A stretch of 64,000 nt of DNA from Cyanodermella asteris (lineage: Eukaryota; Ascomycota; Lecanoromycetes; Ostropales; Stictidaceae). Location: positions 2,000,908 to 2,064,907 of the forward strand of contig UYJD01000002.1 of assembly GCA_900618795.1 (NCBI GenBank). The letters run 5' to 3'. The notes beneath the pieces were generated by a model. The model was given only the letters and a program-made list of their open reading frames with translations, was not told where the DNA came from and did not search any database. Of this stretch, positions 1 through 64,000 are shown piece after piece. How positions within the stretch are numbered: position 1 is the stretch's first letter; every line of letters begins with the position of its first letter. A program made the position numbers and the translations under genes.

Positions 1-1320
1 CCAGGGGAAGGTGTGGCCTTGAGCAAAGCCAACGTTCGCATGATCTCGGCGTGGCATGAAAAGGCTAAGCCTGCTGCGGCAGGCCTTCATCAGCCCAGTA
101 ACAAGACCAATATGTACGCTCTGGTCGTTCCAATGCCTCGTAGCGCTGTCGATTTCGATATGGAGGACCAAAAACGCCGGCAAAACAGCATTGCACTGCA
201 GGTTGCCACCACCCGAGCGCTTGGCAGGTTGGTACACTACAAAGGGTCTGTCACTATGCGCATCTATTTTGGAGCGCTCGCTCTCTACCGCTACGCGTGG
301 AAGCAAGGCCAGGAGACCCAAACTGCAGACACATTCATCTCCAACCTCCGCAAATCAGGAACAGAGGCCGGCTTTTACAAGATGAAAATTGCTACCGATG
401 CTGAGAAGGCGCAGAAAGAGAAAGATCTCATCGAACTGGACGACGACCCTAGCTTTTTCCAACGTGTGACCAGAGCACAGCACTTGCTTATGCCATACTA
501 TGGCTTTGGACACATCAAGGACACTCGACCATCTTTTACCGGCTACTTCATCTGGAAACGGTCTGACCAGACAGACATGATCTACGAAGTTGTGACCAAA
601 CCAATTGGTACTAACGTAGCCGCGCCTCCTACCATAGCCGGTCGTGGTTGGATGCCGCCAAATGCATCTGGACTGACGAAGCCACTGTCCGTATTCATAA
701 CTCAGCTCAATGGCGGTGTTTCTGCTGCACTTCAGATCCGCACCGAAGAAAAGTTTGTTCAACCAGCAGAGGTACCTACGCACCTTACTGCTCAGCTAAC
801 AAGTCCGCTTCCCTCTAAGGATTATGCAACTGCCGCGCGTAATGGCGAACTACTGTTCAATTGGGTCAGGACGGGCTGCTACGATTTCAGACAGCGCACA
901 ACGTGGAAGTTCCGGGTTACTGCCAATGCAGACTTTGTTTTTGAGCTCACCAGATATGATAGCTACAATCAAGTTCAGACTCCAGAGGGGCTCAACAAGC
1001 AGCCAACAGAGTCGAGGTGGGACGCTTGCGTCTATCATGAGGAGTGGCAGGAAAAGTTTGCCGAAAACATCAGTCTGCGCCGTGGTGAAAAGGCTGGCTG
1101 GGAGCCAACGATTGACAACTTTTTCCCTGCACAGCCGAATGATCAAGGTGATCTCGGTGTGCCTCCAGGACTGGCAACAATGCTGAAATGGGTGCGCGAA
1201 ATCCTCAATTCCTTGAATCTGGAGGAACGCGAGAAGGTGTGGCAGAAGCCCGGAGCTAAGCAGCAGCAAGGTCAGCAGCAAGAGATCAATCAGAAGGGTA
1301 AATTGAAAGCCAGGAACTAG
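1..1320 (+). CDS. C-terminal part of an unrecognised fungal protein (5' partial)
   Basis: The reading frame is open from the first base of the window to a TAG at 1318-1320, so the start lies off the left edge; the GTG at 13 is not a credible start. About 439 residues are visible. I do not recognise a named family with confidence; the style (no membrane segments, mixed alpha/beta, Gln/Lys-rich tail at the end) recalls large Pezizomycotina hypothetical proteins with a conserved C-terminal domain of unknown function, possibly the DUF7905 type. The last 30 residues are a low-complexity Gln/Lys stretch. The gene ends tail-to-tail with SUA5, with about 146 nt between the stop codons. Confidence 0.75.
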   Translation, partial: PGEGVALSKANVRMISAWHEKAKPAAAGLHQPSNKTNMYALVVPMPRSAVDFDMEDQKRRQNSIALQVATTRALGRLVHYKGSVTMRIYFGALALYRYAWKQGQETQTADTFISNLRKSGTEAGFYKMKIATDAEKAQKEKDLIELDDDPSFFQRVTRAQHLLMPYYGFGHIKDTRPSFTGYFIWKRSDQTDMIYEVVTKPIGTNVAAPPTIAGRGWMPPNASGLTKPLSVFITQLNGGVSAALQIRTEEKFVQPAEVPTHLTAQLTSPLPSKDYATAARNGELLFNWVRTGCYDFRQRTTWKFRVTANADFVFELTRYDSYNQVQTPEGLNKQPTESRWDACVYHEEWQEKFAENISLRRGEKAGWEPTIDNFFPAQPNDQGDLGVPPGLATMLKWVREILNSLNLEEREKVWQKPGAKQQQGQQQEINQKGKLKARN

Positions 1321-1466
1321 AGGCACAAGGCCCAAGATGAGAAGTTGTTTTTATTTAATCGAGTCTGTGCTCGGAAATGCTTGATACGGGTTTTGAGACT
1401 GAATTGTGCATGTTTAATTAGCTATGGAATTAGCTATGAGCGTTATGATCTACTCTATGAGACTCT

Positions 1467-2933
1467 TCACAGATGAAGGTCGTCAAGACTATTGGCCTTG
1501 ACTTCTGCCGCTTTCTTTAGTCTATTCATGACAGCTGCCACCTCATCGCCGTCTCGCTCCTCTAAACCTTCCACCAAAATCAACTCGACTTGGTGTAAAT
1601 CCATCTCCCTGAGGCCTCTGAACAGGTTTCGAGCCATGGCCCCTGCCGTGCGACCCAAAGCGGCATCCACGTATTGGAGTTCCCTCCCGCCGGTTTCGCC
1701 GGTGAACCACGAGTTTACCTTTCTCAACTGCAAGTCCGTGCTGTCGAAACCGTTCGAAACGTTCCGTGACTCCGTTTCCGCCAACTTCGTGTCACTACTC
1801 CCACTAGCTGTTATTCCAAATTGCTGCCACTTCGGTCCTCTGAGGATACCTATCCTACTATATCCACTCTCGTGCGTAGCCTTCTTCAACAAAGTATTCA
1901 GGCCTGTCGGTCCACCTAAACCACTTTTCACCAACACGACCTTTGCAGTCGGCGAATAGTGCTTGTACTTCATCCCCGGTGCCCGCGGCTTCTCCTCGCT
2001 CGCGTTGTTGCTTTCTAAGCTCTCGTCCGCATCCTTGTATGCCACAGCGGTCTCCTCCCATCCCGGTACACTCCTGATCTGCGCCAAGCTTACGCCTCCA
2101 GGCCGGAGTATGGCTGGCGGACTACTTAGACCGTCGACTACAGTGCTCTCGACGCCCACGTCGCAGGATCCTCCGTCCAAGATGTATTCGATGCGGCCGT
2201 TCAGATCGTGTAGAACGTGCTCTGCGCGCGTCGGGCTTGGTCGAGTGGAAGCGTTAGCAGACGGCGCCGCGAGAGGGCGTCCGCTGGCGTGAATGAGCGC
2301 GAGAGCCAGGGACGAAGAGGGCATGCGCGCCCCGAAAGTGGGAAGAGAGGCCGTGACCTCTGGCGCCAGCTGTGGTGAGGTCGGCAGGAGGATCGTGAGA
2401 GGTCCCGGCCAGAAGCGTTGGATTAGCGGATGGTAGATCTCGGGTATCGGATCCGTATTCGTCGTGTCTGGGGAGAGGAGGGACCGGAGCGAGGAGAGGC
2501 TGCAGATGTGAACGATCAGGGGATTGTCGGCTGGCCGGTTCTTGGCAGTGAAGATGCCCTTGACGGCGGAGGAGCGGGTCGCGTCTGCTCCGAGCCCGTA
2601 GACGGTTTCGGTGGGGAAGGCTAGTGGGATGGAGGAGGTGCGGAGGGTATGAGCGGCCAGAGAGAGGTTGGTTGCTTCGGTACTGCCTGCGGGGATGGTG
2701 ACGGTGAGGTGGCTCAGGGATGGATCCGTGTGTTCGACTTTGATGTTGCGCAGGTCCATGGGCAGGATGCGAGTTTGATGTTGACTTGGAGAGGTCCCGT
2801 TGGACTTAAAGTTGTCGGCAGCCATCGTGCCAGGTTGTTGGACAGCTGCCGAAATGTTCCGTGAAGATATGAGAAAATGAGGTTTAAGTTGAGTGAAGAT
2901 ACAGCGTATGATAAAAAGTAAAGATGACATCAA
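1467..2933 (-). CDS. SUA5: Threonylcarbamoyl-AMP synthase (Sua5/YrdC family)
   Basis: Makes threonylcarbamoyl-AMP from threonine, bicarbonate and ATP, the first step of the t6A37 modification of ANN-decoding tRNAs. The YrdC-type domain (about residues 80-300) contains FPTETVYGLGADA, the KxR-type block AKNRPADNPLIVHI, and PSANASTRPSPT. It is followed by the Sua5 C-terminal domain, opened by the typical linker PGMKYKHYSPTAKVVLV. Total 488 residues against about 426 in yeast. There are two plausible starts: the first ATG (2933) adds 36 residues that are Ser/Arg/hydrophobic and poor in acid, like a mitochondrial presequence; a second ATG lies at 2825 (MAADNF). Yeast Sua5 is reported to reach cytoplasm and mitochondria through alternative in-frame starts, so both may be used here. 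Divergent from the Cue2-like gene. Confidence 0.93.
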   Translation of the reverse strand: MMSSLLFIIRCIFTQLKPHFLISSRNISAAVQQPGTMAADNFKSNGTSPSQHQTRILPMDLRNIKVEHTDPSLSHLTVTIPAGSTEATNLSLAAHTLRTSSIPLAFPTETVYGLGADATRSSAVKGIFTAKNRPADNPLIVHICSLSSLRSLLSPDTTNTDPIPEIYHPLIQRFWPGPLTILLPTSPQLAPEVTASLPTFGARMPSSSLALALIHASGRPLAAPSANASTRPSPTRAEHVLHDLNGRIEYILDGGSCDVGVESTVVDGLSSPPAILRPGGVSLAQIRSVPGWEETAVAYKDADESLESNNASEEKPRAPGMKYKHYSPTAKVVLVKSGLGGPTGLNTLLKKATHESGYSRIGILRGPKWQQFGITASGSSDTKLAETESRNVSNGFDSTDLQLRKVNSWFTGETGGRELQYVDAALGRTAGAMARNLFRGLREMDLHQVELILVEGLEERDGDEVAAVMNRLKKAAEVKANSLDDLHL

Positions 2934-3566
2934 AATTTGACGTAAAGTCTATCCGCTTGTGGACGGCCGGTGCTCATTGTAAAGGTAGTGTAGTCTTTGA
3001 CTTACGAAGGTAATAGTCTTGTTCTCGATACATTGCTCGTCGATGGATGTCGTTGGCACAACTTTTTCTGTGGCTGTTGAAACAAAAAAGTGTGACAAAA
3101 AAAGTCATAGCGCATCGGCGAACAACGAGCAACATGAGTCACCCAGCTGTGCCAGTTTCCCTGAAAACTCCTTTATCCATGATCATATTCGCATTCTCCC
3201 TCGACTTCAACATTTCCATTTACAGGCTTGCTTTAACTTCTTAGCAACCTAGAACAGACGCGTCGTGCACTGCTCGCGTACCTACTACCTACCTCCTTAC
3301 TGAATTGCTCTGACTGCTTACGTCACTTTCTGGCGGCTACCTATCGCAGCCCGGTCTATGACAGTCAGGCTGCCGCTGCGCCCGCCCTCACTCGACCATA
3401 TTCCGACCCTCCTGTATCTACCCGTTCCTACTTCCTTATTATCTGTAGACAGACCTTGTTGCGATCATGTTTTGCTCAAGAATCACGATAAAGTCGACCG
3501 TTGTACAAATTCCACAAGTATTAGCACAATCCGCACAGTCGCGCACCACAAACGGGTGAAACAACA
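2934..3566. promoter_or_regulatory. Divergent intergenic region between SUA5 and the Cue2-like gene
   Basis: Holds both promoters. No ORF here looks real. A TACCTACTACCTACC tract lies at about 3278-3294, roughly 280 bp upstream of the Cue2-like ATG; the same motif recurs in other noncoding gaps of the window. Pyrimidine-rich stretches follow it, as is common in fungal 5' leaders. Confidence 0.5.
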
Positions 3567-5168
3567 ATGGAAGCATTAGAGGTTCGTACAGACCGAAGCC
3601 CCCTGTCGTGCTTGTTTGTGTTCGCTGACCTAGGTTTCCAGCGAGAATACTGTCCTCCTTTGGACTCAGCGCTGGTGTATGCGATTCTATCCGACCATGA
3701 CCTGGACGACGAAGAATCACTGAAACGAGCCCGCGAAACCTTAGATGGGTTGAAGATCTCTGCAGAGGTTGAAGAGGCTAGTGGCTTTGATCCATCAGGT
3801 AGCAGTAACGTTAAGGACGTTCTGTCAGATAATGATGATCCCGCCCACTCACCGAGCGACATCGTGTCTTCCGAGACAAGTGCCACGGATATCACGGCTT
3901 CATTCTCCGCGTTCACATTTGAAGAAGGCGAAAATGGTTACGACAAAGGCATCGATGCCATGTCGATGGACGAGAAAGTGGATCTGCTAAAACAGATGTT
4001 TTCCAGTCTCAAGCCTTACGATGTCAAGTATGTCCTTGAGAAGCAGAAAGGAGACTTTGGATGCGCCGTAGAAATTTTGCTTAACCAACAATTCCTCGCC
4101 GAAGTGGCCGATGAAGACGGAATTAAGCATGTTGCACCACGAGGTGTTGACGGATTTGCAGTCGAAGCCCGCCCCGGTCGGACAAAGAAAGGCAAAGCAA
4201 AGAAGAACAAGAATGCCGCAAAGTTGGACCTGAACACGAAACTCACAGAAGGCCCGTCATCTTCAATGAACCGCTGGCAGCTGGCACAGGAAGACGTCAA
4301 ATTCATCGCAGACCGTACTAATCTCAACATCACCACCATCAAATCATTGTACAATTCGGCTGGCCACTCGCTGAGAGCCACAATTATCTCCATTTGCAAG
4401 AAGGACCCGAAGAAGACCTTCAATTGCAGTACTGATTCCGACGATGCTTTTGTGCAGAGCAACATTGTCGATCTCAAGAGCGAGTTTCCATCCGTTCAGC
4501 GCTCCTATGTCACAAACTTGGTTCTGCTCACCCATCCTCTGATGGTCTCGGCTCGTGAACTCGCAGAGAAGATCTCCGACACATACCAGGAACCAATCCT
4601 ACCACAGTATGTCAACACATCGGTCGAACCTGAACCCGCTACGAGAGCCAGCCTCGAAGCTGAAGAGTGTGCCCATTACTCCGAGATGTCGACCCTCCCC
4701 GTCAACGCCCAGATCGAAAACCTGCGCTCGAACGCCTTTGCACAAGCATCCGTGGCGTATCGTAGATCGCGCTCCAATCCATTGATGGGTGGCGCTGCAG
4801 CTTACTACGCTAGCATCGGCCACACGGCGAACGCGGCGATGAAGCGGTCGAGAGCAATTGAGGCTAACAGCCGTGTGGCGGCACAATCCAGTCAAGACAT
4901 GTGTGACCTGCATGGAGTCATAGTCGCCGACGCGAATAGGATCGCTAAGCAATATGTCGAGAGGTGGTGGGAGAGTAGGAAAGAATACTCGCGGCAAGGC
5001 AGTACCATGGGAGGCTCAGTATTCAGGATCGTGGTGGGGAGAGGTTCGCACAGCGCTACAGGGGTAGGTAGACTGGGGCCGGCCGTGGCCAAGATGTTGA
5101 AGAACGAGGGTTGGAAGGTCGATGAACAGGTCGGAGAGCTACTTGTTACGGGAAGAGCGAGGAAATGA
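3567..5168 (+). CDS. CUE2: CUE-DUF1771-Smr protein, Cue2-like no-go decay endonuclease
   Basis: Likely the nuclease that cuts mRNA at collided ribosomes. Order: a conserved N-terminal stretch (PPLDSALVYAIL), a CUE-type ubiquitin-binding helix bundle (about 135-175, with GDFGCAVEILLNQQFL), a Lys-rich linker, a DUF1771 helical segment (about 376-445) and a C-terminal Smr domain (447-533). The Smr domain keeps DLHG (D447, H449) and GRGSHS (R492), matching the D, H and R residues reported as important in yeast Cue2. The open frame gives 533 residues, but 3582-3641 looks like a 60-nt in-frame intron: possible donor GTTCGT, branch GCTGAC, acceptor TTTCCAG. Splicing would give 513 residues starting MEALEREYCPP, which fits the family better. 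Yeast Cue2 has more than one CUE region; only one is clear here. Confidence 0.9.
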   Translation: MEALEVRTDRSPLSCLFVFADLGFQREYCPPLDSALVYAILSDHDLDDEESLKRARETLDGLKISAEVEEASGFDPSGSSNVKDVLSDNDDPAHSPSDIVSSETSATDITASFSAFTFEEGENGYDKGIDAMSMDEKVDLLKQMFSSLKPYDVKYVLEKQKGDFGCAVEILLNQQFLAEVADEDGIKHVAPRGVDGFAVEARPGRTKKGKAKKNKNAAKLDLNTKLTEGPSSSMNRWQLAQEDVKFIADRTNLNITTIKSLYNSAGHSLRATIISICKKDPKKTFNCSTDSDDAFVQSNIVDLKSEFPSVQRSYVTNLVLLTHPLMVSARELAEKISDTYQEPILPQYVNTSVEPEPATRASLEAEECAHYSEMSTLPVNAQIENLRSNAFAQASVAYRRSRSNPLMGGAAAYYASIGHTANAAMKRSRAIEANSRVAAQSSQDMCDLHGVIVADANRIAKQYVERWWESRKEYSRQGSTMGGSVFRIVVGRGSHSATGVGRLGPAVAKMLKNEGWKVDEQVGELLVTGRARK

Positions 5169-5387
5169 CTTATGTGTTCACGATTTGCTGGTAACGATTT
5201 GGATGGTATACAGTCGATGATTCAAGGACTCGTTTCAACGACTAAAGTCGCAATCTGGGGACCTGGCGTGGAACTCGTGGTTCAGATTCATCTGACCTAT
5301 GTTGTAATATTCGCAGTGAAGCTCAATGTTTCGCAACGAAAAACGAGTCACAAGAATTGCTTCATTACTTCATAACATGTATACCGA

Positions 5388-6053
5388 CTACAACCCCTGC
5401 CGTACCCTATCCGCCAACATCTTCTTACCCAGATCCCACATATTCGCGATGCCCTGCTCACTGAGATCGATGTTCTTCATATTGGGGATGTCTTGCTGCG
5501 GTGGCCGTGTGACTCTGCTTGCAACCACGACAGGGTCGGTTTCCAGAATGACACCGTCGTCAACAATCTCATCGACAGCTAACGAGACCAAGTCGTAGTT
5601 CTCGATGATCGTTCGCTTGTCGGTCGAGTTCCTGGCTTGGTCAGCATGCTTAGTCTCTCAATTGGCGAAGTTCGCGGCCTCCACTTACTTCAGTAAGATT
5701 GCCAGACTGTCTCTCAAGGCCAACACAACGCTAAACAGCAAGACCTCATTTTCGTCCGGACCACCGACCACGTATAACATTATGTCGCCCTCCATCTTGT
5801 ATACGACAATTCGGTTGTCGTATAGGATCACATCATTGACTGTCTTGTTTGTCTTCTCCATCAGCCCCTTTTCGAATGCCTTCTGTTCCTTTAGGGTGGG
5901 ATATGGGTTCGCGCCGGGGTAGTCGGTGGTGCCGGCCGGAAGGTTGGCGGGCGGGTGCGGCGCTGAGTAGTACTTCGCTAACAGACGAGTCTTGTCGTCT
6001 GTAGAGAGAATGAGGATGGCGTTCACGCTTTGCAGGGACATGTTCGGCGCCAT
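5388..6053 (-). CDS. RET3: Coatomer subunit zeta (COPI)
   Basis: Small sigma-like subunit of the COPI coat, which returns cargo from Golgi to ER. Two exons: 6053-5689 and 5631-5388, joined over a 57-nt intron (5632-5688; donor GTAAGT, branch GCTGAC, acceptor CCAG). The spliced product is 202 residues, close to yeast Ret3 (about 189). It starts MAPNMSLQSVNAIL, with the longin-type opening ILILSTDDKTRLLAKYYS, then YVVGGPDENEVLLFSV and, after the junction, LKNSTDKRTIIENYDLV and a tail with PPQQDIPNM. The frame stays open upstream of 6053, but the extra 33 residues do not look conserved, so I start at 6053. Confidence 0.95.
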
Positions 6054-6932
6054 GGTGGAAAGGTGGTGGGCGTGGCCCAAGTCCGTTTCTGGGAAGGGGA
6101 GATTCAGCTGGTGGCTACAGCGCAGTGGTAGATGCGATCTGGGATTTCGCAACTCTTGACGACGTCCTTGATGGCCGTTTCGCTATGCAATGTGTGATTT
6201 TCAATTGTCTCTTACAACACGGCACCCGTTCGTCAGCGCCGTGGCCTGAACGCTGGCCTGGGAGCTGCGGGCGGCTTTACGGCCGGCTTTAGCACCGAAA
6301 GGCTTAAATTCAGCGACCTCACCCCGCCAACGACCATTCCATCTTGCCATCATGCACCTCACTCGACACCTCTGAAGAATCGACTCTCCACGCCCATCCC
6401 ACGCTTCACGCAGCTCGCATCTTGGTTGACTGGGACCCGCTGTGCTGCGTCGTATTCCGGGGCGTTGCTCTGTACCATGAAAAGCTCCCAAGGGGCCGAG
6501 TAGCTGGTCGGCGGCTACGGCGAGGCTCTGCCCGCGGATTGGACGGCACAACAACCTCCCAGGCCGAAAGCTCGAACCCGTTCGGTCAGCTTGTCATTAC
6601 GCATTGTCAGATTACATGGACTGCGACTCATGTACCCGCCCGTTTCTTGCGATGATCATTTGTTACCGTTGCCAGCCGCCTAAAAGCTATGGCTGCAAGG
6701 CTCTGTCGGCCGTTTTAAAAACAGAAGGAAATTCGTTTCAGTTCCAGCCCACGTATCCGCCCCGTACTGTCCGTTCCCCCAAGACTCAAATGTGCCCGTG
6801 CTACCTCTGTACCCCTGCTTCCCTCGAGTGTTTTGAAAGTTGAAGTTCTTGTGCAAACGGACGGACAACGCCTGAGAAGAGAAAAAGAGAAAGTGTCGGC
6901 CGTGTCCCCTTGTCCATTCATTTTGCCCGCTC
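6054..6932. other. Intergenic region, no gene seen
   Basis: Lies between the coatomer zeta start and the stop of the small Cys/His protein. Short ORFs occur on both strands but none shows protein-like composition or a family motif. It should contain the promoter of coatomer zeta. Confidence 0.5.
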
Positions 6933-7265
6933 TCAAATGGCCTGGAGGCGCCTTTGGCGCTCTCCTGCCAATTGCATGATTTCGTCCTCGAGCGTCTTGA
7001 CAATGTCCTGACTCCGGTCGATGCTGGCGCTGAACTTGCCTCCTTCGCGTCTCCAGCGCTGGATGCGTTCAACCTCAGCCACTCGTCGGCGCTGCTTGGT
7101 GTCGATCTTTTCGCAGAGCTTGCACTTCTGGCTGACAGGCACCGTCTGCATGATCAACTTCATACCGCACGTTTCACCGGTACGGTACTCGCGGTTGCAG
7201 TGTTGGCGGAAGTGTCCCCACTTCCAGTCGCCACACTGGAATCGGTGTTGGTCGAAGAAGCACAT
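6933..7265 (-). CDS. Small conserved Cys/His fungal protein of unknown function
   Basis: 110 residues, single exon. The N-terminal half is rich in Cys, His and aromatic residues: C2, H7, C11, H18, H22, C23, C33, then a CKLC pair at C48/C51. Around them are GDWKWGHFRQHC and EYRTGETCGMKL. The second half is a basic, Arg-rich amphipathic helix. I recall short Pezizomycotina hypothetical proteins with the same FxCGDWxWxxFRxHC layout, so I take it as a real conserved gene, not a chance ORF. The Cys/His spacing suggests metal binding, most likely zinc, but no named zinc-finger class fits. The Arg-rich tail could bind nucleic acid. Function is not known to me. Confidence 0.75.
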   Translation of the reverse strand: MCFFDQHRFQCGDWKWGHFRQHCNREYRTGETCGMKLIMQTVPVSQKCKLCEKIDTKQRRRVAEVERIQRWRREGGKFSASIDRSQDIVKTLEDEIMQLAGERQRRLQAI

Positions 7266-10095
7266 GGCGATTGTTTCAAAATAAGCTACCCTGGTTCTTC
7301 AGTTCGCACTCCTTGTCATCATAGGAAAGCTTGTATGGAGCTCAGTGCTTACGGTGTCGAGTGTCTCAAAAATGGCCGATCAAGGGGCCTGTACAATGGT
7401 TTGTGTAAGGGCCCTTAAAACCCTAAGAAGCATTGTTAGCCTGTTGTCCATTCAAGATGTTCAAGTCTGATGTACCTTTGTGTTTGAAGATTAAAAAAGA
7501 AGGGGGAATTTTGAAGGGAGAACTCTGCTTTCTGGTCCAGTCTTTGGGATGCTGCTGATGGTTCCGAGACAATACGGAGACAGAAGGGGTATTTATGCTC
7601 CTCGAGGAGACGTCCCATCGAGTCAGTTGTTCGCTCAGACTGCCGGGGAAATTCTCGCGAACGCAGACCCCCGCTTCCTTCGCGAGCGCTTTGGTGATAC
7701 GGCTTACGGGGCACCGGCTCTCGATTGCTCTGGTCGCCAATGAAGTCAGGATCTGGCCATCCATCACGCAAAGATGGCGTTGCCAACTGTCCTGGTCCCT
7801 TCTCGGATGGCCACGAAGGTCCGAGACCTGCGGTTCGGAGCACACGGGCTGCCGTCTAAAGTGAAGACCATCCAGTCAGATGATCGAAACTTATCTTGAT
7901 TGAGAGGTCTCTCATGCAAGACTAAGAATCTTTCACAGAGGATGGGCAGACCTCGGCCGGTTGTGTTCATCATTCTCGCGTCACATGAGGGATTGATCGC
8001 CCCTTTTCCCTTTGTCGTGGCTTTGATCGTTCCCGATCGGAGGTCGATGACTGGACGACCAAGTTTCTTGAGCGGGAAGTCTGCAGTCACAGTCAAGCAC
8101 GGGATCATCTTCTCCACTTTGATGCGTTTTTCACTCTCCTTTCCTGTGCTCGAGTGGCATGAGGTGACCTTGCGCGGGCAGGGTCGCTCTCTTTCCTTGG
8201 CTTCATGGTCCGGCCATCCGGTCTCGAGCACTCCCTGCCTATGACCACACACCGCTTCGTCATGTCAGATATTATTTCCAGGAGGGGAAGCGAAAGTTCT
8301 GGCATTAATCGGCATCATCGACTCGCGGAAATGCCGCAGAAGATCCGGTTTCGCTTCACTCAGCCTTCTGGGAGGCAAAGAGAATCGGACAGGCCCTGAA
8401 AGAGCACCACGCTCGGACCAGCTTTGCATAATCCTTAGCACAGGTACAGGGATAGGGAGAGAAAGTGGAAGAGGGCTTTGCGGTCGAGCACACGCTGATC
8501 GGAGGGGAACGCTGCAATCGACGATGCCAACGTGGCAGGCTTCGGACCCGTGGAAAAGCTGGTCGACATTAACCATCCTTGTGTTTTGAGTTCACTCAGG
8601 GTTGTCCGGCCGCGAATCCCAGAATGCTGTTCTCGTACCACCTCTTGCAACCCAGGACGTCTTCAGCCGTCACTACGGCCAATTTTTGCCAAACAACCGG
8701 CGCTGGCATCATCCGGCACCAGGCCTATCACAAAGTCTGGAAGCGAAGGCTAGCAAAAGATGTCACGGCTACCAAGCGATCGACAACGCATGTATATTGC
8801 CAACGGGCCCTGGGCCTGGTTTCCACCTCGAAGTGACGATAATCATCAACAGAGCATGCACGTTCCCGGCACAGACGCTAGGCCAGCCTCGTCGTCAGGC
8901 AAGAGGTGGCCGTCAAAGGGGCCCGTTGCATCGGCAACCAGCCAGCATGATCGGTGTTGCATGCTTTTCTCGAGGCAGGCAAATGGCTGACCGCCGCCGA
9001 GGCCATGTCTAACAAGGCCAAAAGCCGGTCCAGCACGTTTCTGCATCTACACTGCAATATGGGTGGCGAAGCAGGTCGCCATGAGGCTACAATCAGGAAC
9101 TAGCTGACGTCCGGAATTTCCTTTTGCGGTTTAGAGCGCAGAACCAGGATGCCGGGTCCTCGGACGCTCAGGTGAGCAGCTGTTGCTGCGGGTTCGCGCT
9201 CCTGATACATGTGGGCTTTGGCAAATAGGGAGACAGCCCTGGGGCCCCAGAGGAGAGGTCAGGGGGGATGATGGGCTAGTGCTGGTGCCGAGGACCCCGG
9301 TTCTGGGAGCTGATAGGTGGAGTGGTGCATTAGGGTGAGGGTCAGGTACCGCGTCGCGGACGCGGTGGTGGATGTGGCCCTGGTGAGGGTGTGGAGTCGG
9401 ACGTTTGTTTGTCGCGTGCGTGCAAGCGTGAAGAGGGAGGTGTGGGCTTGCTTGTCAATTGTCAACAAGCGGTCGAGGCAACTGCGGACAGGTGAGTGGG
9501 ACTAGCAGAATAGAGCAGGTCAAGCATGTGAACTGCAGGTTGGTACAGCTGGTTCCGGAAAAGGCGTAGCGTAGACTGAGTGCTGCTCTTCGCTCAATCC
9601 AGAGCAGCTACAGGACGAGCACTAAGCGCGCATGGCCTTCAACATGGAGCATGGCCTTCCCTACCCCGGTCAATTGGCGCAGTCGACTTGGTCTAGCGTC
9701 AGTCAACATGCAGAGTCAAATCGACCTCGTCTTCCTGTATCTTACTGTGCAGAGTGCAGACCGTATATTCTGCAGCGGGCCGTCTCAAGCAGGACCGGGT
9801 TTGTTTACATGGTGGCAAGGCGACGCCCAAACGCAGGCATTGTTGGCAGACGTTCTCCGCTCGACCTCTTATCGCCCCCAGGGATGGACTGAGGTCGCAC
9901 GAGGCAGACTCGAAGCTGCACATGATCGGCTGATCGGATCATCAAGCATGATGGTCGAGGATGAAGACCGGGCTTCGACGGGCCGGATGCATGTCCGTTG
10001 TCGAACCAACAACACGCATATCTGAATCAAGCCATGCTTTCAATGCTCAGCTCGACGACTAGACTAGTAGATGCATGTAAAATGAGTTGTAGTCA
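7266..10095. other. 2.8-kb gene-free interval
   Basis: Many short overlapping ORFs exist on both strands (longest about 162 codons on the minus strand at 7764-8252), but none has a recognisable domain, a sensible composition or splice partners. Base composition looks like the flanks, with no obvious C-to-T decay or terminal repeats. I cannot assign a transposon, tRNA or snoRNA. It may hold long leaders, untranslated RNA or decayed sequence. Confidence 0.5.
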
Positions 10096-12260
10096 ATGAG
10101 TGAGACAATTGCACGGCCGCGTCAGACTCGAGCCCAACGAGTCTCAGATTCGGCAGGCCAGGCACCCACACATCTTCTTCAGCTCATTACTCAACACACC
10201 CATCCCTTCATCCCTCCCGCTCATCCTGCACAAGCGCCTAAGATACATCATCACGACCTCATATCTGCAGCGCCCACTACCTACCTAGGCAATCAACGCG
10301 AAACTTCGCAACACGAACAATCGGACACAGACTCCCGGCCTGGCCCCTCGCATGGCCGCATCCCCAGCATGGCGCAAGCCCACGACCCCCGACACTCTCG
10401 CTCAACAGCAGCAGATCAAAGCCCAACCACCAACCATCTCGCCCCTCGAGTCCTCTCGCCTGCAGCTCCCGACACGCCACCATCGAATGGCAGCTCCGGG
10501 GCAAGCTCTCCGAACCATGACGCTGCGGCTCCCATCGATTCGCTGGTAGCCGACGACACTGGGTCGGCCAGCGAAGACGCTCCGCTTTCTCCGGCTAATA
10601 ATAATACCACTACCGCGTCTGCGATCAGTGCGAGCAGCACCGACGTCGGGCTTGTGAAGGCCGTGGAGGAGCCGGTAGCGTCGAGCTTGCTGCTGCGTCT
10701 GCCCCACGAGTGCGTTTTGCAGATTCTCGCGTTTCTGGACGTGCCGGATTTGCTTGCCGTTAGTAGGGTGAGTGCACGTTTTCTTGCGTCTCGAGTAGCT
10801 GTGTTCTCCCTGTGAATCGTGGTGAGGCAAGATTTAAACTTACATCGTGGGTTCACGAGCTTATTCTGTTTACTTATTCTCTTTTGTTTGCGTTGTTGAA
10901 GCATCATGCGAATTCTTTGGGTGGTGGGTAGACGCTTGCGATATGTGTGTGTGTGCGTGTGTGGACTAAATGATGCGAGCCATGTGGATTGCATGTGAGG
11001 TTCAGCATTGAGTTTTGCTGTTCCTGGCGGACTGGCATGTGTTGACACCTTCGATACTGGGCGTCTACTCTTGTGTGGCGACGAAGACCGATATGCTCTG
11101 CTTTCGCCAAATTTACCTATCTCGATTCTCCTACCTGGAAGCATTTGGTATACTATCTGCCCCACAGAATATTTACTGGACAGTAATAGCCAGTCATTAT
11201 GAACAGCTTTATCTATTTCTCTCAATCTCACTCCAAAACCATAGTTAGCAATTTCACTCGATGTACTGACATCCCATTCTAGACCTGCACTTTCCTTCGG
11301 CTGCTCCCCAGCGATCCGCTCCTACACCGCCAACGCCTTCACTCAATTCCACCCCGCCTCTCACACTCCCTCTCCCGCCGACCTCCACTCTCCGCCATTC
11401 GACCACCCCGCGCGCTCATCTACCTTACACCGACAGCGTTGACAGCACGTCACGTGCACCGCGAACTCGTGTCCGCGCGCCTTCGTCGCCGTCTAGCCCG
11501 AAGACCCGACGTCGCAGATCTCGTAGGGCGAAACGTCCTGCCAAAAGAATGCTTCACGTTCGTGTTCACGACCGAGACATTAGCCTCGAAGCCCAGGAAG
11601 AATGGACGTGGACGAATAGGGAGCTTTGCAATCAAGGAGGGCGAAGAGCTGAAGTTCGGACAGACAAGCACCAGAGAGATCGATCTTGAGTGCATGCCCG
11701 GCGACTTGATTCGCCAAGTCGAAGACGTACCAGAGGATACACGTGTGTCTGCATCGGGTCAGCCGTTATCTCGGGACGCGACATCTTCACGACGCATCCC
11801 GCACGCAATCTCCCCCTCCCTCGTCCACGCGACGCGCCTCATCGAGCGCGAACGCGTCAAAGACCGAATTCGGTCCTGGATCGAAAGCCGCGGGCACCAA
11901 GAACTCGAGCGGCCCCAGCGCGAAGAAGAAGAAAGCGGGCACCGCAGCGTCGCCGGGCTGGTACGCCGGTTCAGGATGAGAGGCATTGCCGGAGGAGACA
12001 ATGCCAAATCGAGATCAGTCGACACTGGCGAAGCTTTGCTAGGAGCTACTGCTGGCTCCGCTGATGGTGTTACAAGCTCTTCTGGTTCTGATCAGGGGAG
12101 TGGGACGGCGGTGAGCAGAAAGCGTGCTCGAGACGAGGATGGTGGGAGGTGGGGTCGGGGAGCGGTCAAGTGGGCGGAGAGAAGGAAACGGGATCCGACG
12201 AGGGCGCATGTCTTGGGGTTGAGGAGGTTCTGGGAGGCCGTGGGCAGGGCGGAGAGATGA
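10096..12260 (+). CDS. F-box protein with a long intron
   Basis: Probably a substrate adaptor of an SCF ubiquitin ligase. Exon 1 (10096-10767) ends and exon 2 (11283-12260) begins between codons; the 515-nt intron has donor GTGAGT, a CTGAC branch site and a CTAG acceptor. The F-box spans the junction: LLRLPHECVLQILAFLDVPD, then LLAVSR joined to TCTFLRLLPSDPLLHRQRLH. That continuity is the main evidence for the splice. Total 549 residues. The first 190 residues are disordered, rich in Ser, Pro, Asn and His. The part after the F-box is basic, with no WD40, LRR or Kelch repeats, so the target-binding region is not identifiable. A later in-frame ATG at 10369 may be the true start, because 10276-10288 carries the CTACCTACCTA motif otherwise seen mainly in noncoding DNA. 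Confidence 0.82.
10943..10963 (+). repeat. TG microsatellite inside the F-box gene intron
   Basis: An imperfect run of TG dinucleotides with one CG interruption, inside the 515-nt intron. Confidence 0.8.
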
Positions 12261-12664
12261 GCAGGACTTTGCAAGGACACGACTTGGAAGACTTATGATA
12301 ACGATCAAGAGGTTGGAATCAGGTGCACAGCGTTCGGGGTTCTCGTGCAGGGTTTCTGTGGTTTCTGATTTCAGGAGACCGGCTTCGGCTGATGGCAACA
12401 GTTTTCAGGCTTAATGTAGGTTTCGGTGGTAGATATGCAAACTTTACACTATGTGGTGGTGATGGAAATGGAGCAAAGGGCATGATTGAATCTCATCAAA
12501 AACTGCTGGCCATGTGATTCGTTCTGCATAACAAGTATTAAGGATGATTAGAACGCGTCCTTGCGTAGTAATCCACCACCATATCAATCCAAACAATATC
12601 TGCCCTCCACAGTTACCCTCGCCCATCACGCATCACGCTCGGTCACTCCCAACGACAGTCGGCT
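12261..12664. other. Convergent 3' intergenic region
   Basis: Lies between the stop codons of the F-box gene and the Slm1-like gene. No ORF or RNA gene seen; expected to hold both 3' UTRs. Confidence 0.5.
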
Positions 12665-14128
12665 CTACGACTTCGTCACAGCAGGTGCGGCACCGGCTTC
12701 GGCAGCTTTGACCTCAGCAGCAGGCGTGGTAGTGGCCGTTCCAGCTGATGCTGTGCCGCTCAATTCATTTGGTGGCGGGTCAGTCTGAGCAGCTGGGCTG
12801 GCGGTGGTACTTCCAGGGCTGGGAAGTTCGCTGTTGGCAGCACCTTGGCCAGCAGCCTGGCAGATGATCTGCCACCACTGCTGTGCATCCTGCGGCGAGT
12901 GGGCCTTGAACTGCAGCTCATGAGATTGCTGGAAAGCATTGCCGACCTTGCCCTTGCTGACATCCTTGCCCTTGACGTTGAATTTGTTGTCCTCAACAGC
13001 TCCGACTTGGCAGTCTGGCAGATACAGGCTCATATCTGGGCTTGGTTCATTCTTGCCGTAGTCGTTGCTATCCTCGAACTGGTGCAAATACTTGGCCGGG
13101 GAAACGACATAGTAGGCAGCCTTGTATCCACTCAAACCACCCAAAGCACGGCTCTTGCGTTCCAAGGTGCCAGCAATTAGCGGCTTAGTGGCCTTGTGGT
13201 TCTCGTTGGCAAATACCATCTCCTCGGGCTTCTTTTGCGGCTGCGAGGGATCTATCATCACATTTCCGTAGCGGTGAAGGAAATTGGCCCACTCGTACTC
13301 GAGGGGAACGCTTTGCAGTTTGGATGTCATATCCGTGTACAATGCCCTTTGCCTGTCGGCCTGCCCGCCCACAATCTGGAGGAACAGGCTCATGGCCTGC
13401 TGGAAGGTCTGGATCACGTGCTGCTCAAACTGAGAGAAGTTCTCCTGTACCTGGATAAGGTCGCTGCGGTTGCTGTTCTCCTCAATGACCTGCTTGTATA
13501 GCCGGTGCTTGATGCTCCTGTGTAGAACGTAGGGGTCGTTCGCCGCGTTATCGATCTTTCCCCCGGCCGAGTCGAAACTAGCGGAGTGCTGGCCAAGTAG
13601 CTCGATCTGTTTCTGGCTGTGGTCCCTCGCCTTAGCAACGCTCTTGCTTCCTTGGTTGGCACCTTTGGTCAGCTCCTTGTTCTTGGACTTGATCTCCTGG
13701 TGCAGTCTCTTCAGGATCGGCATGACCTGGCCCTCGATGGCCTTAGCAGTTTCTGTGTGTAGGTTGCTGATGCCCTGGGTGTTCGTCTTCACATTTTCAA
13801 AGAAGCCATGGATGCCATTGACCGATGGGTCGAAGTGGTGCGCTTCTCTGAGAGGGTTCGAGATGGTCTTCAAGACCTTGTCATACTCCTTGCCGTGGGC
13901 CTTTTGCATCTTCTCGGTGGCAGAGACATAGGCCTCGAGGTAGCCGCAGGCGTGCTTCCATGCCTGCAGACGTTCCTCGAGAAGCTGGGCAGTATCGTTG
14001 GGGTCGACCTCGACGAACTCGTCGTCACTGTCGTAGGCCGTGGGGCCCCCTGTGCTGCTGTTGGACAGCACTCGGCGGGGCAGGCCTTGGGCCGGGGCGC
14101 CAGTAGCTGGTGATGCGGTGGCAGACAT
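12665..14128 (-). CDS. SLM1: F-BAR/PH domain protein of the Slm1/Slm2 type
   Basis: 487 residues, one exon. After a disordered Ser/Gly/Pro start, residues about 45-270 are a long alpha-helical F-BAR-like region (LEERLQAWKHACGYLEAYVSA onward, many Gln and Lys). Residues about 310-435 form a PH domain, from PLIAGTLERKSRALGGLSGYKAAYYVVSPAKYLHQF to the C-terminal helix with AQQWWQIICQAA. The tail is Ala/Pro-rich. In yeast, Slm1/Slm2 bind PI(4,5)P2 at eisosomes, are TORC2 substrates and shuttle to TORC2 under membrane stress. The layout matches this family; the specific name is by homology to yeast and a paralogue cannot be excluded. Confidence 0.87.
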   Translation of the reverse strand: MSATASPATGAPAQGLPRRVLSNSSTGGPTAYDSDDEFVEVDPNDTAQLLEERLQAWKHACGYLEAYVSATEKMQKAHGKEYDKVLKTISNPLREAHHFDPSVNGIHGFFENVKTNTQGISNLHTETAKAIEGQVMPILKRLHQEIKSKNKELTKGANQGSKSVAKARDHSQKQIELLGQHSASFDSAGGKIDNAANDPYVLHRSIKHRLYKQVIEENSNRSDLIQVQENFSQFEQHVIQTFQQAMSLFLQIVGGQADRQRALYTDMTSKLQSVPLEYEWANFLHRYGNVMIDPSQPQKKPEEMVFANENHKATKPLIAGTLERKSRALGGLSGYKAAYYVVSPAKYLHQFEDSNDYGKNEPSPDMSLYLPDCQVGAVEDNKFNVKGKDVSKGKVGNAFQQSHELQFKAHSPQDAQQWWQIICQAAGQGAANSELPSPGSTTASPAAQTDPPPNELSGTASAGTATTTPAAEVKAAEAGAAPAVTKS

Positions 14129-14804
14129 AGTCTATGTATTTAGGGTAGAATTATCGGTGGTGATGTAGAAGCGTGAGAGGAGAGGAACAAAGGCGTGTCT
14201 ATATACTTCCGACGACAATGGTCCAGGCCTCGGTCATGGTAGAGAGCTTTGCAAAACTGGCAGGGGTGAGGCTGTCGTCAGGCCAGTGGGGGCAATGCGA
14301 TGGGCGGGAAGGCGCGATCTGCATCGACATCATTTCAGGGTCTGAGCTCAGCCTCACCGCACCCTGAGATCTGTACGTCATTGCTTGCTCTCATTTGCTG
14401 AGCATCTTCAGTTGATCCGTTTGGGCCGAGAAGAATTTTCTGGACGCATCATATCCTCGTCGAAACTTGGTCGATGGCGTTTTTGCGCCCGAGGGAAGCT
14501 CGGACGGAGGATAGGCGTGGATCGAGACATCAGGCCAGACTATCTCAGACACCGTTGAAAGCATCCGTGGGAGGTCGTGTGACGCATGTCAAGAGTCTGC
14601 AAAATGATGAAGATATCGAGACAAAGAGAGCAGCGAAGATTCCCAGACATGGCATCAAACAAGAAGGATAACTGAAAGGTCGCGCTCTGAATGTTTCCAA
14701 TTCTCGATGCCGCAGCTTTTGTTGCACAGCATGTTTCGCTATGCCTATAATACAAACATCGACCACAATCGCGATATGACCAGCAATCTTGCACTGATCC
14801 AGCT
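14129..14804. other. Intergenic region upstream of the Slm1-like gene and downstream of PMR1
   Basis: Promoter of the Slm1-like gene at the left and PMR1 3' UTR at the right. No convincing gene on either strand. Confidence 0.5.
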
Positions 14805-17800
14805 TTATACACTTCCACTGTATCCGCCGTATCCCCTTGACTTCTTGCCCTTCAACAGTTTCCGACCTTCATCGACCCAGAGCACGCTACTGGCGATCAA
14901 AGCCAGAACCGCCAGGTCACTTGCATACAGCGCCTCGGTCTGGAAAACCTGCTGCAAGCCTGGCAGGTATACTACGGCCATTTGGCCTAGCAAACTGCCA
15001 CCAACGGCAAAATTGAACAACCGATTGCCAAACAGGCTGATTTCGCCCCTCAGGAATGATTTGCCTTCAGATCGGCAAGTGAGCGCATTGAACATGTCGA
15101 AAAACACAAAGCACGTAAAGGTCATTGTAGTGTCTCTGGCCGTCACTTTATGGTCGACGGTCATCTCGTGAATGAACACAAACATAACACCTGCCATGAT
15201 GAGAGCCGCAGAAGTCAGCACTCGCTGGAGTAGCGCCCGCGTCAGTGCACGTGCGGTTCGACTCCGTGGCGGTCGAGACATGACCGCCGGATCAACTGGC
15301 TCGACTCCTAGAGACTGTGCAGGCGGTCCATCCATAAGAATGTCTGCACAAGAGTCAGTCAAAGTATGGAGGGCTGTGGGATACGATCGACTCACTGATC
15401 CAAAGAATTTGCATAGGGTTCAACGGCTGCTTGAGCTTCATGATGACACTGAGGAGGGTGAGTGAAAGTGCCGCGACACTGGTACTGAGCTGGAAGGTAA
15501 GAAAGTTTTGGACGTTGTAGAAGATCCCCTTGCCTTCTTCTATGGCGTTCAATATGGTTGAGAAGTTGTCGTCCGTCAAGATCATGTCAGCAGCCTCTTT
15601 TGCAACATCAGTCCCGAGGACGCCCATCGAAATACCAATGTCAGCTTTCTTGAGTGCAGGAGCATCATTGACGCCATCACCAGTCATGGCGACGACATCA
15701 CCACGAGATTGGTAGGCGCGGATGATCTTGAGCTTGTGTTCCGGGCTAGTTCTTGCGAATATGGTTGTTCGGCCTATTGCCTGGGCCAGCTCGTCTGCGC
15801 TCATTTGGTCGAGCTGATCGCCTCGTAGAACCACTCCGGACTCTGATGCGTCACCTCGAATTGGAGGAATATGCATACCAAGCTGCCGGGCGATGGCCAA
15901 GGCTGTCGTCTCAGCATCGCCGGTGATCATAACGACCTTGACACCTCCGGCCATGAGCTTGCGAATTGCCCTGTCAACGCCCTTTCGTGGTGGGTCATTC
16001 ATGCCTACCAATCCTGTGAAGGCAAGACCCCGGTAAAGGTCATCATCGTTGTTGAGCTTGTAATCTTTCGTGCTAACGGGTGTCGGCACCCTACTGGAAG
16101 GATTTGATTTCCTTAGACGTCCTTGGTCACGTATCGTCGCGCTGGCAAACCCGAGCACTCGCAGCCCTTCTGATGCCATCTTCTCGGCAGCATCGAAAGC
16201 TGCCTGCCGCCGGATATCGTCGAGAACGACCTCTCGGCCGTCTTTGGTAATGTATGTGTCGCATCGGGCGATGACTCTCTCCAAAGCACCTTTGACGAAC
16301 GTCGTCGCCGAGCCAGGGCTGTCGTTTCCAGGGATGGCACTGTGCACAACGCCCATCCATTTTCGCTCTGAGCTGAAGGGCGTTTCTGCCGATCTCTCAC
16401 CAAGACGCTCTCTGATGTCGTCTTCGTGAAACTGGTCCATCAGATCTAGCATAGCCACATCTGTGGGCTGGCCAACCCACCTACTTCTCGTAGTACTGCT
16501 GTCTGCTGGATCAGTGGCAGACAAAACAGCAGCCGAAGCCGCACTGGCGGGCGAGCTGCCATGTTGCTGTGACAGGCGAGCGTTGTTTGCGACGTTGCCA
16601 ATTCGTAGGATTGACCTTGTCGCATTGTCGAGTGACTCTGGTCGTTCCTTGGTGATGTCCAACGGGTCCTGCATGTCCGTATGCCAAATCTTGGTTACAG
16701 TCATGTGATTTTGTGTCAAAGTACCGGTTTTGTCACTGCAAACAACGTTGACGGAACCCAGTGTCTCAACGCTGGGCAAACGGCGGACAATCGCGCCACG
16801 GCCAGCCATGCGCAAAACACCCAGCGCCAAAGTGACCGTTACGATGATTGGAAGACCCTCGGGAATAGCCGCAACGGCCAGAGACACACCAGTGGTAAAC
16901 ATGTCCAGGAAGGTCATGCCTTGCAAAAGTCCGACGACGACGATAAAGCCGATCACGACAAAGGACATGTAACTGAGCTCCTGGCCAAGCTTGTCCATTG
17001 CTAGCTGTAGCGGCGTTCGCGGGCTTTCAATCTCCCCAAGCGAGGCTGAAATAGCTCCAAATTCGGTCGAGCCTCCTGTTGCTACCACAATGCCTTTTCC
17101 GTGACCAGATCTCACCAGTGTTCCCATGAAGCCAATGTTCACTTGCTCGTTCAGTCGCACATCGGCACCGACGGTACCGATGGCCGGAATAGAAACGCCG
17201 GGTGAGGGAGGTCTGCTTCCGTCTCGGTTCCGCTGAGATAGGTCAAGTGCTAAAACGCTCTTCCCGACAGCCTCGTTTTCACCAGTCAAATTTGATTCGT
17301 CAATCGACAGATCGGCTGCCTCGACAATACGAACGTCCGCGGGGACACGGTCGCCGGTTGAGAACAGGACCAGATCGCCAGGAACGAGTTGTGATGCCTG
17401 CATAGTGCTGGAGGCCTGCATCGCTGCCGTTCCGTTGGCGCTGCCGTTCGCGTAGTTGGGATTTGCGTGTCTCGGATCGACGCCGCGAATGAGATGTGCA
17501 TGGTGAGGAACAAGCTTATTGAGGGCCTCAATTGACTGTTCCGATCTATATTCTTGAACGAATCCGACCGTCACGACGATCGTCACGGCAATCGCTATAC
17601 TAACAGCATCGTCTTTATTGCCGATCAGCAATGAGACACCCGCCGAAGCCAAGAGTAAGAGAATGAGAGTCTCCTTGAATTGCTTCAGGAACCGCAGCCA
17701 TAACGGCTCGGGCTCTTCGTGGGGTAATTCATTTAGTCCATACTGATTGATCCTTGCTCTTGCATCCTCCTCCGATATGCCATGTGTCAATGATGTCTTC

Positions 17801-17964
17801 AACTGCTGTGCGGTCTCGGTAGCGCTTATTAAAGAGTAAGAACCTGTCAGGGAGGCGGTTGAGGGACGGGGTCTTCGCGTTTCGGCGCCAGAGGATCGTA
17901 GAGAGGAACCGTCGGGTGGGAGGTTTAGTAGCGGGAGAACCGTCTCCTCTTGCTGTCTTGCCAT
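14805..17964 (-). CDS. PMR1: Golgi Ca2+/Mn2+-transporting P-type ATPase
   Basis: Pumps Ca2+ and Mn2+ into the Golgi. Exons 17964-15396 and 15343-14805 over a 52-nt intron (15344-15395; donor GTGAGT, acceptor GCAG); product 1035 residues. Visible: actuator motif LTGEN (226-230), transmembrane PEGL (368-371), the phosphorylated Asp in DKTGTLTQ (D411), the nucleotide-binding KGA segment, [12 protein letters not shown] and [18 protein letters not shown]. The intron splits the codon of an ion-binding Asn: the spliced reading is [20 protein letters not shown] (N857, D861, Q866), aligning with yeast N774, D778 and Q783, the last linked to Mn2+ transport. This places it in the SPCA/Pmr1 group and not SERCA. 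The N-terminus carries about 40 extra disordered residues. Divergent from RAD21. Confidence 0.96.
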
Positions 17965-18590
17965 GCTCGCATGTTCGAGCGATCAGGAATATTATGAGGC
18001 GGACATGAAGGCGTTGAAGAAGTACGCGCAGCACCTGGAATGGGACCAATGCTAAGCGACGGAGCGGTGCGGATGGTGACTTGATATTGTTGGTAAGGAT
18101 CGAGGTTCAATGACGGGACGTTGGACAATGAGAAAGGCTCGACAGGGCAGAACAGTCTGGTCGAGACAAATGAAGGCGGCAGATGGTGAAATGGGAGATG
18201 TGGTCCCTGCACTTCTCCAACCACAGTGACGCTGTTCGCCGCATCAGCAGCCGGTCTTGGCGTCTCCTTCCCGGCCACACGCGCCGTCTCCATCGACATC
18301 TCCAGCTTCAATCCAGCACCTCTCACCGCGCACCTACCAACCCACATCCACCCTTACTCCTCTCGTCGGCGCATAGCTATTTGGCATTGTCGCCAGATCG
18401 CGAGCACCATATTTGTACACAAGCGCCGCTCGAGTGTACTCACCATCTCAACACGCGCTCCGTCACCGATCTTCGACGCGCCGCTGAAAACAAACAGACC
18501 ACTTGACATTCCTTGCCACCTACGCCCATTGTCCCATACGATCGTACCTCATACTGCTGAGCGCGTTGTCGCGCCAGCTCCGCCGTCAAC
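17965..18590. promoter_or_regulatory. Shared PMR1-RAD21 upstream region
   Basis: About 626 bp between the two start codons, so both promoters must lie here. No ORF of its own. No MCB (ACGCGT) element, which might be expected for cell-cycle control of cohesin, was noticed on a read-through. Confidence 0.6.
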
Positions 18591-20354
18591 ATGTTCTATT
18601 CATCAGATCTTCTGTCCAAGACTGGGCCGCTGGCGAGGATTTGGTTGTCGGCCAACCTCGAGCGCAAGCTGAACAAGTCGAACATTTTACAGACAAACAT
18701 CGAGAACAGTGTCAATGCAATCGTCGATCAAGGCCAGGCGCCTATGGCGCTGCGTCTCAGCGGCCAACTGTTGCTGGGTGTTGTCAGGATTTACAGCAGA
18801 AAGGCGCGTTATCTGATGGACGACTGCAACGATGCATTGATCAGAATCAGAGCAGCATTCAGAGCAGGGAACGCAGACCTGGACATGGCCACGATCAATC
18901 CGGACATTGCTGCGCCCAATACCCTCATGCAGGACACATTGGCTGGAGATATTCCGGGAATTCCCATGCTGGACGAGTCGTTATTTGCGGGCAAATCGCT
19001 TGACTTCAACTTTGGACTCCCCGGTGGCGACCCGCTCGGACTTAGCAGCCAGGTCATATCCTCGCCCGCCATCGAAGTCGGACGACGTGCGCCAGAAGAA
19101 CAGCAGTCACAGCTTTACGACGACGACCTCGGTCTAGATATTGATCTCGACATAGGAAATGTTGAGCCCAGCATCGAAATCGGACGTCGAGCGGAACCAG
19201 AAAAGTCGGGCTACGCGGACTCGCTGCTGGACGACGAAGGGAAACTCAATGACGATGACCTAGGACTAAATTTTGACATCGACGACGACGAGCCTCTGCA
19301 TGTGCACGATAGTGTCGAGCCATCAGCTCCGCCAGAAGACCGCATGGATCTTGATCCGCTGCCAGAAGAGTCGCTGCTACGCGAAGCAGAGGAGCGACGT
19401 GACCAGCGAGACTCGCTGTCTCCCCTATCCTCGACCCGGTCGAGTGTCGCCCGCGAGATGGACGACACCTTCCTCACAGTTGACGCCGAGCCTGACGTAG
19501 CGCAAGCGAAGCAGCCTGTTGCGAAGCGCCGTAAACTATTGCCCGTGGACGAGGAAACCGAGATCAGGAATGCGCAGATCAAGCAAATGCAAGAAGACCG
19601 ATCGGCAATTCTCAAGGCCCCGTCCATGCTTCCCAAAGACCCCGTCCTGCTGGCTCTGATGCAGATGCAGCAAAAAGGTCTTTTCGTATCAAGCATCATG
19701 GGCGACGGCCGATCGCGTGGCTGGGCTCCCGAGCTCCGCGGCATTCTCTCCATCGAAGTCGTCCGAAAGAACGCCGGCACAAAACGTAAGCGTCAGGAAA
19801 TTGAGCTTGACGTCGGCAAATCCGCCACCCCTCGGATCGAGATAGCAGCCGAAGACGAAGAGACCATTCACCCCATCCCAGCCGAAGACCAGGGCATTCC
19901 CACAACGTTCGACGACGACGAAGCTCCCGGCCTCGACGCACCCCTGGAAGACACCTTCGACGTAACGACACTTCCGCTCGTCCACCCTGAAGATCAAGGT
20001 CCGATTTCTCAAGGTACCCAACACGCAGTGCACATGCTGCGCGAGCGCTTCGCCGGCGACAGCGACCCTAGCCAGAGCGGCAGTCCAGCCAGCCAACGCC
20101 GCAGCAACGTCCTCTTCCAAGACATGTTCCCGGAAAAGAACACGACCAAGGCGGATGCTACGAAGATGTTCTTCGAGGTCTTGGTGCTGGCCACCAAGGA
20201 CGCCATCAAGGTCGACCAGCCCGAAGGTCAGCTCGGTGGACCGATCAAGATTCGGGCCAAAAGGGGTCTGTGGGGTGCTTGGGCGGAGGAGAAGGCGGGA
20301 GGCGAAGCGTTTGGCACACAGGCGGAAGGTGCCACTCAGACGGTCACCATCTGA
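18591..20354 (+). CDS. RAD21: Mitotic cohesin kleisin subunit Rad21/Scc1
   Basis: Closes the Smc1-Smc3 ring and is cut by separase at anaphase. 587 residues, no intron. The N-terminal kleisin domain is typical (MFYSSDLLSKTGPLARIWLS, then PMALRLSGQLLLGVVRIYSR). The C-terminal winged helix is at about 525-572 (TKMFFEVLVLATKDAIKVDQ ... RGLWGAW). The middle is acidic and disordered. Two close matches to the separase consensus ExxR occur: IEVGRR (E162-R165) and SIEIGRR (E196-R199), each followed by an acidic DDDLGL motif, so the cleavage cassette looks duplicated. A basic RRKLLPVDEET segment could act as a nuclear signal. It is Rad21 and not Rec8 by N-terminal similarity and paired SxExGR sites. 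Confidence 0.95.
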   Translation: MFYSSDLLSKTGPLARIWLSANLERKLNKSNILQTNIENSVNAIVDQGQAPMALRLSGQLLLGVVRIYSRKARYLMDDCNDALIRIRAAFRAGNADLDMATINPDIAAPNTLMQDTLAGDIPGIPMLDESLFAGKSLDFNFGLPGGDPLGLSSQVISSPAIEVGRRAPEEQQSQLYDDDLGLDIDLDIGNVEPSIEIGRRAEPEKSGYADSLLDDEGKLNDDDLGLNFDIDDDEPLHVHDSVEPSAPPEDRMDLDPLPEESLLREAEERRDQRDSLSPLSSTRSSVAREMDDTFLTVDAEPDVAQAKQPVAKRRKLLPVDEETEIRNAQIKQMQEDRSAILKAPSMLPKDPVLLALMQMQQKGLFVSSIMGDGRSRGWAPELRGILSIEVVRKNAGTKRKRQEIELDVGKSATPRIEIAAEDEETIHPIPAEDQGIPTTFDDDEAPGLDAPLEDTFDVTTLPLVHPEDQGPISQGTQHAVHMLRERFAGDSDPSQSGSPASQRRSNVLFQDMFPEKNTTKADATKMFFEVLVLATKDAIKVDQPEGQLGGPIKIRAKRGLWGAWAEEKAGGEAFGTQAEGATQTVTI

Positions 20355-20822
20355 TTTTTCTGGTTTTGATGTTCGAAATTGTGTTATGGAGACGACACGA
20401 TGACTTTGGAAAACTTTGGTAACTTTGATGGAGTGACGAAACAAAACTAGCGTGGATCTTTGTACAGGTCTGGATCCCTGGTGGGATGGTATTCGGTTCT
20501 GTGTTCGAACCCTTTTTGTTCTCTGGCAATGGACAGGCTTTGCTGTGCCGGTTGCAGAGGGTTTATTTTCACGTTCATATACCCAATGGATATGTTATGA
20601 CCTCGAAAATGATCAACTCACTGCCAATATTCGCCTTGTTTTAATGCAGATCACAAAATATTCCCAGGACATGATCTTCCTCATGCCGACGCAACACACA
20701 TCTCCGGCATTAGCCTCCTACCTAAGTGCTGCCCACACTTCCCGGGCAGTTTGCGTGACCTATTCATCGTCAGTAAACCTCGATCCAAACAACGGTAGCG
20801 CGTACGTACGGTCATCAGCCAG
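20355..20822. other. RAD21 3' flank, no gene
   Basis: Fairly AT-richer sequence downstream of RAD21. A tRNA B-box-like word (GTTCGAACC near 20505) is present but its flanks do not pair into a T-arm. No coding signal until the transporter relic. Confidence 0.45.
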
Positions 20823-21029
20823 ACCTTCCTCCAATTACATGATCTGGTAGGACCGGGAAAGACCACCATCCTAGCCACCGTCCCCGCCACCTACAACATT
20901 GAATGTTTTCTCGACGCCATTTTCGCCTTTGGCATTGGTGAGCGTCTGGGAAGGAAGAAGGCTATTCTCACCGGCACCACGATCATGTCAATTGTGGCAA
21001 TTGCAGAGAAATTTTACCACTGCCCCTAG
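20823..21029 (+). pseudogene. Relic of an MFS sugar (hexose) transporter
   Basis: One frame of about 68 codons reads FLQLHDLVGPGKTTILATVP, then TYNIECFLDAIFAFGIGERL and GRKKAILTGTTIMSI, ending at TAG 21027. This is the TM1-TM2-TM3 segment of a fungal sugar transporter, including the loop 2 GERLGRKK signature of the major facilitator superfamily. No transporter sequence continues before or after it. The relic covers about 15% of a normal 500-550-residue transporter, so it is a dead fragment. It starts a gene-poor stretch of about 6 kb. Confidence 0.8.
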
Positions 21030-21134
21030 CCTCGTCCTTTTCCGCGTGACCCTTGATTGCTTCTCTTTCTGCATCCAGCTATACCATTCCAGTTAATTGT
21101 GTCTCGTTACCGATACTGACACCACTCGCACAAA

Positions 21135-22130
21135 TTAGGCTGTGGACGACGAGCTTTCGATCACGTCGTCCAAGCCTTGCAAGCCCCGTGACTTCGCCTC
21201 TTGTCGCAGATCGTGTAGGTTCTGAATCGTGATTAGTGTCGCAGTCCCAACGGCTCCTTCATTTCTTTGAGCGTTGGATTCGGATAAATATCCGTGTAGA
21301 ATGGCATCAAGATCAATTTGCTCCCGCAAATTTCCGTTCACAAGGAACTGAAGGACCCCAACCCTTCCGTATAACAAAGCACGTAGAGAGTCTGGCTTGT
21401 CTGACAAATTTCTGTCCAGCAACCATCTAAGCGTACGAGAAACCTCTTCAAAAATGATCTCGTTCTGAACCATGCCATCCTCACGCCAGATCATGGGAAC
21501 AAAATCAAAGTTCGGGGGAAACCAATTATCTCGCCTCTGCTTCCAGCCTGGTGCCGGTACTATCTCTTCGGGAGGAACAAAGTTGAGTCTAAGTCTGTCA
21601 ATAATCATATTTCTTCGCGGTTCCTTGCGGCTTGTTGTATCCCTTGGGCCATGTGAAAGGACGCGACCGAAAAAGTTTAGGAAGAACGCCAATAACTTCG
21701 GCATCGGCGGCCATCCACCCTGCTTCCAGGTACCGATCGGAAGGTCCTTCTCGAAGGCGGTGCCATGATGCCTCAGATCAATGTCGATCGTTCCGCATCG
21801 TTCGGAGAGGACGGGGACTCGAGTCCATGTGTGTACAAGCTCTGCTTCGTGAAGCGCGACAACGTCTACAGAATACTCCGGCAACGAGAACTTGCGTCGG
21901 ATTACACCCATGGTCTCGTCGCGTAGCGATTTGCAGACAAGGAGCAGGGATGTGCTGTTGCTGTGAAAGTGTTCGAGCCTCGGCAGACGCATGTGACCAC
22001 TGCGTATGCTTTCACAGCCTATCTCGGCTGCGGCGAGAGTGTTGTCGTTCCATTGTAGACGGCGTGCGAGGAGTGCGTATTCGATTATCAATTCTCGAAC
22101 TTCTTGGGGTAATTGCCAGAAGGAAGACAT
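21135..22130 (-). CDS. F-box-like lineage-specific protein of unknown function
   Basis: 331 residues, single exon. It opens with SFWQLPQEVRELIIEYALLA, the short F-box-like/2EXR-type opening (LPxEVRxxIxEYALL) common in large families of Dothideomycete hypothetical proteins. It continues with LLLVCKSLRDETMGVIRRKF, which recalls the residues after an F-box (NRQIRxEA-like). No known domain follows; the C-terminus ends in Ser-rich residues. Such proteins are expanded and fast-evolving in plant-associated ascomycetes. A role as an SCF adaptor is possible but not shown. Confidence 0.72.
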   Translation of the reverse strand: MSSFWQLPQEVRELIIEYALLARRLQWNDNTLAAAEIGCESIRSGHMRLPRLEHFHSNSTSLLLVCKSLRDETMGVIRRKFSLPEYSVDVVALHEAELVHTWTRVPVLSERCGTIDIDLRHHGTAFEKDLPIGTWKQGGWPPMPKLLAFFLNFFGRVLSHGPRDTTSRKEPRRNMIIDRLRLNFVPPEEIVPAPGWKQRRDNWFPPNFDFVPMIWREDGMVQNEIIFEEVSRTLRWLLDRNLSDKPDSLRALLYGRVGVLQFLVNGNLREQIDLDAILHGYLSESNAQRNEGAVGTATLITIQNLHDLRQEAKSRGLQGLDDVIESSSSTA

Positions 22131-24111
22131 GCTGATTTCAGGTCCTGCGAAGATTCACATTGAAAGCTTGACTGAAGGAGACAAAGAAGAGGCATTTCAG
22201 TCAAAATATATCTTAACGCCACTCACAAGATCAGGCAACCACGAAGCGACGGGACGTTGGTGGATCGCTCGTAGTGATTGGCATTGAAATGCGGCACGCC
22301 TTCGACAGATTCATATCTCACCGTAGCAGCCTTTCTCCTGTTCTTGTGCCCGTCTCACATCGTCAGGGTCTGTTGGTCGACAAAGCTGATGTGGCTGAGT
22401 TTACAATGCTGGCAACGGCTCGAGACTCGTACGTATGACAAGGTCACGTGGCCTGCTAGTGCCCGGTCTGTCAGAAGTCTTCGTGAAGATCCTTGATCAC
22501 CTTCTTAGCTCAATAGGTCCGTTAACACTTTCGAACCTACCTAAAAGACTACCACCATGAGTAGTTGAAGGCATAGCTTCATTGTCATTCGCTCATGTCC
22601 CCTCAGAAGTACTCACAGAGGTAACACTCAAGGGAGGTTTACATCAATCTGCGCAACGACCTCTGCCAGCCCGCCTTACACCTCGCAACCAACCGTCCTT
22701 TGCCTTCGTTGATTGTTGCAACCTCAAACCGATGTATGACAGGTCATTGCAGCCTTTTGCAGCCATCGGGGATGATTTAACTGCAGTACCAGCCGTCTTG
22801 ATGCTTGAAATCTCGGCGAGGCACACTCGTCCCGACACACCCCGGCTCTCAGCCCACGACTTCGCTGTCACGAGGCGGAGGCTGTCCCACCCGACACGAT
22901 TTCTCCATTAGTAACTAGGTCTTTCGATAGGAACCTGACGCTTCGGCTGCTCGTGCATTTGAGCGAGTGGCAGCGTTTGGTTTGGACTAGCTGTGCTAGA
23001 CAGGGTGGGGTGCATGCTTGTCACCTGCAGTCAGCTGAACATGCAGGACGAAGCTATCAAAGCGCATGCAAATTTCAACTCCACCAGGGCTGGTCTAGCA
23101 GTTACAGGTCTCTCGACTCGGCAGCCTTGGACCTTTGTGCCAACAGTCGGCCTGCAGAAAGCCAAAATCAGAGCATCATAGCTTCGATGAGGTAGCCGGT
23201 GGTCTGATGCCTATGAACGCGTGGGTCTCAGTTACTCAATGAGCAAACGATGCGATTCCAACTCCAACCAGTCTCTCGAGACATTGGAAATTTTCCACGA
23301 ACGGCAGGGCCTGATCTGGCTTTCCGGTGCATCACCATCCGTTTCCGGTGAGCACTGTCTCAACTTGATACACAGAAAATTCAAGACACATCTCCAGTTC
23401 CATATCACTGGGCCAAACAAGCAACTCGATCAAGGTGAGAATTGCCGGTGCTAGTACCCCTGTCACTGTGAATTCGCCAACAATATTCTCAAACTTCGGT
23501 TAAAGACGTCGCAACCCTGGCACGGGCCGCGACGCTAGCAAAGCTCTTGAAGAAGTGATGTGACTTGTCTGATCTTATCATCTCTCGGAGACAAACAAAC
23601 GCGTCCGCGCCGTCGATGCGAAGGAGCTGGTGGACCCAAGCCCCGAACCTCTAATGGAAAGTCAATCGACTCCGTAGAAGACTATTGGTTGTATTTACTG
23701 CCCTGATCGCGGTTGGTCGCGAGACTCATTCGTCAAATTCAGGACAAAGCACCTGTAGGTATGGGGGCCCCGTCGCCAGCACGGTCGAGACCAGCGTGAC
23801 GTCCTTCCGGCCTTGGGAACGATTACTTTTCCTGTGTTTATCTGGCTTGTTTATCAATTTCTTGTTTCCAGCCCAGTATCTGAGCGATCATTGCGTGTGG
23901 TATCAGGCAAGACGCAGCCCTCTGGATTACGGTATCGCCTGCAAGGCTGCGAGCCGGCCCCATCCGGCAAGAATCTTGCTTAGAAACTGTCAATATGCAA
24001 CAGAAATCAAAAATTGTCGGGAGGGAACAACCATTTCCATACGTTCAACTCGGAACACTCGGTACGTTCCGACGATGAACGATTAGACGGACTCGGTCTT
24101 GTGCTAAGTTT
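22131..24111. other. 2-kb gene-poor interval
   Basis: No ORF here has a recognisable domain. A CCTACCTA word occurs at about 22537. The interval should contain the upstream region of the minus-strand F-box-like gene and any missing 5' exon of the MFS transporter; I could not find such an exon. Confidence 0.45.
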
Positions 24112-24153
24112 TGACCAACGGCGCTATGTCGACTCGCAGAGCCAATCGCTCTG

Positions 24154-25620
24154 ATGAGCATCCTGCCGTATGCATACTCGATGGTCAAATACTTCGACTT
24201 TGGTCACCCTTCACAAGCAGGTCTCTGGAGTGGCATCCTCGTTTCCTCATTTTCAATTTGTGAAGCGACGGCGTGCCCGTTCTGGGGCGCTCTGAGCGAT
24301 AGGATTGGCCGCAAGCCGGTACTGATCATCGGAATGTCTGGCACCATGCTCTCTATGTTGATGATGGGATTTGCGCGCAGCTACCGATTCGCTTTGGCCG
24401 CGCGTTGCATTGGTGGGATTCTCAACGGCAATATTGGGGTGATACAAACCATCGTGGGCGAATCATGCCCTAGCCCCCATCACCAACCTCGTGCTTTTGC
24501 AATCATGCCGACTGTCTGGCTGCTGGGTACCATCATCGGCCCGAGCATCGGCGCATTTGCAATTGGCAAAGTGTGGCCCGCTCAACCATATCTCTTACCA
24601 AACTTGATCTGCGCTTTCATTCTCGGACTCGCAATCATTGTCGGCTGGTTGCTCTTGGAAGAGACCAATCCGAGTCTGATTGCGGAGCGCAAGGTCAACG
24701 AGATACAGAAGGCGCAGCAAGTGGACTGCTCCGTTCTCAGGAGCGGCGATGGCCGGTCGTACGGTACCTTTTCGCGAGTCTCTAGCGAAGATACCCTGGT
24801 TGGCTCCGAATCCGATATCAGCGATTATCTTTCGCTTTCCAAGAAGCGCTCGATCAAAGCACAATCGATCATCAGCTATGACAGCCGATCTGGCCATGCC
24901 GGGCCTACGTTCACTCACCGGATCCTGCTGCTGTTCGGCGCTCTGACAATATTCTCCTATCACAGCATGTGCTTCGATCACCTACTTCCGATCCTCCTCG
25001 TCGACTCGCGTCAGCCCGGGCCTAGCTCTGGGCTTCCCATCGGCGGTCTGGGTTTCTCCCAGCAGCACGTCGGATTCATCATGTCAATGAATGGGGCTCT
25101 TGCGCTCTTCATTCAGATTTTTGTGATGCCACCCCTCACGACCCGCATCGGCGTATTTCGCCTCTTCCAAATCTCGGTCATCGCTCACCCTCTCGTCTAT
25201 ATCTTGCCTCCGTTTCTGCCAGCGCTTTGTGACCTCCCGTCGTGGGTTCTATACTCGGCGCTGCTCGTTGAGCTATTAATGTGCAATCTGGCTGCAATAA
25301 TTCTATACCCGCTGGTCCTCATACTGATCAAAGATGCGGCGCCTCGGCCCAGCGTTCTCGGCCGGATCAATGGCGTGGCAGCAAGTTGCGGAGCGCTTGC
25401 AAGGGCTTTGGCTCCTCCGTTGGCGGGCTACTTCCACGGCATCGGCGAGACGAACCGCATTCCAGGGCTAGCTTGGTGGAGCACAGGTGTTGTGGCTGTT
25501 CTGGGGTGCGTACAAATGTCGATGATCAAAAGGGAAGACCATGCAAACGACGGAGATCGTCCAGACTGGTTGTTGGGAGATGAAAACGCGATCGAAAGCG
25601 AGAGCGAGAGTAACAGCGAT

Positions 25621-25664
<44 letters not shown>

Positions 25665-25719
25665 CAACACTTCCAGTGTGACGGGAAACCGCTCTCAAAA
25701 GCGCCATTACGTTTTCTGA
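24154..25719 (+). CDS. MFS transporter (DHA1-like / zinc-induced-facilitator-like), N-terminus uncertain
   Basis: Membrane exporter of the major facilitator superfamily, substrate unknown. 521 residues from this ATG. Visible: loop 2-3 signature WGALSDRIGRKPVLIIGMSG, TM4-5 RCIGGILNGNIGVIQTIVGE, a long central loop (about 190-250) and the second set of helices. The C-terminus ends in a Ser-Glu then Ser-Asp repeat encoded by a hexanucleotide microsatellite. The start is doubtful. Codons 24115-24153, just upstream and in frame, read PTALCRLAEPIAL, the conserved family sequence that runs straight into MSILPYAYSMVK; an in-frame TGA precedes at 24112 and no acceptor AG lies between. So either the gene starts here with a shortened TM1, or an early nonsense change has removed the N-terminus. 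Confidence 0.78.
25597..25668 (+). repeat. In-frame AGCGAY hexanucleotide microsatellite
   Basis: A run of AGCGAG, AGCGAT and AGCGAC units inside the MFS transporter gene, encoding a Ser-Glu then Ser-Asp tail. Being a multiple of three, its length can change without breaking the frame. Confidence 0.9.
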
Positions 25720-25725
25720 ATATAT

Positions 25726-25998
25726 TCAACGAAATTTCAGATCCTCACAAAGCTTCTCATTGAACGCCTCTCCATTCATGACTTCATGAACGTATGATTC
25801 ACCCAACCGCACCCAAGCACCAATAGAGCCATCGTCTCTCTTCCGCAGTGCGGCCAATGGCACTGCTTTTCCACTACATGGCAGAACAGAGTCGCTGAGC
25901 TCCACTCCTGATGGAACTGGCGCAAGCGCAAACCGTCTAGGCTGATCTGGGAGACCCAAAGTCACCTTCCTTAACCTCCTTTCTAGCGTGAAGGACAA
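25726..25998 (-). pseudogene. C-terminal fragment of a heterokaryon-incompatibility (HET) domain protein
   Basis: About 90 codons on the minus strand resemble the extreme C-terminus of fungal HET-domain proteins: RRFALAPVPSGVELSDSVLP (family: GxxGLxPxxxxxGDxV), then VPLAALRKRDDGS and WVRLGESYVHEVMNGEAF (family: WxLVGExYVHGxMxGEA). The N-terminal HET domain itself is not found upstream (26000-27000), where the DNA looks noncoding. I take it as a relic of a nonself-recognition gene. The alternative, a last exon of a gene with an unrecognised upstream part, is less likely. It lies only 6 bp from the stop of the MFS gene. Confidence 0.65.
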
Positions 25999-27066
25999 GG
26001 TCTTGGCAAACGTTGGTGGAGGTGAAAATGGAAGAGATAGCCCGCACCATGATCGATACTGCCCAATATTTACGGAGGCATCTTTGAATCGCCATTACCT
26101 ATATTCAGAGGTACTCTATACACTTAAGCACCTCAAGGCATGTCATTGATCGACACACCTCGTACGTTAACACTTATCTTATCTCAACAGCATATGTAGT
26201 TGAAAAACCGAACATCTATGAACACTCTTATTTTTTCATGTCATTGCTGCAAAAGAAAAAAAAAGGAAAGGGGACATCCAGGATAACCCCCGTCGTAGAT
26301 ACTCCCAACTCCAAGAACCGGCCCAATTCTCCTCCACAAACACAACGTTCCAGGATTCGTAGCTCCGTCAGCACCGCTCCATGTCCACCGACACTGCTGC
26401 TCATCATCTCTCGACAGCTCGAGCAGTTCAACAGATGCAGAAATCGCAGGGCAGCGGGCACGGAACGATGAAGCAAAAGCGGCCGGGACATGCTTCGCTA
26501 CGCTCTCCGCCACGGAGACTGAGATCCTGATCCCGGGACTGGGTCGGCTCCGGCGTCAGGGCTGCACGGGTTAGCTTGGATATTTGAGAGTTTTTTTTTG
26601 GAAAAAAAGATGGGAAGCTTTGTCTTACTCATCTGCTTTGTGAGTGGAGGTTGGATACTCAACACTGCGGGTGCCGGCCGGGACGGCTCCATGGTGATGT
26701 GGCCGTTAGTCGGCTGCTGTTGGGACGAAGGTGACATTTTGTCTAGTTTGCTGCGGACCGGAAGATGTTTGGGGGATCTGGTGAAGGAATTGATGGTGCT
26801 CTTGGCCCTGGCGATTGGGGTCGAAATGATTAAATGGCGTTCTGAATGAGTTCATTCAGGGAAGTGTAGCTGAACGTGACGTCACGCCACACGCGCTGTC
26901 ACGCTGAACATGATCTACGGCCATCGCGGAGTTTCGGAGTCTAATCCGCCAGGATTAAATCGCGGTCTGATTTTCAGAACCGACGCTAGCTATCATTGAC
27001 GGCCCACGTTCGCTGCAGCTACCCGTCGTCCAAGGGTGCCAGACAGCGCAATCGCATCAAAGCGAT
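25999..27066. other. Gene-free interval
   Basis: Contains A-rich and T-rich runs at about 26250-26275 and 26588-26608 and no supported gene. Promoter of the REX4-like gene is expected at the right end. Confidence 0.45.
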
Positions 27067-28122
27067 ATGGACCTGCATGGTCTCTCGAGCAACTGGAAAA
27101 GGCTGCAACAATCGCTACAGGGTTCGGGCGGTGCACCGCCATCGGTCCTGGGAAAGCGGAAAGCTCGAGCAGAGGAGCCGAAAGCTTGCAAGACGGCAGC
27201 CACCCAGACTGGAATTCAGAAGATACGGAAGTCGACGAAAGATCCCAGCGCCATATCAGCGGCGACCGCAACCGATTCCAAGTCTCGACAGCAGCAGCAG
27301 CCCCGAAGCAGACGAATGGGTCTTTTCGCCTCGAAAGCAGCGCCGAGCGCCGATGCCGCGCCCGTCGCCCCGGCCGACGACCTGTTCCAGGACATTCCCA
27401 CCTCACAGCTCAGCCTAGCACGCAAACCCTCCTCTTCTTCCGTCCGGTCGCACAAAGACACGATCAACAGCGGGCGAATAGCGTCAGTGACGGCCGGAAA
27501 ATACGTCTCGATCGACTGCGAAATGGTCGGCGTCGGCCCGGATCCCAGCAAAGCGTCGATGCTGGCACGCGTGTCCATGGTCAACTACCACGGCGAACAG
27601 ATCTACGACAGCTTCGTCGCGCCAAAGGAGGCGGTCACGGATTACCGGACGTTCGTGTCCGGGATCACGCCGGAGCTGTTGCAGGGCGCGCGCACGTTCG
27701 AGCAGGTGCAGGAGGATGTGGCGGAGCTGTTGGAGGGGAGGATACTCGTCGGGCACGCGGTGCGGCATGATCTGGATGTGCTGATGCTGGGCCATCCGAA
27801 GAGGGATTTACGGGATACGAGTCGACACAAGCCGTACAGGAATATTGCGGGAGGGCGAACGCCGGGGCTGAAGAGGTTGGCGAGGGAGCTTTTGGGGATT
27901 GAGATTCAGGCGGGGGCGCATAGCTCGATTGAGGATGCGCGAGCTACGATGATGTTGTACAAGCGAGAGAAGAACGTTTTCGAGCGTGAGCACGTTCGGA
28001 AGTTCGGTGTCGACAGGCGACAGACGCGGCCGCAGGCCATCGACGGGGAACTTGCTGCTGGCAAGCCAGGCCCAGGGATCAACAAGTCGAAGCCGGGCAA
28101 GAAAAAGAAACGAAAACATTGA
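27067..28122 (+). CDS. REX4: REX4-type 3'-5' RNA exonuclease (DEDDh)
   Basis: Nucleolar exonuclease family linked in yeast to pre-rRNA processing. 351 residues, no intron. It starts with LSSNWKRLQQSL, a short motif common at the N-terminus of fungal Rex4, followed by a basic disordered region. The exonuclease domain covers about 145-310, with all five DEDDh residues in place: D150 and E152 in SIDCEMVGVGP, D235 in HAVRHDLDVL, H285 and D290 in AHSSIEDARATM. The C-terminus ends in a basic KPGKKKKRKH run that fits nuclear/nucleolar targeting. The gene converges on the CFA-synthase-like gene. Confidence 0.93.
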   Translation: MDLHGLSSNWKRLQQSLQGSGGAPPSVLGKRKARAEEPKACKTAATQTGIQKIRKSTKDPSAISAATATDSKSRQQQQPRSRRMGLFASKAAPSADAAPVAPADDLFQDIPTSQLSLARKPSSSSVRSHKDTINSGRIASVTAGKYVSIDCEMVGVGPDPSKASMLARVSMVNYHGEQIYDSFVAPKEAVTDYRTFVSGITPELLQGARTFEQVQEDVAELLEGRILVGHAVRHDLDVLMLGHPKRDLRDTSRHKPYRNIAGGRTPGLKRLARELLGIEIQAGAHSSIEDARATMMLYKREKNVFEREHVRKFGVDRRQTRPQAIDGELAAGKPGPGINKSKPGKKKKRKH

Positions 28123-28255
28123 GTTTGCTGGGAGACAAAAACGGCACTTTTGACGGCTTCATAATTCCTACTCATGATACCCCAGAAACGAGAACGCTAT
28201 CACGCTCAAATGGACTAGGAAAATATGTAACAATAATCTCTGGCCCCGCGTGGTC

Positions 28256-29699
28256 TCAGAGTGGGATATCTTCTAGCATTTCCGTGGCTCCTTCTCTGGC
28301 CACGGTCAGGATCACGTCTCCCAAGGTCTTTGTCCGGAAGCCAGCTTCGCAGTAAGTGAAATAGTACTGTTCGACAAGTCAGTCTCGATGTGCAGCTCAA
28401 AGAAAGAATTCGGCGAGGGTGACTTACGTGCCACTTTCGTCGGAACAGCTGGATGTCTGCTTCCGACATTCCCACATATTCTCGTTGAAGCGACGGCCTC
28501 ACCGCGTCGTCGAAATGCGCCTCGAAGTTGTCGCCCCACGTCCTCAGCGTTTTGGCGTAGTGCCCGCCGATATTTCTCACCTCGTCCACCATCAGTCTGT
28601 GGCCGCTGGCCCGGTCGATGCTTTCGACCAGCTTGCCGGTCGTCGGCAGGTGTCCTCCCGGAAAGATGTACTTGTTGATGAAGTCCTCGGTGGCCGCGTA
28701 CACCTCGTACCGGGTCTCGGGAATCGTTATGCACTGGAAGACTCCGATGCCGCCCTCGGGTTTCAGGAGCTTGTCGATGCACTCGAAGTACGTGTCCAGA
28801 TACTCTGCGCCCACAGACTCCAGCATCTCGATCGACACCACCTTGTCGTACAGCCCGCCGCCGGCCGGGACGGGTAGCGATCGGTAGTCGCACAGGAGCA
28901 CCTCGATGCGCTCCGTCAGCCCTGCTTCCGCAATGCGCCTGTCCGCGAGGATCTTCTGCTCCTTGCTCAGCGTCAGAGACGTGACTCGGCAGCCCGTCTC
29001 CTGCACGGCCAGTATCGAGAAGCTGCCCCAACCGGTACCGATCTCGAGGACGTGGTCCGTGGACTTGATTCGCGCATGCGTGATGGCAAGCTTCAATTTC
29101 CTCATTTGCGCGTCCTCCAATGTTTCGCTCTCCGCCTCTTTGGTCCCCGCAGTCGCCCAGATCGGACACGAGTAGGTCATGTCCGGGCTGAGAAAGGCCG
29201 CAAACATGTCATTCGAGATGTCGTAGTGCGCCGCAATGTTCAGACGAGCGTTGGTCAACGAATTGGTCTTGCGCAACAGCCTGCGGACGGGCGCGATGGC
29301 GGAGCTGAAGAACGTCGTCGCATTGCCCAGCGCCTCGCGGTTGACGATGAATATCTCGAAGAAGGAGCGGAGACAGGTGCAGGACACCTCGCCGAGCATG
29401 TACGATTCCGAAAAGCCCAGGTCCGCGAACAGCAGGAGTCGGAGCCAGAAAATGTCCTTTGCGACGGAAAGCTCGGTCTGCGGTGCCGATGCGCTGGGGG
29501 TTTCTTGACCGCAAATGGTGACGGTGCCGTCGCTCTCGCGGATGACGAGCTGTCCATTCTCGATACGTGACAGGATACCCAGAATCGCAGCTCTTGAAGC
29601 GGAGACGAGCGGTGGCCATGTATAGGGTGCGGTTTGCGCCACTAACGAACGGATGGGACGAGTCGCCGTTGACAGGACCGAAGACACAAGGGAAGCCAT
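28256..29699 (-). CDS. Cyclopropane-fatty-acyl-phospholipid synthase-like methyltransferase
   Basis: SAM-dependent enzyme family that adds a methylene or methyl group to unsaturated acyl chains of phospholipids. Exons 29699-28428 and 28366-28256 over a 61-nt intron (28367-28427; donor GTAAGT, acceptor ACAG), phase 0; product 460 residues. The second exon restores the conserved C-terminus (YYFTYCEAGFRTKTLGDVIL). Motifs: AHYDISNDMF (157 on), YSCPIW with C178, SAM site VLEIGTGWGSF (217-227), SIEMLESVG with E291, FPGGHLPT with H350. C178, E291 and H350 correspond by context to catalytic or bicarbonate-binding residues of bacterial CFA synthase. The family is bacterial in origin and patchy in fungi; yeast lacks it. 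The actual product (cyclopropane or methyl-branched lipid) cannot be told from sequence. Confidence 0.9.
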
Positions 29700-30937
29700 T
29701 GTTTGCTAGGATACAAGACGACACACAGGCACACACTGGACAAGAGAGGCCGAAGCAAGGAACGCAATCGATTCCAGAAAAGAATTGTGGACAGCAAGGA
29801 GAGAAAACGGTGTGCGTGTGTGTGCATCTGAGGCGGCACAGCAACAAGCAAGCATGAGAGACTCCCCTGGCAATAGGCAGCTGTACGGCCGTTGTCGCAA
29901 ATGCCGCCGACGAACAGCTTTGGCATCAGAGGAATGGATGGCCCCGCTGGGCGTGGCTGGAATGATGGCCATAAGGTTCGATTTGGGGAGGTCGACGTGC
30001 GGTTCGCATCTTGAAGCTAAATATCGACGATGTCATTGATCGGCTTAGCAAGCAGCGACGCACAAATCAACGGCAGCCGCGACTTGAGCCCACCGGACCC
30101 GCTCGGAGTCTGCGAATCCCGGCCGGAACAAGGCTTTTCCCACCCCTGGCACCTTGCCCTCTTCGTTCTGCGTCTCCGCCTGGCAAGCTGTGAATGCTAC
30201 TAGGAATACCTACCCACCTACCTACCCACCTACCTACATACCCGCACGCAGCCCCTCTGCGGCGCACGCGGCGGCAGCTTGGAACCCCAATCCGATTCGA
30301 GGACACACCACTCGCCATGCATTGGTCGCCCTCCATTCTGCTTTAGTGTCTGTCGTCGCTCCGTTCGACTGTCCTCTAAAGTTTCTTCGTCAATGCGCCA
30401 ATGTTGCCCTGCGAGCTCGGCACCTGCGATGGCTTCGCGGATGGATCATCAACTTGTAGCTGTCCGTGCGCACTTTTGCGGCCGAGCTTCGAATCTTCCG
30501 AACTTATAGTTTTCCATGTGCTGTCCTCTTAGGATATATGGCTGAAATGTTAAAGGCACAACAAAGCTCGAGCAAAGGAGAAACAACCTAGATGAAAGTG
30601 GTGTCCACATTCAGACGTCTTTTGAGAAACTGGATCGAATTCGATTATGAGAAGACCGTGAGTATAACGCTTACCGTGCACGGAATGCAACTGGACTCAT
30701 TTCATGTACACTAGATCAGAGTTTGCACCCCGCTTTGAAAGACGAAACGCACGCCAAGTGTGCCAAGAACTTTCGATGCTAGATTAGAAGTCACCCGCTG
30801 GTCGTCAATCGACTTGGTAGTCCGAACTGCGTCGTACTCACAATCGAGGGGAACACAATTCCATGGCGATCTTTTTGAACACCCCACACAGACCATTGAA
30901 GACTAAACAGACCTCACAGCCTGCTAGACTGAGCTAG
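29700..30937. other. Intergenic region with CCTACCTA repeat
   Basis: Promoter of the CFA-synthase-like gene at the left and the 3' flank of the aminopeptidase gene at the right. No gene supported. Holds the longest copy of the TACCTACC tract. Confidence 0.5.
30205..30240 (+). repeat. Imperfect (CCTA/CCCA)n tract
   Basis: Nine or so tetranucleotide units, mostly CCTA with CCCA interruptions. It is the clearest of the recurrent CTACCTACC tracts seen in noncoding parts of the window. Confidence 0.85.
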
Positions 30938-33595
30938 TCAAGCATACCCGTTTGCCTGCAGACACTCTAGAATCACTTTCTCGTCCCTCTCCCGATAAGC
31001 GACATTGGCACGTATCGTGTCCTGGATCTGGGCAAGACCCTTATCGAAGGCCTTGGTATCCTTGTCCTTGAAGAATGAATCAACCTCGGCAGCCACCTTT
31101 TTATTAGCGAACTTGGTGAGAGACTGTTTGAGGAACCTGTCCAAACTGATACCGGACATGCTTAGCTTGGCGTGCAACTCCTCCCAGTGTGTCTTGATGA
31201 ACTCCCAAAGCGTATTGCGCACTTTGGCGTTGGTGGCCAAGCTGATGGCACCCGTGTGCATGTCTTGCAACTTGATGGCATCGGTGAGGTGAAAGGCGAG
31301 GAAGTCGTTTGCCAGGTCGGCTGTAGGGACTTTACCCATCACAGCCAGGCAAATGTCCTTTCCGTCGATGGATGTTGTTGTCAGGTACTCTTTTTTTACG
31401 GCCTCATATTCTGCTTGTCCTCCATTCTCTATGGCGATCCGGAAGACGGGCAGACGGAGACTGGGGTGGATCGCAGCCGTGTTGCCGGAAGTATAATCGG
31501 AGAACTGCTGTTGTGCCTTCTTGATTGTGGCCTCATGACCGGCACCTCCGGCTGCTGAAATGAGAGCGGAGCGCAGTTGGCCGGTCAAAAAGTCCTCGTC
31601 CAGAGCGAACTCCCATCCGACCTTTTCCACTGCTTGGCTGACGAGGTCATGTGTGAACTTTTTCAGTCCAGCACTGACTGCCTCATTGGTACCAAAGATC
31701 GACCGTACATTGCCCAGCGAGTTAAGAATTTGCTGCCAAATTAGGTAGTGTGTCTCGTTCTTGTACTCGGCGACCAGCGACAGGAGAGCAGCCGAGGTGG
31801 CCTCCCCAGCCAAAGCCAGAGCGGCCGCGTCGCCGACCAAGCCAATGCTGTCGTTTGCAGATAGTTTCTCATGAGCCTTGCCAAGCGCGGTGAGACGTGT
31901 TGGCGGATAGTTCGTGCGGTAGAAACCAGTTGTGTCGGCGTTGATCTTATAGAAGGAGTCGTCAATATCACGGATTGTCTCTGACTTGGCCGTGAGTGCT
32001 CTCTTGTCCAATGATGCTGTCGCTCCATTCTTCAGCCCCAAAGGGATCCACCAAACCGTCTCATCGTCAGCTGCCGAGACATCGCCAGTCGACAGGAATC
32101 TCTTTTGCTGCAAAGTGATCCGGCCAGGCTCTTCGGCAACCGTGACGACAGGGAAACCGATCTTGCGAACCCAAAGGTCCATGAATGCGTTGACGTCCTG
32201 CCCAGACGTCTCCGACAAGGCCGTCCACAAGTCAACTGTCGTCGCATTACCGTACTGGTGTGCTTTCAAGTAGTTTGCAACACCCTGTAATAAGTCTTTC
32301 TCGCCGAGGTGAGCCGACAGCATGCGAAGGCACGAAGATCCCTTGAGGTATGAGACGGCGTCAAAGATCTGGTCCGCTTCGATGGCATTGTTTATGGGTA
32401 CGTCAATTGGATGAGACGAGCGCAGCGCGTCGAGTGTTGATGCTGTCTGCACGGCTTCGACCACAAATTGATTCCACACTTCCCAGTCTGGGTGGAACTT
32501 GTCAATCGCATACCAGCCAATGAGCGTTGCAAACGATTCGTTCAGCCACAGCTCATTCCACCAAGACATCGTGACCAGGTTGCCGAACCACTGGTGAGCA
32601 AGTTCGTGAGCAACGACATAGGCGACGCGGTTGCGGAATTTTGAATCGGAAGTCTTTTCATCGAAGAGGATGGCGGTTGTTCTGTAAGTGACCAAGCCCC
32701 AGTTCTCCATCGCGCCCTGGGTGAACTCGTGCACGGCCAACATGTCACACTTGGGAAGAGGGTAGTCGATCTGAAAGACATCGGAGAACAGGTCGATGGT
32801 CTTGTGCGCGTGCTCAAGAGCGAAATGCCCCTGCTCTTTGTACCCCCGGGTCGTGTAGATGCGCACGGGAATGTTCTTGCCATTGTACTTGCGTTGAGTG
32901 TGATCCTCAATGTACTCAAAGTCGCCCAGAGCCCAGGCCAGTAAGTAGGTAGACATGATGGGCGTCTTCTCGAAAGCCACGACCTTGCGACCGGTCCTGC
33001 CAGGAGTCTGGGACTTCTCGGGCATGTTGCTCAACGCAGTCGCGTCTTCGGGAACCTCAATCTCGAAGTCGAACGAGGCCTTGAGCGCCGGCTCATCGAA
33101 GCACGGAAAAGCTCGTCTTGCGTCGACCGCCTCGAATTGGGTCGAGTACATGCCGTAGTAGCCATCATTCAGCTTCATGGAATCCGCAGTCGGTGCCGCA
33201 GGCTTGTACAACGCGCGGTAAAAGCCGGCCATGCGATTGTTCATGATACCCTGGAAGCGGATCTCCAATATCGTGCTGTCTGTTGGAGCAACCTCCTTCT
33301 CGAGCTTGATGGTCGCAGTCTGAACTTCTTCATCGTAGGTGATGTTTTCGTGCGTGACGGTCTGGCCTTCGATTTCTGCTCTGAAGAGCTTGAGCTCGAT
33401 GGAATTGAGTTTGATCTCCTTGACAGGCTCCCGGACGGTCACGTGGATCTTGACTCTTCCTTCGTAGGTCCATGGGTCGGAGAAGACGAGATCGAACAGA
33501 GATAGCTCGTAATGTGTGGGCTTGACGCTGCTGGGCAGCACCTGTCTTTGCTGAGTCGCCATCTTGCCGTGGATGTCTGTGCAACTGGAAGGCAA
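30938..33595 (-). CDS. APE2: M1 family zinc aminopeptidase (Ape2/Aap1-like)
   Basis: Removes N-terminal residues from peptides. 885 residues, one exon, close to the family length. Visible: substrate-binding GAMEN (294-298), zinc site HELAH (330-334) with the third ligand E353 in LNESFA, and the typical sequence AMENWGLVTYRTTAIL. The C-terminal half is the helical ERAP1-C-like domain. No signal peptide, so cytosolic like mammalian puromycin-sensitive aminopeptidase. The first ATG gives an 11-residue lead before a second in-frame ATG at 33562 (MATQQRQVLP), which matches homologues better and may be the real start. Confidence 0.95.
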   Translation of the reverse strand: MPSSCTDIHGKMATQQRQVLPSSVKPTHYELSLFDLVFSDPWTYEGRVKIHVTVREPVKEIKLNSIELKLFRAEIEGQTVTHENITYDEEVQTATIKLEKEVAPTDSTILEIRFQGIMNNRMAGFYRALYKPAAPTADSMKLNDGYYGMYSTQFEAVDARRAFPCFDEPALKASFDFEIEVPEDATALSNMPEKSQTPGRTGRKVVAFEKTPIMSTYLLAWALGDFEYIEDHTQRKYNGKNIPVRIYTTRGYKEQGHFALEHAHKTIDLFSDVFQIDYPLPKCDMLAVHEFTQGAMENWGLVTYRTTAILFDEKTSDSKFRNRVAYVVAHELAHQWFGNLVTMSWWNELWLNESFATLIGWYAIDKFHPDWEVWNQFVVEAVQTASTLDALRSSHPIDVPINNAIEADQIFDAVSYLKGSSCLRMLSAHLGEKDLLQGVANYLKAHQYGNATTVDLWTALSETSGQDVNAFMDLWVRKIGFPVVTVAEEPGRITLQQKRFLSTGDVSAADDETVWWIPLGLKNGATASLDKRALTAKSETIRDIDDSFYKINADTTGFYRTNYPPTRLTALGKAHEKLSANDSIGLVGDAAALALAGEATSAALLSLVAEYKNETHYLIWQQILNSLGNVRSIFGTNEAVSAGLKKFTHDLVSQAVEKVGWEFALDEDFLTGQLRSALISAAGGAGHEATIKKAQQQFSDYTSGNTAAIHPSLRLPVFRIAIENGGQAEYEAVKKEYLTTTSIDGKDICLAVMGKVPTADLANDFLAFHLTDAIKLQDMHTGAISLATNAKVRNTLWEFIKTHWEELHAKLSMSGISLDRFLKQSLTKFANKKVAAEVDSFFKDKDTKAFDKGLAQIQDTIRANVAYRERDEKVILECLQANGYA

Positions 33596-33656
33596 GCTGC
33601 GATGGGGAAGCAGATTGGTTTCGGTCTTTTATGAACAATCGCCAGGCCAGCCTTGT

Positions 33657-33707
33657 GCCTCACGCCTCTGTTCGCCTCATGCCTGCGTTCGCCTCACGCC
33701 TGCCCCT
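33657..33707 (+). repeat. Three tandem 17-bp imperfect repeats in the APE2 upstream region
   Basis: Units GCCTCACGCCTCTGTTC, GCCTCATGCCTGCGTTC and GCCTCACGCCTGCCCCT lie head to tail 62 bp upstream of the first APE2 ATG, so within its leader or core promoter. Confidence 0.75.
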
Positions 33708-34234
33708 CATGCGAGACAGCGCAGGACTTAACTCCGCCAGATCTGTCAAGATACTCGAGTGTGAGACCAATAAGCAGATTTGCTCTGTGCCTTCCAGGCG
33801 TATTGTGCATAAAGTTCCTTCAGAGCTGGTGCGGGTGGGTCAGGCCATCAGAACGATGTTTCATTACCTACCTTGTTGTCACTTGCTATGATGGTGCAGA
33901 CCTAACATTAGTAGGTCGTGTCGGCGGACCGAATCTGCTGGCCCAGTGAACTGAGCCTGGAGTACATTCGCGTGGCTACAATCAACGAGGGGTTCAATTT
34001 TGGCAAGGAAATCATGATGGTAAAAATGTTCATTCTTTGTGACAAGAAGCCTCAAGCATTGACTTTCTAAGGGTAATCTACACGCCGGTGCCGATCTTCC
34101 GCACCTCTTGCTCTCCATGTATGGGTTCAAAGACCATTTCGCCAAGGGCGTGCAACCATTACTCCTCGCTAAAGAATATCGTTTCGTTGTTGTCGTTGCT
34201 TTCCAATCATGCCGTGAGTCTCGAGAAGAATGGC
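33708..34234. other. Remaining APE2 upstream / MATH-RING 3' flank
   Basis: No gene supported. A TTACCTACC word is at about 33864. Confidence 0.4.
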
Positions 34235-37200
34235 TTATTGCAACGTGTCCCAGACCCGGATCACCGAGTCAATAGGTCGTCTGCACACCGGACATTCGCT
34301 GACCTGCTGTCCACACGATTGACAGGCCACCATATGACCGCATCGATTAAACACGGTGTTCCTTTCTTCGACATAGCATATGCGACACGTGTTCTCATTC
34401 ACGCTTGCATCGCTCCAATAAGTCACACCACCGGATCCTGTCTGCTTACCATCTCGAAAAGGGCCCACGTATTTGTTTCCAGACGGCGCATAGACCATTG
34501 TGCCTTGGCCGTTTGGCTGATCATCCTTCCACTCGCCCTGGTAGTTGGAGCCATTGGCGAAGAACATGGTGCCAGTAGAGCTACGTTTGCCGCTGACAAA
34601 CTTGCCCGCGAAGGCGTCACCATTGGCGTAGACAACGGTCCCCATCCCGTGCTGACGTCCAAATTGCAGACCGCAGGACGACCAACCAGTGCCAAAGTTA
34701 TTCTGACCTGGCACATGCGCGGGCGAAAAGAGCTCTTTCAGGGTGACTGGGTACCCTCTACCAGCTAGAGTCTTCTTGTGCATATCTGCAAGGACCGGCT
34801 CTGTTATGATGATGGTACCATGCGCGATACCGGCGTCGAGGAAAGACGAAGAGCCGTCCAAGGATGCCGGAATCCCACCAGGCCGTTCGCGATAGAACCT
34901 CGGTTCCTTTTGCTTAGAGGCGTCCTCGTCCGGTCGAAAGATGACATCCTTGATTGTGGAATTCTCGGGGACGAGCATACTGGTGCTGGCTTCCAAAGCA
35001 GGTTCCAATCTGTGTCCCGACGACTGTGAGGAATCGGGAATTTTTCGCAGCGGGTAAAAGTGCTTGACTAAGATGTAGACGTGCTTCTGCGGATTTTGGG
35101 TGGTCATGGTGGGGCCAGCCGAGTCTGGCTCTTCAAGCTGAACGAGACGCTCTTCAACCTCGCTGGGCCGTCCGCTGTCGGGCACCTGGGTATCATTAGA
35201 GATCAAGGCAGTGTCGATGTTGGCAAGCTCAGGGTTGCCGGCTAGCGATGGTGGCATCAAGGGCAACACGTCCACAACGTCTCCAGGCATGACGTGTGAC
35301 TCCTGTGTCGCTTGCGACCCATCATCTGTACCACTCATCACAATATCCTGATCGGAATTTTCAGAAGATGACGAAGCAGAAGCATGCTCGGTGACCGAGA
35401 CTGGCGCAGGCGCACTCTGTTTGAGAGACGCAAGAGACTCTGCGGCCCGTGTTCGCGCGATCTCCTCGTACTGCCGCCTCGAGTCTTCTGCCTGTTCACC
35501 AGTAAGAACATGGACCCAGACATGAGTGCCGTTCATGCTATCTTGTAAGGTAGCGAGGGGAAGTTCGAGGTGTGCATTCTGAACGGGTGGACAGTATTGG
35601 CGAATATCTCGCTGCATGTCCAAGGGCCAAACGCAGAATTGCGAGTTCACCAGTGGCGGCAGGTTTTTGAGTTTCTCGTGCAAGTCATAGATCGTTTCGT
35701 GCTTTTGGATGTTGCAGACCACCACGTTGCCGCCGTTATCACTCCAAGTGTCGACAAAGCCAGCCCTATGTTTGTGGTTGGTAAAGCCGGTAGACAAGTG
35801 CGCCGCAACCGCGATTTCGGATTTGTCGTCGCCGCCGAGGTCTGACGTTATATCTTGCGGTAGAGGGTTGTACACATCATGAGGTTCACGTTGTGAGCTT
35901 CGTAGAAGCATTCCGTCGAGAAGATCCAGTCGGAGATACACAACCACACATGCAACAGCGCTTGATGATTCGGCCCCGTCAGAACCTTCATGGCTAGTGA
36001 CAGCTGCCCGATAAGTCTGCGGAAGGACCGAGCCCCGCGAACTGTTGCGCGTAGACCACCGCATCCATGGAGTACCGGGTCCTCTCGGCTGCATGACAGG
36101 TTGGAATCTTCCCGAGCCAAGTTCGCCGCTGTGTGTGACGAAGCTGTACATCTGATAGGCGTTGCCCTGTATGACTACCTGATCGCTCAGCTTGATTTTG
36201 TGAACCAGCTTCTTCCATTTGCGTTTCTCGGGATCGTAGGATTGCCGTGGGAGCTCCATGAAGACGGCATGAGGCGACTTTGAAGGCAGATTGCCAATCA
36301 TGGCATTTGCAAGTTCCTGGGTCGAGCTAAAGGATGCGTAATCGAGACCGGGATCAATGGGCTTCACTTCATCCTCCAGATGCGGGCATGTGGGCAGCGA
36401 AGGACGGATATCGGGCTGAAGATCTGTCTTGTTATCGAAAAACTCAACCATAAGATCTAAAAGTTGGCTTGATTTTGCCGACGGCTTTCGCTGCAAGCCG
36501 AGGTTGACCTCATAGCGGATCAGCTCTTCCAGGGCCCTCCAAACTTCGAACACAGACGGCAGCTGTGGATGTCCGTACCACTCAAGCACCGTTACGACTT
36601 GATCCAGCAAGACGTCCTGCATGCTCGAAGGATGTTTCCTTGACCTTTGCTTCTTGTGAAGGCAAATTTTGAGCGCATCAAGCATGGGCTGAAAATTGTG
36701 CAGAGGTTCGGCCAGTCCGTCGTTGATCTCGTAGCTTTCAATGAGCTTCCTGAAGGGAACGATTTCGAACCAGATGGCCAAGGCCGAGATGAGGGAGCTC
36801 TGGACTGGGGATGCGTTTGCTGTAATCAAGCCTCGGTATCCAGTCTTCAGCACCGAGTCCCAGTCCGAATTCTGGTGGAATTGATTGTGGTACCACAATG
36901 CGCGAGTAGGATCTTCGACCAGACGCACGTATGCTGTGAAAGCAACCCGGTCGTCTTGAAGCAAGGGCCGATATTGCAGGTGCTGTCGCGAATGAATCTG
37001 GCCCCAAGGACCTGCAAATCGCGGCCAGCCAAAGTCCGAATTTATCGAGGTGAACTGGTGGTGAGATTTCTGGAACTTGTGTACTCGCGGCTCGACCGGG
37101 TTGTACATTACACAGCCAAACTGCGCAGTAACCTCCCACCAAGATGCTGCTTGATCGTCCCCGTTGGTGCCGTCTCCACCCGAGCCGGAGCTGGACTGGA

Positions 37201-38026
37201 CTGCATTGCATTCGAGATAGACGCTCATGTACTCAGTGCCGTCATTGCCGCGCGGGAACACCTTGAGACTGAACTGATACTGTGTTCCGTCGCTCTTTGT
37301 GAGGACGACAGGCTCGGAAGAGCGATATCGTGATTTGTTGGGAGCCTCTTTGGTGCCATGAAAGCCCTCGAACGTCCAATTCAGTCGAACCGTCTCTTCC
37401 ATAGGTGTGTATTCAGGGTCATCGAGAGGAGCGAAGATCAGTTTGGTCCAGCGATCGTCCTCCAGGGCAGAGACCTCTTCCTCTCGGCGTCTGTGCATCT
37501 CCTCCAGCTCTTCTGGGCCCGGGACCGAAGTGTCTTGCTTGTATGTTTGTAGAAATTCCCTGTGATCCGAGTCGTAATCGTCATCTTCCGAGCCAGTAGC
37601 ATCTCCTTCGTCGATCTGTTCGTCCTCATCTTCCGAGGCAGCTTCGTTGGTGTTGCCTGCATCCTGCTGGGTGCCTTCGCCAGGCTCTTCCGCAACGGGC
37701 CGTGAGGTTCTATCCTCTGGCTCAGCTGTGCCCTCCATTTCCACGTCTCCTTGTCGGTCGTGATCTTGCCCCGACGGTTCAGCGCCGACAGGTTGAGCGG
37801 AGTCAGAGGCGGGCTGGGCGGGAGGAGTGGCAGCGGCAGCGGATGAGACAGAGGCGCTTTCCATGTCGCCGGGTGGCTCAACGTTTGTTGGGGCGTCTTG
37901 GGTGTCTGCCATGTCGGTTACCGGGATGGCAGGGATGTTGTCGTGCAGAGAGGCGGACAGGCTCGAGGTGGAGGCGGACAGTAGAGCGTCGTCGGTCAGG
38001 CGAGGTGAGGAGACGGCAGCACTCAT
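34235..38026 (-). CDS. MATH / inactive USP-like / MORN / RING protein, putative ubiquitin ligase
   Basis: 1263 residues, one exon. Order: acidic disordered N-terminus (1-190), MATH/TRAF-like domain (about 211-385), USP-like region (about 395-700), ubiquitin-like linker segments (about 760-1080), three or more MORN repeats (about 1120-1204) and a C-terminal C3HC4 RING (C1214, C1217, C1229, H1231, C1235, C1238, C1245, C1248). MATH plus USP is the USP7/Ubp15 frame. The Cys box starts correctly (TGYRGL, 395-400) and aligns on through ANASPVQSSL, but the catalytic Cys is P407. In the His box, the motif YSFVTHSGELGSGRF keeps HSG but has R640 where the catalytic His should be. It therefore cannot be an active deubiquitinase of this class. 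The RING suggests E3 activity, with MATH and dead USP as binding modules. Confidence is high for the RING, MORN and MATH, moderate for the USP. Confidence 0.88.
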   Translation of the reverse strand: MSAAVSSPRLTDDALLSASTSSLSASLHDNIPAIPVTDMADTQDAPTNVEPPGDMESASVSSAAAATPPAQPASDSAQPVGAEPSGQDHDRQGDVEMEGTAEPEDRTSRPVAEEPGEGTQQDAGNTNEAASEDEDEQIDEGDATGSEDDDYDSDHREFLQTYKQDTSVPGPEELEEMHRRREEEVSALEDDRWTKLIFAPLDDPEYTPMEETVRLNWTFEGFHGTKEAPNKSRYRSSEPVVLTKSDGTQYQFSLKVFPRGNDGTEYMSVYLECNAVQSSSGSGGDGTNGDDQAASWWEVTAQFGCVMYNPVEPRVHKFQKSHHQFTSINSDFGWPRFAGPWGQIHSRQHLQYRPLLQDDRVAFTAYVRLVEDPTRALWYHNQFHQNSDWDSVLKTGYRGLITANASPVQSSLISALAIWFEIVPFRKLIESYEINDGLAEPLHNFQPMLDALKICLHKKQRSRKHPSSMQDVLLDQVVTVLEWYGHPQLPSVFEVWRALEELIRYEVNLGLQRKPSAKSSQLLDLMVEFFDNKTDLQPDIRPSLPTCPHLEDEVKPIDPGLDYASFSSTQELANAMIGNLPSKSPHAVFMELPRQSYDPEKRKWKKLVHKIKLSDQVVIQGNAYQMYSFVTHSGELGSGRFQPVMQPRGPGTPWMRWSTRNSSRGSVLPQTYRAAVTSHEGSDGAESSSAVACVVVYLRLDLLDGMLLRSSQREPHDVYNPLPQDITSDLGGDDKSEIAVAAHLSTGFTNHKHRAGFVDTWSDNGGNVVVCNIQKHETIYDLHEKLKNLPPLVNSQFCVWPLDMQRDIRQYCPPVQNAHLELPLATLQDSMNGTHVWVHVLTGEQAEDSRRQYEEIARTRAAESLASLKQSAPAPVSVTEHASASSSSENSDQDIVMSGTDDGSQATQESHVMPGDVVDVLPLMPPSLAGNPELANIDTALISNDTQVPDSGRPSEVEERLVQLEEPDSAGPTMTTQNPQKHVYILVKHFYPLRKIPDSSQSSGHRLEPALEASTSMLVPENSTIKDVIFRPDEDASKQKEPRFYRERPGGIPASLDGSSSFLDAGIAHGTIIITEPVLADMHKKTLAGRGYPVTLKELFSPAHVPGQNNFGTGWSSCGLQFGRQHGMGTVVYANGDAFAGKFVSGKRSSTGTMFFANGSNYQGEWKDDQPNGQGTMVYAPSGNKYVGPFRDGKQTGSGGVTYWSDASVNENTCRICYVEERNTVFNRCGHMVACQSCGQQVSECPVCRRPIDSVIRVWDTLQ

Positions 38027-40901
38027 GGTGCAAGAGTTCTACAGCCTAGGCCGTGCAAGCGAGAAGGTCCCACAAGAGCAAGGCAGAGAGCAGCGTCTAG
38101 TCTGCTGGGGTGATGGGTGTGGACACAGCTTGACTCACAAGCCGCTGTGAGATAGCCACAAGGCGCAAGTGGTAGCAGTTGGCCGCTTCACGACGTATCT
38201 AGACAAGTCGTGGGTGGTATTGAGCGGCGGGGCGTGAGGATGGACGAAGGGGAGGATGGAATGAGGCAAGTGAATCAGCGGGTGGAGTGGGCAGGTAGGC
38301 AGGCATAGAAGTAAGTAGGTAGGTGAGAAGATACGGAGAAGCTGACGGCGGGAGGAGAGCCGTCAGTGCCTGCGGTGTGGTGTGCGCAGTGCTGCAGCGC
38401 AAGGCACAAATCAGGCAGAGGGAGGCGAAGCGGTCAACGGGAGCCTATTTGAGCGCGAGCTTCCATTGCTGCATCGACAAGTCCCAAAAGAGATCGGTGT
38501 CTAAGTATCTACTCCCGTGGGTAGGAAGCACACTACCTGTCCAGCTACGCTGCTTGCTGTCCGAGTCATGGCATCGCGGCAGCAAGGCGGCCAGTGCGAT
38601 CCAGTCGCCGGGCTGCCGCACGCCCCCGGCGCCGCCAGAACTCAGCACACCCTACTCAAGATAAGTAGGTAGGAAGCAGGCATGGTCGTGTTCCCCGAAG
38701 AACAGACGAAACACTGACGGTGCATGATCCCATGCTTCCCCAAGCTGTCCGCCTGTTGAGCGGAGACGCCAACCATATATCGAGCTGGTCTGTGCTTGCG
38801 TTCCGCCTTCCGTCGTCTGAGCTTAATTCACTGGCCGGATACGCCTGATGGACCCCTTTCGCCCTCCGCCGTCGACCCTCCACTGCTCCGCCGATGCTTC
38901 CGCTACGGCTTGTGCTGTTCTCCGTGAGCGACCTCGTTGCCACGCCGCCCATCCATCGTCACATCACCTCTCGATTGGCCGCTATGCATTGAAAAGAGAC
39001 GTTTCGTCGGAGCTACCAACAGTCGACCAGTTTGCCACATGCTCCTGTGGCTTATCTCAAGGGCATTGCCTTGCAACAAGGGTTTGTTCTCGTTGAAATC
39101 AATTCATCAACTCGTCCTTCAATTTGCTCAACTCTCTGCGGTACGGTGAAATTCTGCTGGATTCCAGCTCTATCCCCCAGTCCCAGTCCCCACACCACAG
39201 ACAACACAGCCAACAGGACGGATTCCCAGTCCGAAAGTGTAATCCGATTGCATCGGCCTGTGCCACGAGAGGCGCAGTCGACCTGGCCGGCTTGAGGCTG
39301 AGCACCATTGCAGAGCAGCCAAACGACTGTGTAACCATGAAGCCACCAACCTATTACACAAAGTGGCAAGCGTGTTTGCATCCGGATGTCTGTCGCCACT
39401 CTAGTGGTTGCGATCGAGGCGATGTGGGGTGTCAGCAATCGCCTGGTTACGCTGCTTGACCTGTTTGTACCTTCGCAGGTCGCAGAAATGTACGATAAAC
39501 ATCTCTTGATATCGTATCAAGCGTGCTTGACGGACCAACTTGAGAAGTCCTGTACTCGTTCATGCACACCACGAAGCTTCTGCGGACGCCCACGCAGTGT
39601 CCGAGCACATCGGCATCTCGGCGAGCGGCTCCATACAGGGAGATGTTCCGATGGCGCTGCAGCCAACGCATCGCCGCATCGCCGGCAGCAGCGGGTCTCC
39701 AATTCGTGCTTGACGGCCAAGGGCGACCAGACAGGACAGCTGAATTCCGCTGCTAGGTCCAAGAACAATCACATCCGTCAAAACCGACGGCAGGTGCTTT
39801 TCCCGGCGGCTCAGGGCCAAGGAGTCCAAGTCGAGCATGTACATGTCAAGGATCGAATATCAGACCAGGAACTCGCTCTGTCCCTCGTTGTCGGCTGCCG
39901 ACAAGCCGTCGTGCCCCATAGAGGACGCAGCGATGAGCAGACATGTCCATGGAGGAGATGAGCGGACTGGACAGAGTAGTCGGGCTCCTCGTAGGTGCTT
40001 GCGAGGGAGAAGGCTTTCCTGCCACCGGCGGTGACGTCGCTGCTGTCCCGATTCTTCACGCCCAAGGTGATGCTCGACTCTATATCACGGGTGACATAAG
40101 TAACATCCATTTGCTCCTGTGTGGCCGTATGGCTTCAGATCATTGTGCTGGCCACTACTGTCGCGCACTCGGATCGATCTCAGCTCTGCGCAGCACATCT
40201 CAGACTGGCCGCGGAGCGCCCGACGACTAAGGTATCCTATTGGCACTAAAAGCAGGCATTCGGACTGGCCCCAAGTCGTCGTAGCGCAGCGACTCTTGAC
40301 CGCCTGACAGACAGCCTTTCTCTCCACAGCACCCAGCAGGTACAATACGACACAACAAACACCGCCTGGGCCGCCTTCCCCTTCTCCTGCACGCCTCTCG
40401 TCGCGCACCATCATCGCCAGCATCACGAAAAACACCGTTCGGGCCTCGTCCAGCATCTTCGAGACGTCAGGCTGAGCAAAAGCCTTTCAGTGAGCGTGCC
40501 AAGAGCATCCCACTGCGCCTCCCGAGCCGCGCCAGAACCGCCCTCTTTTAACCACCCTCACTCGTTCGCCTAACAACTACCGCCGCTCTTCCTTTCACCT
40601 TCTACTGCGGCCTGGTGCCGATTTGACTCCCTTTCTTGTTTGTCTTTGCCTCATCATTCGTGGCAACCACGCCAGCACTGCCGCGTGGTCCCTGTCCAGC
40701 CCGACTGCCAGACAATCGCCCAATCGGGCCTACGTCTGTTCCACTCATACTGCAGGCTGAAACCACCGTCGCTTGGTGCCAATGTCTGCACTTTTTTGAG
40801 GTGACGCTTCACACAAGCCTCACTCTTCGACTCCTCTGCAAAGCTATCTGCTGAGGCAAGCGCGGCCGTCACACCTCTGCACTCATCCTCGGCCCTGCAC
40901 C
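38027..40901. other. 2.9-kb gene-free interval between two divergent genes
   Basis: Upstream region of both the MATH-RING gene (minus) and the J-domain gene (plus). Holds TAGGTAGG tracts at about 38292-38322 and 38665-38673. Small ORFs on both strands lack any domain. The last 600 bp before the J-domain ATG are pyrimidine-rich, like a long fungal 5' leader. Confidence 0.5.
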
Positions 40902-43079
40902 ATGACCGCCTCCCCATTACCGCCCGATCCTTATACGGCTCTGAGCTTGTCCAAAGACGCCACTACTGATCAGATTCGATCGTCCTACCGCAAGCTTGTG
41001 CTCAAGGCTCACCCGGATCGCTTCCCTCAGGCTTCACCAGAAGACAAGCAGAAGAAGACGGACGAGTTTCACAAAATCCAGCAGGCCTACGAGCTTCTGA
41101 CCGATGACACACGCAGGCAACGCTACGATGAGAGGGTCAAGCTGGCAGAGCTCAAGGCGGAGCTTCTGAAGGAGAAGACCGCCAGCAGCAGAAGACCTGG
41201 ACGCTCGGCCCCCGGCTCTGGAGACTACACTCAAGGTCGCTCCTTCAACGTACCCAGCTTCGAGGCTCGTCCAGATGCCTTCTATGAGGAGAGAGTCCCC
41301 TCCAAGTCGGCCCCGAAGAAGCCGCCTCCGCCCCCAGAAGAGCCTTCCTATCCGCGATACGAATCGAATACAAAGTATGACGACTACAGGTCTTCGCCGC
41401 GGTCGTCAAAACACGAAGACTCGTACAAGTCGACGGCACGCAAAGCCCCGATCAACGGCTACGATGAGCTCAGGAAGGGCGGCACCCGTGACGAGAGAGA
41501 TGCCTTCGACGAGAAGGTGGCGGCCAAAGAACGACAGAAGCAGCAAAAGGAGCGTGAAAAGCAGGCGTTGGCTGACAAGAAAAAGCAACGCGACAAGGGT
41601 CGGCGACAGGCATCGGAAACGAAACAGTACTATAGTTCTCCCAAGGTGAACGACTACACTGAAAGTGAATCGTCCGATGGTGGCTACAGACAGCCGGTGC
41701 GCAGCTCCCGTAAGAAGGCAGAAGAGCCTCCTCGCCGAAGCCAACGAGATGAGCGCGCCGCCAGACGAAGCCGAGATATCGACGACGACGACGACGATCA
41801 GTCCGACTATACCGACGACCGCTCTTACAAGGAATACTCACGTCGTGAGACTTCTCGAATCGAGGATGCTATGCAATACATCAAGCTTGCGGTAAAGCAG
41901 TCCGCCGACCCCGAAGAGCAGTCGCGAACTTCAGCTCGTGTTGCAACTCGCAAATCGGGTGCGCCGCCGCCCCCAGCTCCTCCTCCACCCCCGACTGCGC
42001 TCAGGGAGAAATCTGAAGCAATCAAGCGTTCGTCAAGCTCGAAAAAGACGGCCACCAAAGCATCGCCACCTCGCGAATCTCGACGCAAGGAAAGGACCAT
42101 ATCTGATATAGTTGAGCCGGAATCCAAATCGAGTCGCCGCCCTGGCGTGAAATCGGGAGATTCTGCTCCCCCGCGGGTCGACCCCGAATTCCGCCAGCCT
42201 GCGAAAGCTGCAACGTGGCAATCGCAGTCTCGTTCAACCCTGGAACGTGAGCGAGATCGTGATCGGGAGCGAGAGCGGGAGCGTGAAAGAGAGAAAGAGC
42301 CGCCAAGGGCAACTATGCGTAGGACGCAAACTACTCCTCTGCAGAGTATGGTCAATGAGGATAAGCCAACAAGACCGGCCTACGGTACAGGCGCATCCAA
42401 GCTTCGTCGGGCTGAAACGTCAAGGGACTATCAATCCGAGTCAGATCCTGAAAGTCCAGTCGCTACTGGGTTTGGCGAAACTGCCGGAAGAAGCACGAAA
42501 TTTAGATACTTCGAGGAGCCAGAAGAGATGGGTCACCGTATCATCAATATCGAGCCAACCAAAGTTGATGGTCGCCGCTCATCTCGTCGCGATCCATCTC
42601 CAAGGATGCGTGAACGTACGCAGAGCCGCGAAGTTTCTCCTCATGGATCACGCCGCCCAGCGATGCCGGGCAGGAGCACTGGCTCTTATCGCATTCAGCG
42701 CTCCAGTACCTATGTAGACCCAAGTCCGCCACCCAAGGCTTCTCCCCGACCGTCTCCCCAAATTCAAAGGAGCTCCTCAAGTAAAACAGGCCTTTTCGGT
42801 GAGATCGAGCGCGAAGGTGCTCGGCCACCCATGATGCGCACCGGCTCTTCTTTCGACTGGAAAGATGTCCATTTCAGCACTCCGATAGATAGGAGCAACA
42901 TCCAGTTCTCGGAGCGCCGCAGGAGTCCAAGCGAAAGAGAAAGAGACCGAGGGGCCAAAACCAGCGAAGCTGAGCCGAGTCGTGAACGCAGAGACTCTCA
43001 CATGAAGGACGGTTTCAGCGGATCTCGACATGGACCCAGTGGTCTCAGCCGCCAGGCAACGGGCACTACGGCCTATTGA
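40902..43079 (+). CDS. J-domain protein with long charged disordered tail
   Basis: Co-chaperone that would stimulate an Hsp70. 725 residues, one exon. The J-domain is at residues 8-76 with HPD at 37-39 (LVLKAHPDRFPQ) and is followed by a Lys/Glu-rich helix. The rest is low complexity: proline runs, Arg-Asp/Arg-Glu dipeptide stretches (ERDRDREREREREREK at about 450) and many SR-like and SP sites. There is no Gly/Phe region, zinc finger or client-binding C-terminal domain, so it is a class C J-protein. The RD/RE and RS-like composition suggests a nuclear, RNA-linked place, but that is inference. Confidence 0.88.
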   Translation: MTASPLPPDPYTALSLSKDATTDQIRSSYRKLVLKAHPDRFPQASPEDKQKKTDEFHKIQQAYELLTDDTRRQRYDERVKLAELKAELLKEKTASSRRPGRSAPGSGDYTQGRSFNVPSFEARPDAFYEERVPSKSAPKKPPPPPEEPSYPRYESNTKYDDYRSSPRSSKHEDSYKSTARKAPINGYDELRKGGTRDERDAFDEKVAAKERQKQQKEREKQALADKKKQRDKGRRQASETKQYYSSPKVNDYTESESSDGGYRQPVRSSRKKAEEPPRRSQRDERAARRSRDIDDDDDDQSDYTDDRSYKEYSRRETSRIEDAMQYIKLAVKQSADPEEQSRTSARVATRKSGAPPPPAPPPPPTALREKSEAIKRSSSSKKTATKASPPRESRRKERTISDIVEPESKSSRRPGVKSGDSAPPRVDPEFRQPAKAATWQSQSRSTLERERDRDREREREREREKEPPRATMRRTQTTPLQSMVNEDKPTRPAYGTGASKLRRAETSRDYQSESDPESPVATGFGETAGRSTKFRYFEEPEEMGHRIINIEPTKVDGRRSSRRDPSPRMRERTQSREVSPHGSRRPAMPGRSTGSYRIQRSSTYVDPSPPPKASPRPSPQIQRSSSSKTGLFGEIEREGARPPMMRTGSSFDWKDVHFSTPIDRSNIQFSERRRSPSERERDRGAKTSEAEPSRERRDSHMKDGFSGSRHGPSGLSRQATGTTAY

Positions 43080-43352
43080 TTGAAGTGGTGCATTGCGGCA
43101 GCCCGCATGTCAGGCACCCTCTACGGCAATGATGAGTAATGATTATAGCATGCAAGGCAGTATCATGTAACGATTGTGTAACTGAAATGAAATAAATTGA
43201 ACATGACCGAAGATTTTGGGAACGTGTACGTAAATCGTTTTCAATGGCTCGCAGATGGCTCTGGCTATGAGAGATGATTTCACTTGCGAATGGTGTGGTC
43301 AGAAGCTGCTTCCTAGGCTCGAATACAACCTGGCCATCGCCGTGTTGAAACC

Positions 43353-44215
43353 TCACTGATATGCCGCGTCAAATTCGTCCGCCAGCTGCTTCATATCCTT
43401 CACCGTTCGCAAGCGCTCGTTGCCCTCCATCAAATACTTCCCATTGTCGGTGCCCCGCTCGACCCAAACATGATCGATCCCCAACGCCTCAGGCGTGAGC
43501 TGGTCACTCGAAATGCCGTGCGCCACGTGCAGAAGCTCAGACTTTTCGATTCCAAAATCCTCCTCGACGCCACGCAGGAGATACTCAAAGTTGTCCAGCG
43601 CGGGCTTGTAGGTCCCAATGGCTTCGGCCGTGTAGACTGCGTCGAATTTCACCGCTTTGAAGGGTCCTTGCATGACTTGTCTACGGATGAAAGTTATTAG
43701 TTATTTTATTTTTTTTAGTTTTTTTTTGGTCGCCCCGGTTGGGTCCCGAGACATTTCACTTACGCAATCCCCTTGTTCGAGACGTTCGACAGCGCAATCA
43801 GTTTCAGTCCTCGTTTCTGTAACCTCAGTAACGCCTCCACCGTATCGTCGAATGCTGGCCAGCTCCCGTAACTGTGGCTCGCCTTCTCGACGTCTTCGGT
43901 TCTGGCTTCGACGCCGAGCTCCGTGGCGAGATCGCGATATGCGTATGCGAGCACCGTCTCGTGGTCTAGCTTGGGGAGCTCGGCCTCGATCTTGCCTTCG
44001 TGCCGGTCAAAGGCCACGAAGACGGGGTGTTTCGGTGGCAGCGATGTTGGCGAGTCGGCGGGAGGACTAGTCGGGAACGGGGCGGCGCAGGGGTGAGAGG
44101 GGGGAAGTTGGGAGATTAGCGGTTGGAGGTATGGGTAGAAGCCGGTTTCCCAGTCGAGGAGCGTGCCGAAGACGTCGAAGGACACGGCGCGGTAGGTTGG
44201 GTACGAGGCGGACAT
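43353..44215 (-). CDS. HAD-superfamily hydrolase, haloacid dehalogenase type II-like
   Basis: Exons 44215-43764 and 43680-43353 over an 83-nt intron (43681-43763; donor GTAAGT, acceptor GTAG) that contains long A/T runs; product 259 residues. HAD motif I is VSFDVFGTLLD with nucleophile D14, motif II is LIALSNVSN and motif III the Lys in GTYKPALDNF. The last block, LLHVAHGISSDQLTPEALGI, has SSD where many HADs have a DD pair; several fungal dehalogenase-like proteins show such variation. Substrate is unknown. The first ATG of the open frame is 44284; I chose 44215 (MSASYPTYRAVSFD) because the motif starts right after it. Confidence 0.9.
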
Positions 44216-44996
44216 TGTTGGTAGTCTGATGGTGTCGAGAATGAGGATTCTGGCTTGATGCAAGAAGAGTGAGTTTGGGAACAAGGTAGAGCCAGTTCTT
44301 GCCTCTTAATAGTTCCTCGATCCTCAATTACTTGTACGCTTGATTTGTGAAGTTTGTCGTTGGTTGTAGGTCGGGTTGTTTGGTAGCTTGAGCAAGGAGT
44401 GAGTCACACATGTGTTGGAGACGGAAGCAATACTTGGTAAAGCAGTATTATGAGGTTTGAGGGCGGCTGAATACCATGTTATGCTCAATACGCGTATCCT
44501 TGAATACGGCCAAGATCACTGATGGGCAATGAAAATGCATAGAACAAGGGTAGTCATGTGGGGCAAACACGACTATTAAGCAATGAGATCTATTTCGTGG
44601 CTGGGTCTCAGACAAAATGTGCATTGACAATCGTCAAAGATGCCCATCAGAGCTTCGACTTTTCTCTCGCACGTCGCAAGAACTTGCAATTGTTACCCAC
44701 GAACCGGAGAGTACGTCGACTGGCTTGAGCATATTGAGCGGAAGAAACGGTCGAAGGTAGTCTACAGAAGACCAGCGAGCCAACTCGGCAAATAGCGGAG
44801 TTCTGAGACGGAAGTCACTCCGGCTACCACTTCAATGCGCCGGAAAGTCACTAAAAGTTGTTGACACTTTGCAAGTTGGTAGATAACTTTTGTCCCCACT
44901 TTCAAGCCCGACCTGGTCAGCGTTTTTCTCGTCATGTTCGCGTCGTTCCTGATCTAGAATACCAGATCACTGTTTCCCCAACCGCATACACGCAGC
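44216..44996. promoter_or_regulatory. Divergent upstream region of HAD hydrolase and HUT1
   Basis: No ORF supported; holds both promoters. AT-richer middle at about 44420-44600. Confidence 0.45.
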
Positions 44997-46243
44997 ATGG
45001 CGCGCCAGAAAGCAGCAACGCCGATGAAGCGGCAGGAGTCCACGACCATGACTGACCACCTCCAACAAAGCAACGGCCATGTTGGCGACAAGGTTAAGAG
45101 GGAGCTGAAAGACATGGCTGCCGAAGTACCAAGCGATTCTGCAAGCCTTGCGCAGCTACTCATTTGCGTCGGTGGCATATACGCCTCGTTGTATGTCAGG
45201 GCGGAAGTTCAGTTCACGATCTCATCATGCTAACTCGTTCTAGTCTATCCTGGGCAGTTCTTCAAGAAAAGGTGACAACGACCAACTATGGTGATGAACG
45301 TTGGAAGTTCTCTATCGTCCTGAACACCATACAATCCACATTCGCAGCCATTTCCGGCTACATCTACCTCATATCCACAACATCTACCTCTTCACGACAG
45401 CCCATCTTCCCTTCTACACGAATCCTCTCTCCTCTCCTCCTCGTCGCTGTCACACAATCGCTAGCCTCACCGTTCGGATATGCTGCACTCGCGCATGTGG
45501 ACTACATCACATACATCCTCGCCAAATCATGCAAGCTTCTGCCCGTCATGGCTCTGCATGTCACCATATTTCGCAAGCGCTACCCTTTCTTCAAATACCT
45601 CGTGGTCGCAGCCGTCACTGCTGGCGTAGCTGTCTTCACCCTGCATGCGCCATCAAAGAAGAGTCATGGGAAAGGTCCGTCGGGGAGTAGCATGTGGGGA
45701 CTGTTCCTGCTTGGGATCAACCTTCTTTTTGACGGCCTCACGAATTCGGTCCAGGACAACATCAAGGAGAGTTTCAAGGGATACTCCGGCGCTCGCATGA
45801 TGGTAGCTCAGAACGTCCTGTCCACACTGCTCACGACCTCATATCTGCTCCTACTACCGTTGCTACCGCGACAAATTCTGGACCTATTGTCAATATCCCC
45901 ATCAAGCACATTGGAGCTGTCCCAGGCTATCGACTTTATGCAAGCGCACCCGGCCGTCATCAAGGATGTACTGGGTTTCTGCGCATGCGGAGCGATCGGT
46001 CAGATCTTCATCTACATGACGCTTTCACGCTTCAGCAGCCTTCTCCTAGTCACCGTCACGGTGACCCGCAAAATGCTCAGCATGGTCTTCAGCGTTGTCT
46101 GGTTTGGCCATATGCTGACGTTCTGGCAGTGGGCTGGTGTTGCGATGGTTTTTGGTGGTGTCGGCGCAGAGGCCCTGATCACGAAACATGAAAAGGAGAA
46201 GAAGGACCGTGAACGCGCTTTGAAATCTGGCAAAACCCAGTAG
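44997..46243 (+). CDS. HUT1: ER UDP-galactose/nucleotide-sugar transporter Hut1 (SLC35B1-like)
   Basis: Multi-pass ER membrane transporter. Exons 44997-45190 and 45244-46243 over a 53-nt intron (45191-45243; donor GTATGT, branch TGCTAAC, acceptor CTAG); product 397 residues. The junction restores LICVGGIYASFLSWAVLQEK, the conserved first helix of Hut1/SLC35B1. Further marks: AKSCKLLPVMALHVTIFRKR, NLLFDGLTNSVQDNIK, TVTVTRKMLSMVFSVVWFGH. About 45 extra cytosolic residues precede TM1. SLC35B1 orthologues are also described as ER ATP/ADP exchangers, so substrate is not certain. The C-terminus ends GKTQ and lacks a clean di-lysine retrieval signal. Confidence 0.94.
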
Positions 46244-46947
46244 GCGCTGGAGGGCAGCAGGTAAATTGATTGTTCTATTTTCACTGCACATGTCTATATG
46301 AGTTCCACTTTATACCATCAGATCATCTAGATCCACACTATCTCGAAAATTTGGACCACAAGCTGTTCGACGCGAGCAAGTGTCTCCAGATCACGTCAGC
46401 CGGAAAGGATGACTCTTCCGAGATACTGGCGATATTTTCGTACATCGATATTTCCGTCAGGGTCATATTGTACAATTCGATCTGAGTGATTCGAGTCCTT
46501 GAGGGGTCTATGGGAGTGATGCAGGGCGGCAACGATATCGCATGTCTCGATGCGTTGCTACCCGATATCGTATTCACGAGCGCTGAGCGTCGCTTGAACA
46601 GCACCTTAGTGAGTACACGTGAGCCGGGTTCACAAATACGCATTGAGACCGGACACTCAGGGCTTGCGCGGCTGCGATTGCAGGAGCTATGACTCTTTCG
46701 TTAGAGTTTGTTCATCCGGCTCATTCGCAGAATGTGCTTGCTCGGCTGGTGCGACCTGCTTCCTTATTCACACCTGACAAGGTTCACCTTGCAGTTCTTG
46801 CTCTTTTCTCAACTTTCGGCAATACTTCACTTTGTGATCGCCAACGCCTTTCGCTCACTCGTTGCTCATATCCAGCTGAGCAGTTTCCCACAACAGTAAT
46901 CGACTTATCCACCATCAGTGCAACAACTTGATAATATCGATTTAAAT
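46244..46947. other. Intergenic region upstream of the SET gene
   Basis: No gene supported on either strand. Confidence 0.45.
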
Positions 46948-47997
46948 ATGCCTGCCGATACGATACATGGACCCGTAGGTCCTGCAATGGATCTTGAATC
47001 AACAACATACTCAAATTTCAGACAGGCGCTCATGTCATCGCATGGGTCGTATCCGGACACTCTCGGAGAACTTGTCTGTACGGATGATATCGAACCTTCC
47101 ACTCCAACTGCTGCTAGCATCACATCAGACCAATGGCATGGTCAGAATCCTCTTTGTGAGGTGCACAAGTATCCGGGTAAAGGGTCGGGCTTGAGGGCCA
47201 GGATAGACATTGAAGGTGGTGCCCAAATAGTTGCGGAGGACCCTCTTTTGACATCCCCTACATCAACTTTCGATGCCGCTCACACGGAAAGCATACTGCA
47301 GAAGCAGGTCCGCAACCTGAGCAGCTCGGATTGGAAATTTCTCATGAACGGTCTAACCGACGTCTTTAACGATCCCAATACGCCAATAACAGGTCGCATC
47401 CGCACCAACAGCCTGCCGTGCGGCCGCGCCAGCAATCTTGCAGCCATCTTTGGAACTATTTCGCTTGCCAACCATAGCTGCATCCCCAACGCCGAATACC
47501 AGTGGGACCCGGTAGCCAAGCAGGGCACACTTCACGCACTCGACGATATCCCCACTGGCACCGAAATCACCATCAGCTACATCGACCCAGGCACCACCAA
47601 GCAACGACAGACACGCCTCATGGAGAGCTTCCGCTTTCAATGCACCTGCTCACTCTGCACCATGAGCAAGAAGAAACGACGGGAACAAGACAGCCGCGTT
47701 CGTAATATCCAGCTCCTTCAGTTGGAGCTCTTCACCGACCCTGCCGAACATTGCGCTGATCCGGATGCTGCTTTTGCAAAATTCGCCCGCCTCGCGTTCC
47801 TGTACGATGAGAGTTTACTCAACCATGATCGGGATTTGGAGAGACTGTGGGCTGGTATTGCTGACTTGTGCGTCATGATACTTGATCAGAAAGAGGCGGT
47901 GAAGAAGCTGGTCAGTATGACTAACATTCCTGTGGATGAGGCAAGGGTGGTCGTTGGGGCATGGTACGCGGAGCACAAAGACGTGATTTGTTGGTAG
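46948..47997 (+). CDS. SET-domain protein (SMYD/SET5-like lysine methyltransferase family)
   Basis: 349 residues from ATG 46948; the open frame extends upstream to a GTG, which I reject as start. The SET domain opens with KYPGKGSGLRARIDIEGGAQ (74 on), carries the core NHSC (175-178, SLANHSCIPNA) and EITISYID (206-213), and is followed by a post-SET Cys cluster FQCTCSLC (C232, C234, C237). The insert between the opening and NHSC is short and lacks a MYND finger. Many Pezizomycotina paralogues of this type exist with unknown substrates; histone or non-histone targets are both possible. Confidence 0.88.
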   Translation: MPADTIHGPVGPAMDLESTTYSNFRQALMSSHGSYPDTLGELVCTDDIEPSTPTAASITSDQWHGQNPLCEVHKYPGKGSGLRARIDIEGGAQIVAEDPLLTSPTSTFDAAHTESILQKQVRNLSSSDWKFLMNGLTDVFNDPNTPITGRIRTNSLPCGRASNLAAIFGTISLANHSCIPNAEYQWDPVAKQGTLHALDDIPTGTEITISYIDPGTTKQRQTRLMESFRFQCTCSLCTMSKKKRREQDSRVRNIQLLQLELFTDPAEHCADPDAAFAKFARLAFLYDESLLNHDRDLERLWAGIADLCVMILDQKEAVKKLVSMTNIPVDEARVVVGAWYAEHKDVICW

Positions 47998-48250
47998 GAT
48001 CCGCGACGAGCTCGTGGATCATGGCACAGATTGAGTTGAATTGAGAGAGGGGCCTCAAACACACGGACATTTCTGCATCTCATTTGGTTCAGAGGGACAG
48101 CATCGGCCATTCCCACCATTGGCGATGACATTGAGCAACAGCTTCTACCTTATACACTGATCGTGGCCTTTAGTTAAGACCGTGCACCTTGGATATTTGG
48201 AATGGAAATTCATTGGATTCTTGGAAGCAGAGCTTGGTTTCATGTGTCTA

Positions 48251-48931
48251 CTACCGAAACTTAAAGTCCTCCCTATCCTTCCAATATCCCTTGTCGTATC
48301 TATACAGTGCCAAACCCTCGGCAGTGCCTTTGCTCGGATGAAACTCCTTCTTCACCTGCTCCAATGCCCGATCGACCTCATCATCACTGTCGACCTTGTT
48401 CTGAATCGTGTAATGCGCCCTGAAGCTCTGATCCTGCTTACTCAAGAACCCAGCCCACCGCTCCTTCAAATCCTCATACACCTCTTCCGCCTCGCTCCTC
48501 TGCACATTGACGCCGATCCCGTGGCCGCCGAGACGAAACGGCCGATCGGCAACGATTCCGAAGCTGTCGTACTGCTGCGTGACTTCCTTCAAGTCTTTGA
48601 CGATTCGAGTGAGTCGAGAGCCTGGCAGAGCTCGGAAGAGTGCAATATGCGCTTCTAGCTTGTTGATGTGTGCGGGGAAATACCTCTTGCGGAGGTCGGT
48701 CATGTACTTGTGATGCGCCTTGTCGGTCAGTAGAACAAGTACGTAGCTTGTCTCGTGTTGCTGCGTGTTTGCCTTGTGGTCCGGATTTCGTTCGTATTCG
48801 GCGGCCGTGTAGGCGTGGGATCCGGGGTGGTGTTTGTCACCGAATCGTGACGTCGTGGACATGCTGCGTTGGATACGATGAAGGGCAGCAGACGCGGAAG
48901 ATCGGGAGACCGTCAAGCACTTGGTCGTCAT
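48251..48931 (-). CDS. 2H phosphoesterase / 2'-5' RNA ligase-like protein
   Basis: 226 residues. Two histidine motifs of the LigT/2H superfamily are present: HIALF (H95) and HYTIQ (H173, T175), about 78 residues apart as expected. The first motif has Ala where HxT/S is usual, which may weaken the active site; some fungal members show this. The N-terminal 25-30 residues (Ser/Arg/Ala rich, no acid) could be a mitochondrial presequence, or the start may be the second Met (MSTTSRF). Substrate unknown: cyclic phosphodiesters or RNA 2',3'-ends are typical of the superfamily. Confidence 0.85.
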   Translation of the reverse strand: MTTKCLTVSRSSASAALHRIQRSMSTTSRFGDKHHPGSHAYTAAEYERNPDHKANTQQHETSYVLVLLTDKAHHKYMTDLRKRYFPAHINKLEAHIALFRALPGSRLTRIVKDLKEVTQQYDSFGIVADRPFRLGGHGIGVNVQRSEAEEVYEDLKERWAGFLSKQDQSFRAHYTIQNKVDSDDEVDRALEQVKKEFHPSKGTAEGLALYRYDKGYWKDREDFKFR

Positions 48932-49240
48932 TCAAGCAGATCCCTTCCGTGGATGATCGATGGAATGTAACAAGACGTGGTGTTCACAGTATACGGAGAA
49001 CAGGTGAGAAATTAATGGAAAGGAAAAGGAAACAGAGGCTTGGCAGACTGAAGATTGATCTGGCAGATGAAGACAATGTTTGAGAGGAAGTAGCGGGTCC
49101 TCTATTCTATCAAGCCTGATGATGCATCCGTATCCAAAGGGACTGTTAGAACGCGTAATAGTTAATACAGCTGACCTACGGGCTCTTTTACGGCCCTAGA
49201 TACCCGCGAATGAGAGGAACGTCTTGGGCGCCACTCTGCC

Positions 49241-49378
49241 GTCACGCCGGCCGCTGGCCGTGAGTGGATCTTGCGGAGATGGAGAATTGGCTGCGAAGCA
49301 CCAGACGGTTGTGCGAGGATACTTGCATGTCCTGCCTGCATACAAGACTGACACCAAGGCGCTTGCTCCACAACAGAG
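49241..49378 (+). repeat. Diverged direct repeat, copy 1
   Basis: Shares with copy 2 the ordered words ACGCCGGCCGCTG, TGGATCT, GAAGCACC, TACAAGACTGA and CAAGGC, then CCACAACAGA. Copy 1 is shorter in the middle. No coding frame is kept. Similarity was judged by eye. Confidence 0.55.
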
Positions 49379-49589
49379 CGAGGCTGACGAGAGTCCTTCC
49401 TTTCACCACGGCGCGAAGGCGGATGCGACTTGGCCCGGCAATCCCGAACCAACCAGTGTCGTACGGCACGATGTCAAACAACGCTCGGGATATGCATAGG
49501 TAGGCAACGGAGGTCTTTCTATGTTTGCTGTAATATTTTCGATCCAAACGAAAAAAAGGTGAATCTCCTTCGGCAGCCGTTGTTCCAGC

Positions 49590-49781
49590 GTGACGCCGGC
49601 CGCTGCGGATGGATCTCAGCAGGGAGGCATCGCCTGTGAAGCACCGCACGACTCCACGCCGAGGCCGATACTAGGCCACACTCTCCAGGCTGAAATGCAA
49701 TAGCAGCAAGGAAACAGTCCCCAAGATTCTACAAGACTGAGAGCAAGGCTGAACAACTTCGCCCGCTTTACCACAACAGAA
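49590..49781 (+). repeat. Diverged direct repeat, copy 2
   Basis: Same order of shared words as copy 1, about 350 bp downstream on the same strand, with roughly 50 bp extra before TACAAGACTGA. Probably an old local duplication of noncoding DNA or two members of a small dispersed repeat. Confidence 0.55.
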
Positions 49782-49894
49782 TCAACGGCTGCAAACTTAT
49801 CACTCCCTCTCTTTCCACGCTAGTCCTGTACGATCCCAGCAAACATAACGTTTCCGAATCTATGCAATCTTCACGACCGAATTCGACGACGTGA

Positions 49895-50258
49895 ATGACA
49901 GGCTTGTACACCCCGCAAGGCACGACAACTACAGCTACTTCAACGATTTTGTCACGCGTTGTGATTGGGAAAAATTGAGGACAGAGACTGGTTTCTGCGT
50001 GTTTGTAAGGAAACACCGATACAGGATCAAGTAGCTGGCTGGAACTGCGTTTACTGGTTGCAGGATGCTCTCGAAAGGGTCTTGCAAGACGGTCACTGCC
50101 TTGGCACCAGTCTGAAAGGATGGACGCAGGTTCGAGACACAGCTATGTGGTACGTGGATCACAAAAAGGGGCAACATAGGTTCGATGGTCAAGTGAAGGT
50201 TGATCCATCCACGGTGGCAACCTGGGACGCGCTCGAGAAGAAAGAAATCACAATGTGA
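49895..50258 (+). pseudogene. Small fungal protein gene with a frame break (unrecognised family)
   Basis: Two overlapping frames read like one protein. The first starts at ATG 49895 (MTGLYTPQGTTTT ... ILSRVVIGK); the second covers 49965-50258 (KIEDRDWFLRVCKE ... VAGWNCVYWLQDALERVL ... VRDTAMWYVDHKKGQHRFDG ... STVATWDALEKKE). The second part recalls an uncharacterised Pezizomycotina family with NCVxWVxxAL, VRDxAMxYVxxKKxxHRFDG and VPTWDxLExxE. The frames meet at a run of five A (49970-49974), so one extra or missing base would explain the break; a base-call error is equally possible. Upstream exons may exist but I cannot place them. Confidence 0.5.
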
Positions 50259-50316
50259 AGAGCGTCTGAAACGTAATGAGAAACAACTGAGATTTTGGCT
50301 GAGAGCTATTGATTAT

Positions 50317-51201
50317 TCAAGTGTCGCCAAAATGTTCTCGCCGTACACGATCCATCTCCAACGCTCTGGGCATCGGTGTAAGAAATTTGTCAACCTCATC
50401 TTGCCAGAACGGATTGCTCGGGTTGACATTCCAGGCACATACATACTCCCAATAGGGAGGAAACCAACCAGCAGTTTCCCAGTCGACGATTCCAACGACG
50501 TCATCACCCTTGACGAGAATATTAAGACTACTCAAATCAGCATGAGTGAAAACAAGCTTCTCGGGCTCCTGTCGATAGAATTCGAAGAGCATTCGAACAT
50601 CGTCTGAAAGGTCTGGGTAGTCCTTGTCTAAGTTGTGACCATTCACAAGGCCTTCGTGGAAATTCCGAACCGAATCGAAAGGGCCCCAAAACAAGCTCGC
50701 TGGTAGGCGAACGTCGCGAAAAGGCCCGCCGTCAACATTAGCCACGCAGGTACCTGGTGGCGGAAGAATTGATCGAACTTCGCCCACCATATCTCGAAGC
50801 TGCCGTAGGATGCGTTCTCTGGATTGCTGAGGCCGTCGAGTCCAGCTTCGCGCAGCCGGCTGTCCATTAATCTTCCTCATGACTATATATGTTGCGTTCT
50901 TGTGCTTGAAGGCGGAATATACTTTCGGCACTGGTATCGACGTATGTTGAGCGATGAATCTAAGTGTGGAGGCCTCAGCCAAGTGATCAGACGGCGTGAT
51001 TTTGATACAGAGCTTGCCGAACGAAGGAAGTTTGATGGAGTTTTTCCACAATCGTCGTACATATCTATGTGTCCTGATCTTGACAGCGAGCACCACAAGC
51101 AAGCGGACGATCGGCCCATCATTGACAGGCTCGGATAGCATGATAGGCAAGAAACTGTATCTGAGGGCCCAGAGCGGTGATGGCAAGGACGTATGGAGCA
51201 T
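50317..51201 (-). CDS. APH-family phosphotransferase (kinase-like)
   Basis: 294 residues. Protein-kinase-like fold of the aminoglycoside phosphotransferase family, which in ascomycetes forms large families of unknown substrate. Motifs: LCIKITPSDHLAEASTLRFI (nucleotide-binding Lys and the helix Glu), HTSIPVPKVYSAF, then FTHADLSSLNILV (Brenner motif H220, D222, N227) and GIVDWETAGWFPPYWEY (metal-binding D240). All catalytic residues are present. The first 30 residues are hydrophobic and may not be part of the real protein. No sign of resistance context. Converges on the frameshifted small gene with 58 nt between them. Confidence 0.85.
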   Translation of the reverse strand: MLHTSLPSPLWALRYSFLPIMLSEPVNDGPIVRLLVVLAVKIRTHRYVRRLWKNSIKLPSFGKLCIKITPSDHLAEASTLRFIAQHTSIPVPKVYSAFKHKNATYIVMRKINGQPAARSWTRRPQQSRERILRQLRDMVGEVRSILPPPGTCVANVDGGPFRDVRLPASLFWGPFDSVRNFHEGLVNGHNLDKDYPDLSDDVRMLFEFYRQEPEKLVFTHADLSSLNILVKGDDVVGIVDWETAGWFPPYWEYVCAWNVNPSNPFWQDEVDKFLTPMPRALEMDRVRREHFGDT

Positions 51202-52088
51202 GAGTACCTCAAGCTGTCGGGCGTACTGGAGGGCACGTGATTCCTTGGCCTGGTATTTGCGACGCAGGCCGTCAATTCAGCTCGCCCACGCACGCCGACT
51301 GATGCTGTGGTCAACCACGAGCATAATGACCAAGAGGCTGCGCAAATAGGATTTGCCATTGTGAATTCGAGTTCTTTGAACTTGCGAAACTCACGGTTAC
51401 GGTGAGCTGGAGGGCCATCTGCTGACGAATATCAACACCTCACAGCTGCAGATACGTGGTAGCCGATGCTGTGCGATTTCAGCCTTGCTACCTGGCGATG
51501 ATCGCAGACTCTGAGCACGGACATTCCAGTTACGTGTAATCGCGAACACAGGTCCCTAAGCATCAAAGGCAGCGGCTGCCCTCTATATAAGGAGGAACGA
51601 CCCTCTAGAGGTGGAGGGCGGAGGGTACGCTAATATAAATGAGGAAGTGAATCGGAACTATTATAACGATAGTGGTCCGTGAGTTCTCCGATACTAGGCA
51701 ATTAGCATAAGCCGCCGACACTTGTGGTAGTTGGCGGCATTTGCATTCACCTTTAGGAATGTATTTGTGACGCGAGAATTATGCTGCTTGTCGAGGTCAA
51801 CATAACTGGGATTGTGAGTCCGTAAGTCGACTTTGATAGATCGAGGCGGCCGCATTCAGTCGGACAAGGTGGAGTTAGGCCGGCGGCCTTGGCAGCGTGA
51901 CCTCTTTGTTGGTCTCGAGGCTGCTCCGCCCGCCTGAACCCGACCACATGCTCACTTGACTGACTTCATGCTCTGATCTCTTAAACACATTGCGGCCAGT
52001 CCTCGATAGACTGTGCCTTCCCGTTGACTTGGGATTCGAACAGGTCCACAGACAAGATCCCCTTCCGTCCACCCCTCCTGCCCTCACC
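51202..52088. other. Divergent upstream region of APH kinase and SLC35F6-like gene
   Basis: No gene supported. Holds a TATATAA word at about 51584 and a 9-bp stem hairpin (GCCGCCGAC at 51711-51719 against GTTGGCGGC at 51730-51738, one G-U pair). Confidence 0.5.
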
Positions 52089-53387
52089 ATGACGGACCGA
52101 TCGCTCATCCCAGTGCTAGTCAGTATGATGCTGCTGACTGGCGTCTGCAATACGCTCTTGACCAAATACCAGGATCTACAGTGTGTGCGGAATTGCAAAC
52201 CTGGACAGAAGCATGACAAATTCGAGCAGCCCGTTTTGCAGACTGCTCAGATGTTCGTTGGTGAGGCCGGCTGCTGGCTGATAGTTGCGTTGTCATCGCT
52301 CTGGAACATCTTCACAAACAAGCGAAAAGGCTATACCCCGATTCCCGGACCCGACACCAATATAACTGCGATTGGCGATGATAGGGAAGAGCTGGATAAT
52401 GAGGGTAACCCGTTGCGGAAGCCTTCGGCCGAATTGGAGCGGGTACCGCTTCAAGGCTGGCCGGTCCTGCTCCTGGCTTTGCCTGCAGCTTGCGATATCG
52501 CTGGAACTACTTTGATGAATGTTGGGCTTCTGTTTGTTGCGGCCAGTATCTATCAGATGACGCGTGGCGCTCTGGTACTGTTTGTCGGCCTCTTCAGCGT
52601 CATATTCCTTCGACACAGGCTTGGTCCGGCGAAATGGCTGAGTCTGGTCGTGGTTGTGCTCGGTGTTGCCCTCGTTGGACTTGCAGGTGCTCTCCAAAAA
52701 CATCCGCAAGCGCTTCCAGGAGATCCGCCTCACGAGAGCCTGCTCAGGAAGGCCTTGCACATCTTGGTAGAGCGTGCCAGCGACGGCACTCCCCAGGAGC
52801 CAATAGTGGAAAACGAAGCCCTCAGAACCGTCCTCGGAGTGTTGATGATTGCTGGCGCACAAATCTTCACTGCCAGCCAGTTTGTCCTCGAAGAGTTCAT
52901 CCTCGGGAAGTACTCGATTGACCCAATACGGTGTGTCGGCTGGGAGGGTGTCTTTGGGTTCATCATTACCTTTGTCGGAATGATTATCTTGCACGTCACA
53001 GTTGGCAGCACCGACGCGGGAAGATACGGCTACTTCGACGCCGCAGAGGGCTGGCGCCAGTTCACCAGTAATCCCGCCATATTCACCTCGAGCATTCTCA
53101 TCATGTTCTCCATCGGTGGTTTCAACTTCTTTGGACTGAGCGTGACGCGGACCATCAGCGCAACGAGCAGAAGTACTATCGATACCTGTCGAACTCTGTT
53201 CATTTGGATAGTTTCGCTGGGACTGGGTTGGGAGACTTTCAAGTGGCTGCAAGTAGCTGGATTCCTACTACTTGTCTACGGCACTTTCTTGTTCAACGAC
53301 ATTGTTGTGGCGCCATGGGAGCGTTGCTCGAAGAATAGGAAAGCCACCTCGGCTCCTGAGGATGATGGTTTGCTTGAGCGCGCATAG
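52089..53387 (+). CDS. SLC35F6-like drug/metabolite transporter
   Basis: Multi-pass membrane protein of the DMT (EamA/nucleotide-sugar transporter) superfamily. I start at 52089 (MTDRSLIPVLVSMMLLTGVC), 33 codons inside the open frame, since the first helix begins there; product 432 residues. Visible: GVCNTLLTKYQDLQCV, ACDIAGTTLMNVGLLFVAAS and IYQMTRGALVLFVGLFSVIF (the EamA signature), QIFTASQFVLEEFILGKY, then the last helices. Human SLC35F6 is lysosomal/mitochondrial with no firmly known substrate. The loop at about 75-125 is hydrophilic and fungal-specific. Confidence 0.9.
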   Translation: MTDRSLIPVLVSMMLLTGVCNTLLTKYQDLQCVRNCKPGQKHDKFEQPVLQTAQMFVGEAGCWLIVALSSLWNIFTNKRKGYTPIPGPDTNITAIGDDREELDNEGNPLRKPSAELERVPLQGWPVLLLALPAACDIAGTTLMNVGLLFVAASIYQMTRGALVLFVGLFSVIFLRHRLGPAKWLSLVVVVLGVALVGLAGALQKHPQALPGDPPHESLLRKALHILVERASDGTPQEPIVENEALRTVLGVLMIAGAQIFTASQFVLEEFILGKYSIDPIRCVGWEGVFGFIITFVGMIILHVTVGSTDAGRYGYFDAAEGWRQFTSNPAIFTSSILIMFSIGGFNFFGLSVTRTISATSRSTIDTCRTLFIWIVSLGLGWETFKWLQVAGFLLLVYGTFLFNDIVVAPWERCSKNRKATSAPEDDGLLERA

Positions 53388-53917
53388 CTTTCGCTTTATT
53401 TGTGAATAGATCTCTACATCTTTCGGCAATCTAGGATCATGTCGATGCAAGAGTCCAAGCTTCCACTTGACTGTTCAGGGTGTCTTGTTATCACAATTTC
53501 ATCTTTTGGATTTCCTTCATTTAGAGATTGTCCTTTATTGATCGGCAACTCTTACGATCAGACTTGAGCAACCTCCCTTCAGATCAGATTGTCCACGACC
53601 CTCGGCGCATAGTAATAGGTCTCCTCGCCTGTTCGCCTTGCAGTCCCGTATTCACTGGAACCGTGATCGTCAAGTGCTGAGCTTTAGCTGAGTGGAGGTT
53701 TCTGTTGCCCGACTAGTGTTACAAAAATATTCTCTGGAAAGGTTCACTCGTCTAAAAAGCACGAGTGGCCCCTTCGGTTGCGGCAGGTTACCCAATATTC
53801 TTGCCGCGCCCAGCAGCGGAGCGATGACAGCCATCTCTCTCATATTGTTTCGTTTGTTGGTGACCACAGACGGTATGCCATACTATATCATCCTTTCAAT
53901 TCTGGGCCCAATTCACT
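53388..53917. other. Intergenic region, 3' flank of the SLC35F6-like gene
   Basis: No gene supported. Confidence 0.4.
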
Positions 53918-54205
53918 TCAATGTCCGTGCGAGTGTGGATGCCCGTGCGAGAATGGGGCTGTCGTCGGTTCATCCATGCGTCCATAGCCTCCTCTCATCT
54001 TCATGCTTTGGCGAACAGGCTCGGCTGCTCGTTGCTTCTTCGCTCCCTTGTGATGGCTTCTCCAAAGCCAGGCCAGCACGCCCATGATCGCGATCGAGGC
54101 CAAGACACCGACAAGGATCAGGCCAATTGCCACTCCATCGAGGCCTTTCCCCTTTGATTCGGATTCCGCGCGCGATACTAGCTGGTTAGAGAACGCAGGT
54201 GCCAT
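53918..54205 (-). CDS. Small single-pass membrane protein with His-rich tail (hypothetical)
   Basis: 95 residues from ATG 54205; the open frame extends 39 codons further upstream to 54322. One clear membrane segment (GVAIGLILVGVLASIAIMGV LAWLW region, about 25-48) is followed by basic residues (RSHHKGAKKQR), a short linker and a His-rich end, PFSHGHPHSHGH. The positive-inside rule puts the His tail in the cytosol. I know no named family. The composition (a real membrane helix, charged flanks, stop right after the His repeat) favours a true gene over chance. The tail could bind Zn2+ or Ni2+. Confidence 0.5.
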   Translation of the reverse strand: MAPAFSNQLVSRAESESKGKGLDGVAIGLILVGVLASIAIMGVLAWLWRSHHKGAKKQRAAEPVRQSMKMRGGYGRMDEPTTAPFSHGHPHSHGH

Positions 54206-54322
54206 CACGGGCGGTACGTCGATTTCGAGAATCAGTAGAAGTGACAAGCAGAAGGATCGGGTTGACCGCAAAGTATGATGAGCCAGGGACTGGAAGTGGA
54301 AGACAGCAGGGCGATGAGACAA

Positions 54323-55986
54323 AAGACTGTAGATTGATATACGAGTCCCGAGAACTATACTTATGACCCCAGTGGCCGACCGTCACGCAGGGCCTAGTGT
54401 AAGCTGCTGCTACTCAACTTGGGTGCGACGCATGGCTTGGACTCAGGGTGATGATTACAATTCAGCTCGGCCAACAAATACTTACTGTGAGCCTGTAAAC
54501 ACGATGCAGGCCCGGCCAGCCTTCGCAAATCTCAGCCGCACTGTTGGTAGATACAACCCACCGAAGCACAGAAGCCCGGGGCTGAGATGATTCCAAACAT
54601 GGCCAAACCTTATTTTGCGGATCTCCCTGCGGCTTTCGAACAAGCCTTGCTCAAGGTCTCTCGGCGCTGCAAATCGAGAATCGCAAAGCACGTCGAATTG
54701 AGCGACCCGTCTTTCATTAGATGAAGCAGGAATAAATAATGGGTGCATGGCTGTAGTTGTGGAGTTTGGTCTCCGCAGCAGTCTGAACCGATGACCCGTC
54801 TCCGGTTGGTTGTATCTTGAAACGCCGCCACAAGGACAAACTTTCGTTACTTGACTCGCCTGCAGGGCGAACCTGGGTGACCGCGACCATTTCCCCGAAG
54901 CAACCCAAAACATGTCCAAACCAACAGCAAAAGCCTCCCCAGTATCCGTTGAAATACAGCATTGACACTATGCCATGGGAAACACTGACAGAGGTTTCAC
55001 TTGCTTTGGCCGCGGACTTGTGCCTTGAGGGCAGCTGTTCAAGTCATCGCGGCCAGTATATCGACTGCAGCATGAAAGGTCAGTGCGGTACAGCTCAAAA
55101 GCCTGAAACAACGCTTTAAGTGAGTTTGGTAACCGTTGGGCCGCCAAGATCTTTACGTGCGGCTGAGAAGGCTGCTAGTCAGATATGCTGGGTCCTTCGG
55201 GGGCTGGGATCTGACCAGGTTGGTAGGAATTTGAAATTTAGCAATTTCATCGATGGAGACAAGAGGATCCTGGCGCCGAATCGTGCAGGTGTTCTACTGC
55301 TTTCGTGAGTCGACCCCAAAAACGATCTTTTCGCTGCGTGTGGTAGTAGAGGCTACATGTCCATGTCAAGAATTATATTTGAGTAATTAGACTCTGTTTC
55401 GGTGCTCGGATGTGGTCGCTTTTGTCGTTGTTTCAGCGGTGACGGACGACAGTCGTGTACTATGAGATGGTGTTTGAGGACAATAGGGATTTTCGAAGAT
55501 GTGTCGATTTCTTTTCGACTGATTTTACGAGACTGCAGTTTCGACATTAATTAGGCTATCTCCAGGCTGTTTTTGGTACAATCTGATACAGGAGGCAGAG
55601 ACCACAGGCGGGACATGTAATCTTTTAGTAATATATAAGTGGCCTACAGCCGGTGCAAATTTGGACGTTCCTCATTCATGCGTGGGAAATGCTCAAGAGA
55701 CTTTGGAGGTGATGATGAGAAAGGCTTGGCGCGCAGATAGCTCCGCAAGAATGCTTCGACATTGCGCATCTTCATCCGCCTCGTTCAGGTCCACACTCAG
55801 TTACACCGTCTGAATTGCGAATCGTCAACAGTACTCTCCTCCCCATCTTAGCGAGCTATCTATCACCCTTCTTCGTCATTCCGTACCCGTGAGACAGACG
55901 CCCGGGCAGCGTGCCTGGGGCAAAAGAAGCGGCTTCTCAAGCCTGCACCGCGCCGCTGCAGTGATCATCTCCCCACACCTCAACAC
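54323..55986. other. 1.7-kb gene-free interval
   Basis: No recognisable coding sequence. Contains AT-richer parts around 55330-55400 and 55560-55650. The last 100 bp are the pyrimidine-rich leader of CUS1. Apparent snoRNA C box (GTGATGA at 55711) lacks a matching terminal stem. Confidence 0.45.
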
Positions 55987-57699
55987 ATGTCGAAACCGAA
56001 GAGCAGTCATCTGCGACGGCAGAAGGCGAAAGCAGCTAAATCCAAGGCCGCAGCGCCGACACCCGGAGTTGTGGGCAAAGAGGAGTCACCCTCGACTAGC
56101 ACAGAACAACCATCACAACCGGGGAAGAGCAAGACTGAGGCTGGGGACAATGGCGCAGACTACGACTTTGATAGTGCTCCAGCAGAAAGCGATGGACAGG
56201 ATGTCACCCTGCTCGAGCTCTACAAAGGGGTAATGGACCGCTTCCAGCAAACAGACGGGGACCCTACGGCGCTACAGCAAGATGATAAGCCAGAAGCGCT
56301 ATGGAATGACGACGAGGAAATCGGGGAAGAGGACGAGGAGGATTCTGGCCAGCCAAAGATGTCGAAGAAGAAACGGAAAGAGCTGAGCAAGTTGTCGGTG
56401 GCAGAACTCAAGGCATTGGTTAAAAAGCCGGAGGTCGTCGAGTGGACAGACACATCATCATCCGATCCGCGGCTTTTGGTGCACATCAAGTCCTATCGAA
56501 ATGTCGTTCCGGTGCCCTCACATTGGTCCCTGAAGCGCGAGTACCTTTCTTCAAAACGCGGTGTCGAGAAGGCACCATTTGCGTTGCCAAAGTTTATTCA
56601 GCAAACCGGGATCGCAGAGATGCGCGATGCTGTTCTCGAGAAGCAGGCCGATCAGTCTTTGAAGCAGAAGCAGCGCGAGAGGGTAACACCGAAGATGGGG
56701 AAGCTCGACATCGATTACCAGAAACTCTATGAGGCATTCTTCAGATTCCAGACCAAACCAGAGCTGACTAGATACGGAGAGGTGTATTACGAGGGAAAGG
56801 AGTACGAGACTAATCTCAAGTATCTCCGGCCTGGCGAGCTAAGCGACGAGCTGAAGGAAGCGCTAAATATGCCTCTCGGCGCACCACCCCCCTGGCTCAT
56901 CAACCAGCAACGTTTTGGACCGCCCCCGTCATATCCAGCCCTCAAGATCCCAGGTCTGAATGCGCCGCCGCCGCCGGGCGGACAGTGGGGCTATCACCCA
57001 GGTGGCTATGGCAAGCCGCCTTTGGACGAGTACAATCGCCCGTTATATGGTGGCGACATTTTTGGTGTAATGCAGACACAACAGACGCATCCATCTGGCG
57101 AACCGGTGGAAAAGACTTTATGGGGAGAATTACAAGAGCCTGAAGAGGAGTCGGAGGAAGAGGAGAGTGACGAAGAAGAAGAAGAAGACGACGACGAGGA
57201 AGCCGAGGATGCGAGCGAGATTCCTGGTGGAATAGAAACGCCTAGTGGCCTAGCTTCTATGGCACCTTCTGAGTTCGCAGGGACAGAGAGCGTCGCAGGT
57301 GAAATGAATCTGAGGAAACAACGTCACGGAACGGATGCTGGTGGTTCGTCAGGCAGATCTGCATTTACACAGCTGCAAGAGCAACAAGCTCGCGTCGAAG
57401 GCTTTCTCGGATCCGACCGCAGGTACGATGTCGCTGGAGCAGGCAGGCCTGACCTTCCCGTTCTCGGACAAGACGACAGCAGGAAACGGAAGAAGCCTGG
57501 TGATGTCGATGTTTCGCTGGATCCGGATTCGCTACAGGCACGTGATGGTATCGACAAATCAGATGTGCAAAGACAGTACGATACTCAACGGCAGCAGGAG
57601 CAAGGCCAGTGGGGCTTCCAGGAAGACTTGAGTGACATGATTGCCCAGGAGATCAGAAAGCGGCAGAAGCGGGACGAGGAGAAGAGGTCGAGAAGATAG
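55987..57699 (+). CDS. CUS1: Splicing factor 3b subunit 2 (SF3b145 / Cus1)
   Basis: U2 snRNP component that helps bind the branch site. 570 residues, one exon. Basic N-terminus, then an acidic stretch with MSKKKRKELSKLSVAELKALV. The DUF382 domain is at about 155-285 (VVEWTDTSSSDPRLLVHIKS, VPVPSHWSLKREYLSSKRGV, PFALPKFIQQTGIAEMRDA). The Pro-rich PSP domain follows at about 290-345 (LKYLRPGELSDELKEALNMP, PPPWLINQQRFGPPPSYP). A poly-Glu/Asp run sits at about 385-415. All landmarks are in family order. Confidence 0.95.
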   Translation: MSKPKSSHLRRQKAKAAKSKAAAPTPGVVGKEESPSTSTEQPSQPGKSKTEAGDNGADYDFDSAPAESDGQDVTLLELYKGVMDRFQQTDGDPTALQQDDKPEALWNDDEEIGEEDEEDSGQPKMSKKKRKELSKLSVAELKALVKKPEVVEWTDTSSSDPRLLVHIKSYRNVVPVPSHWSLKREYLSSKRGVEKAPFALPKFIQQTGIAEMRDAVLEKQADQSLKQKQRERVTPKMGKLDIDYQKLYEAFFRFQTKPELTRYGEVYYEGKEYETNLKYLRPGELSDELKEALNMPLGAPPPWLINQQRFGPPPSYPALKIPGLNAPPPPGGQWGYHPGGYGKPPLDEYNRPLYGGDIFGVMQTQQTHPSGEPVEKTLWGELQEPEEESEEEESDEEEEEDDDEEAEDASEIPGGIETPSGLASMAPSEFAGTESVAGEMNLRKQRHGTDAGGSSGRSAFTQLQEQQARVEGFLGSDRRYDVAGAGRPDLPVLGQDDSRKRKKPGDVDVSLDPDSLQARDGIDKSDVQRQYDTQRQQEQGQWGFQEDLSDMIAQEIRKRQKRDEEKRSRR

Positions 57700-58286
57700 C
57701 GAATGCAGTCGAGAAAAGAGCCCATGGCAATGATCAAGATTGAAGACCACAGCTGCGATTGCAACCCCGAAAACGTACACTCTGGACGAGCTGGCCACAT
57801 GCCAAATTCCGGTCTGGTTATTACGTCGAACTTTGCCACGAGACCAGCTAGCTTGTGGATCAGACTCTTCAGCTCAGAGTGTGACTTTCCTGTCTAGCGA
57901 CAGGATCGTCTCTGTCAACGAAGGACCTCGTCTCGATGCCCTCGAGGAGCTTTGGCGCATGTCTTTAGGAGTTCGGAGTGTCACCCCGACCGGGCAGCTA
58001 GGGGCGGCGCGGCTCATCTAAGGAATCTTGACTTGCGGCATCAAAACTGATCAGTCTGTCTTGTTTCGGCGCCAGTCGGCGATCTTTCCGTTCACTTAGC
58101 TTCCTCATCCACCGTTCTATCCGCATCTCGGACTCAATGCTCCGCCTGTACAGACGCCGCCTGATTCAGCCAGGTTCCCTTTTTTCCCCCGGAGCTCTGT
58201 GCTCGCGCACAATCTGCGAACACGACTGAGATCCTCCACCAGCTTCTTTCAACCCACTCTTCGCAGCTCCCCCAATCTGCTGCAAG
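57700..58286. other. Intergenic region between CUS1 and the RS/RD-rich gene
   Basis: No gene supported; pyrimidine-rich leader at about 58150-58270. Confidence 0.45.
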
Positions 58287-59765
58287 ATGGATCGTGGCCG
58301 GCCCATGAATACATACAGACCCAATGACCGTTATGCACCAGGTCCGCGTCGAGGCAGAACACCGCCGGGTGACAGAGACAGAGACAGAGACAGAGACAGA
58401 GACAGAGACAGAGACAGAGACAGAGATAGAGATAGAGATAGAGATAGGGACAGAGACAGGGACAGGGATAGGGACAGAGGATATCCGGTAAGAGGAGGAC
58501 CGTACAACAGAGGCCCGTCACCGAGACGTCCGTCGCCTGGCTGGCAACCCCGGTACAGATCGAGAAGTCCATACCGTCCACGAGAAGGTTCAAGCTTCAG
58601 ACCTCGCTCACCTCCTCGGGGGCCTGCGAGAGGCCGTTCTCCACTCCCTCATCGGCGTTATTCACGGTCACCTCCACCTCGCGCTTCTCCATACGCTCGC
58701 GATTCTCCACATCCGCGTGGTCCAATGAGCCGGAGACCATCGCCGTATCGCCCGGCTCGTTCACCTCCCAGTCGACCTCGCTCTCCGCCTAGTAGGCCCA
58801 GATCGCCACCACGCAGATCACCTCCAAGGTCTCCGCGCCGGGACAACTCCAGCTTTCGCGATCGACCACTACGTCAGCAAAGCCCTCCTCCGATGCACCG
58901 TGATAGGCCATCACGCCCGCAGAGCCCTCCCACCACCAATCTTGATCGGCCATCACGCCCGCAAAGTCCGCCTGCGATCAATCGAGATCGGCCGTCCCGT
59001 CCACAAAGTCCCCCGATCAAACGCGACAGACCCTCACGTCCGCAAAGCCCACTTGCTAACAACCGCGATCGTTCTCCGCCACTCAGACCTCGACTTGAAG
59101 AGACACGAGTACCTCCCAGCGGGCCACGAGCTTCACAATACGAGCATTCTGCTCGCGAACCATTGGCGGGGCCACCAACAGGTCCTGCAGCACAGTCACA
59201 TCGACCCGCATATCCCACAGGCCCCTCACGAGGTCGCGGCGTCGCTCCCTACGGCAGAGGCAGAGGTGATCCGTATTCGAATCCTTCCGCAAGCTCGCTT
59301 GGACGAGGAAGAGGAGGATACGATACAGCTCCACCCCGACGAGGTGGCTACGACGGCGGACCACCAACGGGGCCACGAAATTCCTATCCTGACGCAGCCC
59401 CACCGACACCTAACCGCTTCATGACGGACAGACCTCCTTTAAGGTCCAACAATGCGACTACCTCTACTTATCCCCGCACGCAGCGCTTCAATCCCCATCT
59501 TGCCGGCATTACACCCATAATTGATGGAGGCCGGAAGCTCCCGTCTGGGTTGAACGTTTCAGATGAGAGAAGACTGGCGCAGATCGAGGCCGACAAAGAG
59601 CGCTTGTACAAAGAGATTGATGATAAACAGCGAAAGAAGCGAGCCGCTGAACGGGAATATGTCAAGGTGGAGCGGGACGCCGAAACAGCGCGCCTGAGGT
59701 CTGAGCTTGCAGAATCTCAGTTGGACTTGCTGGCAGGTGACGTGGAGATGGAGACTGCCTATTGA
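58287..59765 (+). CDS. RS/RD-rich disordered protein with C-terminal coiled coil
   Basis: 492 residues. Starts MDRGRPMNTYRPNDRYAPGP. Residues about 28-66 are an Arg-Asp repeat, then many RS and SP dipeptides (RSPPPRASP, RPRSPPSRPRSP), four tandem copies of DRPSRPQSPP plus a 3-4 residue spacer (residues about 206-260), and an RGRG/YGRG region. The last 80 residues change character: RFNPHLAGITPIIDGGRKLP, then a charged coiled coil (RRLAQIEADKERLYKEIDDK) and a short acidic end. Composition is like serine/arginine repetitive matrix proteins of the spliceosome. It lies directly after the splicing gene CUS1, in the same direction. No RNA-recognition motif is seen, so an RNA-processing role is inferred from composition. 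Confidence 0.83.
   Translation: MDRGRPMNTYRPNDRYAPGPRRGRTPPGDRDRDRDRDRDRDRDRDRDRDRDRDRDRDRDRDRDRGYPVRGGPYNRGPSPRRPSPGWQPRYRSRSPYRPREGSSFRPRSPPRGPARGRSPLPHRRYSRSPPPRASPYARDSPHPRGPMSRRPSPYRPARSPPSRPRSPPSRPRSPPRRSPPRSPRRDNSSFRDRPLRQQSPPPMHRDRPSRPQSPPTTNLDRPSRPQSPPAINRDRPSRPQSPPIKRDRPSRPQSPLANNRDRSPPLRPRLEETRVPPSGPRASQYEHSAREPLAGPPTGPAAQSHRPAYPTGPSRGRGVAPYGRGRGDPYSNPSASSLGRGRGGYDTAPPRRGGYDGGPPTGPRNSYPDAAPPTPNRFMTDRPPLRSNNATTSTYPRTQRFNPHLAGITPIIDGGRKLPSGLNVSDERRLAQIEADKERLYKEIDDKQRKKRAAEREYVKVERDAETARLRSELAESQLDLLAGDVEMETAY
58371..58480 (+). repeat. In-frame GACAGA hexanucleotide microsatellite
   Basis: About 18 units of GACAGA, GATAGA, GATAGG and GACAGG, encoding the Arg-Asp dipeptide run. Point variants cluster in the right half. 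Confidence 0.92.
58902..59066 (+). repeat. Four tandem 39-42-bp coding repeats
   Basis: Each unit encodes DRPSRPQSP(P/L) followed by a short variable spacer (TTNL, AINR, IKR, ANNR). 165 bp in all, inside the RS/RD-rich gene. Confidence 0.88.
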
Positions 59766-60427
59766 AGTACTGTCCGGAGCTGTAGGGTTTAAGCGTTGGA
59801 AAGCAATTGTTGATGGTGACTAGCTTGCCCAACTGGCGACGGTCCATCCTCAGCACTTGCAACAGAGGCCAAGGTCAATGGACTCTGTTGCACGAACACG
59901 AACTATGAAATCACGGGCAAAGTAACAGCGGTTATTTGCTATTCTCTCCATGCCTCGTACTTTTGAAGAGCTCCTCAGAAAGAGGGTTGTCACGGTCCGA
60001 TGGTCATTTGCTCCCGGGCTACATGATAACAGCGGCGCCGTCATGGTGAAATTCCGGATTCTGCACCTTTTTCAATACTTCGATAGTTCGGAGTAGCTTT
60101 CCACTGAGCGTTAAATTAAGCATTCAACTAAGGAACAATAAATTACTTTCTTGACAATTGACCAATGTAGATCTTTCCACCGAATCCTGGTAGACTCGGA
60201 AAATGGCTGATCGTTGACGGAGTAGAGCTCCGCAGAAAGGGAAAGGAGCCATGCGGCAAATGGCTGGGCGTAATCGTTTTCTCGCCCTTTCCTGTTGCAC
60301 GCGAGCACTTCGACAATTTTTCTCGATCCCCGTCGCCTTACATCGCCATCGTCTAGCGTTCTTTTCTGATGCTCCGACGTCCTAGCGCAGATTGAGTACG
60401 ACCTACAATCTCTGTCTGTTTGGGAGC
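59766..60427. promoter_or_regulatory. Upstream region of RPO41
   Basis: Between the RS/RD gene stop and the RPO41 ATG. No gene supported. Confidence 0.45.
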
Positions 60428-63400
60428 ATGATTGCGACCTCATCGAGTCGGAAGCTTCCATCAGAGGTCAGGAGAACACTTCAACCGGCGTTCGAGCAAT
60501 TACAGCTGCCATGGCTGGCCCCTCGACTCTACAGCCGAGCTCAGTCTCCTGTGCGACCTCGGTTGCAGCATCGGGCAACAGCGACGATTGCGAACAGATC
60601 ATCTTTGGTGCCCACTCGGTCTCAATCTTCGCCTGTGATACCACGAAACACTGGAAAGCAGCAAGAACGCAGCTATGCATATGCAGCTTCTACAGAAAGC
60701 CATAGCTCACGGGCGGACGACTTCTTTATACCTCTGGTGACCGAGCATCCGGGACTGGATCGATACGAAGACTCAGACAGTGCTATACGGGCACCATTCG
60801 CAGTTCAACCTCTGATCCTCGACGATTCAACGATACTCCCGCAGAAATCCTTTGCGCTAGACACAAGTAGCAGAGTTACCCTCAATCAGCCGGAGGACCT
60901 TCTCCAGCATCTCGAAGCATGTCTCATCGTCGGTCTCTATGAACGGGCTGCTGCCACAATGCGGCGATTGAACAAATTGTACGAACTCGACGACCCTGAT
61001 CTAGTCCGTGCCCACAATTTCTACATCGGGCACATGATTGGGCAGTACAATAAAGAGCGGGATGATGATCTTCTGCACAAGATTCAAAGATGGTATCACG
61101 TGGATATGGTTGATCAGGGTGTGCAGCCGGACGCGGCGACTTTCGCCATGATGGTTCAGTTGATGCTTCACCACGGTGATGCACACCGCGCAGCGCGAGG
61201 AGTACGGAAGTACATTGGGACTGCCCACGAATTGGGATTAGGAGATCAAGTCCTGGCAGAGCTCAGGAGCGTCGTCAATCACAATGACTTCTCCCGGATC
61301 AGGGAAATGGTCCCCGATCTTACTGAAAGCCTCGGAGAAGACGGACGACAACCAGTATCGGACCACGCAGAAGCCCATCAGTCGAGTTCTCCCGATGTCG
61401 CCGGGGAAGACAACATGCCAGAAATCACCTGGCAGGATGGCCTTCCCAAGGTGTTGGACGTGGGTCAAAAGGGTGAAGGCCTCCGCGCTATCAAGCGCTC
61501 GATTGCGTCCCTGTCATCGCGGTCGGAGCACGCAACACAAGATCTCTCGGACGAGGAAATACGACACTTTCGACAAACACGGCTGGAGCAAGACGCCGAG
61601 ACTGCCGCGATCGAACGATGGAAAGCAGACAGCATTTTGAACTCCGACAAGCCTGGGGTTCTTTCTGGAGCGCTTCGGTCAAGCAAAATCGGAGCTCGTA
61701 TGTGGAAGTGGCACACAGAGATGCTTAAACTTATCCGAGAAGAGATTGACTACTATCGAGACTTGGGGAAGGACGTTAGACCCACGGATACCTCTATCCA
61801 GCAAGACGCCTACGCTCCTTACATACGATTCATATCACCGGAAAGGCTTTCGGCTCTCACCATCGTTGGCTTGTTAAACACCTTTGCGTTCAGCAGGACG
61901 GGGACCGACGTTCCCGTCACGCATGCTGTCATGAGAATAGCCAAAATCGTGGAACAGGAAAGCGCCGCAGAATGGGCTAAGATGCGGAAGAGAAATCGGT
62001 TCGCGCTCAACTCTCAACTGAGGGGGGAGAACAAATACGTCAAGACGGAAACTGAGATATCTCATTTGGATGGCTCAATGACCAAGAAGACAAAGCTCCG
62101 GTCCGAACTTATCTCGACCAAGATGGAAGCACCCGATTGGTCCCAGGCTACAAAGGCCAGATTAGGCTCTGCACTCTTATCGATCTTCCTCAAAGTGACG
62201 GCAACTGTTCCGGGTGAAGGCGCCAACGGCGTTGCATCGCCCCACGAAAATGCTCAACCCGCTTTTGTCAAGCGCGTCAAATTCCTCCGGGGTAAGAGAC
62301 TGGGGCTCATCGTTGCCGAGCAGGGGCTTCTCCGAGAGCTAAGGAGTTCTCCTGCTCCTGGAGCAATCATTAAGCACCTTCCCATGCTGACACAACCTGT
62401 TCCTTGGACGGGCTACAAAACTGGCGCCTATCTGAAGGGCGGCGTACCAGCAATCCGGCTTCAACAAATCACTTTTCAAAACAAAGCTTATACTAAGCTC
62501 GCCATTGAAAATGGGGACATGAACCAAGTACTCAAGGGCTTGGACGTGCTAGGAAAGACACCCTGGCGAATCAACCAGAATGTGTATCGCGTCTTCCTTA
62601 CCACTTGGAACACAGGAGAGCCTATAGCAGACGTGCCTGCACTTGACCCGATAGTACCATTCCCAGACCCCCCAAGCCCCGAAGCGACATTGGTTGAGAA
62701 GGTAAAGTACATTCGAGACAAAAAGGCGGCAGAGAACGAAGTCGCAGGTTATCATTCACAGCGATGCTACATGAACTTCCAACTCCAGGTGGCAAATGCG
62801 TTTTTGAATGAGGATTTCTACCTGCCGCACAACATGGACTTTCGAGGCCGCGCTTATCCGATTCCGCCTCACCTCAATCACATGGGGGCTGATCATTGCC
62901 GCGGTCTGCTCATGTTTGCACGAGGCAAAGAGTTGGGACAGAAAGGGTTGGAATGGCTCAAAGTTCACCTGGCCAATGTTTACGGCTACGACAAAGCAAG
63001 CCTAAGCGAGCGAAGGGTTTTTGCCGAGGAAAACATGGAGCAGATTTATGATTCCGCTAATCAGCCTCTCGATGGCCGGCGATGGTGGCTCAAAGCAGAG
63101 GACCCGTGGCAGTGCCTTGCAGCCTGTTTTGAACTTCGAGATGCCCTCAGCTTGGCGGATCCAACCAAATTCGTCTCACACCTGCCCATCCACCAAGACG
63201 GTACCTGCAATGGACTTCAGCACTACGCTGCTCTTGGCGGTGATGAAGCAGGTGCAAAGCAAGTCAACCTTGAACCTGGCGAGCGACCGTCCGACATCTA
63301 CACCGCAGTTTCAGACCTCGTTAGAGATTACATCGGTGCTGATGCTGCAGAAGGCCTCAAAATTGCCCAGCTTCTGGAGGGCAAGATAACGCGCAAGGTC

Positions 63401-64000
63401 GTCAAACAAACAGTTATGACTAATGTTTATGGGGTCACATTTCAAGGAGCTAGGAGTCAGGTGCAGGCTCGCCTGGACGAGTTGTATCCGGTCATGTTCA
63501 AAGGAGAGTCAGTCCTGAAGTGGGCAGCGTCGACATACATTGCGCGCAAAATATTCGACGCTCTGGGCAACATTTTCAATGGGGCTTCTGCAATCCAGAA
63601 ATGGCTGGGCGAATCAGCCGCCAAGATATGTGACTCGGTAACCCCCGAGCAAATGGACCTCGTTGAGAAGCTCAGAAACAATACCGAGGACATCTCTTCG
63701 CAGCCAGCCCGCTCCAAAGCGAAGCAGAAGGTAAACGAGATGCTGGAACATTCGCAATTCAAATCGAGTGTCATTTGGACTACGCCACTAGGAATGCCGG
63801 TCGTCCAGCCTTATCGAGGACATGCCGTACAGCGGGTCGTCACGAACTTGCAGAATGTGACCATCACGGAGCCCACACTCGGCGACCGGGTCCTCAAGCG
63901 CAAACAGCTGCAAGCCTTCCCACCAAACTTCATACACAGTCTTGATGCTACACACATGTTCCTCAGTGCCTTGAGATGCGACGAGCTTGGTATGTCGTTT
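60428..64000 (+). CDS. RPO41: Mitochondrial RNA polymerase (T7-like), 3' partial
   Basis: Transcribes the mitochondrial genome. The frame is open from ATG 60428 to the window end: 1191 residues visible, with roughly 100-200 missing. The first 60 residues are basic and free of long acidic runs, fitting a mitochondrial presequence; an N-terminal helical (PPR-like) domain follows. Polymerase landmarks: NMDFRGRAYPIPPHLNHMGA, catalytic D924 in HQDGTCNGLQHYAALGGD, and motif B RKVVKQTVMTNVYG with K993 and Y1001, the same spacing as K631 and Y639 of T7 polymerase. The last visible block, FPPNFIHSLDATHMFLSALR, leads into the HDSF motif with the second catalytic Asp, which lies beyond the edge. No intron is needed within the window. 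Confidence 0.96.
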   Translation, partial: MIATSSSRKLPSEVRRTLQPAFEQLQLPWLAPRLYSRAQSPVRPRLQHRATATIANRSSLVPTRSQSSPVIPRNTGKQQERSYAYAASTESHSSRADDFFIPLVTEHPGLDRYEDSDSAIRAPFAVQPLILDDSTILPQKSFALDTSSRVTLNQPEDLLQHLEACLIVGLYERAAATMRRLNKLYELDDPDLVRAHNFYIGHMIGQYNKERDDDLLHKIQRWYHVDMVDQGVQPDAATFAMMVQLMLHHGDAHRAARGVRKYIGTAHELGLGDQVLAELRSVVNHNDFSRIREMVPDLTESLGEDGRQPVSDHAEAHQSSSPDVAGEDNMPEITWQDGLPKVLDVGQKGEGLRAIKRSIASLSSRSEHATQDLSDEEIRHFRQTRLEQDAETAAIERWKADSILNSDKPGVLSGALRSSKIGARMWKWHTEMLKLIREEIDYYRDLGKDVRPTDTSIQQDAYAPYIRFISPERLSALTIVGLLNTFAFSRTGTDVPVTHAVMRIAKIVEQESAAEWAKMRKRNRFALNSQLRGENKYVKTETEISHLDGSMTKKTKLRSELISTKMEAPDWSQATKARLGSALLSIFLKVTATVPGEGANGVASPHENAQPAFVKRVKFLRGKRLGLIVAEQGLLRELRSSPAPGAIIKHLPMLTQPVPWTGYKTGAYLKGGVPAIRLQQITFQNKAYTKLAIENGDMNQVLKGLDVLGKTPWRINQNVYRVFLTTWNTGEPIADVPALDPIVPFPDPPSPEATLVEKVKYIRDKKAAENEVAGYHSQRCYMNFQLQVANAFLNEDFYLPHNMDFRGRAYPIPPHLNHMGADHCRGLLMFARGKELGQKGLEWLKVHLANVYGYDKASLSERRVFAEENMEQIYDSANQPLDGRRWWLKAEDPWQCLAACFELRDALSLADPTKFVSHLPIHQDGTCNGLQHYAALGGDEAGAKQVNLEPGERPSDIYTAVSDLVRDYIGADAAEGLKIAQLLEGKITRKVVKQTVMTNVYGVTFQGARSQVQARLDELYPVMFKGESVLKWAASTYIARKIFDALGNIFNGASAIQKWLGESAAKICDSVTPEQMDLVEKLRNNTEDISSQPARSKAKQKVNEMLEHSQFKSSVIWTTPLGMPVVQPYRGHAVQRVVTNLQNVTITEPTLGDRVLKRKQLQAFPPNFIHSLDATHMFLSALRCDELGMSF

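What the first reader, a model, noticed from the sequence alone, without database searches (positions are those of the whole stretch)
34235..38026. Ubiquitin-ligase-like protein built on a dead USP7-type deubiquitinase
One uninterrupted frame joins MATH, a USP fold with both catalytic positions replaced (P407 for Cys, R640 for His), ubiquitin-like linkers, MORN repeats and a C3HC4 RING. An active USP7/Ubp15 removes ubiquitin; here the same frame carries a RING, which usually adds it. A dead USP could hold ubiquitin or substrate for the RING, and MORN repeats could bring it to membranes. I know MATH-USP proteins and RING proteins in fungi, but not a described function for this combination.
Basis: partly seen in the sequence, partly recalled or inferred. 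Interest (0 to 1): 0.75.

Follow-up and report, generated by a model that had tools for sequence, protein, structure and literature searches.

The report
Fungal RING protein with dead USP7
This fungal gene encodes a relative of the ubiquitin-removing enzyme USP7 that has lost its catalytic residues, as have its relatives in many moulds and lichen fungi, and that ends in an intact-looking RING, the part that usually attaches ubiquitin, so databases that call it a deubiquitinase are probably wrong.

The parts
34235..38026 (-). whole gene, 1263 aa, MATH - dead USP - UBL - UBL - MORN - RING
37412..38026 (-). residues 1-205, N-terminal region, mostly outside the model
36914..37408 (-). MATH (TRAF-like) domain, residues 207-371
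   Evidence: Pfam MATH_2 216-365; beta strands in model
37031..37036 (-). residues D331-F332, counterpart of the USP7 substrate-contact pair D164-W165
   Evidence: D in 164 of 164, W in 156 of 164 family rows, F in this copy; role of D164/W165 from passages of PMC7419626; that the aligned pair is D164-W165 is inferred from the DWG motif
35870..36889 (-). USP7-type fold, residues 380-719, without the catalytic residues
36797..36808 (-). residues P407 to S410, where active USP7 has the catalytic Cys
36545..36547 (-). E494, counterpart of the USP Glu that contacts ubiquitin Arg72
   Evidence: E in 134 of 164 rows; role from passages of PMC10719079
36107..36109 (-). R640, where active USP7 has the catalytic His
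35417..35824 (-). first ubiquitin-like fold plus helix, residues 735-870
   Evidence: order of strands and helices in model
35099..35413 (-). linker, residues 872-976, probably disordered
   Evidence: pLDDT under 50
34787..35089 (-). second ubiquitin-like fold, residues 980-1080; relatives match Pfam USP7_ICP0_bdg in the counterpart region
34418..34693 (-). MORN repeats, residues 1112-1203
34238..34399 (-). C3HC4 RING of IAP type with C-terminal tail, residues 1210-1263

Best explanation
The gene encodes a RING-type ubiquitin ligase made from a USP7/Ubp15 paralogue that lost its protease. MATH picks a substrate through the kind of peptide groove that USP7 uses; the dead USP and the two ubiquitin-like folds act as spacer and docking platform; MORN and the RING tail may dimerise the chain; the RING brings E2~ubiquitin to the substrate. 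Shown here: the gene, the fold (by model), loss of Cys and His in the rows examined, a complete RING sequence, stronger conservation of MATH, MORN and RING. Inferred: ligase activity, substrate choice by MATH, scaffold role, dimerisation.
For: Fold: (whole-length match to USP7 chain 9a9w_O, E 4.9e-31). Loss: Cys aligned in 7 of 164, His in 5 of 164, both in 0 of 164. RING complete in 147 of 164; Arg right after the last ligand in 147 of 147; Ile between the first two Cys in 146 of 147. Nearest solved RINGs: cIAP1 (E 4.3e-11), cIAP2, MYLIP/IDOL, BIRC7, XIAP, MIB1, MDM2. Identity of the window copy to P0001 by part: RING 0.80, MORN 0.74, MATH 0.72, first UBL 0.61, N-terminus 0.55, USP 0.53, second UBL 0.53, linker 0.37. 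MATH contact Asp in 164 of 164. USP7 with Cys and His boxes elsewhere in the genome.
Against: No activity data. 17 of 164 rows lack a complete RING: 15 are unnamed proteins from sources tagged ena or lgn, 14 of which end near the second ubiquitin-like part (one, P0029, is a 670-aa piece), which would fit gene calling without introns but is not proven; P0024 (NCBI) stops inside the RING and P0096 (NCBI) lacks its second half, which may be gene-model faults. Looser counting finds a Cys within 6 residues of the site in 20 of 164 rows, a His within 3 in 9, and both in 3 (P0027, P0028, P0033). Asp is still aligned in 95 of 164. The DWG motif may be general to MATH domains rather than a sign of shared substrates (recalled). 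The window copy has F, not W, at the second contact and lies on a long branch.
Confidence: 0.6

Rival explanations
1. Dead USP as a ubiquitin reader: the USP region still binds a ubiquitin tail (on E2, substrate or chain) and so steers or limits the RING.
For: Glu that contacts ubiquitin Arg72 kept in 134 of 164 rows, F or Y after the His position in 159 of 164, the Asp three before that Glu in 162 of 164; this stands against near-total loss of Cys and His (weighted 0.04 each). PMC10719079 (passages) shows that a USP without fingers can still bind ubiquitin by another loop.
Against: Second fingers segment 12 residues here, family median 14, active USP7 35; the other segment is unchanged in length, 33 and 33, but the model shows no hairpins there. 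The window copy and P0001 have Ser at that Asp. Weighted, the Glu is kept at 0.68 and ranks only 89th of 262 columns in conservation. Conservation may be structural.
Confidence: 0.2
2. RING without ligase activity: the RING and MORN only dimerise the chain, and the protein competes with the active USP7 for substrates as a decoy.
For: MATH contact residues conserved; MORN1-type proteins dimerise (abstract of PMC7725318); IAP- and MDM2-type RINGs are the nearest and are dimeric (recalled).
Against: The E2-contact Ile and the Arg after the last ligand (roles recalled) are kept in 146 and 147 of 147 complete RINGs, which a mere dimeriser would not need.
Confidence: 0.15
3. A deubiquitinase with an unusual active site, as the database names say.
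For: Names such as ubiquitin carboxyl-terminal hydrolase and ubiquitin thiolesterase; a review says that USP52 was reported to cleave chains without the usual triad (section 4 of PMC10919355); 20 of 164 rows have some Cys within 6 residues of the site.
Against: No Cys near the site in this copy, Cys and His in place together in 0 of 164 rows, and replacements vary between lineages, unlike a new active centre.
Confidence: 0.04
4. Chance frame, gene-model fusion or decayed copy.
For: The window copy is fast-evolving and fails the Pfam UCH cut-off.
Against: Same order of parts in named relatives of four classes; ORF length not explained by chance.
Confidence: 0.01

Closest known systems
USP7 / yeast Ubp15 (MATH-USP-UBL deubiquitinase)
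   Same: MATH, USP fold, ubiquitin-like folds in the same order; best fold match; MATH contact Asp kept
   Different: no Cys-His pair in place, one fingers segment shortened, two rather than five ubiquitin-like folds in the model, MORN and RING at the C-terminus
Fungal 'MATH and UCH domain protein' records (Aspergillus, Penicillium, Talaromyces, Histoplasma, Arthroderma and others)
   Same: same architecture and family
   Different: the names imply a working hydrolase; the catalytic pair is missing there too
IAP, MYLIP/IDOL and MDM2 RING ligases
   Same: C3HC4-type RING, alignable to residue 1258 or 1259 in the best matches
   Different: no USP part in those proteins (recalled)
TRAF and TRIM37-type proteins (RING with MATH in one chain; recalled)
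   Same: a RING paired with a MATH domain
   Different: RING at the N-terminus, no USP fold or MORN (recalled)
USP39, USP52 and other pseudo-DUBs
   Same: USP folds that lack the usual triad (section 4 of PMC10919355)
   Different: no RING or MORN in the same chain (recalled)

Membership tests
USP7/Ubp15 deubiquitinase | N-terminal MATH/TRAF-like domain | tested here: met
USP7/Ubp15 deubiquitinase | USP fold | tested here: met
   (model)
USP7/Ubp15 deubiquitinase | catalytic Cys, His, Asp (C223, H464, D481 in USP7) | tested here: not met
   P407/S410, R640, S658 in this copy; Cys and His together in 0 of 164 rows; Asp in 95 of 164
USP7/Ubp15 deubiquitinase | five C-terminal ubiquitin-like domains | tested here: not met
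   two ubiquitin-like folds in the model, then MORN and RING
USP7/Ubp15 deubiquitinase | fingers subdomain | tested here: inconclusive
   second segment 12 residues against 35, first segment 33 against 33; no hairpins in the model, low confidence there
RING E3 ligase | eight zinc ligands in C3HC4 order | tested here: met
   C1214, C1217, C1229, H1231, C1235, C1238, C1245, C1248
RING E3 ligase | E2-contact Ile and Arg after the last ligand (roles recalled) | tested here: met
   I1216, R1249; 146 of 147 and 147 of 147 complete RINGs
RING E3 ligase | ubiquitin transfer with an E2 | not testable with these tools
   needs biochemistry
Fungal MATH-UCH-MORN-RING family | MATH, USP-like, MORN and RING in one chain | tested here: met
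Pseudo-DUB | USP fold without the catalytic residues, across relatives | tested here: met
Pseudo-DUB | no hydrolase activity | not testable with these tools
   needs an assay
Membrane-binding MORN protein | binds lipid membranes | not testable with these tools
   sequence resemblance only

The most novel reading that the evidence does not exclude
An inverted USP7: a paralogue that kept USP7's substrate-peptide pocket but exchanged ubiquitin removal for ubiquitin attachment, so that in many filamentous ascomycetes the same short motifs are read by two opposing machines, an eraser (USP7/Ubp15) and a writer (this protein).
Probability: 0.2. Interest if true: 0.85.

Novelty: new variant of a known kind. 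Interest (0 to 1): 0.6.

Why it matters
A review counts about 13% of deubiquitinases as inactive and says that for some no function is known (section 4 of PMC10919355). Here a dead USP is joined to a RING in fungi of at least four classes, beside a USP7 with intact boxes in the window genome, so the question what a dead USP is for can be tested in a laboratory mould. It also means that many database entries named ubiquitin hydrolase or thiolesterase are probably misnamed and could be miscounted in surveys of fungal deubiquitinases.

Tried and rejected
Chance frame or gene fusion: rejected. Lone decayed copy: rejected. The MATH_2 search of the own genome found nothing, not even this gene, so it was uninformative. 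Identity of the organism: not settled; the tree places the window with P0001 inside a set that holds Lecanoromycetes, on a branch of 1.81. The tree has one outgroup row (own USP7, flagged as long), so it does not test whether the family is one clade. Ubiquitin-contact scoring: mixed and left open. No named Sordariomycete or Leotiomycete was recognised by me in the listed hits, but the lists are capped, so absence is not shown.

Literature, ten searches of open-licence PMC papers: 'MATH and UCH domain' 0 papers (with RING); MATH, MORN, RING, ubiquitin, USP and fungi together 0; AFUA_5G01750 0; MORN, MORN repeat, RING finger, E3 ubiquitin ligase and fungal together 0. Wider searches gave listings: pseudo-DUB 6, fungal deubiquitinase with USP7 and MATH domain 4, UspA of Aspergillus nidulans 14 of which 10 listed, inactive USP or USP fold 3, USP7 MATH contacts 6. 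Seen as passages only: PMC9599802 (lists UBP15 with MATH), PMC10719079, PMC6627422 (no mention of MATH, USP7 or Ubp15), PMC7419626, PMC10919355 (passages, section 4 in full). Abstract only: PMC7725318. Other listed papers, among them PMC3375289 on a Cryptococcus Ubp5, were not opened. Structural alignment rows do not exclude families that are not listed.

Full report
What is there. The frame 34235-38026 on the minus strand is open for 1263 codons, which chance does not explain. Pfam finds MATH_2, MORN and a C3HC4 RING above their cut-offs and a UCH trace below its cut-off. The next large frame on that strand, 30938-33595, is a separate M1 aminopeptidase.

Catalytic residues. The own genome has a USP7 on another contig with the GATCYLN and AGHYY boxes (its open frame starts inside MATH). 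Against it the window has P407 (ungapped) or S410 (gapped) for Cys, R640 for His and S658 for Asp. In 164 family rows (the window plus 163 proteins) Cys aligns in 7, His in 5, both in 0, Asp in 95. With loose limits, a Cys lies within 6 residues of the site in 20 rows, a His within 3 in 9, and both in 3 (P0027, P0028, P0033). Weighted for redundancy, Cys and His are each kept at 0.04. The rows are not independent: by the names, 72 of 164 are Aspergillus or Penicillium proteins, and 227 of the 347 proteins found were not listed and not examined.

Ubiquitin site. Some positions that in active USPs touch the ubiquitin tail are kept more often: the Glu for Arg72 in 134 of 164, F or Y after the His position in 159 of 164, the nearby Asp in 162 of 164, though the window copy and P0001 have Ser there. 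Weighted, the Glu falls to 0.68 and rank 89 of 262 columns, while the Asp is 0.96 and rank 15. The roles of the Glu and the aromatic residue come from passages of PMC10719079, which also reports that a USP without fingers can bind ubiquitin through another loop; a role for the Asp is recalled. Against binding, the fingers segment before the LKRF-like strand is 12 residues here, median 14 in the family, 35 in the active USP7; the other segment keeps its length (33 and 33), but the model shows no hairpin and low confidence there. I call ubiquitin binding open.

RING. It aligns with cIAP1 (E 4.3e-11), cIAP2, MYLIP, BIRC7, XIAP, MIB1 and MDM2, in several of them nearly to the last residues, where such RINGs have a dimerising tail (recalled). 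A complete RING is present in 147 of 164 rows; the Arg after the last ligand in 147 of 147. Of the 17 without, 15 are unnamed proteins of sources tagged ena or lgn, 14 of which end near the second ubiquitin-like part; gene calling without introns would explain this, which is an inference. The other two are NCBI records: P0024 stops inside the RING and P0096 lacks its second half.

Which parts are kept. Between the window and P0001 identity is 0.80 in the RING, 0.74 in MORN, 0.72 in MATH, 0.61 in the first ubiquitin-like part, 0.53 in the USP and in the second ubiquitin-like part, 0.37 in the linker. Against the other rows RING, MORN and MATH (medians 0.44, 0.38, 0.42) again exceed the USP (0.26), and the same holds for P0031 against 8 distant members (0.57, 0.43, 0.41 against 0.30). 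In MATH, the counterpart of USP7 D164 is Asp in 164 of 164 and of W165 is Trp in 156 of 164, Phe here; passages of PMC7419626 state that D164 and W165 contact P/A/ExxS motifs and that USP7 substrates of this domain share one surface. So the substrate end and the RING end are under stronger constraint than the former protease between them.

Distribution. Proteins of this family were found in Aspergillus, Penicillium, Talaromyces, Histoplasma, Coccidioides, dermatophytes, lichen fungi, Diplodia, Viridothelium and Glutinoglossum; look-ups of seven species confirm Eurotiomycetes, Lecanoromycetes, Dothideomycetes and Geoglossomycetes, with Thelocarpon unplaced. In a tree of 50 rows the window pairs with P0001 (support 100) on a branch of 1.81, within a set that holds Lecanoromycetes.

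Mechanism. Most likely a RING ligase whose MATH chooses substrates and whose dead USP serves as scaffold; ligase activity and substrate choice are inferred. That MORN adds membrane targeting is not supported by the closest structures: the abstract of PMC7725318 reports no evidence for membrane or vesicle binding by T. brucei MORN1, binding of single phospholipids, and dimerisation of all three MORN proteins studied. A dimerising MORN would suit an IAP-type RING.

What is known. Databases hold the family as MATH and UCH domain protein, zinc finger RING-type, ubiquitin thiolesterase and similar. Ten paper searches were made; the five aimed at this architecture or name returned no paper, and five wider ones returned listings of which six papers were opened in part (see Tried and rejected). 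Pseudo-DUBs are a known class (section 4 of PMC10919355). The combination with a RING over several fungal classes is the new element here, as far as these searches reach.

Noticed in passing
window 30938-33628 minus: M1 aminopeptidase with ERAP1-like C-terminal domain, directly downstream of the gene.
   Followed up: no
window 28218-29705 minus: CMAS-type methyltransferase (E 4.5e-66), possibly related to fungal sphingolipid C9-methyltransferases (the latter recalled).
   Followed up: no
window 18561-20351 plus: Rad21/Rec8-type cohesin subunit.
   Followed up: no
P0154, P0157, P0159, P0160, P0161, P0162 and P0126, P0133, P0142, P0143: Six members (Arthroderma, Microsporum, Nannizzia, Trichophyton) have a Cys aligned with the catalytic Cys but no His in place; four Blastomyces members have the His but no Cys.
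   Followed up: partly
window 34238-38026 minus: The window copy and P0001 sit on a long branch (1.81 changes per column) and alone of 164 rows carry Ser at an Asp kept in the other 162.
   Followed up: partly
family entries: Several family members are named ubiquitin carboxyl-terminal hydrolase or thiolesterase although Cys and His are not both present; one Aspergillus clavatus record (P0080) carries a name beginning deoxyhypusine synthas.
   Followed up: no
P0096 and P0024: Two annotated relatives have a broken RING in the deposited protein: P0096 lacks the second half, P0024 stops inside it; perhaps gene-model faults.
   Followed up: no
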